62,248 nucleotides of DNA from a virus. Both the position numbers and the translations under genes were made by a program. The stretch spans positions 1 through 62,248 of the IMG/VR virus record IMGVR_UViG_3300028490_000008. The stretch is one strand, 5' to 3'. Below the pieces are notes generated by a model. It saw only the letters and a program-made list of their open reading frames with translations. It made no database searches and was not told where the DNA came from. Below are positions 1 through 62,248 of this stretch, piece after piece. Positions within the stretch are counted from its first letter, which is position 1; the number at the start of each line of letters is the position of its first letter.

Positions 1-1
1 C

Positions 2-556
2 AAGAAGAGCGAGAGCTTAAAGGATATTGTTATCGCCAAACTCAATGAGGAGGGTAGAGATATTGTAAGTATAGACACAGAGGTTGTAGAGACTTTTGCT
101 GTACCTGGTGACGAAGTTGTGCATACAATTAAAGAGTGGACAGGAATGGACTTTAATCTTGAGACAAAAGAGTGGACATACACTGAACCCACAGAGATGC
201 TAGAGGGAGATACTTTTTGTTATCACTCTGGTATGCATAGAGACATGAGTTGGTCTATCTTGGGTACGTATTTCAATAGTCAGGACGGAGAGGTTAGCAC
301 AATAGAGTACGCTCCTCAAGGTGCATTGGATGGAGACGATGATATCTACCATGCACTAGGCGTGATGATAGAAGATATTCTATTCAGAGAAGTAAGAGAT
401 GAGTTGACAAAAGAGAAAATCACCATGCTTGTAAATAAAGAGATAGATTATTTGCTTGATAAAGATATGGTGGAAGAGATATGCACCATGCATAGAGTGG
501 GTTCTAAGAGTAGACCTAAACCAGAGGGAGTGCCTGATGGCGAGATCCCATTTTAA
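2..556 (+). CDS. Hypothetical acidic protein with SSB-like C-terminal tip (5' partial)
   Basis: The reading frame is open from the left edge of the window, so the gene starts upstream; an in-frame GTG at 119 is only an internal candidate start. At least 184 residues are present, rich in Asp and Glu. I recognise no enzymatic domain. The last residues are PDGEIPF, which resembles the acidic C-terminal tip of bacterial SSB proteins and of the SSB encoded at 2046, which ends in EDEIPF. In SSBs this tip recruits replication and repair proteins. Here it may be a mimic or may compete for SSB partners, which is inference. The next gene follows after 9 bp with an AAGGAG ribosome site. Confidence 0.7.
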   Translation, partial: KKSESLKDIVIAKLNEEGRDIVSIDTEVVETFAVPGDEVVHTIKEWTGMDFNLETKEWTYTEPTEMLEGDTFCYHSGMHRDMSWSILGTYFNSQDGEVSTIEYAPQGALDGDDDIYHALGVMIEDILFREVRDELTKEKITMLVNKEIDYLLDKDMVEEICTMHRVGSKSRPKPEGVPDGEIPF

Positions 557-565
557 GGAGAACGT

Positions 566-778
566 ATGAGTTTTAAGTCGTACAACATGGACAATATGAA
601 GGCTAGAGATGTACTAAATCTACAAGTAGCCATTGAGAGAATGGGCTTCACCCACAATGACTACAAGATTATGCACTTCGGTAGCCATAGTATTGAACTT
701 AAAGTCAAAAACAAAGAGTTGCACTGGCTTATCAAGTCTATTGCTAAACTAAACAGAAGCAAGAAGGGAAAGAAATGA
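566..778 (+). CDS. Small basic hypothetical protein
   Basis: A 70-residue product with a lysine-rich C-terminus (RSKKGKK). The ATG follows an AAGGAG ribosome site at 555-560. The stop overlaps the ATG of the next gene (ATGA), so the two are probably translationally coupled. No domain recognised. It belongs to a tightly packed plus-strand block that also holds ssb. Confidence 0.75.
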   Translation: MSFKSYNMDNMKARDVLNLQVAIERMGFTHNDYKIMHFGSHSIELKVKNKELHWLIKSIAKLNRSKKGKK

Positions 779-1626
779 AAGATACGTTACAGGCACTAAT
801 GCAAGGAAGACTTGTCATGATGCCACAGAATTTTTATGCAGAGGCATACAAGATAGGTCCAGATGAACACGGAGATGATTGTATCGTTACTCACCCAGGT
901 AATGAAAAACTTGAGGACTATGAGATGCTTGCAATGCTCATGGACAGTGATATTCTTAAGTGGGAAATTGACGAGAGCGAGTTTCCAGACAAGACTGTCG
1001 AGGCTTACTGTGAGTATTATGGAGACGATGAAGATGATGCCTATGATGGTCCACAAAAAACAGACTGTGTGTGTAAGCGGTGCGGCAATGAAACTGTAGT
1101 AAAAGAGGATGCCTCAGACTATCCATATTACTGCTACAGTTGTGACCAGAATATGTATAGTTTTGAGGTTGAAGGAGGTGAGCCTAAATCGGTGTGTGCA
1201 GAGTATATCGAAGATGCTTCGGACATGGACACTAGGTTTTATGAAGTGTCTTGCCCTGACGGTAGCAACACCAATCTTGAAATTGAAGTAGCTCTTCTTA
1301 CTAATGAAACAGAACTCGCATGGCTTGAAGTAACTGCTCATGCAGACGGAAAGAAGGTGTTTAACTCATCTCAATGTATAGGGGAGTGGCACGACAAACT
1401 TGGGTTAACTCACACTATTAGTGAGGAATACATAACAGTCCAAGTTGCCAACTGCGACAAGAGAGCAACGCTTCAGGTGAAGGTCCAGAAAGATGAGCCA
1501 GGCATCATCTTTGATTTATTCAAGTATGAGTCCACACCAACTACTGATGCTTTTTCTGAAAGAGAAGAGGAGATTGTAGAAGCTCTTGGATATCTAACCA
1601 TGGAAGACTGTCATGAAGATACTTAA
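775..1626 (+). CDS. Acidic protein with a central zinc ribbon
   Basis: A 283-residue product. A likely zinc-binding module is visible as C100-x2-C103 paired with C120-x2-C123, in the contexts VCKRC and YCYSC. The flanking sequence is strongly acidic (for example DDEDDAYD just before the ribbon). Such ribbons occur in nucleic-acid or protein-binding proteins, but the function here is unknown. It starts by ATGA overlap with the gene before and overlaps the next gene by 14 nt, so it is co-translated with its neighbours. Confidence 0.75.
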   Translation: MKDTLQALMQGRLVMMPQNFYAEAYKIGPDEHGDDCIVTHPGNEKLEDYEMLAMLMDSDILKWEIDESEFPDKTVEAYCEYYGDDEDDAYDGPQKTDCVCKRCGNETVVKEDASDYPYYCYSCDQNMYSFEVEGGEPKSVCAEYIEDASDMDTRFYEVSCPDGSNTNLEIEVALLTNETELAWLEVTAHADGKKVFNSSQCIGEWHDKLGLTHTISEEYITVQVANCDKRATLQVKVQKDEPGIIFDLFKYESTPTTDAFSEREEEIVEALGYLTMEDCHEDT

Positions 1627-2032
1627 TGATGAAGAGAAATATGAGAATGAGGCATACTATATATCGTCTATAGGAACAGAAGGGATGCTTCAGATGTTTT
1701 TAGACCATGGTCTTATTGATAATATTTCAGGAGATTATGGCAGAGATGTAAGCAAGCTGTGTCATAATGCTACATTGTATTACGTAAGCATGCTAAAGGC
1801 TATGTATGGGGATATGTTAATGGATTATGTATCTGTTCATATTGGATTGTTTGATGGAATGGATCATTCTTGGCTTCAGCTAGGAGATGCCTTTATAGAC
1901 CCTACACTGCAACAGTTTGTTGACGGAGTACCAGAGGTGGCCATAGTACCAAGTGACTGCACTAGGTACAGGTCTGACAATAAAATGACGCCATCAGAAT
2001 ATATGGCTTCATTAGAAGAACAACTTAAATAA
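1613..2032 (+). CDS. Putative transglutaminase/papain-like cysteine-fold protein
   Basis: A 139-residue product. The spacing of C50 (KLCHNATLYY), H85 (MDHSWLQL) and D96 (AFIDPTLQQF) looks like the Cys-His-Asp triad of transglutaminase-like or papain-like folds, in which the His is usually followed by an aromatic residue and the Asp sits in a D-x-T or D-P-T context. The reaction (peptidase, acyltransferase or deamidase) cannot be told from sequence. The start overlaps the previous gene by 14 nt; ssb follows after 13 bp. The fold assignment is by eye and moderate at best. Confidence 0.6.
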   Translation: MKILNDEEKYENEAYYISSIGTEGMLQMFLDHGLIDNISGDYGRDVSKLCHNATLYYVSMLKAMYGDMLMDYVSVHIGLFDGMDHSWLQLGDAFIDPTLQQFVDGVPEVAIVPSDCTRYRSDNKMTPSEYMASLEEQLK

Positions 2033-2045
2033 CAGGAGATAGAAT

Positions 2046-2618
2046 ATGTATAACAAGATAACACTGGTAGGTAACTTAACGAGAGATATAGAGCTTCGAT
2101 ATACGCAGGGCGGATCTGCAATCGGAAGCACAGGTATTGCTACAAATAGAAAATGGAAGTCTCAAACTGGTGAGCAAAAAGAAGAGGTTATGTTTGTAGA
2201 CATCACATTCTTTGGTCGTTCGGCTGAGATAGCAAACCAGTACCTTCGTAAAGGAAGCAAGATCTTGGTAGACGGAAGACTCAAATTAGAGCAGTGGAAC
2301 GCACAAGATGGGAGCAAGAGATCAAAGCATAGTGTTACTGTAGAGACAATGAAGATGCTTGATGGCAACCCTAATAATCAGGGTGGTGGCAATCAGGGTG
2401 GATACCAAAACAACAACAACCAAGCAGGTGGTCAAAATGGTGGGTACCAGAATAATGGCCATCAAAATAACGGGAACCAGAATAATGGGAACCAAAATAA
2501 CGGACACCAGAACAATGGGAACCAGAACAACAGGAACCAGAATAATGGTGGTCAAGGCAATGGTCAGCCTGATGGAATTCCTGAGATTGATATCAATGAG
2601 GATGAAATTCCATTTTAA
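2046..2618 (+). CDS. ssb: Single-stranded DNA-binding protein
   Basis: A 190-residue SSB that would coat ssDNA during phage replication and recombination. Residues 1 to about 105 form the OB-fold, with the family landmarks NKITLVGNLTRDIELRY near the N-terminus and VDITFFGRSAEIA with YLRKGSKILVDGRL in the middle. Residues about 106-175 are a low-complexity Gly/Asn/Gln linker built from imperfect NNGNQ/NNGHQ repeats, and the protein ends in the acidic tip EDEIPF. The length and three-part architecture match bacterial SSBs with an unusually Asn-rich linker. The ATG is preceded by an AGGAGAT ribosome site. A stem-loop follows the stop. Confidence 0.95.
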   Translation: MYNKITLVGNLTRDIELRYTQGGSAIGSTGIATNRKWKSQTGEQKEEVMFVDITFFGRSAEIANQYLRKGSKILVDGRLKLEQWNAQDGSKRSKHSVTVETMKMLDGNPNNQGGGNQGGYQNNNNQAGGQNGGYQNNGHQNNGNQNNGNQNNGHQNNGNQNNRNQNNGGQGNGQPDGIPEIDINEDEIPF

Positions 2619-2623
2619 CGGGT

Positions 2624-2640
2624 AGGCAGGCACTCTGCCT
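2624..2640 (+). terminator. Stem-loop downstream of ssb
   Basis: Perfect 6-bp stem AGGCAG/CTGCCT with a 5-nt loop (GCACT), starting 6 bp after the ssb stop. No U-tract follows, so it may protect or attenuate the ssb transcript rather than act as a classical intrinsic terminator. Confidence 0.4.
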
Positions 2641-2676
2641 GTCATTCACAAAATAAAAACACAAAGGAAAAATCGG

Positions 2677-3534
2677 ATGAGATTAGTACGGAAAGAAAAG
2701 AGTAGTGGGACATGGGGTATAACCTGTAGTTCGAGAGGTGATGATAATGAGAACTTCATACTGTTATGGTTAGGGTCTGTAGTCTATACATATTATTTTG
2801 ACTGGTTCTTCTTGAAACCATATACATATGAGTGGACATACAACGGAACAACGCACAAAGACATGATCGCAGCAAGAGAGCTAGGGTTCACTATTAGTCT
2901 TGGTGAATACGACGGATACATCAGCATTAGATATGGTGCGGACAAAGACTTCCTTATGACAAACAGGAAGGATAATAGCAACATTAAACATATCACCACG
3001 TTTAGAAGAATGTGGTCTATACCATGGATGCACTCAACATTTAGAGAGCATGCATTGCTTAATATGGACGGCACAGTATTTGTTGTCGTTGATAGAAAAT
3101 GCAACCTTGGGAACGTAGGCGAGAACCCTTGGGACTACACCGGTCATGAGAGAATGAAATTTACTTTCTATGACGGATATGATGGAGATGTAATCACTGC
3201 AACAATATATAGGGAGCGACGAACTTGGACAAAAGGTGAGAGCTGGATGAGTTGGCTTAGATATCTCACCAAGCCTATTGTGTCCGACTCTATTAGTCTT
3301 GACTATAACAAAGAGGTGGGGCGTGGCAAAGGCTCTTACAAGGGAGGCATTACGGGGCAAGGTACAGAGGTCAAAAAAGGGGAGTCCGTCTTGGGTACGT
3401 GTATGCGTTTCTGTAGTGAAGCAGGGCATACTTTTATTGACTTTGAAAAAGACCTTAGCGGACATCGTGTATACAAGAATGTACACATAGAGCGTAAACC
3501 TATAGAGGCCAAAGGTCAAGGGGGTGTGCTTTGA
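2677..3534 (+). CDS. Hypothetical protein
   Basis: A 285-residue product rich in Trp and Tyr (for example WGITCSS, TYYFDWFF, WTKGESWMSWL), which suggests a folded beta-rich protein, but no family is recognised. The start is an ATG after an AAAGGA ribosome site. The stop TGA overlaps the TTG start of the next gene (TTGA), indicating translational coupling. It lies just downstream of ssb. Confidence 0.75.
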   Translation: MRLVRKEKSSGTWGITCSSRGDDNENFILLWLGSVVYTYYFDWFFLKPYTYEWTYNGTTHKDMIAARELGFTISLGEYDGYISIRYGADKDFLMTNRKDNSNIKHITTFRRMWSIPWMHSTFREHALLNMDGTVFVVVDRKCNLGNVGENPWDYTGHERMKFTFYDGYDGDVITATIYRERRTWTKGESWMSWLRYLTKPIVSDSISLDYNKEVGRGKGSYKGGITGQGTEVKKGESVLGTCMRFCSEAGHTFIDFEKDLSGHRVYKNVHIERKPIEAKGQGGVL

Positions 3535-4427
3535 AACACCCAATATATGAATATTCTTTAACATGGATACGGAACGCTGCTGATCTAATGGGTGAAGGAA
3601 AATATGAAGAAGCAGACAAGATCATATCTGCCAAAACAAAAGGAGAGGAAGCAGAAGAGACTCTATACCCTATGTATTCCATGATGGCTGCAAGTATTGC
3701 TGCCGTAAAAGAAGGCGGATATGTAAATATTGATGCCTCAAGTGACAACTGGTATACAGAAATGTCTAGGAAGGTAATCTCTGCTTTAGCTGTGAAAAAC
3801 TTCAAGATGCCATTCGGTTCTGGTGTTATTTCAATAGACACAGGGAAATATTTATTCTTCAGTGATGAGAAAGGCATTGCTATAACAATGCTGTGGGATA
3901 CTATTCTGTTTGGGCCAGACAAGAAGGAGATGTCAAGAAGAATAGAAACTATCGACATGGATGAGGTGGCAGGTCTTGTAGAGGACTCCGTTTCATTTGC
4001 ATTTGTGATAATGAAAAATGAAGATGGGACAATAGGTGAGTCTATGGAGCAACAATTCTTTGACGAAAATATAGAGGATCGTCAGAAGAAAACCGTGTAT
4101 GCAATCCTTTCGGCATTGATGTATGTGTCCATGTCGAACTCATCAGTAGAAGAGTTTTCTGATACAGTTAAGCGGAAAAAGGTTCTGCACAAAAAAAGAA
4201 AAGGTGTTCCAAAACATGTAATGAACGTGATAAATGTTAGGCAAAAGGTTCGCAAAAGTACAGGGGTAGCAATATCTGACAGTACACCTTCTGACAAGAT
4301 GTGGATTGTTAGGGGGCATTGGAGAAACCAGTGGTATGCAAAAGATGGTGTCCATAAACCAAAATGGATAGACCCTCACTTCAAAGGAAAAGGAAAAGAG
4401 TTTGCAGAGAAAATATACAAGGTGTGA
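3531..4427 (+). CDS. Hypothetical protein with C-terminal VRGHWR motif
   Basis: A 298-residue product. The start codon is TTG preceded by AAGGGGG and overlapping the previous stop. The first ~200 residues are acidic and unrecognised. A basic stretch (VKRKKVLHKKRKG) leads to a C-terminal WIVRGHWRNQWY...KPKWIDPHFKG block. I recall similar VRGHWR-x2-x...WI-x-P-x2-K/R-G ends in phage and plasmid proteins of unknown function, where they are assumed to bind nucleic acid; that is recollection, not a search result. Confidence 0.75.
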   Translation: MKHPIYEYSLTWIRNAADLMGEGKYEEADKIISAKTKGEEAEETLYPMYSMMAASIAAVKEGGYVNIDASSDNWYTEMSRKVISALAVKNFKMPFGSGVISIDTGKYLFFSDEKGIAITMLWDTILFGPDKKEMSRRIETIDMDEVAGLVEDSVSFAFVIMKNEDGTIGESMEQQFFDENIEDRQKKTVYAILSALMYVSMSNSSVEEFSDTVKRKKVLHKKRKGVPKHVMNVINVRQKVRKSTGVAISDSTPSDKMWIVRGHWRNQWYAKDGVHKPKWIDPHFKGKGKEFAEKIYKV

Positions 4428-4430
4428 TTT

Positions 4431-4667
4431 ATGTGTGTAGACTTACATGATATGTTTGGTATGTTTTTTGAGGAGTTCAAAATAAGACTATTCTCAATAA
4501 ACGTAGATGCAGAAGATGCAAGTGCTGTGCTAAAGGCACGGAAGAAGGCAAGGCATGTATCTCAATTACGTGTGCTTGAGGAAAGAATGTCAGAGCTTAC
4601 TCCGAAAGAGATACGCTTAGTGCGTCAAGCTCTGGACAGGACACCATTAAGGAGCAAAGATGGGTGA
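4431..4667 (+). CDS. Small helical hypothetical protein
   Basis: A 78-residue product. The C-terminal half is highly charged and predicted helical, including VLKARKKARHVSQLRVLEERM and a LTPKEIRLVRQAL segment. No family recognised. The ATG is 3 bp after the previous stop, and the gene overlaps the next one by 8 nt. Confidence 0.7.
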   Translation: MCVDLHDMFGMFFEEFKIRLFSINVDAEDASAVLKARKKARHVSQLRVLEERMSELTPKEIRLVRQALDRTPLRSKDG

Positions 4668-4905
4668 AACATTACAGGAAATACTACAGTCCATAAATGA
4701 CAGCATAGGCGTAGTTATCTATATAGTAGGGCATGAGGGTGATATAGTAAGTCTATTCGCAGGAAATGGTGAAGGTATTGAGTATTTAATTATGGTCGGT
4801 GACAACAAAGAGGTATCTTTGTATTTGAAGGGTGTCCGTAGTGGCGTAAACACCATGATACAACAGAGAATGATTGAGAGAGAAGCGAACAAAGAAGGAG
4901 CTTGA
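4660..4905 (+). CDS. Small hypothetical protein
   Basis: An 81-residue product with a hydrophobic/beta N-terminal half (IGVVIYIVGHEGDIVSLF) and a charged C-terminus. The ATG has an AAGGAG ribosome site inside the end of the previous gene, so the pair is coupled. No domain recognised. Confidence 0.7.
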   Translation: MGETLQEILQSINDSIGVVIYIVGHEGDIVSLFAGNGEGIEYLIMVGDNKEVSLYLKGVRSGVNTMIQQRMIEREANKEGA

Positions 4906-4906
4906 G

Positions 4907-5239
4907 ATGGAAAATAACGGGAAGAGAGTGAAGTGTTCTTGTGGCTCAACACTTGTGCATGTGGACACCGTTCATGAGTGTAGTACATGTAAACAGAATG
5001 GGTTTATTTTAAGCCCAGATACAGCAGAAGCCCTTGGTGTTGGAGAGAAGTATATGTATTATGATGAACGGCTAAGGATAGATGCTGGAACCATGTTAAA
5101 CAAGACTATATCACGTACAGAGTGTGAAGACAGTGGTGAGTGCGACATGGGTACTAATTGGAATGCAGGGTGTTCACTGTACATCTGTGCAGAATGTGAT
5201 AAGACAGTTGACTTTGTTGCATTTGTGGATGGTTGCTAA
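4907..5239 (+). CDS. Cys-rich zinc-ribbon protein
   Basis: 110 residues from the ATG at 4907, chosen because GAAGGAG lies 6 bp upstream; a longer frame from 4874 would overlap the previous gene. Two Cys clusters are visible: C10-x-C12 with C25-x2-C28 near the N-terminus, and a second set toward the C-terminus (ECDMG, GCSLYICAEC). The arrangement suggests two small zinc ribbons. The role is unknown; another ribbon protein lies at 775. Confidence 0.75.
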   Translation: MENNGKRVKCSCGSTLVHVDTVHECSTCKQNGFILSPDTAEALGVGEKYMYYDERLRIDAGTMLNKTISRTECEDSGECDMGTNWNAGCSLYICAECDKTVDFVAFVDGC

Positions 5240-5240
5240 T

Positions 5241-5504
5241 ATGTATTTTTCTTGTAGCAATGAGCTTGCAGATAAGCTTACTCGACCAGGGATGATACTT
5301 ACTCATGCAGAGCTTGAGCCAGAGTATATGTTTTTTGATCCAGACATGCATAACCCATTTAGAGTAGGAGACTATACTGTTGGAGACAGACCAATAGATG
5401 AAGAGTGGCTATGTTTTAATGAGGAAACAGAGTGGTATCGTATTTACCTAAATGATGACAACACAAGAATAATAGGAGAGACTGATGAGCAAAGAGAAGA
5501 GTAA
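5241..5504 (+). CDS. Small acidic hypothetical protein
   Basis: 87 residues from the ATG at 5241, 1 bp after the previous stop; an in-frame ATG at 5229 is an alternative. The frame is open further upstream but that part is only an alternate reading of the preceding gene. It is strongly acidic (IDEEWLCFNEETEW). No family recognised. Overlaps the next gene by 20 nt. Confidence 0.65.
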   Translation: MYFSCSNELADKLTRPGMILTHAELEPEYMFFDPDMHNPFRVGDYTVGDRPIDEEWLCFNEETEWYRIYLNDDNTRIIGETDEQREE

Positions 5505-5703
5505 GAAAGCATTGCATGTGATGTACGGATTTGCAGATGCTTTTAGAACAGATGAAGAACCGTATGCAAAAAAGGGTGCGAAGCTTATTCAGTCATATGA
5601 AGATGCGAGCGAAGAGAAGAAAGATATCATGGACGACATGATGATAACACTGTGTGGGTATTCTGTGCACACACTAACAAAAGGGAGCGATGATGAGCTG
5701 TGA
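5485..5703 (+). CDS. Small hypothetical protein
   Basis: A 72-residue charged, mostly helical product. The ATG has an AGGAGAG ribosome site 5 bp upstream and lies within the end of the preceding gene. It overlaps the following start by 14 nt. No domain recognised. Confidence 0.7.
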   Translation: MSKEKSKKALHVMYGFADAFRTDEEPYAKKGAKLIQSYEDASEEKKDIMDDMMITLCGYSVHTLTKGSDDEL

Positions 5704-6490
5704 TATGGAATACAGAGGAAGCATAGAATTTACGGGGGCTATTAGTGATCTCGAAAAGGTGTATGCTATAGTCGATGGATTATCATCAACACGTAGAGTG
5801 AAGAGAGACATGTCTTTGGCACCAAAGCTTACAGAGGACACGAATGGGTTTGGTGTTGAGGGAGAGTTTTATTTTGGTGATGATAAGACAACGATTGTGA
5901 ATAACAACACTCCTCCGGGGGAACAACCTTCTTTGTATTGTGGGTGGATGCCTAATGCTCTAGGTGAGATATACTGGAACTATGAAGAGAGAGCAGATAC
6001 TGTTGATGGTTGGATATGCTATATAGTAGAACATGTAATCAAAGCGAATAACTGTGTTGCTAATTGTGATATAGAGTTTCGTGGTGCAGACTGGGATCTC
6101 TGGGGTACGGTTGTAATCAAGGATAATGTAGTGGAAGTATACGATGGTCCATATAAAGAGGAGATAGCATCTCCACTTGTAGCCATGACTGCTATCAGAT
6201 ATTTTAACCCCTCGCAACTAGATGACCCATCAATCGTTCGAGCTGTGTCGGATATGAGTTCTGATGATATGGGTAATTGGTATTGTCTCTTGTTCTACTC
6301 TACATTAAATGAGCTTGTAGAAGAAGGTGTTACTGAAGCTGTAAATCAGCACGACTTAGATATAATTACAGACTTAGTGTCCGAAGTTATCGGGCATGAA
6401 GACGATGAGGCAGGTACTCCAAAGTACCCGGAAATATATATGTTTAGCGACCATGTTGCAACAGAAGAAATAGGAGAAAGAAATGAGTAA
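5690..6490 (+). CDS. Acidic hypothetical protein
   Basis: A 266-residue acidic product, starting at ATG 5690 (or the adjacent region at 5693) behind AAGGGAG. It contains several Trp/Asp-rich segments (FRGADWDLWGTVVI) but no recognised fold. The last codons overlap the thioredoxin start by 8 nt, so both are likely made from one message. Confidence 0.75.
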   Translation: MMSCDMEYRGSIEFTGAISDLEKVYAIVDGLSSTRRVKRDMSLAPKLTEDTNGFGVEGEFYFGDDKTTIVNNNTPPGEQPSLYCGWMPNALGEIYWNYEERADTVDGWICYIVEHVIKANNCVANCDIEFRGADWDLWGTVVIKDNVVEVYDGPYKEEIASPLVAMTAIRYFNPSQLDDPSIVRAVSDMSSDDMGNWYCLLFYSTLNELVEEGVTEAVNQHDLDIITDLVSEVIGHEDDEAGTPKYPEIYMFSDHVATEEIGERNE

Positions 6491-6809
6491 GATCGTAAAA
6501 GTTACAAAAGACAATAAAGATGAGGTTATCGGAAAAGGTATAGTGTTGCTAGACTTTTGGGCAGAGTGGTGTGGACCGTGTAGAATGATTGCACCGGTAC
6601 TAGAAGAGTTGTCTGAGGATAACGACGTTGCTGTTATTGCAAAAGTAAACACAGATGAAGAACAGGATATAGCAGTATCATATGGCATCCGTTCTATACC
6701 AACAGTTCTTTTGTTTGTAGATGGGGTTGAAGTAGACAGAACAGTTGGGGCAACATCGAAACGAGGCTATCAAGATATGATTGACAAACACACAGTGGAA
6801 GGTAAATAG
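6483..6809 (+). CDS. trxA: Thioredoxin
   Basis: A 108-residue protein with the whole thioredoxin fold and the redox motif WCGPC (C30, C33) in the context LLDFWAEWCGPC, followed by the cis-proline region SIPT (P73). It would reduce protein disulphides in the host cytoplasm using host thioredoxin reductase. Phages use thioredoxins to support ribonucleotide reductase or, in T7, as a host-supplied polymerase processivity factor. No ribonucleotide reductase or DNA polymerase lies in this window, so the partner is unknown. The length is typical. It starts inside the end of the previous gene with a GGAGAAAG site. Confidence 0.95.
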   Translation: MSKIVKVTKDNKDEVIGKGIVLLDFWAEWCGPCRMIAPVLEELSEDNDVAVIAKVNTDEEQDIAVSYGIRSIPTVLLFVDGVEVDRTVGATSKRGYQDMIDKHTVEGK

Positions 6810-6810
6810 C

Positions 6811-8022
6811 ATGAACAAAATTACAGCAGTTGGACTATTGGCAAATGGAGAGTGTGATGCAATCATGCATGGCACTTCGGAGTTTATTCTTAATGGTGAG
6901 GATATCGTAAACAAGCGTAGTAAAAAAGCATTGGATATGAAGAAGATGTTTGAAGAGGGTTGGGACACAAAGCTTCTTCCTAGATGGGATGATGCAATGA
7001 GTGATGGGCAAGAGTCCCCAACGCTGTGTGTGTTAGAGAATGATGGTTCTGTAATCATTATCCTTAGCAAGACAGAAGATGGCGATTACATCACCTCTTA
7101 TGGGGAGATATATGACAAGGAAACCTATGGGCAACTACGTCCAGCAACAAGAGATGAAGCATTAGCTTTAGTGGCTGACATCAAGGATACTCCCCAACCA
7201 AGAGCGAAGCCAAAAGCCAAGCCTAAAGCAGAGGATGTTGCGAAGCCTGTCTCGGAGCCGGAAGTAGTAGAGACTATCCCAAAAGCAGTAAGCTCAGAAG
7301 ACTTTGTTCAAGAGATGTTACACGAAAAACATAAACCTGCCGTAATTAAAGGCGAGACTGATATTAGCCAGACCGGTGAAAAGTTTGGTATTGACCTCGG
7401 TGCCCCAGGTGGAGATACAGGTGTTACCATGGAGATAGATTTAGGAGAGGAGTTGCCTGCTACACAAGACCATCCAGATGCACACCCAGTTGCAGAGGGA
7501 ATTGATCTTGTTGATACAACAACACCTTTTGATATTGATCCGGAAGATACCATTCCATTTGAGGTGGAGACCCCAAAGCAACAGGAGGCATGTCCTCCTA
7601 CGAAATCAGAGAATACTGTATCGCCAAAGGAAGGGACTACTGACATCAAGCGAAAGTTTGTAAGTCTAGGACTAGACCCAAGTTTCTGGGATGATTTTAA
7701 AGGCAAGCAGGAAGCAGCAGGGGTAGATCTCAATACGGTAGTCCTTAAAGGTGATGGTGAGCTTGGCAGTATGGTAATTACATACTTAGAGCAGAGAGCA
7801 AAAGCAACACCGTCTGAGCCAGCGAATGCAGGACAACTAACTCCTGCTGAAATCATCGATAGACTTGAGCCTCTGCTTGACTTTGGGCTAGACGAAGAGG
7901 ATGCTGTAGAGTTCTACAACTTCTTTAAGCTAGACAAGTTCAGTCTGCAAGATGTAGTGAGTAATGCGACAGATGAAGAAGTGACCGACAAGGTTCAAGA
8001 ATTTTATGATGCGAGAGCATAA
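6811..8022 (+). CDS. Modular acidic protein with internal SSB-tip-like motif
   Basis: 403 residues from the ATG at 6811, chosen because it follows the thioredoxin stop directly and has GGAAGG upstream. The N-terminal ~120 residues look folded. A Lys/Pro/Ala hinge (PRAKPKAKPKAE) leads to a long acidic, probably disordered middle containing DPEDTIPF, which resembles an SSB C-terminal tip. The C-terminal ~130 residues are helical. This layout suits a scaffold or adaptor near the replication machinery, but no family is recognised. Confidence 0.7.
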   Translation: MNKITAVGLLANGECDAIMHGTSEFILNGEDIVNKRSKKALDMKKMFEEGWDTKLLPRWDDAMSDGQESPTLCVLENDGSVIIILSKTEDGDYITSYGEIYDKETYGQLRPATRDEALALVADIKDTPQPRAKPKAKPKAEDVAKPVSEPEVVETIPKAVSSEDFVQEMLHEKHKPAVIKGETDISQTGEKFGIDLGAPGGDTGVTMEIDLGEELPATQDHPDAHPVAEGIDLVDTTTPFDIDPEDTIPFEVETPKQQEACPPTKSENTVSPKEGTTDIKRKFVSLGLDPSFWDDFKGKQEAAGVDLNTVVLKGDGELGSMVITYLEQRAKATPSEPANAGQLTPAEIIDRLEPLLDFGLDEEDAVEFYNFFKLDKFSLQDVVSNATDEEVTDKVQEFYDARA

Positions 8023-8031
8023 AGGATAAAC

Positions 8032-8355
8032 ATGGAAACACTACTACTTGAAAAAGAAAAGACGCTCATCGTATGGTGGGCACCGGATGCAGAGAACGAG
8101 AAAGTCTTTGTACTTCCTACTCCTACCGTAGAGATGGGAGTGCAGACAATACAGTTGTTATCGGCATACGATAGCTTCTTGGATGAGAATGATTTCAGAG
8201 TCAGACAGAACAGCAATGGAGCCCTTGGCTTCATGGGTGAAGATGGTGAGATTATTCCATGGTCCATCACAAGTATTGCACATGGGGGCAAGCAGTTTAC
8301 TGACCCCTTTGAGTACCTTGAGGCAAAGTATTCTAGCCAGCAGATCATAACATGA
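8032..8355 (+). CDS. Hypothetical protein
   Basis: A 107-residue product with an AAGGATAAAC ribosome-site context. No recognised domain. The stop overlaps the next start (ATGA). Confidence 0.7.
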   Translation: METLLLEKEKTLIVWWAPDAENEKVFVLPTPTVEMGVQTIQLLSAYDSFLDENDFRVRQNSNGALGFMGEDGEIIPWSITSIAHGGKQFTDPFEYLEAKYSSQQIIT

Positions 8356-8558
8356 GTGGCAAGGTAGCTATTAAAGTACATGCTATATCTGCAGAGTTTG
8401 CAGATGGAGCAGAGCTTGAGCAAAGACCTGTGTTTCTGAACGCTACAGATGCCCAAGCGTGTGCGGAAGCAATGGGCAAGGCGACAAACATAAAGATGTG
8501 CCAGAGCTGGCTTGCTACGATTACTGTAGACGAAGAGGAAGCAAAACTGTACAAGTAA
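8352..8558 (+). CDS. Small hypothetical protein
   Basis: A 68-residue product coupled to the gene before it by an ATGA overlap. It has an alanine-rich middle (NATDAQACAEAMGKA). No recognised domain. It is the last full-size gene before the terminator at 8643. Confidence 0.7.
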   Translation: MSGKVAIKVHAISAEFADGAELEQRPVFLNATDAQACAEAMGKATNIKMCQSWLATITVDEEEAKLYK

Positions 8559-8577
8559 ATATATGAAAGGAGAACCT

Positions 8578-8634
8578 ATGAAGAAGATTTATGCTGATGG
8601 CGGCGACTTGTTTAAAGAAGGCGGAGACGCCTAG
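8578..8634 (+). CDS. Candidate 18-residue peptide with a strong ribosome site
   Basis: A short frame encoding MKKIYADGGDLFKEGGDA, with AAAGGAG ending 6 bp before the ATG. It is the final element of the plus-strand block, right before the hairpin terminator. The ribosome site is as good as those of the large genes, which argues for translation, but 18 codons cannot be judged from codon use. The duplicated GGD tripeptide is notable. Function unknown. Confidence 0.4.
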   Translation: MKKIYADGGDLFKEGGDA

Positions 8635-8642
8635 CCTTAATA

Positions 8643-8679
8643 CCCTCTCGAAAGAGAGGGCGTACCACTTGTTTTTTTT
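8643..8679 (+). terminator. Terminator ending the 1-8.6 kb block
   Basis: CCCTCTC-GAAA-GAGAGGG is a perfect 7-bp, GC-rich stem capped by a GAAA tetraloop at 8643-8660. A run of eight T's lies at 8672-8679, 11 nt beyond the stem. It sits between convergent genes, the expected place for a terminator; the gap between stem and T-run is longer than usual. Confidence 0.65.
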
Positions 8680-8688
8680 AGATTACGT

Positions 8689-9675
8689 TTATAATTGAAT
8701 TGAAGATTTAGATATACTCGTGAACTTTCGGAACAAATACTCTACTAACATCTTACTCTGATCCTCTGTCAAGTATGCGTCCTCTCCACCATAGATAAGA
8801 GCTGAGCCAGACAACTCTACGAATGCATCAACTTTTGCTTTAAGTTCAGCATCAGTAAAGACATCCTCCAAGTGTAGCTCTATCTCATCACCATACTTCT
8901 TGAAGTCTTGACGGTCTAACTTACGCAGTGTAAAGATATTGGTTAGCTCATCTACAGGCTCAGGAATGACGGCATTGCTATTGATGATGCCATCTTCACG
9001 TATCACATGCTTTAGTATCTCCTCTTTTCCCTCTAGTAGAGAAGTGAATGCTATATCACTAGAGAGCAGACCTCCATCTATTGTCACGTTCGTAAACTCA
9101 AACATAGAAGAGTCTTTCCTTTTTATAATCACACCATTAGTGAGGCTCATCTTGACATCCCATGTAGCGTCACCTACATCAATGGTGTCTCCTATTTTGT
9201 AGAACATCTGGTCAAATACAGATATAGGGAACACAGTGTTGTCATCATCAGTAGCACTATTGAAAACTAACCCACTGTCATACTTCATATGTTCTGCATG
9301 GATGCTTCCGTCTTTGGCTACTGACAGTTCCTCAAGTGCTTCTTTAGTTAAGAGAGAGTTGTCTGTGATAGATCCTATTGGAGAAAGTCTTACGATCCCT
9401 AGAATGTTTGTGTTTAGAGGATAGAAATAGTTTATCATTGAAGTCTCATCATACTCAAAGAATTGAGATGCTGTGTACCCCGATAACGCTATGCCATTTG
9501 CAGTAATTTTGGTATCTGCAGCCACGCTCATTCTCACTGACCCATAGTAGTCATACGATCTAAGGAAGTCAAATGCTAGGTCAGCACCAGAGTTAGCTGT
9601 GTTCACGAGTGTCTGTGAGTATTGCAGTGCTTTTATGAAACTGTCCATGTCCTCGATAGTTATTTGTTCTGCCAT
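8689..9675 (-). CDS. Hypothetical (possible virion) protein
   Basis: A 328-residue acidic product and the last gene of the minus-strand block. No domain recognised. Its size and place after a basic glycine-zipper protein resemble the structural blocks further right, so a virion role is possible but unproven. The start ATG at 9675 has AAGGACA upstream on the minus strand. It converges on the terminator at 8643. Confidence 0.7.
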   Translation of the reverse strand: MAEQITIEDMDSFIKALQYSQTLVNTANSGADLAFDFLRSYDYYGSVRMSVAADTKITANGIALSGYTASQFFEYDETSMINYFYPLNTNILGIVRLSPIGSITDNSLLTKEALEELSVAKDGSIHAEHMKYDSGLVFNSATDDDNTVFPISVFDQMFYKIGDTIDVGDATWDVKMSLTNGVIIKRKDSSMFEFTNVTIDGGLLSSDIAFTSLLEGKEEILKHVIREDGIINSNAVIPEPVDELTNIFTLRKLDRQDFKKYGDEIELHLEDVFTDAELKAKVDAFVELSGSALIYGGEDAYLTEDQSKMLVEYLFRKFTSISKSSIQL

Positions 9676-9685
9676 AATATTGTCC

Positions 9686-10549
9686 TTATATCATCAATCC
9701 CGGCTCACCGAAGATCTCTTTCTTAATATGTTTTCTTGAACGCTTATAGTCGCTCACCTTTTTACGCTTGTCATTAATAAAGCTCTTCACACCAACGTAT
9801 CCTCCGCCGGCTAATATCCCAAGCCCTATAGCCTTGTTGGATATCATATGCTTTGAAGCGGCAGTCTTTTTCAACTCTTTGTCTTTAGACTTCTTTTTCA
9901 TGGTTTGGTTCATATACATGAGTGGCTCTATTGCTGATAGTCCCATCATACCTGCAGCCAGTAGCCCTGTACCATACTTGCGTGTCTTGAACATAGTTCC
10001 CATATTCTTAAACTCTCTACCTGTTGCATTCACTATCTTCTTTGGAGACACAATATTTTTAGCCATTTGTTTTGTGCCAAGCTTGCCTGCATTTCTCATT
10101 TGATCCATTGTATTCATGAATGCCCCAGTACCAAGAGTACCTGAGATTGCTGCAGGTGCGGCTATTGCTGCGAAGTGACCTGCATGGAATTGGTCATCGT
10201 TCTGATATTTCTCACTGGCTTTACCCACGAGGTATTCAGTAGGAAGAGTTACGGCAGTTCCTGCTAATGCACCAACTCCTAAGTTCTTCGCTACTCTCAT
10301 AGCCGACACACCTTTAGAGACTTTCTTCATATTGAGGAAACCTTTAGCTGTGTTCCTACCGTCGTATACAGGCTTGGCATTAAATGCAGCCGTTGCACCG
10401 GCAGACCATCCTGCTTGACTTAGTAGAGATGAGTCTGTGGGGTCGTTGTTTTTCTTCTTGATAACGTCAGGAACTCTACGGATAGCTTCTTCTGGAAGAC
10501 CATCGATTACTTGTCCTTGAACATGAGGGTTAGATAAAAGTCCAGCCAT
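9686..10549 (-). CDS. Basic Gly/Ala-rich protein with hydrophobic segments
   Basis: A 287-residue product, lysine-rich, with several Gly/Ala small-residue segments (VGALAGTAV, GLLAAGMMGL, GLGILAGGGYVG) that look like glycine zippers or membrane-active helices. It carries one LKKTAAS motif of the K-x-A type seen repeatedly in the 16-20 kb proteins. It resembles in composition the products at 15963, 17860 and 35446. A plausible role is an internal virion or membrane-penetrating protein (inference). Confidence 0.7.
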   Translation of the reverse strand: MAGLLSNPHVQGQVIDGLPEEAIRRVPDVIKKKNNDPTDSSLLSQAGWSAGATAAFNAKPVYDGRNTAKGFLNMKKVSKGVSAMRVAKNLGVGALAGTAVTLPTEYLVGKASEKYQNDDQFHAGHFAAIAAPAAISGTLGTGAFMNTMDQMRNAGKLGTKQMAKNIVSPKKIVNATGREFKNMGTMFKTRKYGTGLLAAGMMGLSAIEPLMYMNQTMKKKSKDKELKKTAASKHMISNKAIGLGILAGGGYVGVKSFINDKRKKVSDYKRSRKHIKKEIFGEPGLMI

Positions 10550-10558
10550 GATTACCTA

Positions 10559-11170
10559 CTAATAGTTTATTTTATCTATGATTATACCATATCTTTTAAG
10601 ACAAGACGAGGGGTCATCTTTACACTTGCCAAGAGTATGTAGCTTCCAATGTATAAAAGAGACAGAGAAAGCTAGACCCTTGTCCCCTTCTTTAGATGAT
10701 ACAAAAGCCCATCTATCGTAGAAGGAACACTCGTCTGTGATTGGGTTTTCTATGTGATGCCAGAGGGTGAGAGCCCCTGTTACATTTGTTGCTTTTATGA
10801 AGTCAAGACCTGGTAGTTTCTCAAGTCTTTTTAGTTCTGCTGCACACCAAGCTTTTTGGGCTAGGCTTAGTTTCATTTGTTTGTCGTTCAGTCGCCTGTT
10901 CATTACTGCCAAGAAGTCTTTGTCTTCTTTGCGTATTGATCCGAGCACGAGTATTCTTTCTACCCTATCAATATCAGACATGTCGAAACCATGGGTTCTT
11001 AACCACATCCTCTGTTCTAGGTTAGAAGAGATACTCCAGTTAGCAGGTCCGTACACTACGTCTGCCGAACCTTTATGCTTCACTCTGAAAGAGTATGCTG
11101 ATGAGTCTACTTTTCTTACACCGAAGAGAGCTGATGTGGCTGTACTGTATACGTTCTGGATGGAAAACAA
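10559..11170 (-). CDS. Hypothetical protein (TTG start)
   Basis: A 203-residue product. The start is TTG at 11170 with AAAGG 7 bp upstream on the minus strand. Cysteines lie mainly in the C-terminal half. No recognised domain. The gene follows the GroES-like gene after a ~118-bp gap that holds AT-rich, promoter-like sequence. Confidence 0.65.
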   Translation of the reverse strand: MFSIQNVYSTATSALFGVRKVDSSAYSFRVKHKGSADVVYGPANWSISSNLEQRMWLRTHGFDMSDIDRVERILVLGSIRKEDKDFLAVMNRRLNDKQMKLSLAQKAWCAAELKRLEKLPGLDFIKATNVTGALTLWHHIENPITDECSFYDRWAFVSSKEGDKGLAFSVSFIHWKLHTLGKCKDDPSSCLKRYGIIIDKINY

Positions 11171-11288
11171 AGTGCAACCTTTACAAACTGGATATAAAAT
11201 AATACCTAAAGTTGCTTAATTAGGTTAGTGTTTATGTGTAAATATAGGAATTTGTGGTATAGGGAAGGGTGAAGAGAGACCTGAGCCT

Positions 11289-11573
11289 CTACTTCATTGT
11301 GTCTGGGAATACACCGAGTACGTTTTGTCCAAGAGCGAGGTCAAAAGTGAAGTCGTCAACCTCAACATTCTCTTCAACTGCCATGTTGTACATGATTAGG
11401 TCGCCCACTTTCATGTCAACGCTCATGTTCTCACCTAGTGCAACAACAATACCTCTTGCTGGATACTTCTGTTTGTTCGCAACCTCCACAATGATGCCAC
11501 TAGATCTAGCTTTCTCAACTACATGCTTGACAGCAACAATGTCTGGTCCTGGTTTAAATGGTAAATGTTCCAT
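11289..11573 (-). CDS. GroES-like co-chaperonin
   Basis: 94 residues from the ATG at 11573, chosen because a minus-strand AAGGAG lies just upstream; the frame extends to 11615 without a good site. It has the Cpn10 layout: an N-terminal strand (PFKPGPDIVAVK), a mobile-loop region (ARSSGIIVEV), then PARGIVVALGENM, KVGDLIMYN and a C-terminal LGVFP strand. Length matches GroES (about 95). Phage co-chaperonins such as T4 gp31 replace host GroES so that GroEL can fold the major capsid protein; that role here is inferred. The neighbour upstream in the operon is a tail-fibre-like gene. Confidence 0.8.
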   Translation of the reverse strand: MEHLPFKPGPDIVAVKHVVEKARSSGIIVEVANKQKYPARGIVVALGENMSVDMKVGDLIMYNMAVEENVEVDDFTFDLALGQNVLGVFPDTMK

Positions 11574-11622
11574 CGTTATCTCCTTTTGGTTTTGATGAAA
11601 GGAAGTATACCACAACTATCCC

Positions 11623-12045
11623 TTAACTTAGGTCATAGTAGTAATAGTCCACATCAATATCATTACCACTTGTTGTACCTACTAAGGTAAGAGTCTTGTT
11701 TGTGATGTTTACGTCTCTGTCTCCAGAACCGAAGAACTTATGCACGTATCCCTTACCGAACAATACTTGTCCTCCAAATGGAATATGACTGAGTGTAGCC
11801 ACCCCGTTGTTGAGGTTGATGTTCTCTTTCATATATTTTACCTTACTCATATCAAAAGTGGTGCTTGTTATTTGTTGAGTGTTCGTCCCAATCATATCGT
11901 GTAGTATCTTACCTTGCTTAGCCGACAATGCTTTGTTAGCATCTGTACTATTTAGGTGGTCTACAATGTGTGAAGGTGTGAGTTTAGATCCGAGTGTCGA
12001 GAATAGTTCTTTTACAAATGCCATTCTTCTTCTGTGTACTGCCAT
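11623..12045 (-). CDS. Tail-fibre-like protein with ALSAKQGK motif
   Basis: A 140-residue product. Residues 27-52 contain DHLNSTDANKALSAKQGK, a segment common in phage tail-fibre and baseplate proteins, usually just before a trimeric coiled coil or fibre shaft. The rest is beta-rich and ends in a short Asp/Tyr-rich tail (DVDYYYYDLS). The start ATG at 12045 has AAGGAGAT upstream. At this length it is a small fibre, a fibre tip or an adaptor. Confidence 0.7.
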   Translation of the reverse strand: MAVHRRRMAFVKELFSTLGSKLTPSHIVDHLNSTDANKALSAKQGKILHDMIGTNTQQITSTTFDMSKVKYMKENINLNNGVATLSHIPFGGQVLFGKGYVHKFFGSGDRDVNITNKTLTLVGTTSGNDIDVDYYYYDLS

Positions 12046-12087
12046 AAATATCTCCTTGTTTGAATGAGAGATTATAGCTAAAATGGG

Positions 12088-12285
12088 TCAAGATAGTATA
12101 GAGTGATGGTTATGGATAGGAAACAGTATGTCTAAGAATGTGAGTATTGTAAGAGTAATAAATAGGATTGGCCACACTGTCACAATGAGAGTGAGTGTTG
12201 CTGAAGGGAATTCTTGTTGTGTTGCAATGTATATAAAGAAGAGGACTATGGCTACGACAACCCAGATACAAAACATCGAATTCAT
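12088..12285 (-). CDS. Small two-helix membrane protein
   Basis: A 65-residue, almost entirely hydrophobic product with two likely transmembrane segments (about residues 5-22 and 28-52). The ATG has GTAGGAGG about 7 bp upstream and lies 26 bp from the -10 box at 12311, making it the first gene of the minus-strand operon. A holin is one possibility, but no lysis enzyme is nearby and the hydrophobicity alone is not diagnostic. Confidence 0.7.
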   Translation of the reverse strand: MNSMFCIWVVVAIVLFFIYIATQQEFPSATLTLIVTVWPILFITLTILTFLDILFPIHNHHSILS

Positions 12286-12310
12286 ATAAGCCTCCTACTT
12301 TTCTTGAGGT

Positions 12311-12338
12311 ATTATAGCATGAAATCACTAAAAAGCAA
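12311..12338 (-). promoter_or_regulatory. Promoter of the minus-strand operon
   Basis: On the minus strand, TATAAT at 12316-12311 is preceded by TGC (extended -10) and by TTGCTT at 12338-12333, with a 16-bp spacer. It reads into the small membrane-protein gene and the GroES-like operon. Confidence 0.6.
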
Positions 12339-12376
12339 TAAGCTTTATGTTAAGATATCGCCAAAGGAAGGTGTAG

Positions 12377-12613
12377 ATGACAGATTTTACAGTGTGCTTC
12401 GTAGCACTAGACGAGAAGCAAGAGTTTAAATATATAGCACATATCATGTATGGACAAAGGTTTCCTGTTCACAATCGTAAGGACATTGTAGATCTTTGTG
12501 CTGCAATGAACAAATTGTCAGAAGAACCAGTGACTTACGTAGATGTATTTCATGTGTTAGATGAGTATGGTAAGACAGTATGGATGGAGAGCGAAGTACA
12601 ACCTATTGACTAA
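12377..12613 (+). CDS. Small hypothetical protein
   Basis: A 78-residue single plus-strand gene between two minus-strand blocks. The ATG follows AAAGGAAGGTG. No recognised domain. A structured-RNA candidate follows it. Confidence 0.65.
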   Translation: MTDFTVCFVALDEKQEFKYIAHIMYGQRFPVHNRKDIVDLCAAMNKLSEEPVTYVDVFHVLDEYGKTVWMESEVQPID

Positions 12614-12638
12614 TTTATGAAAACTACGCTATGATTGC

Positions 12639-12722
12639 AGTGCGTGTAACCCACGCCACCAGAAATGGTGTTGACCTTGTGTCATGCAGACTGTGTTCTC
12701 CCCTCAGTTCATGGTCTGCACT
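12639..12722 (+). ncRNA. Candidate structured RNA or compound terminator
   Basis: Three adjacent perfect hairpins: GCGTG/CACGC (12642-12656), CACCA-GAAA-TGGTG with a GNRA tetraloop (12657-12670), and TGCAGAC/GTCTGCA (12685-12691 with 12714-12720). AGTGC (12639-12643) can pair with GCACT (12718-12722) to close the whole element. It is not a canonical tRNA. Lying between convergent genes, it may be a terminator array or a small RNA; transcription is not shown. Confidence 0.35.
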
Positions 12723-12777
12723 CCTTATACAATTTATCCAAGAATTTTTGCAAACTTATAGGGGTGGGAAACTGCCT

Positions 12778-13422
12778 CTATATTTCCCCTTGTAGCTCAA
12801 TCAGCTCAGCCAACAACTCATCCACTTCTCTATGATGTTCAACTATCTTAAGCTCAAGAGTCATTGCTTTTATAATTACAGTGGGGTTTAGTATCTCTTC
12901 CGGAATAGGAATACTCTTGATAAAGTCAATGTCTCCTATGTCTGTATTGTTTACACCAAGCTCCCAGTTGATTGCATCAATTACTTTTGGCGATCTTAGC
13001 CACATAGATATACTTGTAGCTGTTGCGATATCCTTACACTTGAAGTATTTGTAGTTCGTACCTGTTAGTGTAGGCACATCATCAATAGGGATAAACCTAA
13101 ACGCTCCGATGAATGGAGATAGTGCAGGAAGCACAACACAGTTCTGGTCTATTGCTTTGTTAGCCATGTACTCAGGTGTGTATTCAAACTCTTCTACTTT
13201 GGCAGCAGACACATTCATGTATGTAGGAGTGAAACACTTATAGTCAAGCACTCTAAACATACCAACTCTCGTCACTCTTATACCTCTCTTCTTTCTTGAC
13301 AGTTCACGCAATACAACGTCGTACTTTTTCATGAACACACCAATGCTCATTAGAGATATACCCCTACTGTGAAACTCTCTCTTTAATTCAGCAAACGAGT
13401 TGCTTTCGGGTTGTCTATACAT
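12778..13422 (-). CDS. Orphan HsdS-like DNA specificity protein (single TRD)
   Basis: 214 residues from ATG 13422, chosen for AAAAGGAAT just upstream; in-frame ATGs at 13464 and 13491 lack such a site. The middle and C-terminal parts resemble one target-recognition domain of a type I restriction specificity subunit: a VVLPALSPFIGAFRF segment, a SISMWLRSPKVIDAI stretch, then IGDIDFIKSIPIP, and finally a long helical coiled coil. Full HsdS has two such halves; no HsdM or HsdR is present. Possible roles are interference with host type I systems or sequence-specific DNA binding. It lies beside operator-like repeats. Family assignment is by eye. Confidence 0.55.
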   Translation of the reverse strand: MYRQPESNSFAELKREFHSRGISLMSIGVFMKKYDVVLRELSRKKRGIRVTRVGMFRVLDYKCFTPTYMNVSAAKVEEFEYTPEYMANKAIDQNCVVLPALSPFIGAFRFIPIDDVPTLTGTNYKYFKCKDIATATSISMWLRSPKVIDAINWELGVNNTDIGDIDFIKSIPIPEEILNPTVIIKAMTLELKIVEHHREVDELLAELIELQGEI

Positions 13423-13442
13423 GCTTATTCCTTTTCTCTTGG

Positions 13443-13533
13443 GTGTACGATATGGTATCGCCATTGCTAAGTACAATATAGTATCGTACACTTTGGTTGC
13501 TTAATTTAGACTGTACGTGGTAGTATCGTACAG
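13443..13533. promoter_or_regulatory. Operator-like inverted repeats upstream of the HsdS-like gene
   Basis: GTGTACGATA (13443-13452) is the exact inverse of TATCGTACAC (13482-13491). A second pair is CTGTACG (13511-13517) with CGTACAG (13527-13533). The half-site TATCGTACA recurs at 13523-13531. The sites start 20 bp upstream of the minus-strand gene at 13422, suggesting repressor control, possibly autoregulation. Confidence 0.5.
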
Positions 13534-13714
13534 GTAACGGAGATACAGAAACCCTCGTATTCATATGGTCAAGTTCACAACAGTACAGTAGTAAAGACAC
13601 ACTATAGAGATACAACACCCAAGAGACAAGACATAAGTACAGAGATGAAAGTATAAACACGAAGTGGTATTGTAAAGGTTTCATGGATCGGTGATTGCAT
13701 AAAGTGAGAGAATA

Positions 13715-13834
13715 ATGGATGTTAAGAGTGTTGAGGGTGAGAGTCCAACTCGTGAACAAACTCGTGAAAGTGGAGCCCTTACGTGTGGGCAGACGCACCG
13801 CTCAAGAGCAGGGCAGGCTCCTATGTCTAGTTAA
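13715..13834 (+). CDS. Doubtful 39-residue ORF
   Basis: An ATG frame of 39 codons, hydrophilic and Ser/Thr/Arg-rich (ESPTREQTRESGA), with only a weak GTGAGAG upstream. The direct repeat encodes the duplicated TRE. It overlaps sequence that can fold into an RNA stem, so it may be accidental. Confidence 0.2.
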   Translation: MDVKSVEGESPTREQTRESGALTCGQTHRSRAGQAPMSS

Positions 13835-13955
13835 ACCGTTGTGGGCTATTAACCTTCCATGTTGGTATTGTAGCTTGTTTGTCTTATATATGCAAGTATA
13901 GTAATTGTATGTGTTGTGGTTACAGTGTGTATTGATACGAATGTTTTGGAGGGAA

Positions 13956-13983
13956 GTAAGTAGGCGGATGAGCACCTACTTAC
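13956..13983 (+). other. Strong stem-loop
   Basis: GTAAGTAGG (13956-13964) pairs perfectly with CCTACTTAC (13975-13983) around a 10-nt loop. AAAGGAGGT follows at 13985-13993, so the stem could mask or present a ribosome site, though only a tiny frame follows. Confidence 0.45.
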
Positions 13984-14051
13984 AAAAGGAGGTAAAGTGT
14001 TAAACTTTGGGTTTCGTACTTGAAGTGGAAAGAGACTTCGTATACTGGAGT

Positions 14052-14065
14052 GTAATAGTTATTAC
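14052..14065. promoter_or_regulatory. 14-bp palindrome
   Basis: GTAATA-GT-TATTAC is a perfect 6-2-6 inverted repeat lying 56 bp before the iteron array. Candidate protein-binding site. Confidence 0.3.
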
Positions 14066-14120
14066 TACAACCCTGCGAGCTTTTTACTCGACGGGAGAAG
14101 TATAGCAATGTGAAGCTTAA

Positions 14121-14180
14121 ACTTTGTTGTACTTTGATGAACTCTGCTGAACTTTGCTGGAACTTACTGGACTACAGTGG
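14121..14180. repeat. Six-unit 10-bp iteron-like array
   Basis: Consecutive 10-mers read ACTTTGTTGT, ACTTTGATGA, ACTCTGCTGA, ACTTTGCTGG, AACTTACTGG and ACTACAGTGG, a consensus near ACTTTGCTGA. The strict 10-bp period puts every unit on nearly the same face of the helix, as for cooperative protein binding at origins or partition sites. Period 10 is not a multiple of three, so a coding repeat is unlikely. Confidence 0.6.
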
Positions 14181-14260
14181 TCTCTTGAAGATGCTCGTAA
14201 AAATAAGAGTGGCTAGTGTAGGGAGGTGAATGCGATTGTACCCCATAGTGGAATACAATG

Positions 14261-14431
14261 CTACTTGGAACAGAACGAAGAGAATGGTGGGATGATCTTT
14301 TTACTCAGTGCGAACATACATGCAACCTTTGCAAGCATGAGTAAGCATACGGTTAAGACTATGATGCCTCCTATAAGGACAACGAACATCATAACAGAAG
14401 ATGCTACTAAGAGCTGAGTAAAGTCAGACAT
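14261..14431 (-). CDS. Small membrane protein (56 aa)
   Basis: A short minus-strand frame starting at ATG 14431, sharing one base with the stop of the gene before it (TAATG), which strongly suggests translational coupling. Residues about 8-42 are almost continuously hydrophobic (VVLIGGIIVLTVCLLML), giving one long or two short membrane segments. The end is basic (SKKIIPP) with a Cys near the C-terminus. It could be a holin or other small membrane effector; no family is recognised. Confidence 0.65.
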   Translation of the reverse strand: MSDFTQLLVASSVMMFVVLIGGIIVLTVCLLMLAKVACMFALSKKIIPPFSSFCSK

Positions 14432-14664
14432 TAGAACTTCTTCTTGCGTTGACCCTGCATACCGACTCTTGGTGCACGGTATGGTTTAGCGATAGCTTTA
14501 GTGAAACGAGCACTCTTGGATTGTGGCTTACGTTGGTACTCTGAGTAAGTCTTAGCCTCTTTGTCTACGTTGATGTTGTTACCTGGTTCAACCTCTATCT
14601 GGTCTCTACCATCTGGTTGAGTCTTTACATTCTTGCGACAAGACTTCTTTACACTCTTTTTCAT
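14431..14664 (-). CDS. Small highly basic protein
   Basis: A 77-residue product rich in Lys, Arg and Gln, beginning MKKSVKKSCRKN and ending GQRKKKF, with no hydrophobic core; probably disordered and nucleic-acid-binding. The ATG follows GAAAGG on the minus strand and lies 32 bp from a TGTTATAAT promoter. It shares its final base with the start of the small membrane-protein gene. Confidence 0.65.
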   Translation of the reverse strand: MKKSVKKSCRKNVKTQPDGRDQIEVEPGNNINVDKEAKTYSEYQRKPQSKSARFTKAIAKPYRAPRVGMQGQRKKKF

Positions 14665-14695
14665 AGCGTATACCTTTCTGTAATTGATTTCTTGT

Positions 14696-14743
14696 ATTAT
14701 AACAGACTAGGCTGTAAAAAGCTACAGCTAAAAATGGTATACT
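14696..14743. promoter_or_regulatory. Divergent promoters with a shared inverted repeat
   Basis: Minus strand: TGT-TATAAT with the -10 at 14701-14696, reading into 14664. Plus strand: TGG-TATACT with the -10 at 14738-14743, reading into 14771. Between them GCTGTA (14711-14716) and TACAGC (14723-14728) form a perfect inverted repeat, a likely operator acting on both promoters. It shares CTGTA half-sites with the repeat at 13511-13533. Confidence 0.55.
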
Positions 14744-14770
14744 TACAAACAAAACAAGGAGGATGCACGT

Positions 14771-15880
14771 ATGATAGGCGAACCAAAGACACTTAGGCAC
14801 CTGATAGAGAATGCGAATGAAGGCTATGCAGTATCCGTAGTAGTAAGTACACGGTTTAGTGATGATGATATAGTCAAGAGGAAAGTGGGAGGGTTCAAGA
14901 AAGTGAACGACTACTTGTATCAGTGGTGGACAGGCAGTAAGTGGAAAGCTGTAGATGGATGTCTCCGTGATTTGTCTAAGTATTTTCAGGTAGACAACAA
15001 AGGGTACAAGATGCTCACCGGTGAATGGCCTTCTGATAAAGTGCAACGCAAGCTTGTGTTTAAGAATACAGCTCAAGGGTTTCATGATGTAGCTGTCTCA
15101 AGAGAGTGGACTCAAGGCAACAAGTCCGAAAAGAGAGTTGAGGTCAGAGTGTATCGAGACACAAAGAAGATGAACCATGCATCAGGAATATACATAGAGC
15201 TTGAGCAGATGCTTAAGGCTGAAGGTGTTGAGATGATTGTGCCAGAGTTTACAACCGCACCTCTTAAGAATATTGCAGACATGCTTATCGTTAAAGGTCA
15301 CAAGATTGAGGTGTTTGAGATAAAGAGCAAGGCTGACACATTTAAGAGGCTCGAAGCACAACTCACTGACTACAAGAGATATGCTGATAGAGTATGGGTG
15401 GTGATAGATGTTGCACTGACTAAGAAGTTTAATGCTTTTTGGGATAAGCATGCAGATCTTGTGTCTGGTGTTGGTGTATTGTTTTATGATGATGGGAAGC
15501 TCACTGTTGATACTATTGCTCAACTGAGTATGCCTACAATATCATTCCTTGACACACTTTGGGCAATAGAGAAAGAGAGCATACTGTTCGGACTAGGGTT
15601 GCCACACTCAAGTAGAACAAAAGATGGCAGTAGAGATGATCGTATTAAGAATGTGTGCCTCAATTCAGACAGTAGAGTAAATGAGATATCACGTATCGTA
15701 TTGATGTCAAGAATACAGAACTTTGCATCAGGTCTACACCCTACAAGAACAAGCACACCACTAGATAAATGTGCAGGGCAGATCAGTCTGTATAAACTAA
15801 ATCTCATAGTGTATGGACAAACACATGCAGAACAATACAAGCAAGAGCACATACAAGAACTTCCTAATTGCAATCTCTAG
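14771..15880 (+). CDS. PD-(D/E)XK nuclease-like protein (sce7726/MmcB-like)
   Basis: A 369-residue product. The middle carries a PD-(D/E)XK core: D170 in NIADMLIV, then E183-I-K185 in EVFEIKSKADTFKRL, followed by AQLTDYKRYAD and VWVVIDVAL. The E-x-K-S-x2-D-T-x2-R-L-x2-Q-x3-Y pattern is typical of the sce7726 family. The N-terminal ~130 residues are unrecognised and may give DNA or partner specificity; the C-terminal ~110 are helical. It is monocistronic, with an AAGGAGG ribosome site and its own promoter. It could cut host DNA or process phage DNA. Confidence 0.7.
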   Translation: MIGEPKTLRHLIENANEGYAVSVVVSTRFSDDDIVKRKVGGFKKVNDYLYQWWTGSKWKAVDGCLRDLSKYFQVDNKGYKMLTGEWPSDKVQRKLVFKNTAQGFHDVAVSREWTQGNKSEKRVEVRVYRDTKKMNHASGIYIELEQMLKAEGVEMIVPEFTTAPLKNIADMLIVKGHKIEVFEIKSKADTFKRLEAQLTDYKRYADRVWVVIDVALTKKFNAFWDKHADLVSGVGVLFYDDGKLTVDTIAQLSMPTISFLDTLWAIEKESILFGLGLPHSSRTKDGSRDDRIKNVCLNSDSRVNEISRIVLMSRIQNFASGLHPTRTSTPLDKCAGQISLYKLNLIVYGQTHAEQYKQEHIQELPNCNL

Positions 15881-15882
15881 TG

Positions 15883-15937
15883 TTAGATTTATGATTTAAT
15901 TTTGTTATAATAGCGGAACATGTATTGGCCAATACAT
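15883..15937 (+). promoter_or_regulatory. Promoter with an 18-bp palindrome for the virion gene block
   Basis: TTAGAT (15883-15888), a 17-bp spacer and TATAAT (15906-15911) preceded by TGT. Eight bp downstream lies ATGTATTGGCCAATACAT (15920-15937), a perfect palindrome at the expected transcription start. With no loop it is better suited to a dimeric DNA-binding protein than to an RNA hairpin. Confidence 0.65.
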
Positions 15938-15962
15938 CTACAAACACAACTGAAGGAATGAC

Positions 15963-17153
15963 ATGAAAGTCTCAAAACACGTAGATTTCGACAGTTTACT
16001 AAGTGGAACAGCATCGATTGAGAAGATAGCTGAAGCCCTAGATAACGGTGAACTGAACAAGCAAGCAGAACCAGACAATAAGAAGGGTAGTGGTGCATCT
16101 GATGCAGCCGAAACTCTAGCTACAGGAGCAGCCGTTGCCGGTGGTGCATCATACTTAAGTAACAAGAAGTCTACCAAGGCTGTTCGTAAGTTTCAGAAGC
16201 ATGAAGAGTCCAAGCTACACAATAGAGTAGGTAAGGCAATCGGTAAAGGATCTAAAACTGTAGGTAAGCTTGCTCGTAAAGCAGGTAGAAAGCTCACTCT
16301 CCGTGACCTTAAAGGCGAGAAGCTTTTAGAGAATGCACGTAATGCTAGTGACTCTGCAAAGAGAACTGGTAAACTTGGATTAGGTATGGCTGCAGGTGCA
16401 GTTGGGCTTAAGGCATACAGTGATTACCAGAAGGGTCAAGAGAAGACTGCAAGCGAAGAAAATATTCGTGGCGAGATTGCCAATGAGGTAACACGTGAGG
16501 CAACACCTGAAGGTGGAGCTAGAAAACGTGGTAAAGAGGGTGCCTTAGTTGGTGCTCTTGCAGGTTTCGCACATGGTGCAAGCAAGAAGGGTGGACTCAC
16601 ATCTCCTAAAGCAAGAATGCTTAAGGGTGCATGGCATGGTACAGCAGGAGCTGTATGGGGTGGTGGTGCTGCCGGTGCTGCTACTTATGCAAAGAAGAAA
16701 GTTATGCCTGATACTGCAGAAGATATGCAACGCTCATTTGAGAAGAAGCTAGAGAAGAGAGCAGGTCTTGCACACATTGGTGATGTAAGTCTTGTATCTG
16801 ATATGTCTGGTATATACGATAAAGAAGCAAACATCACTGCAGTAGCAAAAACTGTTGCCAGAAAGTCTGTTAAGAAGAAGAGTTTTATAGATAGACCCAT
16901 CGACATGACGACTAAGCCTGTTAAGGCAGCAAAGTCAACAGCAGATGACGCTACTGTGTTTCACTCAAGCTCAGGGAAGTCAACTAGCTTGAAAGATGCA
17001 GTCAAGGGTCATGACGTTGCAGTTGCAGGGATAAAGAACAACTCTAACTGGCAGAAGTCATACATAAACAATGGTGCCGCATTCACACGGTCTGCTAGAA
17101 AATTCGGTGCACCGTTCGGTAAAGACAGCTTCTTAAACAAGAAGGTGTTCTAA
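15963..17153 (+). CDS. Basic Gly/Ala-rich putative internal virion protein
   Basis: A 396-residue product, first gene of a co-directional run reaching the portal. It is lysine-rich with several small-residue hydrophobic stretches (TLATGAAVAGGASYL, GLGMAAGAVGLKAY, GALVGALAGFAHGA, GAVWGGGAAGAATYA), typical of glycine zippers. K-x-A motifs recur (QEKTASEE, LEKRAGLA, YDKEANIT). The composition suggests a membrane-active or DNA-associated virion component. No enzyme signature. GAAGGA precedes the ATG; the stop shares a base with the next ATG (TAATG). Confidence 0.7.
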   Translation: MKVSKHVDFDSLLSGTASIEKIAEALDNGELNKQAEPDNKKGSGASDAAETLATGAAVAGGASYLSNKKSTKAVRKFQKHEESKLHNRVGKAIGKGSKTVGKLARKAGRKLTLRDLKGEKLLENARNASDSAKRTGKLGLGMAAGAVGLKAYSDYQKGQEKTASEENIRGEIANEVTREATPEGGARKRGKEGALVGALAGFAHGASKKGGLTSPKARMLKGAWHGTAGAVWGGGAAGAATYAKKKVMPDTAEDMQRSFEKKLEKRAGLAHIGDVSLVSDMSGIYDKEANITAVAKTVARKSVKKKSFIDRPIDMTTKPVKAAKSTADDATVFHSSSGKSTSLKDAVKGHDVAVAGIKNNSNWQKSYINNGAAFTRSARKFGAPFGKDSFLNKKVF

Positions 17154-17419
17154 TGGATAAGGTAGCACAACCCAAATGGGCAAAGGAAGCAGTGAAACAT
17201 GTAATGAATGGTCGGTTTGGTAAAGCAAACAAGATCGTCAAGAATGTACGTAAGGGTATGAGTGAAGGCTCTACTCTCAATGTAACAAATGTAATCGCAG
17301 CAAAGAAAACAGCCAAAGGTACAAACCTACCATCTAAGATGACTCTTGGTGATGAGCGTAGACGTATCGCTAAAAAGAAGAGCGTGAAGAAACTGTTCAT
17401 CTCTGATAAGGTTAGGTAG
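17153..17419 (+). CDS. Small basic protein beginning MDKVAQ
   Basis: An 88-residue lysine-rich product. It starts MDKVAQPKW, matching the K-[VLIT]-A motif also found at the N-termini of 17424, 35446 and 44369. No domain recognised. Coupled to the previous gene by TAATG. Probably a virion-associated DNA-binding protein by context. Confidence 0.65.
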   Translation: MDKVAQPKWAKEAVKHVMNGRFGKANKIVKNVRKGMSEGSTLNVTNVIAAKKTAKGTNLPSKMTLGDERRRIAKKKSVKKLFISDKVR

Positions 17420-17423
17420 CACA

Positions 17424-17858
17424 ATGATAACCAAGATAGCAGGCGTTAGTTCAGCAGTGCTACGAGGTGTCAAGCTTGGTAATGGTAGAACCGGCAAGCT
17501 TAACCCTAGAAGTAAGTATGTGAATGCCAGAGCTTTTGCAAAAGAAGACGGCAAGACATACGCAAAGCATACAGGCAAGGCAGTCAAAGAGAGTGCTAAG
17601 CCAACAGGCAAATTCACTAAGTTCGTAAACATGTTTGGAGGTAAGACAACTTCTCAAGCCTCTATACATGAGAGTAAGACTATTGCATCTAAAGCTATGC
17701 GTAGTGGTAAGGAAGCAAAACAAGCAGCAACAGACACTCTAGCTAAGATCAAGCCCAACAAGGGTGGGTTCAAGGCATTCAGCAAAAAGCAAGAAGCACT
17801 CAAGCCTCATACTGGTAAGATGACTCTTTCACAATACAAAAAGAATAAAGGACTATAA
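17424..17858 (+). CDS. Basic protein beginning MITKIAG
   Basis: A 144-residue product rich in Lys, Thr and Ala with few hydrophobic segments. The N-terminus carries a K-I-A motif. A region around residues 45-60 is repetitive (THKTYAKHTGKAVKES-like composition). It lies 4 bp after the previous stop and 1 bp before the next gene. Likely nucleic-acid-binding virion protein (inference). Confidence 0.65.
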   Translation: MITKIAGVSSAVLRGVKLGNGRTGKLNPRSKYVNARAFAKEDGKTYAKHTGKAVKESAKPTGKFTKFVNMFGGKTTSQASIHESKTIASKAMRSGKEAKQAATDTLAKIKPNKGGFKAFSKKQEALKPHTGKMTLSQYKKNKGL

Positions 17859-17859
17859 C

Positions 17860-18285
17860 ATGGCACACGCATACATTAAGACAGCAAAAGAGGACTCTTC
17901 GGCAAAGAAAGCAGGAGCAGCAGTAACGGGATCAATGATCGGTGGACTACCAGGGGCTTATTCAGGGTACAAGGGTGCAAAAGATAAAGAAGAAGGCAAG
18001 AACAACATTGGTAAGCACTCTGCAGGACATGCCGCAGGAATGGCTACTATTGGTGGTGCAGTTGGTGCAGGTGTAGCAAAAGCAGAGAATGATATGGCTA
18101 AGGCAAGCAAGAAGTTTGGTAAGGTCAGTCTGAAGAATGTGAAGAAGGCAGGTGCTAAAGCTGCTCTCGGTGGTGCTGTTATTGGTGGGCTTAGTGGAGC
18201 TGCATCTTATGGTGTAGGTAGACTATGGTCTAAGGACAAAGAAGATAAGACATCGAAAACTCGTAAGCTTACAAAAAAAGACTAG
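17860..18285 (+). CDS. Glycine-zipper protein
   Basis: A 141-residue product with three Gly/Ala-rich helices (AGAAVTGSMIGGLPGAYSGY, AAGMATIGGAVGAGVA, GAKAALGGAVIGGLSGAA) separated by lysine-rich segments, a pattern typical of glycine-zipper membrane-inserting domains. Near the N-terminus it has YIKTAKED, another K-[VLIT]-A motif. It could help the phage genome or proteins cross a membrane during entry; this is inferred from composition and position only. Confidence 0.7.
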   Translation: MAHAYIKTAKEDSSAKKAGAAVTGSMIGGLPGAYSGYKGAKDKEEGKNNIGKHSAGHAAGMATIGGAVGAGVAKAENDMAKASKKFGKVSLKNVKKAGAKAALGGAVIGGLSGAASYGVGRLWSKDKEDKTSKTRKLTKKD

Positions 18286-18294
18286 GGGTAGCAC

Positions 18295-20718
18295 ATGAAA
18301 AGTTCAGTAACATCGAAATTAACACAACTCATCAATGATGAGGCAATGAAGCAGTTGGCGGAGAACTATCATGAGTTACTCCCTAAGCTAATCAAGGTAG
18401 ACGTTGACCATATTGAAGAGGACTTGACTTACGCAGTAGGTGCAGCATACTTCATGATTGGTGAGCGTATCATCTTTACACCTATCATATACCGTGAAGG
18501 TAAGGTTGACTCAATCTCTTACATTGGTGATACAGAGAATGAGACACTGTATGGATTGACTAAGAAGATGTACAAGCGTCTCATCAGTTCAACTAAGACA
18601 GAGTTTGGTAGAGCTATCTCAGAGAAAGAGCAAGAGCGTCTATTGATTGACAAGGGTATCATTGGTAGACTGTTTGCAACACCACAGACTATCTCACCTA
18701 AAGTTGCAAGTGATGATAACTATGAAGAGAATATGATTATTGACATGCTCAATAAGCCTGTGTTTGCAGCATCGTTTGAGAAGCTCGCATCAATGCCTGC
18801 ATACAAGAAGGTGCTTGACAAAGTGTACTCACAGAGAGTATTTGACAAGCTTGCATCTGTAAAGGCAATGACTAAGGTAGCAGAGATTGTAAGAGAGGAC
18901 GATGGTTCTATGATCTTCCATAAGATTGCAGACCTAGACTCATTACCAAGCAAGCACCGTGGTGAAGCTGCAATGGCTATTGCTAAGGAAGGGTTCTATA
19001 AGGTAGCATCTGACAATAGTGGTCCTAGTAAGGCAGCAATGCTTAAGGTTCCTACTATGGGTGAGATGTTATTCCGTGGTAAGAGTAGCCTTGAGATACT
19101 TACACAACCAGGTATCTACAATGCATTGACTCGTGACCTTAGTCTTGTACCTGTGCTTGTAGCTAGAGATGGCAGTAAGAACAGAAACTACTTGTACTAT
19201 GGAGATACTACATCTCTTGTACAGAATGGCTCACAAGATGCTAAGAGCAAGAAGTATTACCATGGTGTTGATGCAATGCCTGAATTCATTGGTATGACTG
19301 CAGGTTCACTTAACGGAGATCCACGAAGTCATATCGTTGGTGTGTTCGGACAAGAGAAGAAGCCTGCTGATGCACAGAAGATTGTTCTCGTATCTACATC
19401 TGACGACATTACAGTATATAGCCTAGACACAGTTACGAAAGTAGGCAACGAGCTTGTTGTTACAGTATGGTCTGGTGGCAATGTACGTACTATCGTAGTA
19501 GGTGAGAGTCACAACTATACAACAAGAGACGAAACTGTATATGTTCATCCTAACCATGTACTGTTTGTAGGCAAGAAAGACAGTGGTCTATCACACTCTA
19601 TGAGTAAGAACCAAACAAGAGCGTTGTCAACACTTATGACTGCAGACGATTTAGACTCTGCTTTCATCAAGACTGCATCATTCGATGTTACTTATTCAGC
19701 AGGTGCATACTTCTATGGTGACGAACGCCTAAACAAAGCAGAACTTACGCTTAATTTAAGAGAAGAAGGGTATGATAACGATAGTATTTCTACTGTTATT
19801 AAGACAGCCCAAGACGGGAACGGAGTGCCGGCAGAATTCAATGAGGTATCTCTTACGCTTAAGGCTATATTAGCAGAGCTTACGGAGTCTAAACATATGC
19901 TATCTGAACTTAAGTCAGTGATGATGGCCAACGAGCAAGGAGCTTTAAATGGCGAAACACAACCGCAACCGGACGGGGCACAGACCGGAGCAGATAATTC
20001 GGGACGACCTCAACCTCAACCTGTGGAAGGAGATCAAGGAGGGGCACAAGCTCAGCCTGTGGCAGGAGATCAAACTGGAGGCGACGCTACAACTCAGCGT
20101 ATTATGGAGTTGGCTTCTTCGGTGGGAGCAGATGGACAAGCGGTATTACAAGCTGGGCAACAACAAGGTTTGGATGCAGCACAAATAGTACAACAGCTCG
20201 AACAAGAGATTGCTCAAATGCAAGGTGGAGGTGAGCAACAGCCACAGCCACAACCACAAGGTGATGGTCAAGGTTCTCCAATGCAACAAGACATGGCTGC
20301 ACAAGGTGGTGCACCAATGGACCCGAACGCTCAACAAGACCCTAACGCTCAACAGCCAGGTGGTCAAGGGGCAGGAGAACAGACAGTCCAAGACTTGCAA
20401 CAACAGGGATACAACCCTAACATGACACCAGAGATGCTTGACCAGTTACAACAGATAGCAGACAAAGATGTACTTAACGCTTCAATCATTTCGTATCTCG
20501 TAGATACACCTGATGCAAAAGCAGTTACAGGGCAGTATATATCAGACATCACGAGTGGTGTAAATGGATTGGCAAGAACGCTACTACTTGTAGAGATACA
20601 ACGTACATCGTTCAATGACCAGATTGGGGACAAGCAGTTGAACACATTCTTATCAAGAGGTAAAACTCTACTTAACCGTATGACTGACTTCGTAATTGAT
20701 ATCTCAGTAATCGATTAA
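18295..20718 (+). CDS. Large portal-linked protein with eight K-[VLIT]-A motifs
   Basis: An 807-residue product. The motif K-[VLIT]-A, usually followed by S, D, E or Q, occurs at residues 136, 163, 185, 194, 210, 236, 459 and 503. Residues about 250-450 look like a folded beta-rich domain. Residues about 550-710 are a Gln/Gly/Pro-rich linker (QPQPQ, PNAQQ). The C-terminal ~95 residues are helical. Codon choice is consistent with strong expression. Its place two genes before the portal suggests a head or internal protein, possibly with scaffold or protease-substrate functions. No known family recognised. Confidence 0.7.
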   Translation: MKSSVTSKLTQLINDEAMKQLAENYHELLPKLIKVDVDHIEEDLTYAVGAAYFMIGERIIFTPIIYREGKVDSISYIGDTENETLYGLTKKMYKRLISSTKTEFGRAISEKEQERLLIDKGIIGRLFATPQTISPKVASDDNYEENMIIDMLNKPVFAASFEKLASMPAYKKVLDKVYSQRVFDKLASVKAMTKVAEIVREDDGSMIFHKIADLDSLPSKHRGEAAMAIAKEGFYKVASDNSGPSKAAMLKVPTMGEMLFRGKSSLEILTQPGIYNALTRDLSLVPVLVARDGSKNRNYLYYGDTTSLVQNGSQDAKSKKYYHGVDAMPEFIGMTAGSLNGDPRSHIVGVFGQEKKPADAQKIVLVSTSDDITVYSLDTVTKVGNELVVTVWSGGNVRTIVVGESHNYTTRDETVYVHPNHVLFVGKKDSGLSHSMSKNQTRALSTLMTADDLDSAFIKTASFDVTYSAGAYFYGDERLNKAELTLNLREEGYDNDSISTVIKTAQDGNGVPAEFNEVSLTLKAILAELTESKHMLSELKSVMMANEQGALNGETQPQPDGAQTGADNSGRPQPQPVEGDQGGAQAQPVAGDQTGGDATTQRIMELASSVGADGQAVLQAGQQQGLDAAQIVQQLEQEIAQMQGGGEQQPQPQPQGDGQGSPMQQDMAAQGGAPMDPNAQQDPNAQQPGGQGAGEQTVQDLQQQGYNPNMTPEMLDQLQQIADKDVLNASIISYLVDTPDAKAVTGQYISDITSGVNGLARTLLLVEIQRTSFNDQIGDKQLNTFLSRGKTLLNRMTDFVIDISVID

Positions 20719-20726
20719 GAGGGTAT

Positions 20727-21509
20727 ATGCAGAACTTAACGGTATTTGATGGGGAGTTCAACCTCATCGGAGAGCTAGAAGATGATAAACACTTCGACCT
20801 AGCTCTCGAAATCAGCAACAAACTACAAGGCAAGGTTGAAGGCGTATCTGATGAGGCAGAGGATCTCCTATGGATAGAGCAACACCAAATGAGATACACC
20901 TTCATTAAGCTAATGCTGTTTGTAGATGCTGAGATAAACATAATTGCAGATGCAATGGACATGAAAGAAGAGCTTGTTACTGCCTACAAGAAGCTTTTCT
21001 TTGATGTACATAAGATCCGTGGTGGTCACTTAGGTCGTACTCAATTCTACGAAGACATATTCGCCAAGTACAATGAAGGGTCACAGGAGTTTGCTTTTGG
21101 TATAATGCTACGAGAAGCAAACTTAGGTGGTGAAGACATCATACTTGCTCAGTTCGACATCAACATGAGAGATATGTCAGTAACAAGATACAAAGACTTA
21201 TTGCAAAAGAAAGCCATCTGGCGTGAGAACATAGTGGAGCGTAGTGATGAACAAGACTATGATGCATTACATGCTGAGATGAAGTCAAGAGAGTCGGTTC
21301 TCAACCTTGTTACTAAGGCAACATCCAAGGATGATAAGGCTAAGATTTCTGATCTTGGTGCACTTGTTAGAGTTCTTGAGAGTATGAATAAAATGGATCT
21401 TGGGCGAGGTCAACTACAACTTCGTACTTATGATACAAAAACAGAGGAAGTGTTTGAGGCTGAATTGCTCGAACCACCTAAACAAACAGACAAAGAGGAG
21501 ATTGAATAA
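20727..21509 (+). CDS. Helical protein preceding the portal
   Basis: A 260-residue acidic, mainly helical product. It lies directly upstream of the portal and shares one base with it (TAATG). Small terminase subunits and head chaperones often sit here, but I see no DNA-binding motif that would settle it. The ATG follows GAGGGTAT. Confidence 0.65.
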   Translation: MQNLTVFDGEFNLIGELEDDKHFDLALEISNKLQGKVEGVSDEAEDLLWIEQHQMRYTFIKLMLFVDAEINIIADAMDMKEELVTAYKKLFFDVHKIRGGHLGRTQFYEDIFAKYNEGSQEFAFGIMLREANLGGEDIILAQFDINMRDMSVTRYKDLLQKKAIWRENIVERSDEQDYDALHAEMKSRESVLNLVTKATSKDDKAKISDLGALVRVLESMNKMDLGRGQLQLRTYDTKTEEVFEAELLEPPKQTDKEEIE

Positions 21510-23353
21510 TGGGTTCTACATTTAGCGGAAAATTATATGACAGAAGGTTTATGGGGAAGTACAACAACTTAAGTAGTATATATGCAGACATACTTCCTAA
21601 TGATATTAAAGAGGTTATACAGTGGTCGGAGTTTATCGTAGCCAATGTACCTCTTGTAGCATCAGCTCTGGACAAGATGTCGTCTGTTGCGATTACTTCA
21701 TTGCAGTATATGACTGATGACCTTAGTGAGATGACAACCAATGATGCTAAGTCTTGGAAAAGCATATTGGAAGAGAATATGGAAATAGAAGAGAAGTTGC
21801 AAGAGACTGGGTTCAACTACCTACTTAATGGTAATGTATTTTTGTCTGTATTCTTCCCTATACATAGAACAGTTACATGTATGAAGTGTAAGACAGAGTT
21901 GTCTCAAGACAGATTTACCTCTTCTAGTAGCCTGAAGCCTGAAATGGAAGAGATACTCATGCCTACCAATGGTAAGCGTGGGGGTAAGAAAGAAAAGGGC
22001 ACCAAGACCACAAAGAAGCAGAAAGTCTTAGTGTTCAAAGGTGGATGTCCTGCATGTGCCGCCAAGTCTATATTTACAATCAAAGATATCAAGGTCAAAG
22101 ATATGGGTGGTGTAAATATCGTAACATGGCCTATCAACAGTATAAACTTCGTAAGTGACAACATCACAGGTAGAAGTACATACTATTACCGAATGCCTAA
22201 TGCTAACCGTAAGATGATTACAGAGGGCTTCCTCGATATGATATTCCATCAACCATTGGACATGATAGAAGCAGCGGTGAAGAACACTACTGTCAAGTTT
22301 GACCAAGGTAAGGTGTTGCACCTACGAAGAAAGAAGATGTCTGGTACAAACACAGGATGGGGAATGCCTATCTTAACCTCATCGATACCAGAGATGATAT
22401 CACTACTCCTACTACGTAAGTCACAAGAGCGTATATTGTCAGACATGATCTTCCCTTTACGTGGACTATCACCTAAAGCAAGTGGCTCTGATGGTAATGC
22501 TGTATACAACTTTATGTCAGGTACAGACCTTAGTCAGAAAGTAGAGAACATGCTTAAGGGTCACAAGAATAACCCTACGAGTATCAAGTATTTCCCTATA
22601 CCACTAGACACAGTAACTGCATTTGGAGAGGGTAAGTCGCTGAACCTATCAGAGGAGATAGACCAAATCTCAACTATGATTATGACCTCTATTGGTGTAC
22701 CGATTGAATTCGTTAAGGGTGGACTGGGATACACCGCAGCCGGTGCGTCAATCCGTGTACTTGAAAATCAACTGATGGGTCTTACAAACTCAATGGAAAA
22801 GGTAGCCAATTTTGTTGCAAAGCAGATAGCAGTGTATACAGACAAGAAGCCTGTACATATTAAGATCGTACCATTCCGTATCATTGATGATATTGCAGAG
22901 AAGCAGATACTCATGAGCCTTTACCAAGGACAGAAGCTTTCAGATCATACTATGGCATCTATGTTCAAGTTGGATGCTACTACTGAGAATGAGCGTATGA
23001 GTGAAGAGATGAAGCAAGGTATACGTACGAGATCTGAACTTGAAGAGTATCAGCGTAACCTTGCACAGAACCTTGAGGAGAAAGCGAAGACTGAAGCAAT
23101 GCTCAGTACAAGCTCCACTCAACAGGTTAATCAGCAAGCTATTATGCAAGAGGCTGACCAGATGGCTGCACAACTCAATCAGATGGACTCTGGTATGAAG
23201 AAGTCAGAAATGGATCGTCTACAGAAAGAGAACTGGCTATTGTATGTTGCTACTAAGGAACGTATGGAGTTCAATGCTCAAAAGGACGCTACTTCCGCAG
23301 CTCATGACCAAAAAGCAGAAGAGATGGGCATGGCACCACAAGGACAACAGTAG
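21509..23353 (+). CDS. Portal protein with zinc-finger-like insertion
   Basis: A 614-residue protein with portal features: an N-terminal VPLVASALDKM region, a central LSEEIDQISTMIMTSIGVPIEFV segment followed by GGLGYTAAGASIRVLENQL (typical of the portal stem/clip region), and a Gln/Glu-rich helical C-terminus. The portal forms the ring through which DNA is packaged and to which the neck attaches. An unusual insertion carries C124-x2-C127 and C180-x2-C183, linked by a disordered Lys/Gly/Thr stretch, probably a zinc ribbon. No terminase is next to it in this window. Assignment rests on pattern and position. Confidence 0.7.
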   Translation: MGSTFSGKLYDRRFMGKYNNLSSIYADILPNDIKEVIQWSEFIVANVPLVASALDKMSSVAITSLQYMTDDLSEMTTNDAKSWKSILEENMEIEEKLQETGFNYLLNGNVFLSVFFPIHRTVTCMKCKTELSQDRFTSSSSLKPEMEEILMPTNGKRGGKKEKGTKTTKKQKVLVFKGGCPACAAKSIFTIKDIKVKDMGGVNIVTWPINSINFVSDNITGRSTYYYRMPNANRKMITEGFLDMIFHQPLDMIEAAVKNTTVKFDQGKVLHLRRKKMSGTNTGWGMPILTSSIPEMISLLLLRKSQERILSDMIFPLRGLSPKASGSDGNAVYNFMSGTDLSQKVENMLKGHKNNPTSIKYFPIPLDTVTAFGEGKSLNLSEEIDQISTMIMTSIGVPIEFVKGGLGYTAAGASIRVLENQLMGLTNSMEKVANFVAKQIAVYTDKKPVHIKIVPFRIIDDIAEKQILMSLYQGQKLSDHTMASMFKLDATTENERMSEEMKQGIRTRSELEEYQRNLAQNLEEKAKTEAMLSTSSTQQVNQQAIMQEADQMAAQLNQMDSGMKKSEMDRLQKENWLLYVATKERMEFNAQKDATSAAHDQKAEEMGMAPQGQQ

Positions 23354-23384
23354 TGTTTCCTTTTGGAAGCATTTACTGTATAAT
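23354..23384 (+). promoter_or_regulatory. Post-portal stem-loop and promoter
   Basis: GTGTTTCC and GGAAGCAT around a TTTT loop form an 8-bp stem with wobble pairs just after the portal stop. A TATAAT box follows at 23379-23384, 22 bp before the next ATG. This looks like a boundary between transcription units. Confidence 0.45.
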
Positions 23385-23406
23385 TGACAGACAAAAAGGA
23401 TAGCAA

Positions 23407-23862
23407 ATGACAAACAGTTTTATACATGCTGCATTAAAGAGTGGACTTCGTTTCTTGTCCAAGCATACGCTAGTGGATACATTCCATTGGGTTAACACGT
23501 TGGACTTCTGGAATACGTATGGCTCCATAAAGTTCTCTTTGACCGACGAGGTATGGAGAAGTGCCAATAGAGGATATGGATATTCAATAGGTGGAATACA
23601 GCAGACAGTTGATGGGTTCAAGGACATCAGTTTTGAGTATAAGACATCTACAGAGTCATGCTGTGACCACCTTAGAGTATATATCAATGGTCAGCGTATC
23701 TTGAACGCAGGAGGAGAGCATGGGTGGACAGCATTCACGTACACAGCTCCGGCATATATAGCAGACTGTCTTGTGCAGATCTATTACTACAAAGACGGAA
23801 GTGTCGCTAATGGTAGTGATGCTGTATGGGTTAGAAACCTAGAAATAAATAAGCACCAGTAA
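23407..23862 (+). CDS. Putative jelly-roll structural protein
   Basis: A 151-residue beta-rich product. The segment CCDHLRVYINGQRIL followed by GEHGWTAFTY resembles the core of CUB/MAM-like or concanavalin-type jelly rolls used in phage adhesins. It heads a group of similar small beta proteins (23871, 24699). An AAAGGATAG site precedes the ATG. Confidence 0.55.
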   Translation: MTNSFIHAALKSGLRFLSKHTLVDTFHWVNTLDFWNTYGSIKFSLTDEVWRSANRGYGYSIGGIQQTVDGFKDISFEYKTSTESCCDHLRVYINGQRILNAGGEHGWTAFTYTAPAYIADCLVQIYYYKDGSVANGSDAVWVRNLEINKHQ

Positions 23863-23870
23863 GGATATCT

Positions 23871-24539
23871 ATGAAATTTACATCACCAGAGAACATCAAC
23901 TTCGCAGTAGAGTCTAACCTTAACTTTCCCAAAAAGAGCTATGCATACAAACAGATAATCCGTGAGATAGTATTGTTTGAAGACGACTTCACTAACGGTG
24001 CAGGAAAATGGTACAGTGGCACAGTAGTTGACGATGCCCGTACCGAGACAGGCAAGGCATTGAAGATAAGTGGTCAATATGGACATAACCTTTACGTAAA
24101 TCAGTTTATTGCACAAGATAGAACAAGCTATAGGATGGAGATTGATGTAGAGGTCAAGTACGAGTCCGGAAGATACTGTTACATCTATATGGGAATGCAG
24201 TCAGCTAGACCTAACTCAACAGCAAGTATTGCTAGACCAGGTGGAATTATCATGTTTGGATACTACTCTAGTCACTACAATCATGGAATATTCTCAATAG
24301 ATAACTGGGCAAGAATAGCTACAATCGGAAGCGGATATCAGAAGCTAGTCTATGAACAGGTTATGATAGGGCCAACTACTGCACGTATGAATACATATGT
24401 GAATGGCATGCTAATCGTATCAAGCACAAGATACAACATATCAACAGGTGGGCTAAGACCTACTTTCTACAAGCAAGGTAGTTATGACCACTTGAGAGTT
24501 GGTAGAGTAAAGGTAATACAGTTGCCTGACGAGTATTAA
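23871..24539 (+). CDS. Concanavalin/LamG-like structural protein
   Basis: A 222-residue product with a likely ConA-like jelly roll: EDDFTNGAGKWYSGTVVDDA at the start, YRMEIDVEVKYESGRYCYIYMG in the middle and MNTYVNGMLIVSS near the end. Such domains bind carbohydrates or act as structural modules in tail fibres. No catalytic residues seen. Follows the previous gene by 8 bp. Confidence 0.6.
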   Translation: MKFTSPENINFAVESNLNFPKKSYAYKQIIREIVLFEDDFTNGAGKWYSGTVVDDARTETGKALKISGQYGHNLYVNQFIAQDRTSYRMEIDVEVKYESGRYCYIYMGMQSARPNSTASIARPGGIIMFGYYSSHYNHGIFSIDNWARIATIGSGYQKLVYEQVMIGPTTARMNTYVNGMLIVSSTRYNISTGGLRPTFYKQGSYDHLRVGRVKVIQLPDEY

Positions 24540-24540
24540 T

Positions 24541-24702
24541 ATGTCCAACAGCATAACCAATATGGCAAAGGGTGTATTTTACGGAGAGATACAAGACAAG
24601 AAGAAGACGAAAGTCGTGAACGAGCTTGTAAACCTAGTGTCTGGTTCGAGCAAAGCACCTAAGAAGATCAGCATAACAGACAGAATGAAGGGAATTAAAT
24701 GA
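24541..24702 (+). CDS. Small hypothetical protein (53 aa)
   Basis: A short, basic product beginning MSNSITNMAKGV and ending DRMKGIK. The ATG lies 1 bp after the previous stop and the stop overlaps the next ATG (ATGA), so it is locked into the operon on both sides, good support for a gene despite its size. No function recognised. Confidence 0.6.
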   Translation: MSNSITNMAKGVFYGEIQDKKKTKVVNELVNLVSGSSKAPKKISITDRMKGIK

Positions 24703-25433
24703 TACATCTAACATCAGAGGCAAACATGGATGCATTCGAGGCATCAAAACTCGCAGTTCGTGGTAAGCATGCATACTTTTATGTTGCACCACCACCCGTA
24801 ATAGAAGGAGAGGACAATCATAACTACTACTTTAATTATAACTTCGATGGGTCAAACCCTCTTGCCGGCGGAAACATAGTAGAGGATGCTAATGCCCTCA
24901 ATGGGTATGCTCTGTCTGTTACAGGAGGAGGAGCATTTGACATAGATGCGTATCTTATCAATGGAGATGACTTCAATATCGAAATGAGAATGCACGTTCC
25001 CCATAGGGACACAGGAACAATGTTCGGAGGATTGGTTCTTAACGAGATAGAGCCATCAGAACAATCCCTCATGCTTGCTATCATTGGAGCATACGAGCAA
25101 CTACCTCAACTTGGAGGGAAGCTCATATTGAGACAAGATGTTGAGCCTGACCAAGCAGAAGGTATCCCTTACGAAGATGGATACGTTGTGTTGTCTGCAG
25201 ACGTTAAGTTTGAGGATGGAGATATAACAACAGCTATATACATAAACGGGGAATTCCATAGAGAGAGCACATTTACCCCTGAGTCAGTGCCAGCCAGAAT
25301 TATACCGGGGCTTACTGTTTATGCAACCAATGGGAATATCCTGATTGATTACGTAAGAGCTTATGCATATGGTGATATCCCTGCTAACTACGGAGAGCCT
25401 GTGCAAACGCCTTCTCGTAGTGAAGGTAAATAA
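24699..25433 (+). CDS. Concanavalin/LamG-like structural protein
   Basis: A 244-residue acidic, beta-rich product with jelly-roll features: YYFNYNFDGSNPLAGGNIV, DFNIEMRMHVPHRDTGTMFGG and a late TTAIYINGEFHRESTF strand pair. It is likely a fibre or decoration component. The final residues after IPANYGEPVQTP look disordered. Coupled to the 53-aa gene before it. Confidence 0.6.
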   Translation: MIHLTSEANMDAFEASKLAVRGKHAYFYVAPPPVIEGEDNHNYYFNYNFDGSNPLAGGNIVEDANALNGYALSVTGGGAFDIDAYLINGDDFNIEMRMHVPHRDTGTMFGGLVLNEIEPSEQSLMLAIIGAYEQLPQLGGKLILRQDVEPDQAEGIPYEDGYVVLSADVKFEDGDITTAIYINGEFHRESTFTPESVPARIIPGLTVYATNGNILIDYVRAYAYGDIPANYGEPVQTPSRSEGK

Positions 25434-25434
25434 C

Positions 25435-25878
25435 ATGGCTGCTAGAACAGAGAGAAGAGAACCATTAGAGGCGGAGATACAAAAGGCTATAATGCAGTAT
25501 CTGGCAACGAGGAAAGATGTTGTGTTTTGGAGACAGAACTCAGGATCTTTTGTTGCACCGGTAATACGAGCTATTGCAGGTGTCCTTGAAAGATTTGGTC
25601 TTGGTCGTAGAAAGATAGCTATAATGGCAGCAGTCAAGAAGGCAGCAGGTCATTACAAGTGTACAAGTGTAAGTGGTATACCAGACATAACAGCAATTTA
25701 CCGTGGTGTATATGTGGGTCTTGAGGTTAAGACAAAGACTGGGCGACTTACTAAGGACCAAAAAGTCATGCACGAGCTTATGCACAAGCGAGGCGTGAAG
25801 GTTGTTATTGTAAGAAGTGTACAAGAGGTCATGAAAGTCTTAGCAGACGTAGATGAGCTTTTTGTGAAGGTTAAGTAG
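25435..25878 (+). CDS. VRR-NUC domain nuclease
   Basis: 147 residues from ATG 25435, chosen because GAAGG lies upstream and it follows the previous stop. It matches VRR-NUC enzymes of the PD-(D/E)XK superfamily: E14 in LEAEIQKAIM, SGIPDITAIY with D84, GLEVKTKTGRLTKDQ with E97, K99 and Q109, and a C-terminal VVIVRSVQEV strand-helix. Stand-alone VRR-NUC proteins in phages cut Holliday junctions or branched DNA and can trim DNA before packaging. It is embedded between structural genes. Confidence 0.85.
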   Translation: MAARTERREPLEAEIQKAIMQYLATRKDVVFWRQNSGSFVAPVIRAIAGVLERFGLGRRKIAIMAAVKKAAGHYKCTSVSGIPDITAIYRGVYVGLEVKTKTGRLTKDQKVMHELMHKRGVKVVIVRSVQEVMKVLADVDELFVKVK

Positions 25879-25884
25879 GACAAT

Positions 25885-26514
25885 ATGAATAAGCAACAAT
25901 ACTCAGCATGGTTACAACAGTTCTTCCCAAAGTCAGAGATGACTACTCTTGGTAAGTATATTGAGAAGTGTAACATGGTGGAGGTGTTGTTTATAAATGA
26001 AGCAGACGAGTCTTTTCAGCTCTTGGATACAAAAGCACTTGAGGCAAACATAGTGAAGTCAAGTGATGCCGTATTCTTCAGTCAGTATGACCACTTCAGT
26101 GTTGGCTCAAAGAGTATGCGACTACAAGACTTCGATGTTCTTATTGACTGGGGAGATAAGAGTTCTGTGGCTGTGTTCTACAATGACAATACAGTTGTTG
26201 ACAGCTACTCAGATATAGGCACTCTGGTTATCAGAACAGGTCAAGAGTCTATAGCATTATTCTTGTCTTGGTATCTGTCACTAGACGTTGTTGTATCAGA
26301 GATAGACCAGTCGTGCTCAGACTCATGGTCAAGGATAGAGTCATTGCCTATGCCATCTATGGATTATGTAGACAATGAATTACTAATGAAGGCACTGAAA
26401 GAAGTAGGTGTTGCAGAGAACAGAATAGCCCGTAATGCAAAAGAGATGATGGTTCGACTCCGAACTATGAGAGAGAGTATTGTTCACGACATACCTCTTG
26501 TGGATAGTCTATAA
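25885..26514 (+). CDS. Hypothetical protein
   Basis: A 209-residue acidic product with mixed alpha/beta character. No recognised motif. Preceded by the VRR-NUC gene with a 6-bp gap; a promoter-like TATACT follows its stop. It may be the last gene of its operon. Confidence 0.65.
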   Translation: MNKQQYSAWLQQFFPKSEMTTLGKYIEKCNMVEVLFINEADESFQLLDTKALEANIVKSSDAVFFSQYDHFSVGSKSMRLQDFDVLIDWGDKSSVAVFYNDNTVVDSYSDIGTLVIRTGQESIALFLSWYLSLDVVVSEIDQSCSDSWSRIESLPMPSMDYVDNELLMKALKEVGVAENRIARNAKEMMVRLRTMRESIVHDIPLVDSL

Positions 26515-26532
26515 AAAACTCTCCATTTTAGA

Positions 26533-26538
26533 TATACT
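26533..26538 (+). promoter_or_regulatory. Possible -10 box for the 26.6-31 kb operon
   Basis: TATACT in the context TTTTAGATATACTTAC, 34 bp before the ATG at 26573 and in a 58-bp gap. No clear -35. Confidence 0.35.
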
Positions 26539-26572
26539 TACACAATAAACAATTACCCTAAAGGAAAATGAA

Positions 26573-27622
26573 ATGCCTAAGAAACCAATCAACCTATACA
26601 AGAACCTACTTAGACCACTGTCTCACAGAGAGCTTGACGACAACTTCGTACAATTAGAGAGTCTATTAGAAGGCGATAGAAACAAGAATGTTATTGTTAT
26701 CCCTAACTCAGCAGAGAGAGGTGGGTACACATCATTACTCTCTCCAGTGTTCTTTGGTAACGGTATAGCTCCTGTGTCTATTGCGGACAACGGTAATGCT
26801 ACTGCTGGATTTGAGGAGTTTCAACGTGTATATTCCCTTTCGACAGGAGTGGATAAGTTGGTAGCTCATAAGTTTGAGCAGTCTCACATCTCACCAGATG
26901 GGGCGATGTATGCAGGGATGTATGAGAACAAGCTAGAGGTAGTAATAGTGGATGGGGGTCAGTCTACAACATTCAATCTTCCTCCTCAAAATGGAGATCC
27001 AGACAAGGGGTTACAGAAGGATATGTGGTGGATGTCGCCTACTGAGATTGTCGTTATAAGCTTTGAAGTACACGATGCAAGAATATACACCATAGATAAA
27101 GAGAATGTTGCAATCACAGAAAGAGATGTCTTTTCTAACATGATAGAGGACGATCACGAAGGATTTGTGAAAGGGAGACATTTGATAGCAAGTTCAGGGG
27201 ATACATCTAACGAGATAAGAATAGCAGACTTGTCTACAGGTGCATCATATACTGTCCCTAGTAAGCCTAATATGGGAACTGAGCAGTTCTATCAAATGAT
27301 GATGCTTGGCTTTGACGGAGATACACTATTGTCTTATGGTGTCATGGAAGATGCCAATGAGATTGCAGTACCTACAATAATGTCAGTTAATAGTAGTGGA
27401 GCGACCTTTATCAAGGCTGATAGCCCGAACCTTTTCTTAGGGGTTATAGGAGCTGATGCTATGCAGGAAAAAGCTACGATGAAAGAACTTATCATAGGCG
27501 GTAGGACATATTTTATCCTTGAGAAAGGGTATTTGGATGCAGTTCTTTTTGATGTAGAAGATAGAGTTATGTATACAGCCTCAGTGCTTGGTTCAAAGCT
27601 TGCTGTAAGAAACGAGGTGTAG
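26573..27622 (+). CDS. Putative tail-fibre/tail-tip protein
   Basis: A 349-residue product. Near the N-terminus RPLSHRELDDNFVQLESLL matches the L-[ST]-x2-E-x-D-x-NF-x2-L element commonly found at the start of phage tail-fibre and baseplate proteins. The rest is beta-rich and may form a propeller-like or receptor-facing domain (repeated SPDG/DGG turns). It heads the operon that ends in the two-component genes. An AAAGGAAA ribosome site precedes the ATG. Confidence 0.6.
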   Translation: MPKKPINLYKNLLRPLSHRELDDNFVQLESLLEGDRNKNVIVIPNSAERGGYTSLLSPVFFGNGIAPVSIADNGNATAGFEEFQRVYSLSTGVDKLVAHKFEQSHISPDGAMYAGMYENKLEVVIVDGGQSTTFNLPPQNGDPDKGLQKDMWWMSPTEIVVISFEVHDARIYTIDKENVAITERDVFSNMIEDDHEGFVKGRHLIASSGDTSNEIRIADLSTGASYTVPSKPNMGTEQFYQMMMLGFDGDTLLSYGVMEDANEIAVPTIMSVNSSGATFIKADSPNLFLGVIGADAMQEKATMKELIIGGRTYFILEKGYLDAVLFDVEDRVMYTASVLGSKLAVRNEV

Positions 27623-27623
27623 C

Positions 27624-28442
27624 ATGAATTGGGTAAGCACAGACGCAACGTCTAGTGGCTACGGAGTCCCTATTGTTGCCCCTACTGATGGACTAGAAAC
27701 AGATTGTGTCAAGAGAGAAGAAGTATCTACTGACATAAGCCCAGGTAGTACATGGACCAAAACTGTCGATGGGTATGATGAAGAAATCATAACTGAGGGC
27801 ACTGGCACTGGAACAGGGGAAACTTATTCTGCTCCGGGCTATGTGGAAAGTGGATATATAGAAGGTGGCTCTTGCCAACAAGAGGAACAATATGTCGCTG
27901 ATGGCTATGTAGCTTCTGGATACGTAGAAGGACAAGAAGCACCAGATGGTTACTACAAGAGTGGTTATGTCTCAGCAGGATATGCAGAGGGTGACACGCA
28001 GTCTGCTCCGAAGTATGTCGCTGACGGTTATGTCGCTGACGGTTATGTTGAAGGAAGCAGAACATCTGCACCTAAATATATGGCTGATGGTTACGTAGCT
28101 GATGGCTATGTAGAAGGAGGAGAGCCTGTTTGTACTATAGGAACTCCTGATGTGATAACTCACGTATGGCATCCTGCTGTATGGGAGAGATGGGTACTCG
28201 ATCCTGTTATAACACCATATGTACACAGTGCATATTTTGAGAGTGATGTTGTGTCTGTTGGTTGTCACCCATACAAGGAAGCAAAGCTAGATCCTTTTGA
28301 AGAGATGTACTTATTGTTCCCGTTCGGAGATACTGTTGCAGGCTTGCTAAAGAATAAGCAGTTGAGTTCAGAGTTTGGACTGAGAATGAGCATACAAGAC
28401 AGAGCTGACTTGGGCGAGAGAGTATTAGAGGGTGCAGTATGA
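27624..28442 (+). CDS. YVADGY tandem-repeat protein
   Basis: A 272-residue product. Residues about 69-170 hold five 19-21-residue units of the form YV-x2-GYV-x2-GYVEG plus a variable linker (for example YVADGYVADGYVEG at 131), with a finer period of five. The Tyr/Gly/Asp-rich repeats suggest an extended beta rod, adhesive or ion-binding stalk. The N-terminus contains poly-Thr/Gly (EGTGTGTGE). The C-terminal ~100 residues look folded. It is coupled to the next gene by ATGA and lies between a tail-fibre-like gene and the signalling genes, so an exposed sensor or fibre role is plausible (inference). Confidence 0.65.
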   Translation: MNWVSTDATSSGYGVPIVAPTDGLETDCVKREEVSTDISPGSTWTKTVDGYDEEIITEGTGTGTGETYSAPGYVESGYIEGGSCQQEEQYVADGYVASGYVEGQEAPDGYYKSGYVSAGYAEGDTQSAPKYVADGYVADGYVEGSRTSAPKYMADGYVADGYVEGGEPVCTIGTPDVITHVWHPAVWERWVLDPVITPYVHSAYFESDVVSVGCHPYKEAKLDPFEEMYLLFPFGDTVAGLLKNKQLSSEFGLRMSIQDRADLGERVLEGAV

Positions 28443-28942
28443 GTTTCATGAGTGTATTCACAGACAAGAAAGATGTACAGATTAAAGACGTAGAGAAGCT
28501 CATCAGAGAACTGAAAGATGTTCAGATGAGTATCGTTGCCTTTACTAATGACTACACTATTGACTCAGACATATCTGAAATGATAGGCAAGTTGAAGGCT
28601 CAAAACCCTAACGAACTTAGTGGTGAAACCATTATTGAGTTTCTGGTTTATCTTAGTGATAAGACGAAGACTAAGGGAGATATGACACAATCACACTATA
28701 CTGACACCATGATGAAAGTTGTTCACGCCAAATTGGAACTACTTGTCATATACCATACAGGATTAGTAAGAGGGAGTGTATTGAGACAGATATTTTCTGT
28801 ATCTACAATACTTCCAATAATCGTAGTGATAATGTTTGCTCTTGTTGCATTAGTAACAGTGCATAAGTTTGACCCTATGCTGTTCTCTGATATGGGACTT
28901 ACCAACAAACAACATACACACACAAAAGGTGGTACGAAGTGA
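28439..28942 (+). CDS. Single-pass membrane protein linked to a two-component system
   Basis: A 167-residue product with a hydrophilic helical N-terminal region (1-115), one strong transmembrane helix at about 119-141 (STILPIIVVIMFALVALVTV) and a short His/Lys-rich tail (TNKQHTHTKGGTK). It is coupled upstream by ATGA and downstream by GTGA to the receiver gene. It could be an accessory subunit of the histidine kinase or a membrane anchor; no family recognised. Confidence 0.7.
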   Translation: MSFMSVFTDKKDVQIKDVEKLIRELKDVQMSIVAFTNDYTIDSDISEMIGKLKAQNPNELSGETIIEFLVYLSDKTKTKGDMTQSHYTDTMMKVVHAKLELLVIYHTGLVRGSVLRQIFSVSTILPIIVVIMFALVALVTVHKFDPMLFSDMGLTNKQHTHTKGGTK

Positions 28943-29574
28943 TTTCATTTTTCAAAGACTTATTTAGCGGTACATCAGAAGATACAGATGTAGATGAGGA
29001 CAAGCTTGACTCTGTTAAGAACAAGATGACAATACGTCTATCTGATACAAAGACTCCTTCATTAGATTACCCAAGAGGGTTCGATGCGAACAAGCCAACG
29101 ATTGTAATCCTAGATGACAGTTCTGGAGCCACTTTGTTGTTTGATGACAATATTAAAGAGTTGCAAGCAGAAGGTGGTCTTGCAGCAGAACTACAGTTCC
29201 TCAAGGTGAGCACACCACAGGCTGTTTTTATGCTCCGAGGGGAATTGGATAAGGGAAGACTAAATAACATCGTAGGGGCTGTGCTAGACATCACTATAGG
29301 CGGATATGCTATCGTTGATGGACACACTGTGATACTTGACGGGATAGATGCACATAAAATCATAAGTGACAGATTTCCAAAGGCTGCTATGAGGTTCTTT
29401 ACATCTCACTCAATGAACGAGAAGAATGCAGAGATATATAGGTTCATGAAGAAGTATGAAGAGTATGCAGGCGAGAGCATTGTAGAGAAGACATACATGA
29501 AGAACCCTTTCACTACGAACCGTATAGATATGCTTAGGGATATTCTAGGGGAAATAAATGATGTTAAGAGTTAG
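28939..29574 (+). CDS. Stand-alone response-regulator receiver protein
   Basis: A 211-residue protein with a receiver (REC) domain after a ~50-residue leader. Conserved positions are all visible: the acidic pair D59/D60 in TIVILDDSS, the phospho-acceptor D117 in GAVLDITIGG, T155 in MRFFTSHS and K188 in YMKNPF. An extra ~10-residue segment follows D117 (GYAIVDGHTV). No DNA-binding or enzymatic output domain follows, so it would act as a single-domain regulator or phosphate sink. The start is GTG overlapping the previous stop; it overlaps the kinase gene by 17 nt. Confidence 0.75.
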   Translation: MISFFKDLFSGTSEDTDVDEDKLDSVKNKMTIRLSDTKTPSLDYPRGFDANKPTIVILDDSSGATLLFDDNIKELQAEGGLAAELQFLKVSTPQAVFMLRGELDKGRLNNIVGAVLDITIGGYAIVDGHTVILDGIDAHKIISDRFPKAAMRFFTSHSMNEKNAEIYRFMKKYEEYAGESIVEKTYMKNPFTTNRIDMLRDILGEINDVKS

Positions 29575-30961
29575 AGCCTTTGCTGATCCGGAGAGTTTAT
29601 CGTTTGTTGCCAAGTTCTTCATTGTATTTGCTATTGCATATGCATTCGTCGTAACAGTTGCCTTCTACTTCATCCTTGGTGAGTGGAGGACATATGCACA
29701 AAGCACAGTGTCCACTGTGTCAATAGCGAACAACGGTTCTATAACTGAGACGTGTGAGATACTTAACTGTGCATATTTTGATGTAGACGGGGTTAGAGTA
29801 TATCACCAAAAGAACGGTGAGTATACAGAGCTTGCACATAAAAATGTAGGGTTTACAGATTTAATCGAAGACCTATTGGTGATACCAGTAGAAACAAAAG
29901 ACCACTCAGTTACACTTGGTCTATCTGTCAGAAGCCTGTGTACATTCTATACAAACACAATTCTCACCTTGTATGTTTTCCTTATGGTGCTGTCACTTAT
30001 CTTTCTTATGCGATATCTTATAAGCAGTAATATAAAGTCTCTCAAAGACGGGGCAAGCAACACTGCATCCCTGCATAATAAGAATATGTCAATGCTTGCA
30101 GAGCAGTTACATCACGAGCTGAACACTCCTCTGTCTGTAGTGAAAGAACTGTGCGACAAAGTGTTCTCTAATATGGAGGTAGCATCTACTTGTAATAGAG
30201 TTGACAAAGGCTCGTCGCCATGTACCTCTTGCACAATGCCTGAGAAGTTTGCAGAGATGTCAAACTTCAAGAGGATAATAGATAACAATATCAGACAGGC
30301 TTTCGTATTTATAGAGAGAATGGCTGATGTTAAACAGATACGATACTCAAATGGTAACAAGAGTATATACGACATAGCCAAAGCCACCTTTGACATAATG
30401 GGTGTATACAATAGGACAAACTATACATACGATATAGATGTGTCCCTACGTAATTACAGAATAGACCATGGGTCAGGGCTCAAAAACCATGAGCTTATGA
30501 ACATCTTGGTTAATCATATAAAGAACTCGCTAGAAGCAGGGTCTTGTCATATCGTTGTGTCTCTGAATAAAGTTGTACACTACAAGATGAATAGACTAGA
30601 CAGAAGCCTAGCAAAGGCTATTGATTTCCTAAGCACTCATGATTTAGGCGTAGGTACACCACTTGCAATAGTGATACTGTATAAGTTCATGTCAACAAAG
30701 GCGAGACACAACACTAAGCTTGCACGAGTTGCACTTATTGACAACGGAACAGGTATACCAGAGGAGTTCCAAAGTAAGATATTCAACTTGAATTCATCAA
30801 CCAAGAAGAAGAATGGTGTTATTCGTGGAGCAGGTCTATATCTCAACAGAGAGATACTTAGGGACTCAAGAGGTGATCTTTGGTTACATAAGACAAACAA
30901 GACTGGAACCACGTTTATACTAGATGTTCCCTGTGAGCAAGTCCCTAGCAGATTTGCATAA
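29558..30961 (+). CDS. Membrane sensor histidine kinase
   Basis: A 467-residue transmembrane kinase. TM1 is at about 16-40 and TM2 at 132-152, with a ~90-residue external sensor carrying C66 and C71. The DHp helix has the phospho-acceptor H186 in HHELNTPLSVV. The ATP-binding domain shows the N-box (N319, N323 in LVNHIKNSLEAG), the G1 box D395 in LIDNGTGIPEEF, a G2 box GAGLYL (424-429) and G3-like KTGTTFIL. Odd features are a Cys cluster inside the DHp region (C212, C222, C225) and ~35 extra residues between N-box and G1. It would phosphorylate the adjacent receiver. ATG 29558 or 29561 follows AGGGGA. Confidence 0.88.
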   Translation: MMLRVRAFADPESLSFVAKFFIVFAIAYAFVVTVAFYFILGEWRTYAQSTVSTVSIANNGSITETCEILNCAYFDVDGVRVYHQKNGEYTELAHKNVGFTDLIEDLLVIPVETKDHSVTLGLSVRSLCTFYTNTILTLYVFLMVLSLIFLMRYLISSNIKSLKDGASNTASLHNKNMSMLAEQLHHELNTPLSVVKELCDKVFSNMEVASTCNRVDKGSSPCTSCTMPEKFAEMSNFKRIIDNNIRQAFVFIERMADVKQIRYSNGNKSIYDIAKATFDIMGVYNRTNYTYDIDVSLRNYRIDHGSGLKNHELMNILVNHIKNSLEAGSCHIVVSLNKVVHYKMNRLDRSLAKAIDFLSTHDLGVGTPLAIVILYKFMSTKARHNTKLARVALIDNGTGIPEEFQSKIFNLNSSTKKKNGVIRGAGLYLNREILRDSRGDLWLHKTNKTGTTFILDVPCEQVPSRFA

Positions 30962-30968
30962 AAAATAG

Positions 30969-30993
30969 TACAATAAGAACTGAGTTAAACTCA
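30969..30993 (+). promoter_or_regulatory. Promoter and palindrome before a major structural gene
   Basis: TACAAT (30969-30974) followed by TGAGTT-A-AACTCA (30981-30993), a perfect 13-bp inverted repeat at the expected start site. It is 20 bp before the ATG at 31014. Confidence 0.5.
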
Positions 30994-31013
30994 ACCAATT
31001 TTAGGAGAAAAAT

Positions 31014-32351
31014 ATGCCAAACGCAGAAATGGTAGCCTTGCTACAACACTTAATGGCGATCTCTGGTGCCCATACAGGTACAGCGATCAAAAACGCTATA
31101 GACAATCTTGTCGGAACACATGATATTGATGTCGATGCTTTACAAGCGAAGATCCAGGTAATTCAAGACATTCTTGATGCTGACCCTTCGACACCGGAGT
31201 TTGACCAAGCTCAGAACATCATCACATCACTTAATGCAATCCTTGCTCGTCTTTCAGCAGTAGAAACAACTATTGCTCGCTTAGAGGGTGACGAAACAGT
31301 TGCAGGTTCAGTAGACTTTAAAGTAGCGGCTGAGAGAGCACGTGCAATGGCGGCTGAACAAGCTAACGCTGCATGTTGTTCAACTAACGGTACTGCACTT
31401 GCTGCACACATCGCTGCATACGACACATTCGTTACAGCAACAAATGCATCACTTACAACTCTTGCATCTGATGTTGCAGACAATACTCAAGCTATCACTG
31501 ATGAGGTTGCTCGTGCAACTGCTGCTGAAACAGCTATCAATGATGCTCTTGCAGCTATTCAGACTGCAACTGGTGCTTCTGATGCTGACCTTGCTGACCT
31601 TACTACTCTCGTTGGAGACATTGTAACTGGTACAGGGCTTAATGCTGATGGTTCGTTTACACCAGACACCGCAGCTTCAGATGCAACAAACCTATACGAG
31701 TACATTCATGATGTAACTGCTGAAGGTGCTGACCGTGCGAATACACTACGTAGAGCAATCAGACGTCTAGCACGTAAGTCTCGTCTTGCTGATAATGCAC
31801 TTGATGCACGTCTTGACATTCTTGAAGGTGACGCAACTGTCGCTGGTTCAATTATGCAAATCGTTACTGATGCAGTTGCTACTGAAGAGACTAGAGCACT
31901 AGCGGCTGAAGCTGTACTTGCTCAAGCTGTTGCAGATGAGGAAACTCGTGCTACTGCTGCTGAAGTTGCATTACAGGCTCAGATCGATAGTCTTTCTGGT
32001 GGTGGTTCTGGTTCTATCCAGGGTGTCCGTGATGAACTTGACGATACACAAGTAGGTGCAGGTCTTGAAGCTGATGGTTCATATGCACCAGATGCTACAA
32101 CTGAGTACCTTGGTTCAGCTACATCTTTAAAAGATGCTGACAAGAAACTTGACGTAGAGATTAAAGGTCTTGAAGATCGCAAGGCTGACCGTACAGAAGT
32201 TGTATTGTCTGCTGATATCGCATCTATCGACTTCTCTGCTCTAGGTACAATCTTCTTAGATGCACTTAACTGTGGACTTACAGGTGGGACAGATTGTGAC
32301 GTAGTTACAACTACTCCTGCAGGTGGTGGCGGTGACGGTGCAGTTCTATAA
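31014..32351 (+). CDS. Coiled-coil fibre/decoration protein, probably abundant
   Basis: A 445-residue Ala/Asp/Thr-rich protein. Two copies of LEGD-x-TVAGS (near residues 90 and 270) introduce long alanine-rich coiled coils (AERARAMAAEQANA, EETRATAAEVALQAQ). Two GxGLxADGSxxPD motifs and a SATSLKDADKKLD segment are typical of phage fibre and structural proteins. The C-terminus is Gly-rich (AGGGGDGAVL). Strong codon bias, its own promoter and a hairpin behind it suggest high expression. Confidence 0.7.
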   Translation: MPNAEMVALLQHLMAISGAHTGTAIKNAIDNLVGTHDIDVDALQAKIQVIQDILDADPSTPEFDQAQNIITSLNAILARLSAVETTIARLEGDETVAGSVDFKVAAERARAMAAEQANAACCSTNGTALAAHIAAYDTFVTATNASLTTLASDVADNTQAITDEVARATAAETAINDALAAIQTATGASDADLADLTTLVGDIVTGTGLNADGSFTPDTAASDATNLYEYIHDVTAEGADRANTLRRAIRRLARKSRLADNALDARLDILEGDATVAGSIMQIVTDAVATEETRALAAEAVLAQAVADEETRATAAEVALQAQIDSLSGGGSGSIQGVRDELDDTQVGAGLEADGSYAPDATTEYLGSATSLKDADKKLDVEIKGLEDRKADRTEVVLSADIASIDFSALGTIFLDALNCGLTGGTDCDVVTTTPAGGGGDGAVL

Positions 32352-32366
32352 GGACTGTGCTTTATA

Positions 32367-32388
32367 GGAGACTCCTCACCGAGTCTCC
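32367..32388 (+). terminator. Strong stem-loop before queC
   Basis: GGAGACTC pairs perfectly with GAGTCTCC (8 bp) around CTCACC. No U-run follows, so it may be an attenuator, a processing site or an mRNA stabiliser between the abundant structural gene and queC. Confidence 0.55.
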
Positions 32389-32410
32389 GTTAAAATACAG
32401 GAGGTGTTAG

Positions 32411-32962
32411 ATGAAGAGAATGGTGCTTTTTTCTGGAGGCGTAGACTCAACAGCTCTGCTTTTACAAGAGCTTGAGAGTGGTAGTGATGTCCTGGTGGTT
32501 CATCTTATACTCAAGACAGAAACAAATAGATGGCAACTAGAGATGGTTGCTTGTGCAAGAGTGATAGCAGAACTACACGCACGAGGGTATGACTTTGAAT
32601 ATATGGATGTGACAGTAGATGCAACCGCAATGGGTGGAGGTAGAGACAGTTGGTATTATATCCAAACAGCAGCTAATATTGCCAGAAACAGAGAAGACAT
32701 TATTGCTGTAGCTGTAGGGTTTATAGATGACGAGGCAGAAGCTATAGCCTTCCCTCAAACCATAAACAACACCGAGCTTTTCAGAGGTTGCAAGGGGACA
32801 AGTTGTGCTGAACTTACATATCCTCTTGCAGGCAAAACAAAGAAAGAGCTTATCGCTAAAATGGGTAATCTCTTTGAATGCACGTTCTCTTGCAGGGTTC
32901 CCGTAGGCATAGAGCCATGTGGACAATGCAATACTTGCAAAGCCATTAAAGAAGCATTGTAG
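32411..32962 (+). CDS. queC: 7-cyano-7-deazaguanine synthase (QueC-like)
   Basis: A 183-residue PP-loop enzyme. The ATP-binding SGGVDS motif is at 8-13 and the zinc site C161-x8-C170-x2-C173-x2-C176 has the spacing I recall for bacterial QueC. QueC converts carboxy-deazaguanine to preQ0 using ATP and ammonia. Phages use preQ0 and derivatives to replace guanine in DNA and evade restriction. It is shorter than typical QueC (about 220-230). The other pathway genes (folE, queD, queE, a DNA transglycosylase) are not in this window, so they must lie elsewhere or come from the host. AGGAGGTG precedes the ATG. Confidence 0.85.
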   Translation: MKRMVLFSGGVDSTALLLQELESGSDVLVVHLILKTETNRWQLEMVACARVIAELHARGYDFEYMDVTVDATAMGGGRDSWYYIQTAANIARNREDIIAVAVGFIDDEAEAIAFPQTINNTELFRGCKGTSCAELTYPLAGKTKKELIAKMGNLFECTFSCRVPVGIEPCGQCNTCKAIKEAL

Positions 32963-32985
32963 CATGAAATCTTTTCTGCTATAAT
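32957..32985 (+). promoter_or_regulatory. Promoter for 33023
   Basis: TTGTAG (32957-32962), 17 bp, TGC-TATAAT (-10 at 32980-32985), 37 bp before the ATG at 33023. One of the clearest of the TGnTATAAT sites. Confidence 0.6.
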
Positions 32986-33022
32986 TGTATGAAACAAAAA
33001 CAAAAACACTAAAGGAACACAC

Positions 33023-34108
33023 ATGCCATACCTAGCACCAACAGCAAGCGTAAATAACTTGTTAGTAAACGAAGTATCAAATGACGCAACATTCACAGCA
33101 CCAGAGACAGGAATATACCTAGTTTCTTCTTTAAAGATAGAAAGTGGGAGCACAGATGGATCTGGCAACCTTACAATGGAAGCAACTGCAGGTGGAACAT
33201 CTGTCCCTACTATGGACGGAGTAGCTCCAACTACAACTGGTGATGTTCTACTTTCTAAGTATCACTTCACTAAAGATACAGAATATACAATCATGGGGTC
33301 TGGTTCAAGACTTACGTGTATGATTGCTCACTCTGCATATTTTACAGACAGAACAGATAAAGGTTCAGAGCTTACATTTGATGAAATGGATGAGAACTTT
33401 ACTCTTGGTGCGATTGCTCTTGATAAGATTGAGAAGGAAATGGGCACAGCTCTATTAAAGCAAGCTAAGCCAGATGTTGTTATCGACTTATTCAATGGTA
33501 TCAGTGAAGAGCAACTCACAGTATCTACAGGGCACGACCTTATGCTTGGTGTAGATGACAACGGTGCTATCGGTTGGGGTAGAATTGTATCTTCTGAAGG
33601 TGACTACAACTTCTCTGTCACTAGAGAAATCAGTATTGACCTAGAAGAGGACTTGGATGCAATGCATGGCCCTATCACTCTTCACCACGATGGAGAGACG
33701 GGATACTTCCTTAAGTGTAACAAGAAGTATAATGATGGATATGGAAACATTGCGTGGAGTGGCTCGGCTACTATCTCTAATGGGGATCTTATTGCGAGAC
33801 TAATGGAAGAGTTGACGCTTGCTGAAGTAAACAAGCTTAACTACTCAAGACCATACTCTGTATGTGTTGCTAGAGTTAACGACCATACGAAGTCAGGACT
33901 AGGACTGTGTGTTGTTAATAACCTAGACACTGGCGTACCAACACCGGTAGTATTTGAGGCAAGAGAGACATCGGCTTATTTCAATAGAGTGCTTACAACT
34001 CTTGCATACGAAGTTAATAGCTACAACTACCCTATTAAAAGATGGTGTGCTCTTGGTCTTGATGAGTATGAGAATATTACTTTTGACCCAACTTCTCCGG
34101 CAGCCTAA
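33023..34108 (+). CDS. Putative structural (tail or decoration) protein
   Basis: A 361-residue product. The N-terminal ~110 residues are beta-rich with ATFTAPETGIYLVSS, a C1q/fibre-head-like strand pattern. GSELTFDEMDENFTLGAIAL, around residue 115, is another variant of the L-T-x-[DE]-E-x-[DE]-x-NF fibre element. The remainder is unrecognised. AAAGGAAC precedes the ATG and the stop overlaps the glycosyltransferase start. Confidence 0.6.
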   Translation: MPYLAPTASVNNLLVNEVSNDATFTAPETGIYLVSSLKIESGSTDGSGNLTMEATAGGTSVPTMDGVAPTTTGDVLLSKYHFTKDTEYTIMGSGSRLTCMIAHSAYFTDRTDKGSELTFDEMDENFTLGAIALDKIEKEMGTALLKQAKPDVVIDLFNGISEEQLTVSTGHDLMLGVDDNGAIGWGRIVSSEGDYNFSVTREISIDLEEDLDAMHGPITLHHDGETGYFLKCNKKYNDGYGNIAWSGSATISNGDLIARLMEELTLAEVNKLNYSRPYSVCVARVNDHTKSGLGLCVVNNLDTGVPTPVVFEARETSAYFNRVLTTLAYEVNSYNYPIKRWCALGLDEYENITFDPTSPAA

Positions 34109-34740
34109 TGAGGCACGATAACCTCACTGCGGTTATCCCTCACTACAACACCCCAAAGTCCCTCCTTGCGAGGGCAATAAAATCCCTTGACAAATATGGA
34201 ATAAAGTATATCATCGTAGATGATGGCAGCGACGAAAAGCATAAGGCTGGACTACTGCAATACAAAGATAGAGTTATATTCCTGAAAGAGAATAAGGGAC
34301 AGGGGTATGCTAATTATGTGGGATTTTATGCCGTAGAGACAAAGTGGGCAATGAGAATGGACAGTGATGATTACCTCACGACAGATCCATCTTATGATGA
34401 TGAGGCAGTTGTGCATACACAAGCATCTATATACCCACAGCCAAAATCAGCAAACGAGTTGTTTGCGAAGCCATATGCTTATTTAGCCGGTGCTGTTGCA
34501 AGATCATCTGTGTATGTAAAAGTGTACTCTGACATAGTGTCGGTTAGGATGATGGAAGATATAGAAGCCATGGGTAACATGTTTGGTAACAATATGACAA
34601 TGAAGCACCATGACACTATATGGTATGCATACGAGAGTAAAAGAGAAGGTAGTGTGACAGGAAGTAGAACTCCAGGTGAATGCAGTGCTATCAAAAAGAA
34701 GATAATCAAGGCTCACGCTTTAAAATTCAAGACTAGGTAA
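34108..34740 (+). CDS. GT2-family glycosyltransferase
   Basis: A 210-residue GT-A fold transferase: VIPHYNTPKSLLARAI at the N-terminus, the nucleotide-sugar motif IIVDDGSDE (37-43), NKGQGYANYVGF and the metal-binding DSDD (85-88). It is short, lacking a clear acceptor domain. It would glycosylate phage DNA bases, a virion protein or host surface polysaccharide; its coupling (TAATG) to the structural gene upstream favours a virion target, but that is inference. Confidence 0.85.
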   Translation: MRHDNLTAVIPHYNTPKSLLARAIKSLDKYGIKYIIVDDGSDEKHKAGLLQYKDRVIFLKENKGQGYANYVGFYAVETKWAMRMDSDDYLTTDPSYDDEAVVHTQASIYPQPKSANELFAKPYAYLAGAVARSSVYVKVYSDIVSVRMMEDIEAMGNMFGNNMTMKHHDTIWYAYESKREGSVTGSRTPGECSAIKKKIIKAHALKFKTR

Positions 34741-34757
34741 ACGTATGCATATTATGG

Positions 34758-34763
34758 CATAAT
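34758..34763 (+). promoter_or_regulatory. Possible promoter for 34790
   Basis: TGG-CATAAT in an AT-rich gap, 27 bp upstream of the ATG. Confidence 0.4.
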
Positions 34764-34789
34764 TCGTAACTAGATATTAAGGAGACACA

Positions 34790-35389
34790 ATGGCAGGTGC
34801 GTTATGGAAAAAAGAGGTTGTAATAAGACAGAACTCAAGTATAGGGATTGTAGCAGCTCAGAACTGGACAAAGAATTGGCTTGCCTCTTTTCAAGACGAG
34901 CCTGACAATATAGACGGGAACGGAGAATATATAGACCACTTCTTCGGTGACTTGTTTGATGCTAGAACCGGGAACTTGTATCGTATCTTTTCTGATGCAG
35001 CAGGAATAAAGTACAGCATGACAGATGTGATCTTCGATGTGCTTATTACATCAAAGTTTGTTCCATGGGTTAAGGTGAGCGATAATCCAGACCTAGCAGT
35101 AGATAGTGATTTCCTTATCACTCGTGGTGGGGTTGCTGATGTTGTAGCAGACTTTATCAAGGAAGCCAAAGTGGTGAATGATGCAGGCATTATCGTGGGA
35201 AACAACTTGACTTTAGCTCACTCTCCTGTTGGTGGATTGATAGGTGGTAAGTGTAACATAAAGTTCGCTAGTGGTGTTCTTGAAGAGGTGGATTGTACAG
35301 TTAGTGGCAACGTGGCAACTGTTGTTCCTGATACTTCCGGGGAATACAATGGTCAGATATGTATGGTGAGTTACCTAATTAACATATAG
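34790..35389 (+). CDS. Hypothetical structural protein
   Basis: A 199-residue product with mixed alpha/beta character and no recognised motif. An AAGGAGAC ribosome site and its own promoter-like box precede it. The surroundings suggest a virion component. Confidence 0.65.
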   Translation: MAGALWKKEVVIRQNSSIGIVAAQNWTKNWLASFQDEPDNIDGNGEYIDHFFGDLFDARTGNLYRIFSDAAGIKYSMTDVIFDVLITSKFVPWVKVSDNPDLAVDSDFLITRGGVADVVADFIKEAKVVNDAGIIVGNNLTLAHSPVGGLIGGKCNIKFASGVLEEVDCTVSGNVATVVPDTSGEYNGQICMVSYLINI

Positions 35390-35411
35390 TGCTTTTCTTA
35401 CAACACTATGC

Positions 35412-35433
35412 TATAATGATATAAAAATTTATA
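35412..35433 (+). promoter_or_regulatory. Promoter with AT palindrome
   Basis: TGC-TATAAT (-10 at 35412-35417) followed 2 bp later by TATAAA-AA-TTTATA (35420-35433). It reads into 35446. Confidence 0.55.
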
Positions 35434-35445
35434 CGCAAGGGAACA

Positions 35446-36288
35446 GTGATGTTGAAATTGGCTATGGCAGGACTAGAATACGATAAAGAAGCCTTCTTAG
35501 GAGGGATGATTGCAAAGACAATAGGTAAAGGTCTTGCAAAGCATGGACCTACTAAGGGAATGAAAGCAAAAGGTATGGGGATGATGAATGCTCATGCCTC
35601 CAGAGTAAGTAAAGCAAATCCTATGGCTGCCAGACTTAAGAGTACCGGAGGAATGGGTATCAAGGGAACCATCGGTAATATGATGGCCAGAAACTCAACA
35701 GGCAAGATGGCTGCACGTGGTAGAGCCATGATGCAATCAAAAGCTAAATCCAACGTACAAGCAAGCAGAGTAAATAGACGTGTTACTAGAGCTACAAATG
35801 AAATGGCAGGGAAAAGCAGAACTGTATCAGGTGCTCCTGCAGGAAGTATGCAAGACAATATGGCTAGAGGTAAGATTAAGTGGTCTCCTAGTCAAACCAG
35901 TGCCGTTCAAGGTGCAAAAGGTAAGGTCACATCAACTCCTGTTAAAACTCCAACTCAACAAGCTACAATAATGAACCCTAGCAAGATGACTCCTGCCAAC
36001 AATGTTCCTAATCCTAACGTGCCGAATGTACCGAAAGGGACACCTTCAACTACACCTGCTCCTTCTGGGGTAGGAACGACTGCAAATACTACTGTTTCAA
36101 GTCCTGCGGCAGTACCTCCTAAAGTGCCGAAGAGTAAAGGCTTCCTCAAAGATGTACACAAGTCATATAAGCAGACAGGTATGTATAAAGACTTTGGTAA
36201 TAAGCCATTGTATGCTGCCGGTGGTGTATCTGCGTATGCTGCAGGTGGCGGTGGTGGTGGTGGTTCACCTGTAGTAGTTAACAACTAA
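35446..36288 (+). CDS. Basic low-complexity protein beginning MLKLAM
   Basis: A 280-residue product. The N-terminal half is rich in Lys, Met, Ala and Gly (MARNSTGKMAARGRAMMQ). The middle is a Pro/Thr/Val-rich linker (NVPNPNVPNVPKGTPSTTP), and the end is a hydrophobic AGGVSAYAAGGGGGGGSP tail. The start carries the K-L-A motif shared with 17153 and 44369. It is probably an internal or tape-like virion protein; no fold recognised. Confidence 0.65.
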   Translation: MMLKLAMAGLEYDKEAFLGGMIAKTIGKGLAKHGPTKGMKAKGMGMMNAHASRVSKANPMAARLKSTGGMGIKGTIGNMMARNSTGKMAARGRAMMQSKAKSNVQASRVNRRVTRATNEMAGKSRTVSGAPAGSMQDNMARGKIKWSPSQTSAVQGAKGKVTSTPVKTPTQQATIMNPSKMTPANNVPNPNVPNVPKGTPSTTPAPSGVGTTANTTVSSPAAVPPKVPKSKGFLKDVHKSYKQTGMYKDFGNKPLYAAGGVSAYAAGGGGGGGSPVVVNN

Positions 36289-36298
36289 GGAGACTGCA

Positions 36299-36745
36299 AT
36301 GCTAGATCCAGAAAAAGTAAAAGCGTATCTTAGAGACAGAAAAGAACTGAACTACTTGCTTAATGGCAAGGAGCAGTTTGATGATGACGAGATAGCTATG
36401 TTTGATGCTGACGTTAGAGAAGAGATTGTACTTACTATCCCATCACTTATTGCAAGAAAAGATAAGATGCCTGACCTGATTGTTCTACATGGTGTAATTG
36501 CTAAACTTATGGAGTCTGTAGCTCAACAAGAGAACAGGAACCAAATGACACTAGGCGATGACAACGTGGGGCAAATAGACTTCTCTAACAAGTCCGACAA
36601 GTATTTCTCTATTGCACAACAGTATCACAATAAGATGCTAATGCTTGCACAAAATATGGCAGCATCCTCTTTCTACCAAGATGCATGGGGTGAAGTCAGT
36701 ATGGGTTCAAGTGACTACGAATTCTATATTGGCGGATCTGAATGA
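36299..36745 (+). CDS. Helical hypothetical protein
   Basis: A 148-residue, acidic, largely helical product beginning MLDPEKVKAYLRDRKELNYL. Size and neighbourhood resemble head-tail connector or tail-assembly proteins, but nothing specific is recognised. AAGGAGAC precedes the ATG, and the stop overlaps the next start (ATGA). Confidence 0.65.
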   Translation: MLDPEKVKAYLRDRKELNYLLNGKEQFDDDEIAMFDADVREEIVLTIPSLIARKDKMPDLIVLHGVIAKLMESVAQQENRNQMTLGDDNVGQIDFSNKSDKYFSIAQQYHNKMLMLAQNMAASSFYQDAWGEVSMGSSDYEFYIGGSE

Positions 36746-37266
36746 GTCTAATAATACGAGAGAGTATTAATGTTGACCCTATCACAACAGAGAGACTTGA
36801 TACAATGGGCAATATACACAGATATAATTTCGGATGGTTGAAAACCCATACTATAGTAGGCGATAGTCCTGAGCCTGATGGAGTGACACTAAACTCAGCT
36901 CAGACAGGGATATCTGGAATGGAAAGAACATTCACAGAAGTAACAGCACAGTCAATACTTCCTCCCTCATTAGAAACACCAGAGGTAACAGCTTCAACCT
37001 CAATGAACGACGGTATATCTGTAGGCAGTTTTTATAAGTCAGGTGTTAAGTTTAGAGCAATGATTAGAAGTAGAGCTATTGGTACGTCAGAGATAATCGT
37101 TATGGGACAGCAGACATATGGAATACAAGAGCGTAAACATTACGCTGATGCAATGGGCAGGACTGACGATAGTAGTATGCCTAATCCAGAAACAGAAACA
37201 GCAGAGGGTGGAGTCACAATCTCTATCGCTAACGGTATTAAAACAACAACAGAAATCAAAGGATAA
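36742..37266 (+). CDS. Hypothetical protein
   Basis: A 174-residue, Thr/Ser-rich, beta-prone product. No recognised domain. Coupled to the previous gene by ATGA and followed after 2 bp by the large LamG-like gene. Confidence 0.65.
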   Translation: MSLIIRESINVDPITTERLDTMGNIHRYNFGWLKTHTIVGDSPEPDGVTLNSAQTGISGMERTFTEVTAQSILPPSLETPEVTASTSMNDGISVGSFYKSGVKFRAMIRSRAIGTSEIIVMGQQTYGIQERKHYADAMGRTDDSSMPNPETETAEGGVTISIANGIKTTTEIKG

Positions 37267-37268
37267 AC

Positions 37269-40091
37269 ATGTACTTTTCAGCAGGCGGAAACAAACAAGG
37301 TGAAGATGGCTATAAAGACTTTTTTGGAGACGGTAGTGAGAAGTTCTATTTTCCTATGCAAGGGTCTGGAAGTGAAATTCTGAACAGACAGAGAATTTAC
37401 ACAAACTACAACTATGATAGATACAATGTTGTTGATGGTAAGATGTGTTTAGAGTTTAGAGCTACGGACTCAAACAACAATTATGCATATACAAACAATA
37501 ACATACCAAGAAGCACGTGGGAAGCAACATCTATTACGGCAAGAGTTCGGATAGACGCTGCAAACGATGGGAGATGGGTCAATATATTTGGAATTGGGTA
37601 TTGGGACCTTAGAAATGGAAGCAGACAACCAGGACTATGGGTGTTCCCTGACGACAAGACAAAGCTCCACTGTAGGAATGATAGTGAAGACAAAGACAAT
37701 GATGGTGCAGACTCTGAGTCTGGTGCTATCCCTCATGAGGAGTGGTTTGATCTAACTGTATCTATAGAGCCTTTGCGTATGAGGGTATGGGTTGGCAGAG
37801 ACAAAATTATAGACTATGTTCCACTGAAGCCTTTCAGAAAGTACGATAGACAACTAATCCTTGGGGCAGGGTACTCTTATGGAGGAGTGTCTATGTTTGA
37901 TATCAGGATATTCAATAGAGGGATGACTCAGAAAGATGTGGATTTTATAGATAGAAAATTCAAGAAAGACTTTCTCCCTTTTGAAGCAGATAGCAGATAT
38001 GAAACTCTTGAGGATAATAGAACTCTTAGAGCCTACCCTTTCAAAGATAGTATACAAGATATGATTACAGGAGAGAATATAAATGCTGTAGGTGGGACCA
38101 ATCAGGCTCAACTGTACAGTGGACAACTTCATGTAGGTCACGATCAGTTCCAGATAGAAAACCTTCCTGTGGATGAAGACACAGAGGCGATCACTCTTAG
38201 TGGGATGCTTTACCCTACTGCATCTGGCATGATGTTTGGAATGTACAGCCACTCTATATATCAATACAATAGTGGGTTCGGTTTCAATACAGGAGCAAGT
38301 GACTGTTATGGTATTCCCTTGACTATTGTTCAACACCGATGGAGTCATATCTCCATAACATTCAAGAAGGGTAAGTACGGGGATATCTTCGTAAATGGAA
38401 TACGACAAACACTACAGCACTTCGCCACAGTCCCTGATGCTGTAGACCCTCAGTTGGTAGATAGAATAGCTTTCAGTGGATGGCTAGGTGATGCCAGCTA
38501 TAGATATGCAGGATGGTATAAGAAGCTAAAGGTTATCAAGGGAGAACTCACAGATGCAGAGGCTATGCTTTTGGCTACCGAAGAATGGCCTACTGACAGA
38601 TCTATAGACGGCTTCCCTAAAGGAGGAGGCTTGTTTGTTCATTGCGAAGATGAGCCAGAAGAAGCATGTATTGCAATGGCTACGAGAGTAGGAGCCACAT
38701 CCTTTAGACCAGAACATTTGATTGCTCCAGTGAAAGTCACACCATATTCAGCAGAAAAAGGCAAGCGTAGATTATGGGAGCGTATGGAGGCACTGAAGAA
38801 TGAAGCACAAGATGGTGCATTAAGATACAGTCTGGATATAGACAACCTTCCTTCTTCTCAGAAGGAAATGTATAATGGGGAGACAGCTCTAATTATGTCA
38901 GAGGCTAATGTAATAGATACTGGCGTTGAACAGGTAGATTTTAAGTCTGTACACATGAGAGCATATTATGATGGAGTGTCTATTGTAGGTGTTGGAAATA
39001 CCGTAAACAACCGGTTACATATCAGAACCAGAGGTGAGTCTATGTATATCCAATGGAGAGAGGGTGCAGGTGGAGTATGGAACTACTCATCTTATGCAAT
39101 ACCTACGGAACTGCTAAATACATGGGTAGATTTCATTGTGTCTGTAAACGCAAGAGGTATACAGTTTGACAGGGTTACGGCGAATGGAAAGAACCTGCCT
39201 CATTCACTAGAGACTGATAGCGATGGAACACTGAGTTCTAAGACTTTTGCAGGCACTGCCAAGATTGGTGCTTCTTTGTATAACAGCGAAGTAATATACA
39301 GTGATGGAAGATTGTCTAAGCTAGATATCTACTCATCGTATTTAGGGCAAAAGAATATAGACAATATTATTGCAGGCAAGACATACAATGATGGTCTCAA
39401 GAAGTATAGTAAAGAAGAGACAATTATCGAAAGAGTTGGACAAGACTTGTATGGTATATACAAAGGGGCTACAGTAATGGGAATGGATCATGAGAATGAT
39501 GATTTCTGGTTCCACAAGTCTATACCTGGGGTAATAGAAACGAGTCACATCTTTGTTGGTATACAGAAGCCTCGGTTTGAGGGGTTCATAAAGAGAGAAG
39601 TTGGATCTTCTTTTGGAGAGAACTCATACTACGCTAGAGCTACAAGCAATGATATTTTGGGCAGTTTTATGGATAGACTATCTCATCCTTACTGGCACGG
39701 AATATACAAGACGGTTGGAGGACTTCCTGTATCCGCAAAGGTCAGAGTTGTTGTGCATATGCTATGCGTGGACTCACTTGACCAAGCACAAAATGACAGA
39801 TTTATAGTTGAAGCAGGAAGCAAACAACTTAGAATATCACCATCCACAACGATGATAAATCAAGTGGCATCATTAGATGCACTGATTGCTGTTCAGCCAA
39901 CCATCATAAAGATGGAGGGAGTATGGCAGCATAGTGGACTAGGTGAGACCATGGCTAGTTTCATGTTTGATGTAGACACAAATGCTTCAGGGCAGGTATA
40001 CGTGCGTGTAAGAGGGTATACAAATCAGTCATACAACGATGAGTCTTTTGGGCTTGTTGCTGCTGATTTCTATGAGCTACCTCAAGAGTAA
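37269..40091 (+). CDS. Large LamG/ConA-like tail protein
   Basis: A 940-residue protein with at least three jelly-roll-like repeats. Typical strands include SITARVRIDAANDGRWVNIFGIG, HRWSHISITFKKGKYGDIFVNGIR and TWVDFIVSVNARGIQFDRVTANGK; the W-x-H/D-x-I-[ST]-[FV] plus x-[IV]-x-V-N-G pattern is the LamG/ConA signature. Linkers contain DLRNGS and AYPFKDS turns. It likely forms a carbohydrate-binding or structural tail fibre. The ATG follows AAAGGATAA. It is directly followed by the RNA polymerase gene. Confidence 0.65.
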   Translation: MYFSAGGNKQGEDGYKDFFGDGSEKFYFPMQGSGSEILNRQRIYTNYNYDRYNVVDGKMCLEFRATDSNNNYAYTNNNIPRSTWEATSITARVRIDAANDGRWVNIFGIGYWDLRNGSRQPGLWVFPDDKTKLHCRNDSEDKDNDGADSESGAIPHEEWFDLTVSIEPLRMRVWVGRDKIIDYVPLKPFRKYDRQLILGAGYSYGGVSMFDIRIFNRGMTQKDVDFIDRKFKKDFLPFEADSRYETLEDNRTLRAYPFKDSIQDMITGENINAVGGTNQAQLYSGQLHVGHDQFQIENLPVDEDTEAITLSGMLYPTASGMMFGMYSHSIYQYNSGFGFNTGASDCYGIPLTIVQHRWSHISITFKKGKYGDIFVNGIRQTLQHFATVPDAVDPQLVDRIAFSGWLGDASYRYAGWYKKLKVIKGELTDAEAMLLATEEWPTDRSIDGFPKGGGLFVHCEDEPEEACIAMATRVGATSFRPEHLIAPVKVTPYSAEKGKRRLWERMEALKNEAQDGALRYSLDIDNLPSSQKEMYNGETALIMSEANVIDTGVEQVDFKSVHMRAYYDGVSIVGVGNTVNNRLHIRTRGESMYIQWREGAGGVWNYSSYAIPTELLNTWVDFIVSVNARGIQFDRVTANGKNLPHSLETDSDGTLSSKTFAGTAKIGASLYNSEVIYSDGRLSKLDIYSSYLGQKNIDNIIAGKTYNDGLKKYSKEETIIERVGQDLYGIYKGATVMGMDHENDDFWFHKSIPGVIETSHIFVGIQKPRFEGFIKREVGSSFGENSYYARATSNDILGSFMDRLSHPYWHGIYKTVGGLPVSAKVRVVVHMLCVDSLDQAQNDRFIVEAGSKQLRISPSTTMINQVASLDALIAVQPTIIKMEGVWQHSGLGETMASFMFDVDTNASGQVYVRVRGYTNQSYNDESFGLVAADFYELPQE

Positions 40092-40102
40092 TATTAAGAC
40101 GG

Positions 40103-40108
40103 TATAAT
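40103..40108 (+). promoter_or_regulatory. Promoter for the RNA polymerase gene
   Basis: CGG-TATAAT (40103-40108), 23 bp before the ATG at 40132 in a 40-bp gap. No -35 seen. Confidence 0.45.
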
Positions 40109-40131
40109 GCAGAATACAAACAGGAGTAGAT

Positions 40132-43100
40132 ATGACAAGTTTAAATAGAGACCACAACGAGCTTAACTCAGCGATGAGAACAGAAGTTACAAAAGCTTTT
40201 GAGGGCAAGAAAGTTGAAGGTAAATACAAGTCTCTATTGTATTCCAATGTGACACCACAAAAAACAGACGAGTCTTTTAGAAAGTTGACATCGACTATTA
40301 ATAGTGGTGGAACAATGGCACAAAAATACAAGGCTGACATAACAATCCTAGACAACGAAACAGGAAAGGTTGTAGACCATAAAAAAGGTGTACATATTGG
40401 AGACGTACCTCTATATACCAAGAAAGGTGGTTTCGTAATTGATGGGAACACATATAACCTTCCTAACCAAATCAGACTTAAGCCAGGGGCGTACACTCTC
40501 AATAAAGCCAATGGTGATGTAGAGACCATGATGAACGTGAAGAATGGTACAGGAATGAAGCTAGTGTCTCCACAGGATAAGGATGATGTAAAGCTACAGA
40601 TTGGATCACGTCAATTTAACCCGTTGGATGTCGCTAAGATACTTGGTGCATCAGACAAAGAGATTGATGGGACGATAGGTAAGGATGTGGCTACCCATTT
40701 GCGAAAGAAGTCGAATGTTGAAGGTACAGCTCTGAAGCTTTCTCAGACTCTTGGTCTTACTGGTCCAGACATAACTCCTCCCCATAAAGAAATCATGGTT
40801 GGTCTTACTGACTACTTTAAAAAGACAGAGCTAGACCCTAGTGTAACAGAACATACACTCGGCAAGGCAACCACAACTGTAGATAAAAACACAATGTTGT
40901 TGAGTATCAAGCGAAACGTGGGAGTTAAGCGTGGCACAGAAGAAGAAGATGACAAAGAAAATCTCATGTTCAAACAAATCATCACTCCAGAGAAGCTACT
41001 TGTAGAAGGCGTAGCGAGGGACATTCGTAAGCCTGAAGCTAGAATGAAAGGGTTACTAAACAACCCGTTTCAAAAGGTTACTGTTGGTGAGATAATGAAA
41101 GAGCCTACACTCAAACATGCAGCCAAGACTTTCTTAACCACAAGTGCAATATCAAGAATGCCTGAAGAGTACAATCCATTGCAGACACTACAAGGTGGTA
41201 GCGATATTACTCCTATGGGTGAGGGTGGAATTACATCTACCGAAATGATTACTCCGTCTGTGCGTTCCTTGCATTTATCTCAGCTTGGGTTTATTGATCC
41301 TATTAAGTCACCAGAAGGTGCAAATACAGGTGTAACACTCAGCACAACACATGGAGCATTCGTTGATAGTAAAGGAAATGCTTCTTTGCGTGTAAAGAAC
41401 CTTAAGACAGGAAAGTCAGAGGTTAAAACTGTAGGCGAACTATGGAAGAAGAAGATAGCATTCCCAGACCCTAAAAAGAATGGTGAGGTAGGAATACGTC
41501 AGGGCTCAGATATGACGGTGGGTAACATCAAGCATGCTGACTATCAGATAGTTGACTCAGAGGACATCTACGGGCCAGCAATGAACGCTCTTGGCATAAT
41601 AAGCTCAAACGACCCAACAAGAAACCTAATGGCGTCCAAGCATGTGTTACAAGCCTTACCCTTAGTGGATGCTGATGCTAACCCTGTAAGTCTGAAGGGT
41701 AAAGATGGACAAAGTCTATTGAAGAGACTTGCCAATTCGCATTTACCTACATCTAAGTTTGATGGTAAAGTGAGTAGAGTAGATACAAGAGCCGGGAAAA
41801 TACACTATACTGACACGTCTGGCAAAGAGCATATGGAAGATTATGCCGTAGACCCAATGCAACTGAACACTAAGACATTCATAAGTCATAAGCCTATAGT
41901 GAAGGCAGGGGATAAGATATCAAAAGGACAAGCCCTCGCTGACTCTAACTTCTCAAAAAATGGAGAGCTTGCAATAGGCAAGAACCTTAGAACTGCATGG
42001 ATGATGTATCCAGGTACACGTAATGATGCGTTTGTTGTATCCGAGAGTGCAGCGAAGAAGCTTACATCCGTCCATTCATCTAAGTTTGATATAGATGGCA
42101 CAAAAGGTACAATCCTAGACAAAAAGAAGTTTGCTGCAATGTTCCCTGAAGTTGTAAAGAAGTTGGATCTATCTAAGTATGGTGACAATGGGGTTATGCT
42201 GAAGGGACAGTCTGTAGTCAAAGATGAACCTATCGTATTAGGCATGAAAAAGATGGACCCGTCAGAAGTTAGATTTGCAAACGACAAAGTGAAGAAACTG
42301 TTGTACGGAGGAATGGCACCAGTGATGCAGAAGTGGAAGGGTGACAATACAGGTGTTGTTACAAGTGTGTCAACCAAAGGCTCGCAGCATAGAGTCATCG
42401 CTGAATACAAAGCACCTCTTATCAAGGGTGACAAGATAGCAGGGCGTAGTGGGAATAAAGGTATTATATCAGCCGTAATTCCAGACAATGATATGCCTAG
42501 AGACGAGAAGGGAAATCCTATCGATGTAATACTCGGTGGTGCAGGTGTAAACTCAAGACAAAACCCAGCTCAGATTATCGAGGCTTCTTTGAGTGAGACG
42601 GCGAAAAAGACAGGAAAGCCGTATGTCCTTCCTCACTATACTCATAATGATCTTAGGAATTTTGCGAACGATGAAGCTAAGAAGAATGGGGTGAAGCTAT
42701 ATCACAAGGTATACGACCCATTAAGAAAGGTTACGCTGAAGCAACCTGTGTTTGTAGCAGACTATAACATCATGAAACTGTTCAAGCAAGGGGAAGGGAC
42801 ATACTCTGCAATAGGGCATGGACCAGTAGATGCTCTTAACCAACCTAAAAAGGGTGGGAAAGAGTCTGCAGCTTCTGTATCCAATATGGAAATAAATGCA
42901 CTTCTTGCACATGATGCACGAGATTTTCTTAGAGAAGTAGGGACAGTAAAGTCTCAGCGAAACCAAAAGTGGTTCTCTGCTTTTGAAGCCGGTGGTATTC
43001 CTCCTGCACCAGAGAGAAAGTCTGCGAGAGACAATTTCCATGGTCTTCTTAATCAGATGAATATACAAGTCAGAGAAGACGGAAACAGAAGACATATCTT

Positions 43101-44367
43101 GCCTCTATTGGATAAGGATGTAGTAAAGAGAAGTAGTGGTGTAGTAAATGAGCCTTTTGGTCTTAAACGAAACACTATGGACCCTGTAGCAGGCGGCTTT
43201 TATGATACGAGTATATTCGGTGGTCACGGTGAGAACTATGGGCATATTGATTTAGGTGTAAAAGTAATCAATCCACTGTATAAGAAACCTGTAGCTGCAC
43301 TCATGGGTGTAACAGAGAAGGGACTAGATAGTCATATTGCAGAACATGGAATTGACAGTGTGTATAAAAAGATAAGTGGGGCTAGAATAAAACCTACAAT
43401 TAAACACATGAAAGATATGATTAAGCGTACGAAAGACACAGCTAAGGCAGACAGAGCAATGAAAGCCATCAAGTCTTTAAAGAAGATAGATGGTCTAGGT
43501 GAGAACCCTGCAGACGTTATGTTTATGTCAAAAGTGTCAGTGCTTCCTGTTAAGATGAGACCTCCGTCAAAAATGCCAGACGGAAGTATTATTGAGCATG
43601 ATGTAAATAATCACTATTCAAATATTGCTAGATCTGCAAATCAGATAAAAAAACTAGATAAAGATGTACCTGCTTCTCTAAGGAACAGATTACACAGTGA
43701 ATTGCAGGCACACGTAGGGGCTATGTTTGGAACAAATGTATCTCCTGACCCAAAGATGATTAGAAAAGAGACAAAGAGTGTTATGGACATAGTGTCTGGA
43801 GCGAACCCTAAGACATCGTTTTGGCACCAGAAGATACTAAAGAATAAAGTCTTTGGTTCCGGTAGAGCTGTTATTGTTCCTCACACAAAGTCTTTAGGTA
43901 TGGACCAGGTAGAAATACCAAAGCATGTAGCTTGGAGTGCATTTCAGCCCCACGTTACTAGGAAGATGTCACAAATGGGTATCCCTAACGACAGAGCAAA
44001 AGAAATGATAGAGCAAAGAAACGAGACTGCCACAAATGTTCTTACTCAAGTAATGAAGGATGTACCTGTAGTTATTAACAGAGCACCTGCATTGCACAAG
44101 CATAATATGACAGGCCACTATGCTAAAATCTCAGGTGGAAATGTAATGCATATACCACCAGAGATAGAGAATGGACAGAACGCAGATTATGATGGCGACC
44201 AACTTGCAATACACGTTCCATTTGGACAAAAAGCAATCCATGATGTGAAGACAAAGCTTATGGCATCTAAGCAGTTGTTTACTGACTCGGCAAAAAAAGG
44301 TCTTACTATGGGTATAGATCTTGACCCTTTTATTGGGTTCTATGATGCAACAAAGAAAGGAAGATAG
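40132..44367 (+). CDS. RNA polymerase beta/beta-prime (N-terminal) fusion
   Basis: A 1411-residue single chain. Beta landmarks: IGDVPLYTKKGGFVIDGN near residue 100, IDPIKSPEGANTG (SPEG at 393), GDKIAGRSGNKG (766-777) followed by DMPRDEKGNPIDVIL, and the C-terminal clamp GGKESAASVSNMEINALLAHDA with GTVKSQRNQ. Beta-prime then begins without a stop: FYDTSIFGG-x-GENYGHIDLG (about 1023-1041), SVLPVKMRPPSKMPDG, VINRAPALHKHNMTG (1314 on) and the Mg-binding NADYDGD (1350-1356). It ends ~55 residues later at a point matching GLYYMT in bacterial beta-prime, so bridge helix and trigger loop are absent and must be encoded elsewhere. Virion packaging is possible. Confidence 0.92.
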   Translation: MTSLNRDHNELNSAMRTEVTKAFEGKKVEGKYKSLLYSNVTPQKTDESFRKLTSTINSGGTMAQKYKADITILDNETGKVVDHKKGVHIGDVPLYTKKGGFVIDGNTYNLPNQIRLKPGAYTLNKANGDVETMMNVKNGTGMKLVSPQDKDDVKLQIGSRQFNPLDVAKILGASDKEIDGTIGKDVATHLRKKSNVEGTALKLSQTLGLTGPDITPPHKEIMVGLTDYFKKTELDPSVTEHTLGKATTTVDKNTMLLSIKRNVGVKRGTEEEDDKENLMFKQIITPEKLLVEGVARDIRKPEARMKGLLNNPFQKVTVGEIMKEPTLKHAAKTFLTTSAISRMPEEYNPLQTLQGGSDITPMGEGGITSTEMITPSVRSLHLSQLGFIDPIKSPEGANTGVTLSTTHGAFVDSKGNASLRVKNLKTGKSEVKTVGELWKKKIAFPDPKKNGEVGIRQGSDMTVGNIKHADYQIVDSEDIYGPAMNALGIISSNDPTRNLMASKHVLQALPLVDADANPVSLKGKDGQSLLKRLANSHLPTSKFDGKVSRVDTRAGKIHYTDTSGKEHMEDYAVDPMQLNTKTFISHKPIVKAGDKISKGQALADSNFSKNGELAIGKNLRTAWMMYPGTRNDAFVVSESAAKKLTSVHSSKFDIDGTKGTILDKKKFAAMFPEVVKKLDLSKYGDNGVMLKGQSVVKDEPIVLGMKKMDPSEVRFANDKVKKLLYGGMAPVMQKWKGDNTGVVTSVSTKGSQHRVIAEYKAPLIKGDKIAGRSGNKGIISAVIPDNDMPRDEKGNPIDVILGGAGVNSRQNPAQIIEASLSETAKKTGKPYVLPHYTHNDLRNFANDEAKKNGVKLYHKVYDPLRKVTLKQPVFVADYNIMKLFKQGEGTYSAIGHGPVDALNQPKKGGKESAASVSNMEINALLAHDARDFLREVGTVKSQRNQKWFSAFEAGGIPPAPERKSARDNFHGLLNQMNIQVREDGNRRHILPLLDKDVVKRSSGVVNEPFGLKRNTMDPVAGGFYDTSIFGGHGENYGHIDLGVKVINPLYKKPVAALMGVTEKGLDSHIAEHGIDSVYKKISGARIKPTIKHMKDMIKRTKDTAKADRAMKAIKSLKKIDGLGENPADVMFMSKVSVLPVKMRPPSKMPDGSIIEHDVNNHYSNIARSANQIKKLDKDVPASLRNRLHSELQAHVGAMFGTNVSPDPKMIRKETKSVMDIVSGANPKTSFWHQKILKNKVFGSGRAVIVPHTKSLGMDQVEIPKHVAWSAFQPHVTRKMSQMGIPNDRAKEMIEQRNETATNVLTQVMKDVPVVINRAPALHKHNMTGHYAKISGGNVMHIPPEIENGQNADYDGDQLAIHVPFGQKAIHDVKTKLMASKQLFTDSAKKGLTMGIDLDPFIGFYDATKKGR

Positions 44368-44368
44368 T

Positions 44369-44677
44369 ATGGATAAATTAGCAACGAGTCTATTTAAGTC
44401 AAAACTCATCGCTTCGGCAAGAAGAGCGAAGACTGAGAAGACAAGAAAAGCAGTAGGAAAAGAGCTAGACAGCGGAGACTTTGAGAGAAGTAATTACCTC
44501 AAGGCTCAGAAAAATCATGCCATTAGCGTAGAGAAGCGTAACAAGACAGACAAGATGGTTGACGGCAAGCTGTCAAAGAAGTTTAGAGGTGTAGTTAAGA
44601 GCATTAAAAAGAAGCTGTCAGTAGGTGATTTCTTTAAGGGAAAAATGTCCCCAATGGCTCAGCCGGCTATGGCTTAA
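44369..44677 (+). CDS. Small basic protein beginning MDKLAT
   Basis: 102 residues from ATG 44369, chosen because AAAGGAAG lies just upstream and it follows the polymerase stop by 1 bp. Lysine-rich and helical. The N-terminus carries the K-[VLIT]-A motif also seen at 17153, 17424 and 35446. It shows no sign of being the missing beta-prime part. Likely a virion-associated basic protein co-expressed with the polymerase. Confidence 0.65.
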   Translation: MDKLATSLFKSKLIASARRAKTEKTRKAVGKELDSGDFERSNYLKAQKNHAISVEKRNKTDKMVDGKLSKKFRGVVKSIKKKLSVGDFFKGKMSPMAQPAMA

Positions 44678-44692
44678 TATAATCTTTTTTGG

Positions 44693-44698
44693 TACAAT
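44693..44698 (+). promoter_or_regulatory. Promoter for 44730
   Basis: TTTTTTGG-TACAAT, i.e. TGG-TACAAT, 31 bp upstream of the ATG. A T-run just before it (44685-44690) may terminate the preceding transcript. Confidence 0.45.
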
Positions 44699-44729
44699 GT
44701 TAAATAAATAAATTTGTGGGAGCATAAAT

Positions 44730-46427
44730 ATGATTACACTTGTAGGTAAAATCCTTAAAGATAGTATGCCTGTTGCAGGAGGTTCTGTACAGATATATGT
44801 ATACGATCCTGCCAACAATATAGAGCAATGGTCGGACGTAGTAGTCGCTGACTCAAACGGAAGATATCAAGTTGCATTCTCAGATGTGAGAGAGCTTCAC
44901 CAGAACTTTTCAGACAAAGCAGAGATACTTGTTTCTGCATGGGAAGATGCGAGCGAGATCAGAACAGACACACATGCATATCTAGGGAGTTCTATCCTAC
45001 AATATGATGGAGAAGCTCTTTGTATCGTAGATGTTACAATACTAGAAGCAGGACAATGTTCATATGAGCTTGTTAACAACTCTATCTCTATCACCCAAAA
45101 TGAAAGAATTCCATACACACCACATTTCGAGTCCACTAACCAAGTAGGCTTTTTCCACGGAGTAAGAGTATTCCCTCAAAGTGTTGTGGCTGAAATACTA
45201 ATGAAAAACGGAACTGAGTTCATTGATCCATATGACCTTATTTTTGCAGAGGTTGGAGAGTTCACAGTAGACACTAGAGGAACAAGTGTATTCGGTGTAT
45301 CTTTTGTTGGCACACTGCATGTTACTACTATTGCAAGTACAGACAATGAACAATCATTGGTGTTTGATGATATCGATATCGACAGAGGGTTGGCATTCTT
45401 TGTTATAAAAGACAGAGGGATTAAAGACAACATTTTAAACCTTAGCATGTACACCTCACAGAGATACACTCTTTCCAATGTGAAATTCTTCGTAGATGAT
45501 TTGATGGTAAGAGAGATTACTGACTTCTCTACTCCTTTGGTGTCAATAGCCCTTGCAGGTATTGCTGGGTCAAGCAGAATGTTACGTATGGAAGCGACAG
45601 GGACTATTGAAGGTTCTACTGATGAAGTTTCATATGAATACGAGAGACAAGTAAAAGACTTCAGTACAATCACCGGAGACATATCTGTATCTTTAGATCC
45701 ACAAACAGGATTGCATACCGCAGCCCTTAGTACAACGAGTGGCTCTGAAGTGTCAGAGATACTGTGGCAAATAGTATACAAATCTACGATAGTAGAGAAG
45801 GTGTTAAAAGTCTCAAATGTAGAAGAGAAGGCTCTTATTAATATCTTATACCAAGAGTACACAGACCCATCTACAACAACGCTTGAGTTTGAAGCATTAC
45901 AGCCAGGGAACTATTCTATCGTGGCATACGTCATAAATTCATCTGGTGTGTATTTCAAGATAAGTGAAGACTTGTTTGTTCCGGGCGGTGGTGGAGAAGA
46001 GCAACCTATTAATGTGGGTGACTCTATTACTGTGGGCTGTCTAAGCAATCATGGTGAGGTTCCAATTATGTCAATCTACAGGCTGTCGAGAGATGGCTAC
46101 GAGTCAGAGATAAGTGTACCTATGCAGCATGCCTTTGAGAGAACATACTTCTACGACTATACGGTTGAAGATGATGACAGCTTCTATATCTTTAAGGCAG
46201 CAGACAGTGTTGTAGTTAAAAAGGTTGGTACTCCGAGAGGTTGTGCTATTGCATATTCAAAAAACAAAGAAGTTGGAAGAGATATTCCTTTTCAGCTTCA
46301 AGACTTCAACGGGAACACTATTGACAGTGGCATACTAGACGACTCTGGATTTGGTGTGTATTATAAAGTCATGTCAGAGAATGTACATGGTGTTCTAGTT
46401 GTAGGAAGTACATATAAGGTCGTGTAA
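44730..46427 (+). CDS. Beta-rich putative structural protein
   Basis: A 565-residue, acidic, beta-rich product. The N-terminal ~90 residues (LVGKILKDSMPVAGGSVQIYVYDPA...SNGRYQVAFSDV) resemble a carboxypeptidase-regulatory/CNA-B-like Ig domain. Later segments (GNYSIVAYVINSSGVYFKIS, GDSITVGCLSNHGEVPIMSIYRL) look like more Ig-type modules. It is probably a tail or decoration protein. A GGGAGC site precedes the ATG; the stop overlaps the next start (TAATG). Confidence 0.6.
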   Translation: MITLVGKILKDSMPVAGGSVQIYVYDPANNIEQWSDVVVADSNGRYQVAFSDVRELHQNFSDKAEILVSAWEDASEIRTDTHAYLGSSILQYDGEALCIVDVTILEAGQCSYELVNNSISITQNERIPYTPHFESTNQVGFFHGVRVFPQSVVAEILMKNGTEFIDPYDLIFAEVGEFTVDTRGTSVFGVSFVGTLHVTTIASTDNEQSLVFDDIDIDRGLAFFVIKDRGIKDNILNLSMYTSQRYTLSNVKFFVDDLMVREITDFSTPLVSIALAGIAGSSRMLRMEATGTIEGSTDEVSYEYERQVKDFSTITGDISVSLDPQTGLHTAALSTTSGSEVSEILWQIVYKSTIVEKVLKVSNVEEKALINILYQEYTDPSTTTLEFEALQPGNYSIVAYVINSSGVYFKISEDLFVPGGGGEEQPINVGDSITVGCLSNHGEVPIMSIYRLSRDGYESEISVPMQHAFERTYFYDYTVEDDDSFYIFKAADSVVVKKVGTPRGCAIAYSKNKEVGRDIPFQLQDFNGNTIDSGILDDSGFGVYYKVMSENVHGVLVVGSTYKVV

Positions 46428-47026
46428 TGAACGCAACGACAAGATCGTCGAGGGTCATAGTTGGGAATACGTTCTCTGTATTCTGCGACAATGACAGCTC
46501 GGTGGAAGTCTTTAGGTTTTCATCTGGTCAACTGTCTACTGTGTCTGTTACATATACTCAAAAAGAAAATGACTTCAAAGAGGCTGAGATAGCATCGTCG
46601 CAAGACGGATACTACTTTGTCAGGTCAGGAAGAAACGTACAATCTTTAAAGAAAGGAAATATACCTTATCAACTCTTTCTGTTTGATGGAAATCAAAATG
46701 AAGACCTTGAGCTTGAGCCTGAGTCTTTTGATATGGATGGACACAAGATAGGAGACAATACAGTTTCTCATATAGGATATGGGATATATGTAATAGACCC
46801 TATGGTGTTGAACCAATCTATCGTGAAGGTTAGAGGTAAGATTTTCCACAGTTTTCCAAATGCGGAGAACTCAGATTGTCCAGATGTAAACAGGGCTGCC
46901 ACAACAGTTACTTTGTCTCCTCAAGAAGAAGTAACAGTGATTAGTATCGGTGGAACTAAGACTGGTGTGTCCGTAGAGGACTCAAACGTAGGGCTCAGTG
47001 TAGAGCAAACAACTTTTAAGGTGTAG
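46427..47026 (+). CDS. Beta-rich hypothetical structural protein
   Basis: A 199-residue product beginning MNATTRSSRVIVGNTFSVFC. Its opening segment is similar in style to the C-terminal module of the previous protein (GDSITVGC/SVFC with a following charged-residue and aromatic pattern), suggesting a shared Ig-like unit. TAATG coupling with the previous gene supports joint expression. Confidence 0.6.
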   Translation: MNATTRSSRVIVGNTFSVFCDNDSSVEVFRFSSGQLSTVSVTYTQKENDFKEAEIASSQDGYYFVRSGRNVQSLKKGNIPYQLFLFDGNQNEDLELEPESFDMDGHKIGDNTVSHIGYGIYVIDPMVLNQSIVKVRGKIFHSFPNAENSDCPDVNRAATTVTLSPQEEVTVISIGGTKTGVSVEDSNVGLSVEQTTFKV

Positions 47027-47028
47027 GC

Positions 47029-47169
47029 ATGAAGAGACAAACATTAAGATTAAGCGTACCGGCTAGTACAAAAGTCGGAATAAAAGCACAAAAAACAAAG
47101 AGTTCAGCAGTGGCTACAAATGCAACTGGTGGTACAATAACACTAAAAGGAACACGAAATGGCAATTAA
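47029..47169 (+). CDS. Small basic protein (46 aa)
   Basis: A short Lys/Thr-rich product beginning MKRQTLRLSVPAST. The ATG is 2 bp after the previous stop with AAGGTG upstream; it overlaps the next gene by 11 nt. Its tight fit in the operon supports it as a real gene. Function unknown. Confidence 0.5.
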   Translation: MKRQTLRLSVPASTKVGIKAQKTKSSAVATNATGGTITLKGTRNGN

Positions 47170-48148
47170 TGAAGAAGAATTTGTAGCGTTACAAGGAAAA
47201 GTAGAGGCACTTGTAGACATATTATCTGGACGTCAGACCAGTTATGCAGACGGAGAGCAGCTAAAGCGTTTCATAGATAACTATGCAATCGTAGAGGCAC
47301 TAATTGAGAACGACTCAGTTGCTGACCTTATTGATAACGTAATCAAAGTAAAAGGTCGTTTTGAAGAAGTATCTAATAGGGTTGATGGTATCTTGGGTGC
47401 TGTTGAAGTAGAGTCTGCAAAGCTTGTATCAAACCTCGGAGAAGGATCTTCTGGTGTTGCTCTGAATGTTGCAGACATGGTATTGTTCCAAACCTCTGTG
47501 TCTGACTCATATAAGTCAATCCTTCAGCACCTTGGCGATATTGATATTAATGGTAAAGTAAATAGAATGGAGTCAGCTCTTAGAGAAGCTCTAGGACTTA
47601 TTGACTCTATGCGTTCACAGAAGGGTGAGATAGCAATTCTTCTTCAGAAGATTACAGACAATAAAGCACTTATTGACAATATGGAAGATGTGAACGAAAC
47701 ACAGACTCTACTTATTGACAATGCTGAGAACGTAATTGTTGAGATGGAAAAGCAAATAGAAAACTATGCATTCTACTCTGAGGAGTTTGATAAGGTATAT
47801 TCTACGGCAATCACGTTCGTATCCAAGTTCTCTGAATTGGTACATGAATTAGAAAGAGTGTCTGCTAGAGATGCTAAACTTGAGGAGATAATGGGTGCTG
47901 TTATTGACTTGACTGCCCAAGACTTCACTGATATGGAAGCGATCATAGGAAAAGTAACAACATCCCTTGACTCTCTTGCCTTAAATACAGCTCAAAAGCT
48001 TGATGACATGATGATGTTCGTTAACGAATATAATGCAGTAGGAATGGCAGTACACGCTGTTAGTGATAGATTGCAGGCTGTTACATCGGCTGTCGGAGAT
48101 GAATTGACTCTTCTTAATGAAGCAGAAATCGGCTATACTCAAATATAA
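47159..48148 (+). CDS. Coiled-coil structural protein
   Basis: A 329-residue acidic, almost entirely helical product with long heptad-like segments (about 50-100 and 130-260) and few aromatic residues. No enzyme motif. It may be a fibre shaft, connector or tape-like component. AAAGGAAC lies 8 bp before the ATG. Confidence 0.65.
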   Translation: MAINEEEFVALQGKVEALVDILSGRQTSYADGEQLKRFIDNYAIVEALIENDSVADLIDNVIKVKGRFEEVSNRVDGILGAVEVESAKLVSNLGEGSSGVALNVADMVLFQTSVSDSYKSILQHLGDIDINGKVNRMESALREALGLIDSMRSQKGEIAILLQKITDNKALIDNMEDVNETQTLLIDNAENVIVEMEKQIENYAFYSEEFDKVYSTAITFVSKFSELVHELERVSARDAKLEEIMGAVIDLTAQDFTDMEAIIGKVTTSLDSLALNTAQKLDDMMMFVNEYNAVGMAVHAVSDRLQAVTSAVGDELTLLNEAEIGYTQI

Positions 48149-48157
48149 GGGTCCCAC

Positions 48158-49312
48158 ATGAGACAGTTTAACTATACATATCGCTCTTTTATGAAGAATA
48201 GACATGGGTTTGTGAATATGGTTCCAGATGCAAAAATGCTTCACCCATACATCGGCTTTAGTGGGTATCATGGATATCCAACATTCCAGACAGGAGTAAG
48301 CCCTAATTACTCAAGTGATTTCTGTAGAATATTCACAGAGGAAGCCAGAGTGTTCACTCATAGCGTGAAGATGTTTTTCCCTGAAATAAAACATGGAGTT
48401 CTGTCTGTAGATAGCCTTCACTATTCAATAGATAAGAGTGATGAAGATGACGTAACTGTCACTTCCAGAGTAGTCCTAGATGGCAAATACGAAGAGTATG
48501 CTGTCATTAATGATTTCACGGCAGAGTTTGATGTTGAAATAACTGTATCTTTTGGCGAGAGAGGATCTCTTCTTCACCCTGCTGAAGTGTATTGTGACTT
48601 TATTGATGTGTATGTACATAACCAAAGAATATCATTAACCGTGCATGATAACAACCTTCTCTTTATTCCGTATGCAATGTCGTATCGTACAGAATTCCCA
48701 CCAGAAGTTGCAAGACTGGACTCCAAGTCTACAAACCTAGTAGCCAATACAGATCTTTCATATGGGTTTGTCTTAAATAAGACATCGATGGAGAAAATGA
48801 AGGAGAAAGGGTTTTCTTCTGCTAAACTAGACTCTATATTGTTGGATACAAAGAAGAAGGTTATGAATGTTACCAATAAACAAGTCGGTGGTGGTGATGG
48901 CTTTGGTTTGGGAATAGCAGATGTTATGGATGTCCATACAGGCGTTTCTGAAAAGTATGTACTGTTGTTGCCACAATCTATCTTCCCTGACAGAATGGAA
49001 CTTACAGGACTTCCTATTTTCAACTCAGAAAAAAACATGAAGTGTTGTGAATACAGAGAGGCAGGATGGTGTACTCCATATTTTGAAATATATGATGTAG
49101 AGAGTATATACCCAGAATGTCCTCCTGCTGAGTGTAGAAATGAAATATGTAAAGACACACCTCAGTATGAAGTAAGGAATAAAGTTATCGACGGATATCT
49201 TATTTTGGCAGACAAAACTTGGGAAGAATTAGACGATCTTGCAGGTGTATTAAACAAAGAGAAGAGGCTTAGAGATATAGCCAAACAAGACATTATAGTA
49301 GAGGAGGAATAG
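48158..49312 (+). CDS. Structural protein with C-terminal Cys cluster
   Basis: A 384-residue beta-rich product. A cluster of six cysteines lies at 296, 297, 305, 321, 326 and 331 (KCCEYREAGWC, YPECPPAECRNEIC). In a virion protein this could bind zinc or iron, or form disulphides. The rest is unrecognised. It is followed by an AGGAGGAATAGC ribosome-site region for the next gene. Confidence 0.65.
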   Translation: MRQFNYTYRSFMKNRHGFVNMVPDAKMLHPYIGFSGYHGYPTFQTGVSPNYSSDFCRIFTEEARVFTHSVKMFFPEIKHGVLSVDSLHYSIDKSDEDDVTVTSRVVLDGKYEEYAVINDFTAEFDVEITVSFGERGSLLHPAEVYCDFIDVYVHNQRISLTVHDNNLLFIPYAMSYRTEFPPEVARLDSKSTNLVANTDLSYGFVLNKTSMEKMKEKGFSSAKLDSILLDTKKKVMNVTNKQVGGGDGFGLGIADVMDVHTGVSEKYVLLLPQSIFPDRMELTGLPIFNSEKNMKCCEYREAGWCTPYFEIYDVESIYPECPPAECRNEICKDTPQYEVRNKVIDGYLILADKTWEELDDLAGVLNKEKRLRDIAKQDIIVEEE

Positions 49313-49313
49313 C

Positions 49314-51584
49314 ATGATAGTTATTCAAGGTAAATCCGTATTAGAAAAAGGTGGAGGTGGTGCCGGTGGTGCCGGTGGAACTTTCACCATAACCCTCGAT
49401 AACGAGCACCCTACAATAGAGAGCACAGAAAATGAGGTGATGACCGATACCACAGTTGATAGAAACTCTAAAATGATAAAGTTTGATGGTAGCGATATAG
49501 ATAAGCAAATGGTTATAACTGTAGATGGAACCATAGAAGGTGTTGAGAACCCAATTCTATCTGAGGTAGTTGCAAAAGGAAGAGGGTACAAGATAAAGCC
49601 ACCTAGCATAGATATGGCAGGATTACCAAAAGAACAGTACCTGAAAGAGATGGTTGCCTTTCAAACAGCTCAGGTAGACTTAGTTCTTGGTACAGCTAAA
49701 TTCAACAGTGATTTCTTAGCTGTCACAATAACTTGCGACTGTGAGATTGCTGAAATAGAGCAAGACGTAAGTGATGCGGCAAAAATGAAAGTTACATCGC
49801 CTACAACTGTTCAATTTACATATGATGGAAACAAGATAATTCGTGCAGCCATGGGCAGTAACGACTTTATTATCATAGACTCCATTGAGGCAAAAGTGAC
49901 CGGGACACTTACTGAGACAGGTGAAGTTGCTGAAAGCTCATTGAATTATGAGAATGCAAATGGATACCCTATTGTAAATGCTGTTGCAGGGCTATCTTCT
50001 TCTGCTAAAAACTTTACTACTTTTGACTTAGGCATGCACATGTCGTCTGGGTGGTTGGATGGAATGGATATCCCTTATCAAATAAGATCACTTATATCTA
50101 CTGAGGCTACGATGTTCTACGCCTTGTTTAAATATCTGTATTTTGCTGCTGCGTCTCCTACGTACTTCAATAAGTCGGTTGATAAGATTGCCTTGTGTGG
50201 GACACAAGAGGGTGGATTGTATAAGATGCCTTACGTAGTAACCAACAATGCATCTTTCAATGGCACACCTATACAAGTCAGTGCGACAGCCAGGGGTCCA
50301 GAACTAGACGGGATGCCAACAGTATCAGCAAGTCAAGACACATTGTATTTTGATACATCTGGTGCCAGTACCGCAACAGGTAGAATACTTGTTGATGTGC
50401 TTGTTGCAGAGTCTCCTTTTTCTGTACACACCTTTGAAGCTCCTGCCGGTATTGGTAGTGGAGAGTTCGTTACTTCCGGAGTAGACTGTAAAGTATCACT
50501 TAATACTATTGACAATATGGGTAGTAGAGGTAGAGTTCAACAAGCATCAGCAGGAAACCTGCAAAGTTTCCACCATATGATAAATGGATTTGAGAATATG
50601 CTCGGAGTAGCTGACTTTGGAGCTATGATACTCATGATGGCACTAGCTATCATAACAAGAGGTATCGCTTGTGTTGGGTATTCAAATACACTAGCCTTTG
50701 TATTCTACCTTATGTACGAGAGAGAGAAGTTCATCTTGTCTGGAGCAGAGAGAAATATTATGCTAGGAGGGATTAAAGCTGTCCTGAACAGACATAATGT
50801 CAACATGGCAGGGGCTGGAACAAGCGTTCCGAAGAACCTTAGAAAAGAGATGAGTAAACAATACTTGGCTACGATACAGCAAGACATGTTCCGTTCTCAT
50901 CAGTCAGTATCAGGATACGGAGGATTTACTTGGATCTTTATGTGTATCCCTCTAAACTTTGTATTCCCTAGATACTTGCCATGGTTGCCGACAGCATCAG
51001 ATGTGGGTGTTCCTCTTGAAGTGAATATCCTAGAAAATGCAGACAAACCAAATGGTATTATCACTGATGACCATGTTGCTATGATGAAAAAGAACTTAGG
51101 TTTCTATATATTTGAGTCGAGAGTTGACTGGATACTTTCACCTATGTCTAAATCAGGAATAAAAGACAATGCTACATTCTGGATGCAGATGGGTAGTACG
51201 GTTGTTCTAAAACGTGACGGAAGACACCAAGAGATGTATGCAGTTGAAGATGATGGGTATAGAATTGGTGACTGGCAAGCAGGCGAACACAATGCTGACT
51301 ACGTATCAATCCCAGGAGAAATTGGGGACTTGTGGAACGAGTGGAAAGAGTCAGTATTGGCATCTACTACTAGATTTGCAAGACTCAACACCTTGAGTGG
51401 TCCTACGGGTGCGAGTGCACAAGCATGGGTAGAGGATACAACTAAGGATATCAGGTTTATGATGATTTGGAACGACTTCGAGGTTCTTGACATAGACAAC
51501 GAGACGCATATATCCAGAGGAAAGACTCAGAATGTTAAATTCTTGCGTCCAAACAAAGATGTAATTATTGCATTGAAAGCATAA
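49314..51584 (+). CDS. Large putative virion protein with a hydrophobic segment
   Basis: A 756-residue product. It opens with a Gly-rich spacer (GGGGAGGAGG at about residues 13-22), then a beta-rich half. Residues about 440-475 are strongly hydrophobic (AMILMMALAIITRGIACV, LAFVFYLMY). The C-terminal third has Trp-rich folded sequence (LWNEWKESVLA). No family recognised. It may be a baseplate or tail protein. Confidence 0.65.
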   Translation: MIVIQGKSVLEKGGGGAGGAGGTFTITLDNEHPTIESTENEVMTDTTVDRNSKMIKFDGSDIDKQMVITVDGTIEGVENPILSEVVAKGRGYKIKPPSIDMAGLPKEQYLKEMVAFQTAQVDLVLGTAKFNSDFLAVTITCDCEIAEIEQDVSDAAKMKVTSPTTVQFTYDGNKIIRAAMGSNDFIIIDSIEAKVTGTLTETGEVAESSLNYENANGYPIVNAVAGLSSSAKNFTTFDLGMHMSSGWLDGMDIPYQIRSLISTEATMFYALFKYLYFAAASPTYFNKSVDKIALCGTQEGGLYKMPYVVTNNASFNGTPIQVSATARGPELDGMPTVSASQDTLYFDTSGASTATGRILVDVLVAESPFSVHTFEAPAGIGSGEFVTSGVDCKVSLNTIDNMGSRGRVQQASAGNLQSFHHMINGFENMLGVADFGAMILMMALAIITRGIACVGYSNTLAFVFYLMYEREKFILSGAERNIMLGGIKAVLNRHNVNMAGAGTSVPKNLRKEMSKQYLATIQQDMFRSHQSVSGYGGFTWIFMCIPLNFVFPRYLPWLPTASDVGVPLEVNILENADKPNGIITDDHVAMMKKNLGFYIFESRVDWILSPMSKSGIKDNATFWMQMGSTVVLKRDGRHQEMYAVEDDGYRIGDWQAGEHNADYVSIPGEIGDLWNEWKESVLASTTRFARLNTLSGPTGASAQAWVEDTTKDIRFMMIWNDFEVLDIDNETHISRGKTQNVKFLRPNKDVIIALKA

Positions 51585-51593
51585 GGATAAGAA

Positions 51594-52742
51594 ATGGCCA
51601 TAGTACAACAAATAAGTGATACAGAGTTTATAATATCTGTTACAGATGCATCAGTGAAAGGTGCATACAGAACAGAGATAGAAGATCCTCTTCCTCCAGT
51701 GGGAGAGGCTGCCACAAAATCGTTCACTGCAACAATCACCCTGAAGATCACAGATGACTTTGCTGCTTATGCTAGAACAGTTTGTGCGTCCAAACTCACA
51801 TTAGACATTGAGTCAGTATCTCAAGAGTCTATATCGGCAGTGTTAGATGGGGTTATTTCCTCTCCTATTCCTGTAGCTCCTATCTATGGAGACAGTGGTG
51901 TCCCTGAGCTGACAAAAGAAGACATAGGGAATATGTCATACAATCTTGAGTCCGTAAATACTACGAAAGAGATCACCTTTACTGCTAATATATCAAACAA
52001 TGCAAGATACACAATTATGTTTATGCCGGACGCAAAAGGTTTTGATATAAAACTCATTGACATGTCTGCCGGAGTATCAATGTATGAAGAGCACCCTTTT
52101 GTTTTGGTTACTCCTTTTATTATAGGAAACCTAGCTCCATCATTCCTACAAGATGGACCGGGTGTTGCAGAAGTTCCTGGGTCTATGAATGATGCTAGAA
52201 TATTTGTTCTTGAGAAAGAAGAGACTGTTCAGTTTGCAGAAACGCTAACGAATGAAATAATTAAGATGCGTGGTGTGGTGAGCAGGGGAGATATCTCAGA
52301 TGCGTATCCGAAACTTATTGCTGAGATGTTTTGGAGAGACGGGTCTATACCTGCAGAGGATGCTCCTTCGTCCCCTCATACGACACACATATATGGCGTA
52401 GGTGTATCTGGTAAGGCATTACAAGTCATAGAACTTACAGGGCTGAAGCAGAACCAGATGAGACCGGGTATTATCTCTATGTTCAGAGGTACTGCTACAA
52501 CGAGATATATCTATGGTGATATTAGATACCCAGGGAACCCAAGAATATCTGCTGCAAAGCCAAGATTTGATATCATTACAGATAGTGAAGAGTGGACATT
52601 GTATGGTCCATTGTCGCCAAAATATGTTGGTAGTGAAACGGCAGGAGATGAACCTACAGCCATTTTTTCTTGGGAAGGTAGAGCCTCTGCTTCACCGAAG
52701 AAAATACCTCAGATAGCAGCACAGCTTGAAAATTTTAACTAG
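51594..52742 (+). CDS. Hypothetical virion protein
   Basis: A 382-residue, acidic, alpha/beta product without recognised motifs. AAGGATAAG precedes the ATG. Part of an uninterrupted co-directional series of large genes. Confidence 0.65.
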   Translation: MAIVQQISDTEFIISVTDASVKGAYRTEIEDPLPPVGEAATKSFTATITLKITDDFAAYARTVCASKLTLDIESVSQESISAVLDGVISSPIPVAPIYGDSGVPELTKEDIGNMSYNLESVNTTKEITFTANISNNARYTIMFMPDAKGFDIKLIDMSAGVSMYEEHPFVLVTPFIIGNLAPSFLQDGPGVAEVPGSMNDARIFVLEKEETVQFAETLTNEIIKMRGVVSRGDISDAYPKLIAEMFWRDGSIPAEDAPSSPHTTHIYGVGVSGKALQVIELTGLKQNQMRPGIISMFRGTATTRYIYGDIRYPGNPRISAAKPRFDIITDSEEWTLYGPLSPKYVGSETAGDEPTAIFSWEGRASASPKKIPQIAAQLENFN

Positions 52743-52750
52743 GAATAAAT

Positions 52751-55700
52751 ATGAGTAATTTTATTGATGAACATGTGAATATGGACGTTATCGACAACAT
52801 TGGAAAAGTATACACACAAGAGCTTGGTAACATTAATGGGACCATTGGCGATACTGGAGTAAAGCTGTCATCGAACAGAACTCTACTACTAGACCTTGGA
52901 GTAGGTGTTTCTTTCCCCGTAGTTGGGGAGATTATTCCAAACATGAAGCCACCTACAGACTATCTTAGTTGTGACGTTTATACAATATCTGACTCAATGC
53001 GAACTCTAAGAGACGTATATGAGGGAGGTTTTGAGATAAATGAGCTTGGGTACAATGCCGACACATGGCCTGCTGCAACTCCAGAAGATAGATCTGCTGC
53101 CGTTTGTAGATTTCTAACTGTGCAAAGAATGAAGCAACGTCAGTCTTTAACACTGGATGTTGTGTCATACAACTCTCACGGACTTGTCCATTCAGGCAAA
53201 GCAAAAGAAATGCAATCTCCTGTTATGTTTGATCTAAACAAGAATAGCTTAGGACATATAGACAGACAACTAAGCACATTCAACTTAGCCAAACTATCAA
53301 GAGAGATTGTGTCGGTTATGTTCAATAAAGACGACAAGCTTTCTATTGCAATAAATTATGACGAGATAAACCCTGATTTCAGAGGAATGATTGAGTATGA
53401 GGTCCTAGACACTTCTCTCTCATCAGAGCATATTATTGAGAGAAAGCGAATGCTTATCACTCATAGTGTATCCGGTGTTGCGTATGTGCCTGTCACGGAA
53501 GGTCTGTTTATTGACCAGACGTATGAGTCAGACATAACCTCTGTGGTAGAAGTTATACAAAGCGAATGCAAGACAGCCGTTGCAATAGATGGAGAAAATA
53601 TAGTCTCAGGGGAATGGTTTGCTATAAACAAGACAAGTCAGAGTATGAGAGTTTCCTTGGACAATGGAGATGTTCTTGCTTTAGACCCGTATGGGATGAA
53701 AAAATGTGGAGCTGCACAGCCTGTGTTCGCTACAACATTTAAGTTTACATACACTAGACCTGCTTCTGTTTCAGGAAATATAGTAGATGGTCTTTTATAT
53801 AAGCAACGGTCACGATTTCATCATGGTAGCATCTCTGGTAAATTTGTAGACAAAATAAAATTTGCGATATACGACGTCACTGCAGCAGGAGCTAAATACA
53901 TATCTTCTGCTACAGGTGGTACGTACTTTGGTCCATACAAGGTAGACAAAGATATATCTACCTATGATGTTGTTCAATTCGGAGACAGTAATAACCCAAT
54001 ACAGGCTATTCGATCACAAGGTGTAGATATGTACTTTGAAGGTCAGAGCGTGTATGCGAAAGCTGTCGCTGATGTAAACTTTCAATTATTGTCACTATCT
54101 ACAGAGAGAGGAAATTCTGGAGAGTTTTCTATTGTAGTTGGAGGGATGAAATTTAGTTCTCTGTATGAAGTTCCAACAGGATCTGTACATAGAGACAGAG
54201 AGTTCATGTATGAGAGCAATTTCTTTATTACAACAAACGCTGTTGTAGGTGAAATTATCGGTAGAGTGTATCCAACAACATATTTTAGAATAAAAAGAGT
54301 ACATGAGGCAATCTGCGTGGGTGCGAGCGAGTTCCCTATGGAAGATGGTCATGTAAACGCAAGAAACTATTACAGTCCTGCTGAAGTCGCAGGAGTATAC
54401 TCAAGGTCAGAGGGATACATTTCTATCATAAACAACCATACAGTTGAAAATGACGACATAACATACTCGATAAAAGCAGTTGCCGGGAAAATAGGTGATG
54501 TACCTATGGTGGTTCAGTCTTTCGGCTATGTAACAAGAGCAACAATGATGGCTGCTCCATCAGAGCACTTCTTGTCTGCGAAGATGCGTGACTCGTACTC
54601 GTCCCGAACAAGAAAGCGTTACGCAGGGTCTATCGAAAGAGAAACAGCAAACTATAGGATTATGTGGATTAAATTGAAAGAGGTGGGAACTGATGAGACT
54701 ACTTTCATTTTCGACCATGAATATGATGATGAGCATGCTCCTCACCTTGGACACAGTAGTTACTTAAACCAGAGATCAGCTTGTCCTAAATCAGCACCAC
54801 ATCCTGTATCAAAACTTACATGGGTTACAAACATGCTTGAGTATACAGCACATTGGTCTAAGACGGGAGCATCTATCGTTCCTGGTGAAATAGAAGCAAG
54901 TGACTTAAAGCTAAACAAAAGTTGTCCTTCTTATGGTTTTGGTATTTATGGAAGTATAGAAACTAAATCTATTGACAAGATTGGCAACATAGCAGTAACA
55001 GCTTTGTCTGCACAGTCCTCATCCAATCTAACGGACAGCATTATTATTACTGAGCCAGAAGTTATACAATACAGCAACACACTATTTGAGGATGCTTCAG
55101 TTGTTGCATTCCCTGATCTTGGCTTCTTTTATATTTCAGAAGAGAACATAACTTTTGAAGATATATCAGTGTATACAGAGACTCAAATAAGAGAGCCTTT
55201 TAAAAGGGGTATCACGATTGAGTGGGCAGATTATATACTAGAAGCGTACCTTGAGTATGTAGAGGCAGAGACAAACGTGTTCTCTGTCTACAATCTCATT
55301 GACAAGAGTGATGCTGACAACAACATTTCAATATCTCAGCATTTTCCTGATGGGGCTATAAGCACATCTACTATGTACCAAGTAGATGAACTGTATACCC
55401 AAAGAAGAGAGACTGATGAACAAAAGTGTATCCCTATGTATTTAGCAAATGCTTTAATGCGTAAATATGGTCATGTTCAGAATATCCTTGGAGTATGGGA
55501 TGAGAGTAGTGGTGTTATTGTTAATGATGCAACTATTTCATTTCGTAAAGACACTATGTCTGCAGGATACAAAGTCTACCCTTTATGTGGAGGAGCAGAA
55601 CCTATCGATATAGTGGATCACTATGCAATGCTCTCTGTGTATAAGACAGGCAAGCCATATGATGTTTCCCCTGAAGTGCGTGTTGCTGTGAACAAGTTTG

Positions 55701-56722
55701 GTCGGATAGATGGATACGAGGCTACGGCAGAGGCAGAGGCAGAAATCTTGTATCTTGCCGGTGACGAGGTTGGTGCATCAAAAAGAGCACTAGACGGAAT
55801 ATCTAAAAACATATCTGGAGACTTGTATATGCAAGTATCTCCAATGCTATTTGGTATGCAGGGTCCATGGAAAAATCCTATAGACTATGTGACTCAAAAC
55901 GAAAAAATACTACTTTCAGGAGAATTGACATACAGCATTAAGCCGAAGTCGAGACTCATTATGGAATTCAGTGTAGGTCCAGAAAACGTACTACACCTAA
56001 ATGAAGAGGGTAGGCAGTTTGATGAAATGTATGACATCATCGATGGATATGTAGAGGAAGAAGTTATCTCCAATGACAAAAAGACTCCCTTGCAGCGTGG
56101 TGATACATCATACTCTTTGAAGTATACTAACCATGCAGGAGGAGGAATTCTCCTTGACAGATCTATAGTTGTAGACTTAGAAGCATATCCTGCTCGTTTA
56201 TCGTACCCTACGAACAACCTAACAAGAGAACTAATCTCTCCTATAAGAGAAGATGCTCACAGCAAGAAAATGGACGCAAGGGCTGTTTACGTTCGTTTTG
56301 ATACAAGGTATGTATCTGAAAGTATCCGTTCCTACTATGATAAGTTTATAGAGGCTCCTACAGCTCTGACTTGTGACTCTCTTCCTGAAGAGGCTGTATT
56401 AAGTAGAGACCATGAAAATAACCATTCTCTATACAAGAATTTGACTAACACTGTTTTTGGTAACAGTCTTATGTCTATAGGTGGTAGAATATTGTTGTCT
56501 TTTGATAATGACACTGACGAGACAAAAGAGTTGACTCCTGTTTACAACAACACATTCAAGTTGTTTTCTGCAGGACGTGGACGAGGTGTATCATCTTTCA
56601 AGCTAGACGATGTATATAGACTCATAAAATCTCACATCTTATTCAGAGGGGCATCAGAAGAAAGCCCACAAGGAAGAGATAAGAGAGATGGTAAATTTGT
56701 AAACACAGAGACAGGAGCATAG
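52751..56722 (+). CDS. Very large putative tail/baseplate protein
   Basis: A 1323-residue, acidic product with alternating beta-rich segments and short helical linkers; no catalytic motif or transmembrane segment recognised. A short EATAEAEAEIL repeat lies near residue 1000. Size and position in a structural series fit a baseplate, tail-tip or fibre protein. AGGAATAAAT precedes the ATG. Confidence 0.65.
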   Translation: MSNFIDEHVNMDVIDNIGKVYTQELGNINGTIGDTGVKLSSNRTLLLDLGVGVSFPVVGEIIPNMKPPTDYLSCDVYTISDSMRTLRDVYEGGFEINELGYNADTWPAATPEDRSAAVCRFLTVQRMKQRQSLTLDVVSYNSHGLVHSGKAKEMQSPVMFDLNKNSLGHIDRQLSTFNLAKLSREIVSVMFNKDDKLSIAINYDEINPDFRGMIEYEVLDTSLSSEHIIERKRMLITHSVSGVAYVPVTEGLFIDQTYESDITSVVEVIQSECKTAVAIDGENIVSGEWFAINKTSQSMRVSLDNGDVLALDPYGMKKCGAAQPVFATTFKFTYTRPASVSGNIVDGLLYKQRSRFHHGSISGKFVDKIKFAIYDVTAAGAKYISSATGGTYFGPYKVDKDISTYDVVQFGDSNNPIQAIRSQGVDMYFEGQSVYAKAVADVNFQLLSLSTERGNSGEFSIVVGGMKFSSLYEVPTGSVHRDREFMYESNFFITTNAVVGEIIGRVYPTTYFRIKRVHEAICVGASEFPMEDGHVNARNYYSPAEVAGVYSRSEGYISIINNHTVENDDITYSIKAVAGKIGDVPMVVQSFGYVTRATMMAAPSEHFLSAKMRDSYSSRTRKRYAGSIERETANYRIMWIKLKEVGTDETTFIFDHEYDDEHAPHLGHSSYLNQRSACPKSAPHPVSKLTWVTNMLEYTAHWSKTGASIVPGEIEASDLKLNKSCPSYGFGIYGSIETKSIDKIGNIAVTALSAQSSSNLTDSIIITEPEVIQYSNTLFEDASVVAFPDLGFFYISEENITFEDISVYTETQIREPFKRGITIEWADYILEAYLEYVEAETNVFSVYNLIDKSDADNNISISQHFPDGAISTSTMYQVDELYTQRRETDEQKCIPMYLANALMRKYGHVQNILGVWDESSGVIVNDATISFRKDTMSAGYKVYPLCGGAEPIDIVDHYAMLSVYKTGKPYDVSPEVRVAVNKFGRIDGYEATAEAEAEILYLAGDEVGASKRALDGISKNISGDLYMQVSPMLFGMQGPWKNPIDYVTQNEKILLSGELTYSIKPKSRLIMEFSVGPENVLHLNEEGRQFDEMYDIIDGYVEEEVISNDKKTPLQRGDTSYSLKYTNHAGGGILLDRSIVVDLEAYPARLSYPTNNLTRELISPIREDAHSKKMDARAVYVRFDTRYVSESIRSYYDKFIEAPTALTCDSLPEEAVLSRDHENNHSLYKNLTNTVFGNSLMSIGGRILLSFDNDTDETKELTPVYNNTFKLFSAGRGRGVSSFKLDDVYRLIKSHILFRGASEESPQGRDKRDGKFVNTETGA

Positions 56723-56723
56723 T

Positions 56724-58457
56724 ATGATATGGATAAATGACGTAATTGTTGATTATGAAAAGGCAGTGAATGCCTTAAATTTTGATAAGCTTGGTCACGA
56801 GACAGGGCTTGGATCTTGGGGTGTAAAAATAAATATAGAAGATAGTTTTGACGATAACCTGTCTTTATATCTTGGGTTGAAGTTTGACGTATTGAGTATA
56901 ATCACAAACAGATACTTGACTACTTTTGTAAACATACCAAGAGCATACAAGGAGCAGATAAGCAAGCTTGAGAAAGATGCTCAACTGAACCATGCTGTAT
57001 CTTCTGTGTCTACATTTGTACCAGACATCAATGCAGATACTGTAATAGATTTTTATATCGATGTTCACAAGGTATCTATAGATATAGTTGAGTTTGCGAA
57101 CACTGTATATCAATATGTGGATACAACTGAAGCATACTCTGCAATCACACGAGATAAAGTATTCTTGTCTGGCAGCAAGAAGGCAGCAAGAGGCGTCTCT
57201 GCTAAAATGTTGAGAGTGTATGATGGAAACCTAGAAAACTTCGGCTTCATATTCACTCGTGACTCCATAGACTTTGTACTTAACGAAATGATTGTTAAAG
57301 ATGATTTGATCCATGACGAGATAAAATATACATACTGGCTGACTCCTCACGATAGAGAGGAATACAAGTTCTTCCATAACAACGGGAATGTCCCTGCTGA
57401 GCAAGGTAGTGATTTTATCACAGGTCTTGGTAATGAAAAAATAGGCGAGACAGAAACAGACAAGTTGTATCAATATGACAGACGTGGAATGAGAGCAGGG
57501 TATTATGATGTTACAGTAGAAGATCCTATTGTGAACCATGGCTTCTTCGATGGGAATATTGAGAGTTCTGACACTTTTCAATTTGCAAGAGACTCATCTC
57601 TTCGTTTTCATAAGCATGCTGCTCAAGTGTCAATAAACTCATCATACAGACAACACATCAGCCCATACCTTGCTACCTTGCTTGACTCTGCATTGGGAGG
57701 AGAGAGGACTTCTGTTGCAAGTCATACAGTCGTAGCCTTATCAAGAAGAGAAATGCATGCAATGTTTACTGTGTGTGATAGAGGTCCTTGTTACTTGAGA
57801 TATGATAGTGATATGGAGAACAGTCTTCTTGCCGACTTGTTACAGTCTATGCAAACGCTTATTCCTAATGAGCCAGTAGATGCAGTCGCACACATAAATG
57901 AGTTATCTAGTTCAACGGTGGTTATGCCTTTTGTTATCCAAAATAAGATACATGATTTCAGAGCATTACACCCTGACGAATTGAAAGAGTGTATCATTTT
58001 TATCTATCATCCAATCATTGACAAATTTGTATTCTATGAAATGGGAAGCAATGATGTAGCTGAGATTACTCAGCAGTCATTATTGTTTAATTCCGACGGA
58101 ACTCAGTACGGAATTGATATGAGAGGTCCATATCCTGTATTTGTATGGTCAAATTTCAAAAAAAGATTTAGAGACGTAAAAAGTAGATGGATGAACATGA
58201 AAGGTCAAGTAACTTCGATGGGTAGGTCTTTTGAAGCAGTACAAGACCCTGTTGAGAACCTATTTGTGCAGACGGATTGTAAAATTCCAGTATACGATGA
58301 CCTGACTTTCCAAGGTGATTGTGCTAAAATTATAGCAATAAACAAAGAGGACGTCCGTAATTTGCTTAGTAAAACAAGTGGAGTTGTGGATAGTGAATTT
58401 GTTTTCGGAATAAAAACCGGCGATATTGAAATCTCAAGGAGTGGACTATGGATGTAA
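56724..58457 (+). CDS. Putative baseplate/virion protein
   Basis: A 577-residue, acidic product of mixed alpha/beta character. It contains a short repetitive NEKIGETETDKLYQYD segment but no recognised motif. The last 10 nt overlap the start of the next gene, so the two are co-translated. Confidence 0.65.
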   Translation: MIWINDVIVDYEKAVNALNFDKLGHETGLGSWGVKINIEDSFDDNLSLYLGLKFDVLSIITNRYLTTFVNIPRAYKEQISKLEKDAQLNHAVSSVSTFVPDINADTVIDFYIDVHKVSIDIVEFANTVYQYVDTTEAYSAITRDKVFLSGSKKAARGVSAKMLRVYDGNLENFGFIFTRDSIDFVLNEMIVKDDLIHDEIKYTYWLTPHDREEYKFFHNNGNVPAEQGSDFITGLGNEKIGETETDKLYQYDRRGMRAGYYDVTVEDPIVNHGFFDGNIESSDTFQFARDSSLRFHKHAAQVSINSSYRQHISPYLATLLDSALGGERTSVASHTVVALSRREMHAMFTVCDRGPCYLRYDSDMENSLLADLLQSMQTLIPNEPVDAVAHINELSSSTVVMPFVIQNKIHDFRALHPDELKECIIFIYHPIIDKFVFYEMGSNDVAEITQQSLLFNSDGTQYGIDMRGPYPVFVWSNFKKRFRDVKSRWMNMKGQVTSMGRSFEAVQDPVENLFVQTDCKIPVYDDLTFQGDCAKIIAINKEDVRNLLSKTSGVVDSEFVFGIKTGDIEISRSGLWM

Positions 58458-61400
58458 AAGCTAATCACACAGAGCAACTAGAAGCGGATGGCTTATGGAA
58501 AATAAAGCAGGATGCATTCTTTAGGATATCCGATCAAGTTGGAAACCTACATACGGACGAGCAGATACCTCCTATGATGAAAAATATATCTCTGTATCTT
58601 GAGCAGACACCAGGCAACTCATTTGTTCCTACAAAGTTTGAAGGGATTTATCGTGCGACTAGCTACAATATGGCTATCCGTGAGTATGTTAAGTTTGACA
58701 ACAATAACTGGGTTGTGTATATAAACATGTTCAATATGCCAACAGTGAAGGATGGAGCTGTAACAGATCTGAATATAGAAAATCCTTTTGCCTCTATTGA
58801 TAAGTTTACCGTGGGGTGTGTTGATGGGCAAATAATGATTGCTCCGAGCAAAGCAGAGAGAGTTATCTCCCTTGCTGACAACTTCGAGACGAAAAAGCTA
58901 CGTATAGACTTGCATGAACTCCGTGATTTTATGGGTACATTAGACCTTAGAAATGGGTACATAACAGATCAGTTTAAAGATGATGTGTATTTGATTGATG
59001 CCCCCTCTCCATTATTCGGTAAGGATACAGTTATGTATCGTGACTCCGATTATGTTGGAATGTGGATCTCTTTCGGCACACTTCTGAAGTTCGACCTTAG
59101 AAACTTGAATGTGTTTAATGTTGATGGAGTAAAGGTCGGAGCAATAGACTTGTCTGTCTCTACTAAAGAGATAAATACTCTCAAGCTACTAAGTAACTCG
59201 GCGTTTGGGTATGCCTCTATCTTGTTTGACAAGACTGCATTACTAGACCAGGTAATGAAATACTCAAAGAGATTTGTGTATGAGACGAACATGCAAGATG
59301 AGACCAGGATTTGTGTGGACAACCTATTTGAGACACTACAAGAGAAGGGTATCTTTGGTTTACTGTATGACGACTTTGAAGTGGTTGAAGAGTATCCTAT
59401 TATGGCATACGACGAGACTCGTGTGGAAGTTGTAAAGAAGCTTGGAACTGTTCTTAAATTTAAGTACAAAAACGAGTACATTTATATGCTTCTTGACATA
59501 CCTAACAACAAGATGTACTTTGCTTCATATGCAGGGCGTATCTCAGATTATGTCAACGAGAAGTATGACTACAATGTTAAGGTAATGAACGATATGTGGC
59601 TGACTAAGGCAAACGACATAAACCAAGAAGGGTTTATCTTGTTTACCGGGTTCCCTAACTTGCAGCACAATAAGGTAATCGACATCTATTTTGACAATAC
59701 AGCAGAGTCTTTTAGTAGTCTCGATAAGAACTTTACGATAGATGTTTCTGAGTTTGATGGGTTTTATCGTGACTCAGCAATGCATCCTACAGAGTATAGT
59801 TACGACAGAAACACGGACTTGCTCCACTCTTATGGAAACAATCCTTTTCCTTTGGTTACAGGGCTTGTGTCTTATGAATTCTGGAAGAGGGAAGAGAAGA
59901 TTGACTATTTCAAGTTGGACACTCATGCAGAGCCTATGATTTCAACCATGATAGACCCAGAGAAGAAAACGGCATACCTAATGGTTCCATCCATTAAGAC
60001 AAATGGTCTGCAAACAAAGAGCGTGTCTCCTGTGCGAGTAAACTCTTTCCTTACCAACTATATGGCTAGATGGTTTGACGATCCCTTTAGTGTGAATGAA
60101 TGGGTAGCAGAAGCAGAAGCAGGCTCCTATGCATATGCTGTAATGATGGCGTACTACAGTAACGGGTGGACAATTATTAAAACGAGTGAAGACACATATG
60201 AGACAGTTAAGTTGAACCCAACCAGACTGCAATACAGATACAACGGAGCCATTGAACATCTATGCATGAGCAAGATAGAAGGTCTTATTACTATGGCTAA
60301 TGGTATGATGGGCAACAATGTGTCTGTCTCTGAAACAAAAGCTGAAGTACGTGACAGAATTATGGAGATTTCATCGGAATTGAATTCACAGATATCTGCA
60401 CAGGTACAAGCTATCAATGTAACATTCACTCAAGAGATTATGGCAAAAAACAATCAGATTGTATCAGTTGTGGATGCAGACACTCCAAGATTTGAATTTA
60501 ATAGATTTTTAGACTCAGACAATATATATGTGAACAACGAACCTACCGGTCCAGTATTGAACCATGCACTTCTTTTTGAGGATACATTTCACAGTATGCA
60601 GCAGAAAATGAAAGCTGAGTATTTTGACAATATGGGTGCGGATCTCGCTCCTGCAGAAGTCTACTGTCCATATATCAGAGGCATGGAAATATTCAGAGAT
60701 GAAGGCAAGGTACACATGAAGGTGTCCGGAGACATATCTAACTCTATTGAGATATTAAGCAATGATACTATAGGTATCAATATCCTTGGAGATGTAATCT
60801 CTAGTGATGCTACTATCTCTGTAGCCGGCTCCGTGTTTGAAATAGAAGAGGCATACGAAAAAGCTATACAGCTCTCATATTTTGGAGTAAGAGAAGTCCA
60901 AGGTGAAGAGTTAAATATCTTCAAGCTTACTACCGTTACCCGTATGACTGACGCAGTAAGAGATGCTTACGCTGCTGAGTTTAAGTCTTATTCTTCAAAG
61001 GCAGGGGCAGAGAGTGGTCTTGACTATGATGGTGCTCGTGAAAGGGTTCTTGAAGAGCAAAATGTATCTTCAGGAACATCAGCCCTTGAGTCACCTGAGA
61101 TGCCTTCAGGTCAGCCATTGTATATTGCAAATAGAGAGAATAAACTCATGGTTTCTCTTGACGGTGTTGCTTTTATGGATGCTCCTCTTGGGTCAAATGG
61201 TGTTGAGTTGTCTGGACGAATAACGATAAGTGATCGTGTTAGGTTCTTGAGTATGTTAAGGAACACAGTTAATGCTGATGTAAACCACGTAGTATTTCCA
61301 CTAGCCTACACTGGGATACATTCAACAGATGATATCTATACTGTTGGAATAAGAGATATATGGATAGATCATTCAGATGTACTAGAAGTTGGGTACGTAA

Positions 61401-61771
61401 ATGTTATAGCCAAAATGTATGTAGATAACGGACAAATCGTACTTGCCGATGATGAAGATATCATATACAGTGCAGGAGATGAGTTTATTGTAGAAAAAAG
61501 AGTAGATATTGACGGGTTCATTTCAGAGGACAGTGATAGAATTAAGGTTCTTGTAAACATGTCCGTGGAATACTTCACTCAAATACCTGCAACAGCACAA
61601 CCGGTACAAACGGCTCAGGAGCTTATGCTGAAGGATAACACCTATCGTGTTACTCTTGGGTTGCCTATGTCTGTTTCTGTTGTTAGAGGTGGCTTTGTGT
61701 ATGTAGACAGAGACGAAGGTCGAGAGCATGGACTTTCTGGTTGGTTTAATTTTTCAAAAGTAGGAGTTTAA
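58448..61771 (+). CDS. Very large putative virion protein
   Basis: A 1107-residue, acidic product, beta-rich with a helical region near residues 660-690 (ISSELNSQISAQVQAINVTF). No recognised family. Starts inside the end of the previous gene behind AAGGAG (in TCAAGGAGTGG). It closes 0 bp before the next ATG. Confidence 0.65.
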   Translation: MDVKANHTEQLEADGLWKIKQDAFFRISDQVGNLHTDEQIPPMMKNISLYLEQTPGNSFVPTKFEGIYRATSYNMAIREYVKFDNNNWVVYINMFNMPTVKDGAVTDLNIENPFASIDKFTVGCVDGQIMIAPSKAERVISLADNFETKKLRIDLHELRDFMGTLDLRNGYITDQFKDDVYLIDAPSPLFGKDTVMYRDSDYVGMWISFGTLLKFDLRNLNVFNVDGVKVGAIDLSVSTKEINTLKLLSNSAFGYASILFDKTALLDQVMKYSKRFVYETNMQDETRICVDNLFETLQEKGIFGLLYDDFEVVEEYPIMAYDETRVEVVKKLGTVLKFKYKNEYIYMLLDIPNNKMYFASYAGRISDYVNEKYDYNVKVMNDMWLTKANDINQEGFILFTGFPNLQHNKVIDIYFDNTAESFSSLDKNFTIDVSEFDGFYRDSAMHPTEYSYDRNTDLLHSYGNNPFPLVTGLVSYEFWKREEKIDYFKLDTHAEPMISTMIDPEKKTAYLMVPSIKTNGLQTKSVSPVRVNSFLTNYMARWFDDPFSVNEWVAEAEAGSYAYAVMMAYYSNGWTIIKTSEDTYETVKLNPTRLQYRYNGAIEHLCMSKIEGLITMANGMMGNNVSVSETKAEVRDRIMEISSELNSQISAQVQAINVTFTQEIMAKNNQIVSVVDADTPRFEFNRFLDSDNIYVNNEPTGPVLNHALLFEDTFHSMQQKMKAEYFDNMGADLAPAEVYCPYIRGMEIFRDEGKVHMKVSGDISNSIEILSNDTIGINILGDVISSDATISVAGSVFEIEEAYEKAIQLSYFGVREVQGEELNIFKLTTVTRMTDAVRDAYAAEFKSYSSKAGAESGLDYDGARERVLEEQNVSSGTSALESPEMPSGQPLYIANRENKLMVSLDGVAFMDAPLGSNGVELSGRITISDRVRFLSMLRNTVNADVNHVVFPLAYTGIHSTDDIYTVGIRDIWIDHSDVLEVGYVNVIAKMYVDNGQIVLADDEDIIYSAGDEFIVEKRVDIDGFISEDSDRIKVLVNMSVEYFTQIPATAQPVQTAQELMLKDNTYRVTLGLPMSVSVVRGGFVYVDRDEGREHGLSGWFNFSKVGV

Positions 61772-62248
61772 ATGTATGACGAGACAAATGGGTTTAGAGC
61801 AGAATTAATAGACTGCTCTTCCGCAACAGAAACACTAGAAGGTCTAGGTGAAGTGACTGCCATAGTTAAGACCGGTGCTGATGCAGAGATAAATATATTT
61901 CATGCAGATACTCAAGGGAGTCTTGAAGATATTTTTTCTTCTCATGGAGATTACTTTATGATAGGATATTACGGTAGTTTTCCAGACATTTCCTATGGAT
62001 ATCATCTTGATGGCGAAGCAGTGGACGACATACTGTCCATTAGAAAAAGAGGTGATCTTTTTGCCGACTTCAAGTTCAACCCTAATGACGACTTGATTAC
62101 AGGTACAATATCAAACCCGATAGTCCTCGGTATTGTGACCGGAGAAAATCCAATTAAAACTTTTGAGGGAGCTACAGTAGAGAGATTAACAGTTGCTGTT
62201 ATTCAGCTACTAGAAGGCGAGAATGAGAGAGGGGATAAAGTATTCGAT
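61772..62248 (+). CDS. Hypothetical virion protein (3' partial)
   Basis: The ATG directly follows the previous stop and has TAGGAG upstream. The frame stays open for 159 codons to the window edge. The visible part is acidic and beta-rich (INIFHADTQGSLEDIF, YYGSFPDISYGY). No family recognised. Confidence 0.6.
   Translation, partial: MYDETNGFRAELIDCSSATETLEGLGEVTAIVKTGADAEINIFHADTQGSLEDIFSSHGDYFMIGYYGSFPDISYGYHLDGEAVDDILSIRKRGDLFADFKFNPNDDLITGTISNPIVLGIVTGENPIKTFEGATVERLTVAVIQLLEGENERGDKVFD

Follow-up and report, generated by a model that had tools for sequence, protein, structure and literature searches.

Three overlapping genes in a virus record of 62,248 nucleotides (IMGVR_UViG_3300028490_000008, referred to here in its entirety as the window) are genuinely phage-encoded and conserved in a second phage, and they are predicted to specify a sensor histidine kinase, a divergent receiver and a membrane partner. 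A first-pass annotation of the DNA had described three open reading frames at 28439-30961 joined by GTGA and by 17 nt, and both the positions and the overlaps were borne out:

28439..28942, plus strand: p167, a membrane protein of 167 aa (open reading frame call, hydropathy)
28939..29574, plus strand: divergent, single-domain receiver of 211 aa with a GTG start, its gene overlapping that of p167 by 4 nt (GTGA)
29558..30961, plus strand: histidine kinase of 467 aa, its gene overlapping that of the receiver by 17 nt

An obvious objection to any signalling genes in a virus record is that the segment is host DNA, present as contamination or in a chimera. This explanation was rejected because the window is fully syntenic with a second virus contig, IMGVR_UViG_3300033146_004128 (187,664 bases), whose genes from 46 to 112 kb correspond one by one to those of the window and which carries the trio inside the same syntenic cluster; the base composition of the trio is also like that of the rest of the phage. 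The second contig encodes homologues of the large terminase and major capsid protein of Salmonella phage Arash, together with Arash-like ribonucleotide reductase and RNA polymerase subunits, and two landmark genes of the window itself are:

21509-23353: portal homologue, about 27% identical to that of Vibrio phage D181 and 25% to that of Arash
40132-44367: RNA polymerase beta-like gene of the multi-subunit type

Judged by these genes, the phage belongs to a new lineage of large tailed phages that encode an RNA polymerase of their own, with Salmonella phage Arash and Vibrio phages D181, D148 and D69 as distant relatives.

The search for the same gene pair elsewhere that the first-pass annotation had proposed was successful, since in the second virus the three genes of the trio follow one another in identical order and overlap by 4 and 14 nt. 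Between the two phages p167, the receiver and the kinase are 57, 63 and 56% identical respectively, and non-synonymous differences amount to 0.25-0.30 per site, compared with a saturated 0.73-0.78 for synonymous differences. The trio, which is known from two genomes only, has been maintained under selection in a second phage that is diverged from the first. Two less similar relatives, contigs of 97 kb and 165 kb, were found by way of the portal (65% identical); they share the portal, a VRR-NUC-like nuclease and homologues of the 148- and 174-aa genes, their RNA polymerase beta is 60-63% identical, and the interval from the nuclease to the next conserved genes is occupied in them by other open reading frames. 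No HATPase_c domain was found in either contig, both of which may be incomplete but cover the slot itself, and neither the trio nor its upstream neighbours p349 and p272 gave a significant match there (the best, at E=0.017, was at chance level). Similarly, the whole genomes of Arash and D181 yielded no HATPase_c domain and no match to the receiver. The kinase and receiver genes are therefore linked and co-inherited, being in the same order with overlaps in two viruses and both absent in the relatives. Scans of viral contigs with the receiver, kinase, p167 and VRR-NUC as queries returned nothing or IMGVR_UViG_3300033146_004128 again, but such scans need exact short peptides, and the single-sequence kinase query missed the known relative, so distant copies may escape them.

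On this distribution the trio is an insert specific to one lineage, optional and lodged in a variable slot. The first-pass description of the surroundings as a structural operon holds to the extent that the trio lies between the portal homologue and the RNA polymerase beta-like gene, but the stretch is variable and contains accessory genes. Because accessory genes occupy the neighbouring slots and the slot is filled otherwise in the relatives, a more accurate description is a stretch of variable, accessory genes within a portal-to-RNA polymerase cluster. The accessory genes include the VRR-NUC-like gene and the following:

32411-32962 and 34108-34740: QueC-like and family-2 glycosyltransferase genes

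In IMGVR_UViG_3300033146_004128 the same stretch encodes a Stealth-CR2-like protein and a radical SAM protein. A separate observation concerns p445 (31014-32351), an alanine-rich, coiled-coil-like protein that is 89% identical between the two phages; its third-position GC of 0.23 is unusual and its synonymous difference of 0.55 is unsaturated, which suggests that it may be under very high expression or extra constraint.

In both carrier phages the trio closes a tightly packed five-gene unit, 26573-30961, which begins as follows:

26515..26572, plus strand: gap of 58 nt before the unit, containing TATACT (five of the six positions of TATAAT)
26573..27622, plus strand: p349, first gene of the unit
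27624..28442, plus strand: p272, second gene of the unit, overlapping the p167 gene by 4 nt

Both upstream proteins evolve fast, with identities between the two phages of about 22% for p349 and about 40% for p272. Near its N-terminus p349 carries PLSHRELDDNF, which we take to be a fibre-like motif, and p272, directly upstream of the trio, contains repeated DGYVxxGYVEG motifs. With regard to transcription, a perfect TATAAT occurs in 12 of the 22 intergenic gaps scanned in the gene clusters of both phages (window 15881-47158 and the corresponding gaps of its relative), in most cases 28-57 nt upstream of the following start, which per-gap shuffles reach in about 3-19% of cases; it is often preceded by TG and there is no clear -35. 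The recurring TATAAT is probably a phage promoter class, and the TATACT before the five-gene unit is a weak promoter candidate, not significant when taken alone.

The kinase had been described as possessing two transmembrane helices, H186, an N-box and the motifs DNGTGIP and GAGLYL, and all of these are present, the helices by hydropathy:

Residues 22-40 and about 133-151: transmembrane helices TM1 and TM2 (hydropathy)
Residues about 43-125: predicted periplasmic domain, with the invariant C66/C71
H186 in HELNTPL: phospho-acceptor, predicted by alignment
C212/C222/C225: cysteine loop between the two phospho-acceptor helices
N323: N-box
Residues 395-401: G1 box, DNGTGIP
Residues 424-429: G2 box, GAGLYL

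A multiple alignment lines up the H, N, G1 and G2 boxes with those of PhoR, EnvZ and AtoS of E. coli K-12, and a profile-profile comparison of the ATPase domain with the same three proteins gave E=7.7e-9 (a one-template comparison). The profile searches suggested in the first-pass annotation supported its assignments in part. Of the two outcomes that it had named as telling against it, host origin of the segment is excluded by the synteny and a lack of profile matches is excluded for the kinase. The kinase matches Pfam HATPase_c at E=1.5e-9 and 38.7 bits, above the cut-off of 26.4, and its counterpart in the relative does so at E=1.6e-11 and 45 bits, but the match to HisKA (E=0.21, residues 179-196) falls below the cut-off and Response_reg was not matched by the receiver. 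The match to PHROG 857 (histidine kinase) was weak, at 5.6e-5, and searches for a full-length bacterial relative found none, with weak matches at the level of the ATPase. Two inserts are present, one of about 30 residues with the three cysteines between the phospho-acceptor helices and another of about 45 residues between the N and G1 boxes. A structure model of the kinase was set aside as too poor (pLDDT 42). On the basis of its motifs, the kinase appears to have everything needed for autophosphorylation.

Conservation of the kinase between the two phages is markedly uneven. Identity reaches 88% and 93% in the helices around H186 (173-204 and 237-265), 84% around the N-box and 74% across the G1-G2 region, compared with 29% for the predicted periplasmic domain, 31% for the cysteine loop and 35% for the second insert. 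All catalytic positions are invariant, and so are C66/C71 and C212/C222/C225, which lie inside stretches otherwise about 30% identical. This pattern is as would be expected from selection on catalysis combined with an adapting sensor.

The receiver is a less straightforward case. It has no match in Pfam at E<=1, Response_reg included, no significant match in PHROG, with none to PHROG 731 (PhoB-like), and nothing significant in a sequence search of the PDB; comparison of its profile with five E. coli receivers was likewise not significant (E=0.074, probability 0.8%). An AF2 model (mean pLDDT 71, with residues 1-37 at low confidence) has the order b1-a1-b2-a2-b3-a3-b4-a4-b5-a5, which is the (beta-alpha)5 fold, with a beta hairpin at 121-134 just past D117. 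When this model was compared with the PDB by Foldseek, the best matches were nearly all receivers, with a probability of 1.0, the top matches including 2qxy (E=1.1e-5) and Spo0F, 6ifh (4.3e-5). The residues that had been named from the sequence are all present, are invariant in the second virus and fall in the model as follows:

D59/D60: acidic pair, end of b1
D117: predicted phospho-acceptor, end of b3
T155: end of b4
K188: just after b5

The phosphorylation face (109-146, the hairpin and its flanks) is 82% conserved. K188 is followed by N-P-F, so that the proline is not adjacent and the K-N-P spacing is unusual, and the model contains no DNA-binding output domain. The second open reading frame of the trio is thus predicted, from a model of moderate confidence, to be a receiver-fold protein beyond profile detection. 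Its upstream partner p167 had been called a single-pass membrane protein, and hydropathy agrees, giving one C-terminal transmembrane helix (123-141) and a soluble N-terminal domain; family searches of Pfam and PHROG with p167 gave no significant match.

The kinase and receiver are predicted, with considerable confidence, to form an active pair, and the trio probably constitutes a membrane two-component switch of the phage's own that lacks a DNA-binding output. From what is known of the family, the kinase would dimerise via the helix carrying H186, the HATPase_c domain would use ATP for autophosphorylation of H186 under the control of the periplasmic domain, and the phosphoryl group would then be passed to D117 of the receiver. 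As a protein that lacks a DNA-binding domain and is co-translated with one located in the membrane, the phosphorylated receiver may work through contacts with other proteins there, p167 being the likeliest of these. That protein is the nearest candidate target since it is co-translated and equally conserved, though its identification as the target rests on gene linkage and is put forward tentatively. The input may be an envelope signal, possibly redox or metal, as is suggested by the conserved periplasmic cysteine pair and the three loop cysteines. The output could be a phage-specific process during infection, for instance the timing of lysis, the exclusion of another phage or the state of the envelope. 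The fact that a second, distant virus keeps all three genes with their catalytic residues intact suggests that the phage senses something during infection. It is conceivable, if speculative, that the kinase, the output-less receiver and p167, as a membrane effector without cellular counterpart, make up a dedicated three-part viral circuit that reads an envelope signal and adjusts the late programme.

An important consideration is whether the same genes could serve some other end. They might act on two-component proteins of the host: either host kinases would lose phosphoryl groups to the receiver, or host regulators would be phosphorylated or dephosphorylated by the kinase. Bacterial single-domain receivers do serve as phosphate sinks or relay parts, and the phage receiver has no output domain either, but a simple sink would have no need of its own co-translated kinase and the phage receiver is very diverged from cellular receivers; such rewiring of the host is considered unlikely. 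It is more doubtful still that the trio is a component of the virion or of ejection, packaged or injected so as to form a membrane complex where entry takes place as infection begins. The five-gene unit does open with p349, the gene with the fibre-like motif, and does lie between the portal and RNA polymerase genes, but two of the three trio proteins are membrane-bound, which is uncommon in tailed virions, and the relatives retain virion genes without the trio.

Very little probability is attached to a degenerate or non-signalling system, in which a GHKL ATPase and a receiver-like fold have been reused without His-Asp phosphotransfer. The absence of a REC profile match, the K-N-P spacing and the sub-threshold HisKA match would all fit such a reading, but the catalytic residues are all invariant at an overall identity of about 60% and no part is more conserved than the phospho-acceptor helices.

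The first-pass annotation had considered a phage kinase-receiver pair to be without precedent, which is too strong. Microcoleus phage My-WqHQDG (OR578706.1, 88856-91414), a partial genome from river water, has one kinase gene and two receiver genes flanked by genes of phage replication. Like the window, it joins a phage histidine kinase gene to genes for single-domain receivers by short overlaps, the receivers here coming right after the kinase, but the kinase is a canonical PAS-HisKA-HATPase protein, there are two receivers, which are profile-detectable, the set adjoins primase and PIF1-like genes and no p167-like partner is established. Among the records inspected it is one credible precedent for a phage-encoded kinase-receiver set and, because it stands, the pair in the window is not the first of its kind. 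Two other phage systems bear some resemblance. Clostridioides difficile phage phiCDHM1 has a gene for an HATPase_c histidine kinase as part of AgrC/AgrB/AgrD, but the system is of the quorum-sensing type, its genes were proposed to be host-derived and no response regulator was found in its genome (PMC3901668). The cREC domains of jumbo phages are also divergent receiver-fold proteins, but they are reported never to occur in two-component histidine kinase systems and to be linked to NAD/ADP-ribose enzymes (PMC7824862), whereas the receiver gene of the window overlaps that of a kinase and the protein falls outside the cREC definition. With PhoR-PhoB, EnvZ-OmpR and AtoS-AtoC the phage pair shares the H, N, G1 and G2 boxes of a membrane kinase and the acidic pair, D, T and K of a receiver, but unlike these orthodox bacterial systems it has a receiver beyond profile detection and without a DNA-binding output, and a kinase with a cysteine-containing insert and a further insert of about 45 aa between the N and G1 boxes.

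Two-component proteins are already represented among phage and prophage records by PHROG 731 and 857, and E. coli PhoB, PhoR, CheY and the AtoS kinase core each match 107-223 deposited phage records. Many of the matches listed are fragments without annotation or long contigs of bacterial appearance, and of the remaining two-component genes that were inspected in deposited 'phage' records, most resemble host DNA or mobile elements. A possible precedent in Stenotrophomonas phage Bhz63 (a response regulator with a CreC-like protein) was rejected, as the 'kinase' (OR797046.1, 38236-39066) has no HATPase_c domain and contains VTGVQTCALPI, presumably a translated Illumina adapter, so that the end of the record looks chimeric. 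Listeria phages LM 4-11-1 and LM 4-14-1, Acinetobacter phage MD-2021a and MW462191 were set aside as looking like host DNA, and the pair in Streptococcus phi-SgaBSJ31_rum sits beside a Tn5252-like relaxase and a recombinase. In 'Microcystis phage MaAM05' (MW495066.1, 223830-236090) a kinase is surrounded by coaE, aspS, rnhC and sigE and the region looks bacterial, while the 735-kb uncultured phage LR756503.1 contains a kinase-like open reading frame of 737 aa with a second of 737 aa nearby on the opposite strand. A phrase search on phage-encoded kinases and two-component systems found no paper in the literature collection that it covered.

What is distinct about the present system is a receiver beyond profile detection, a membrane partner, a cysteine loop and a setting between portal and RNA polymerase genes in a new lineage of large phages. 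That phages modify the two-component systems of their hosts is established; if the reading of the trio as a signalling switch is true, a phage would make decisions during infection via its own phosphosignalling, with a complete membrane kinase-receiver pair under purifying selection and a fast-changing sensor, and that pair is small enough for direct work in vitro.
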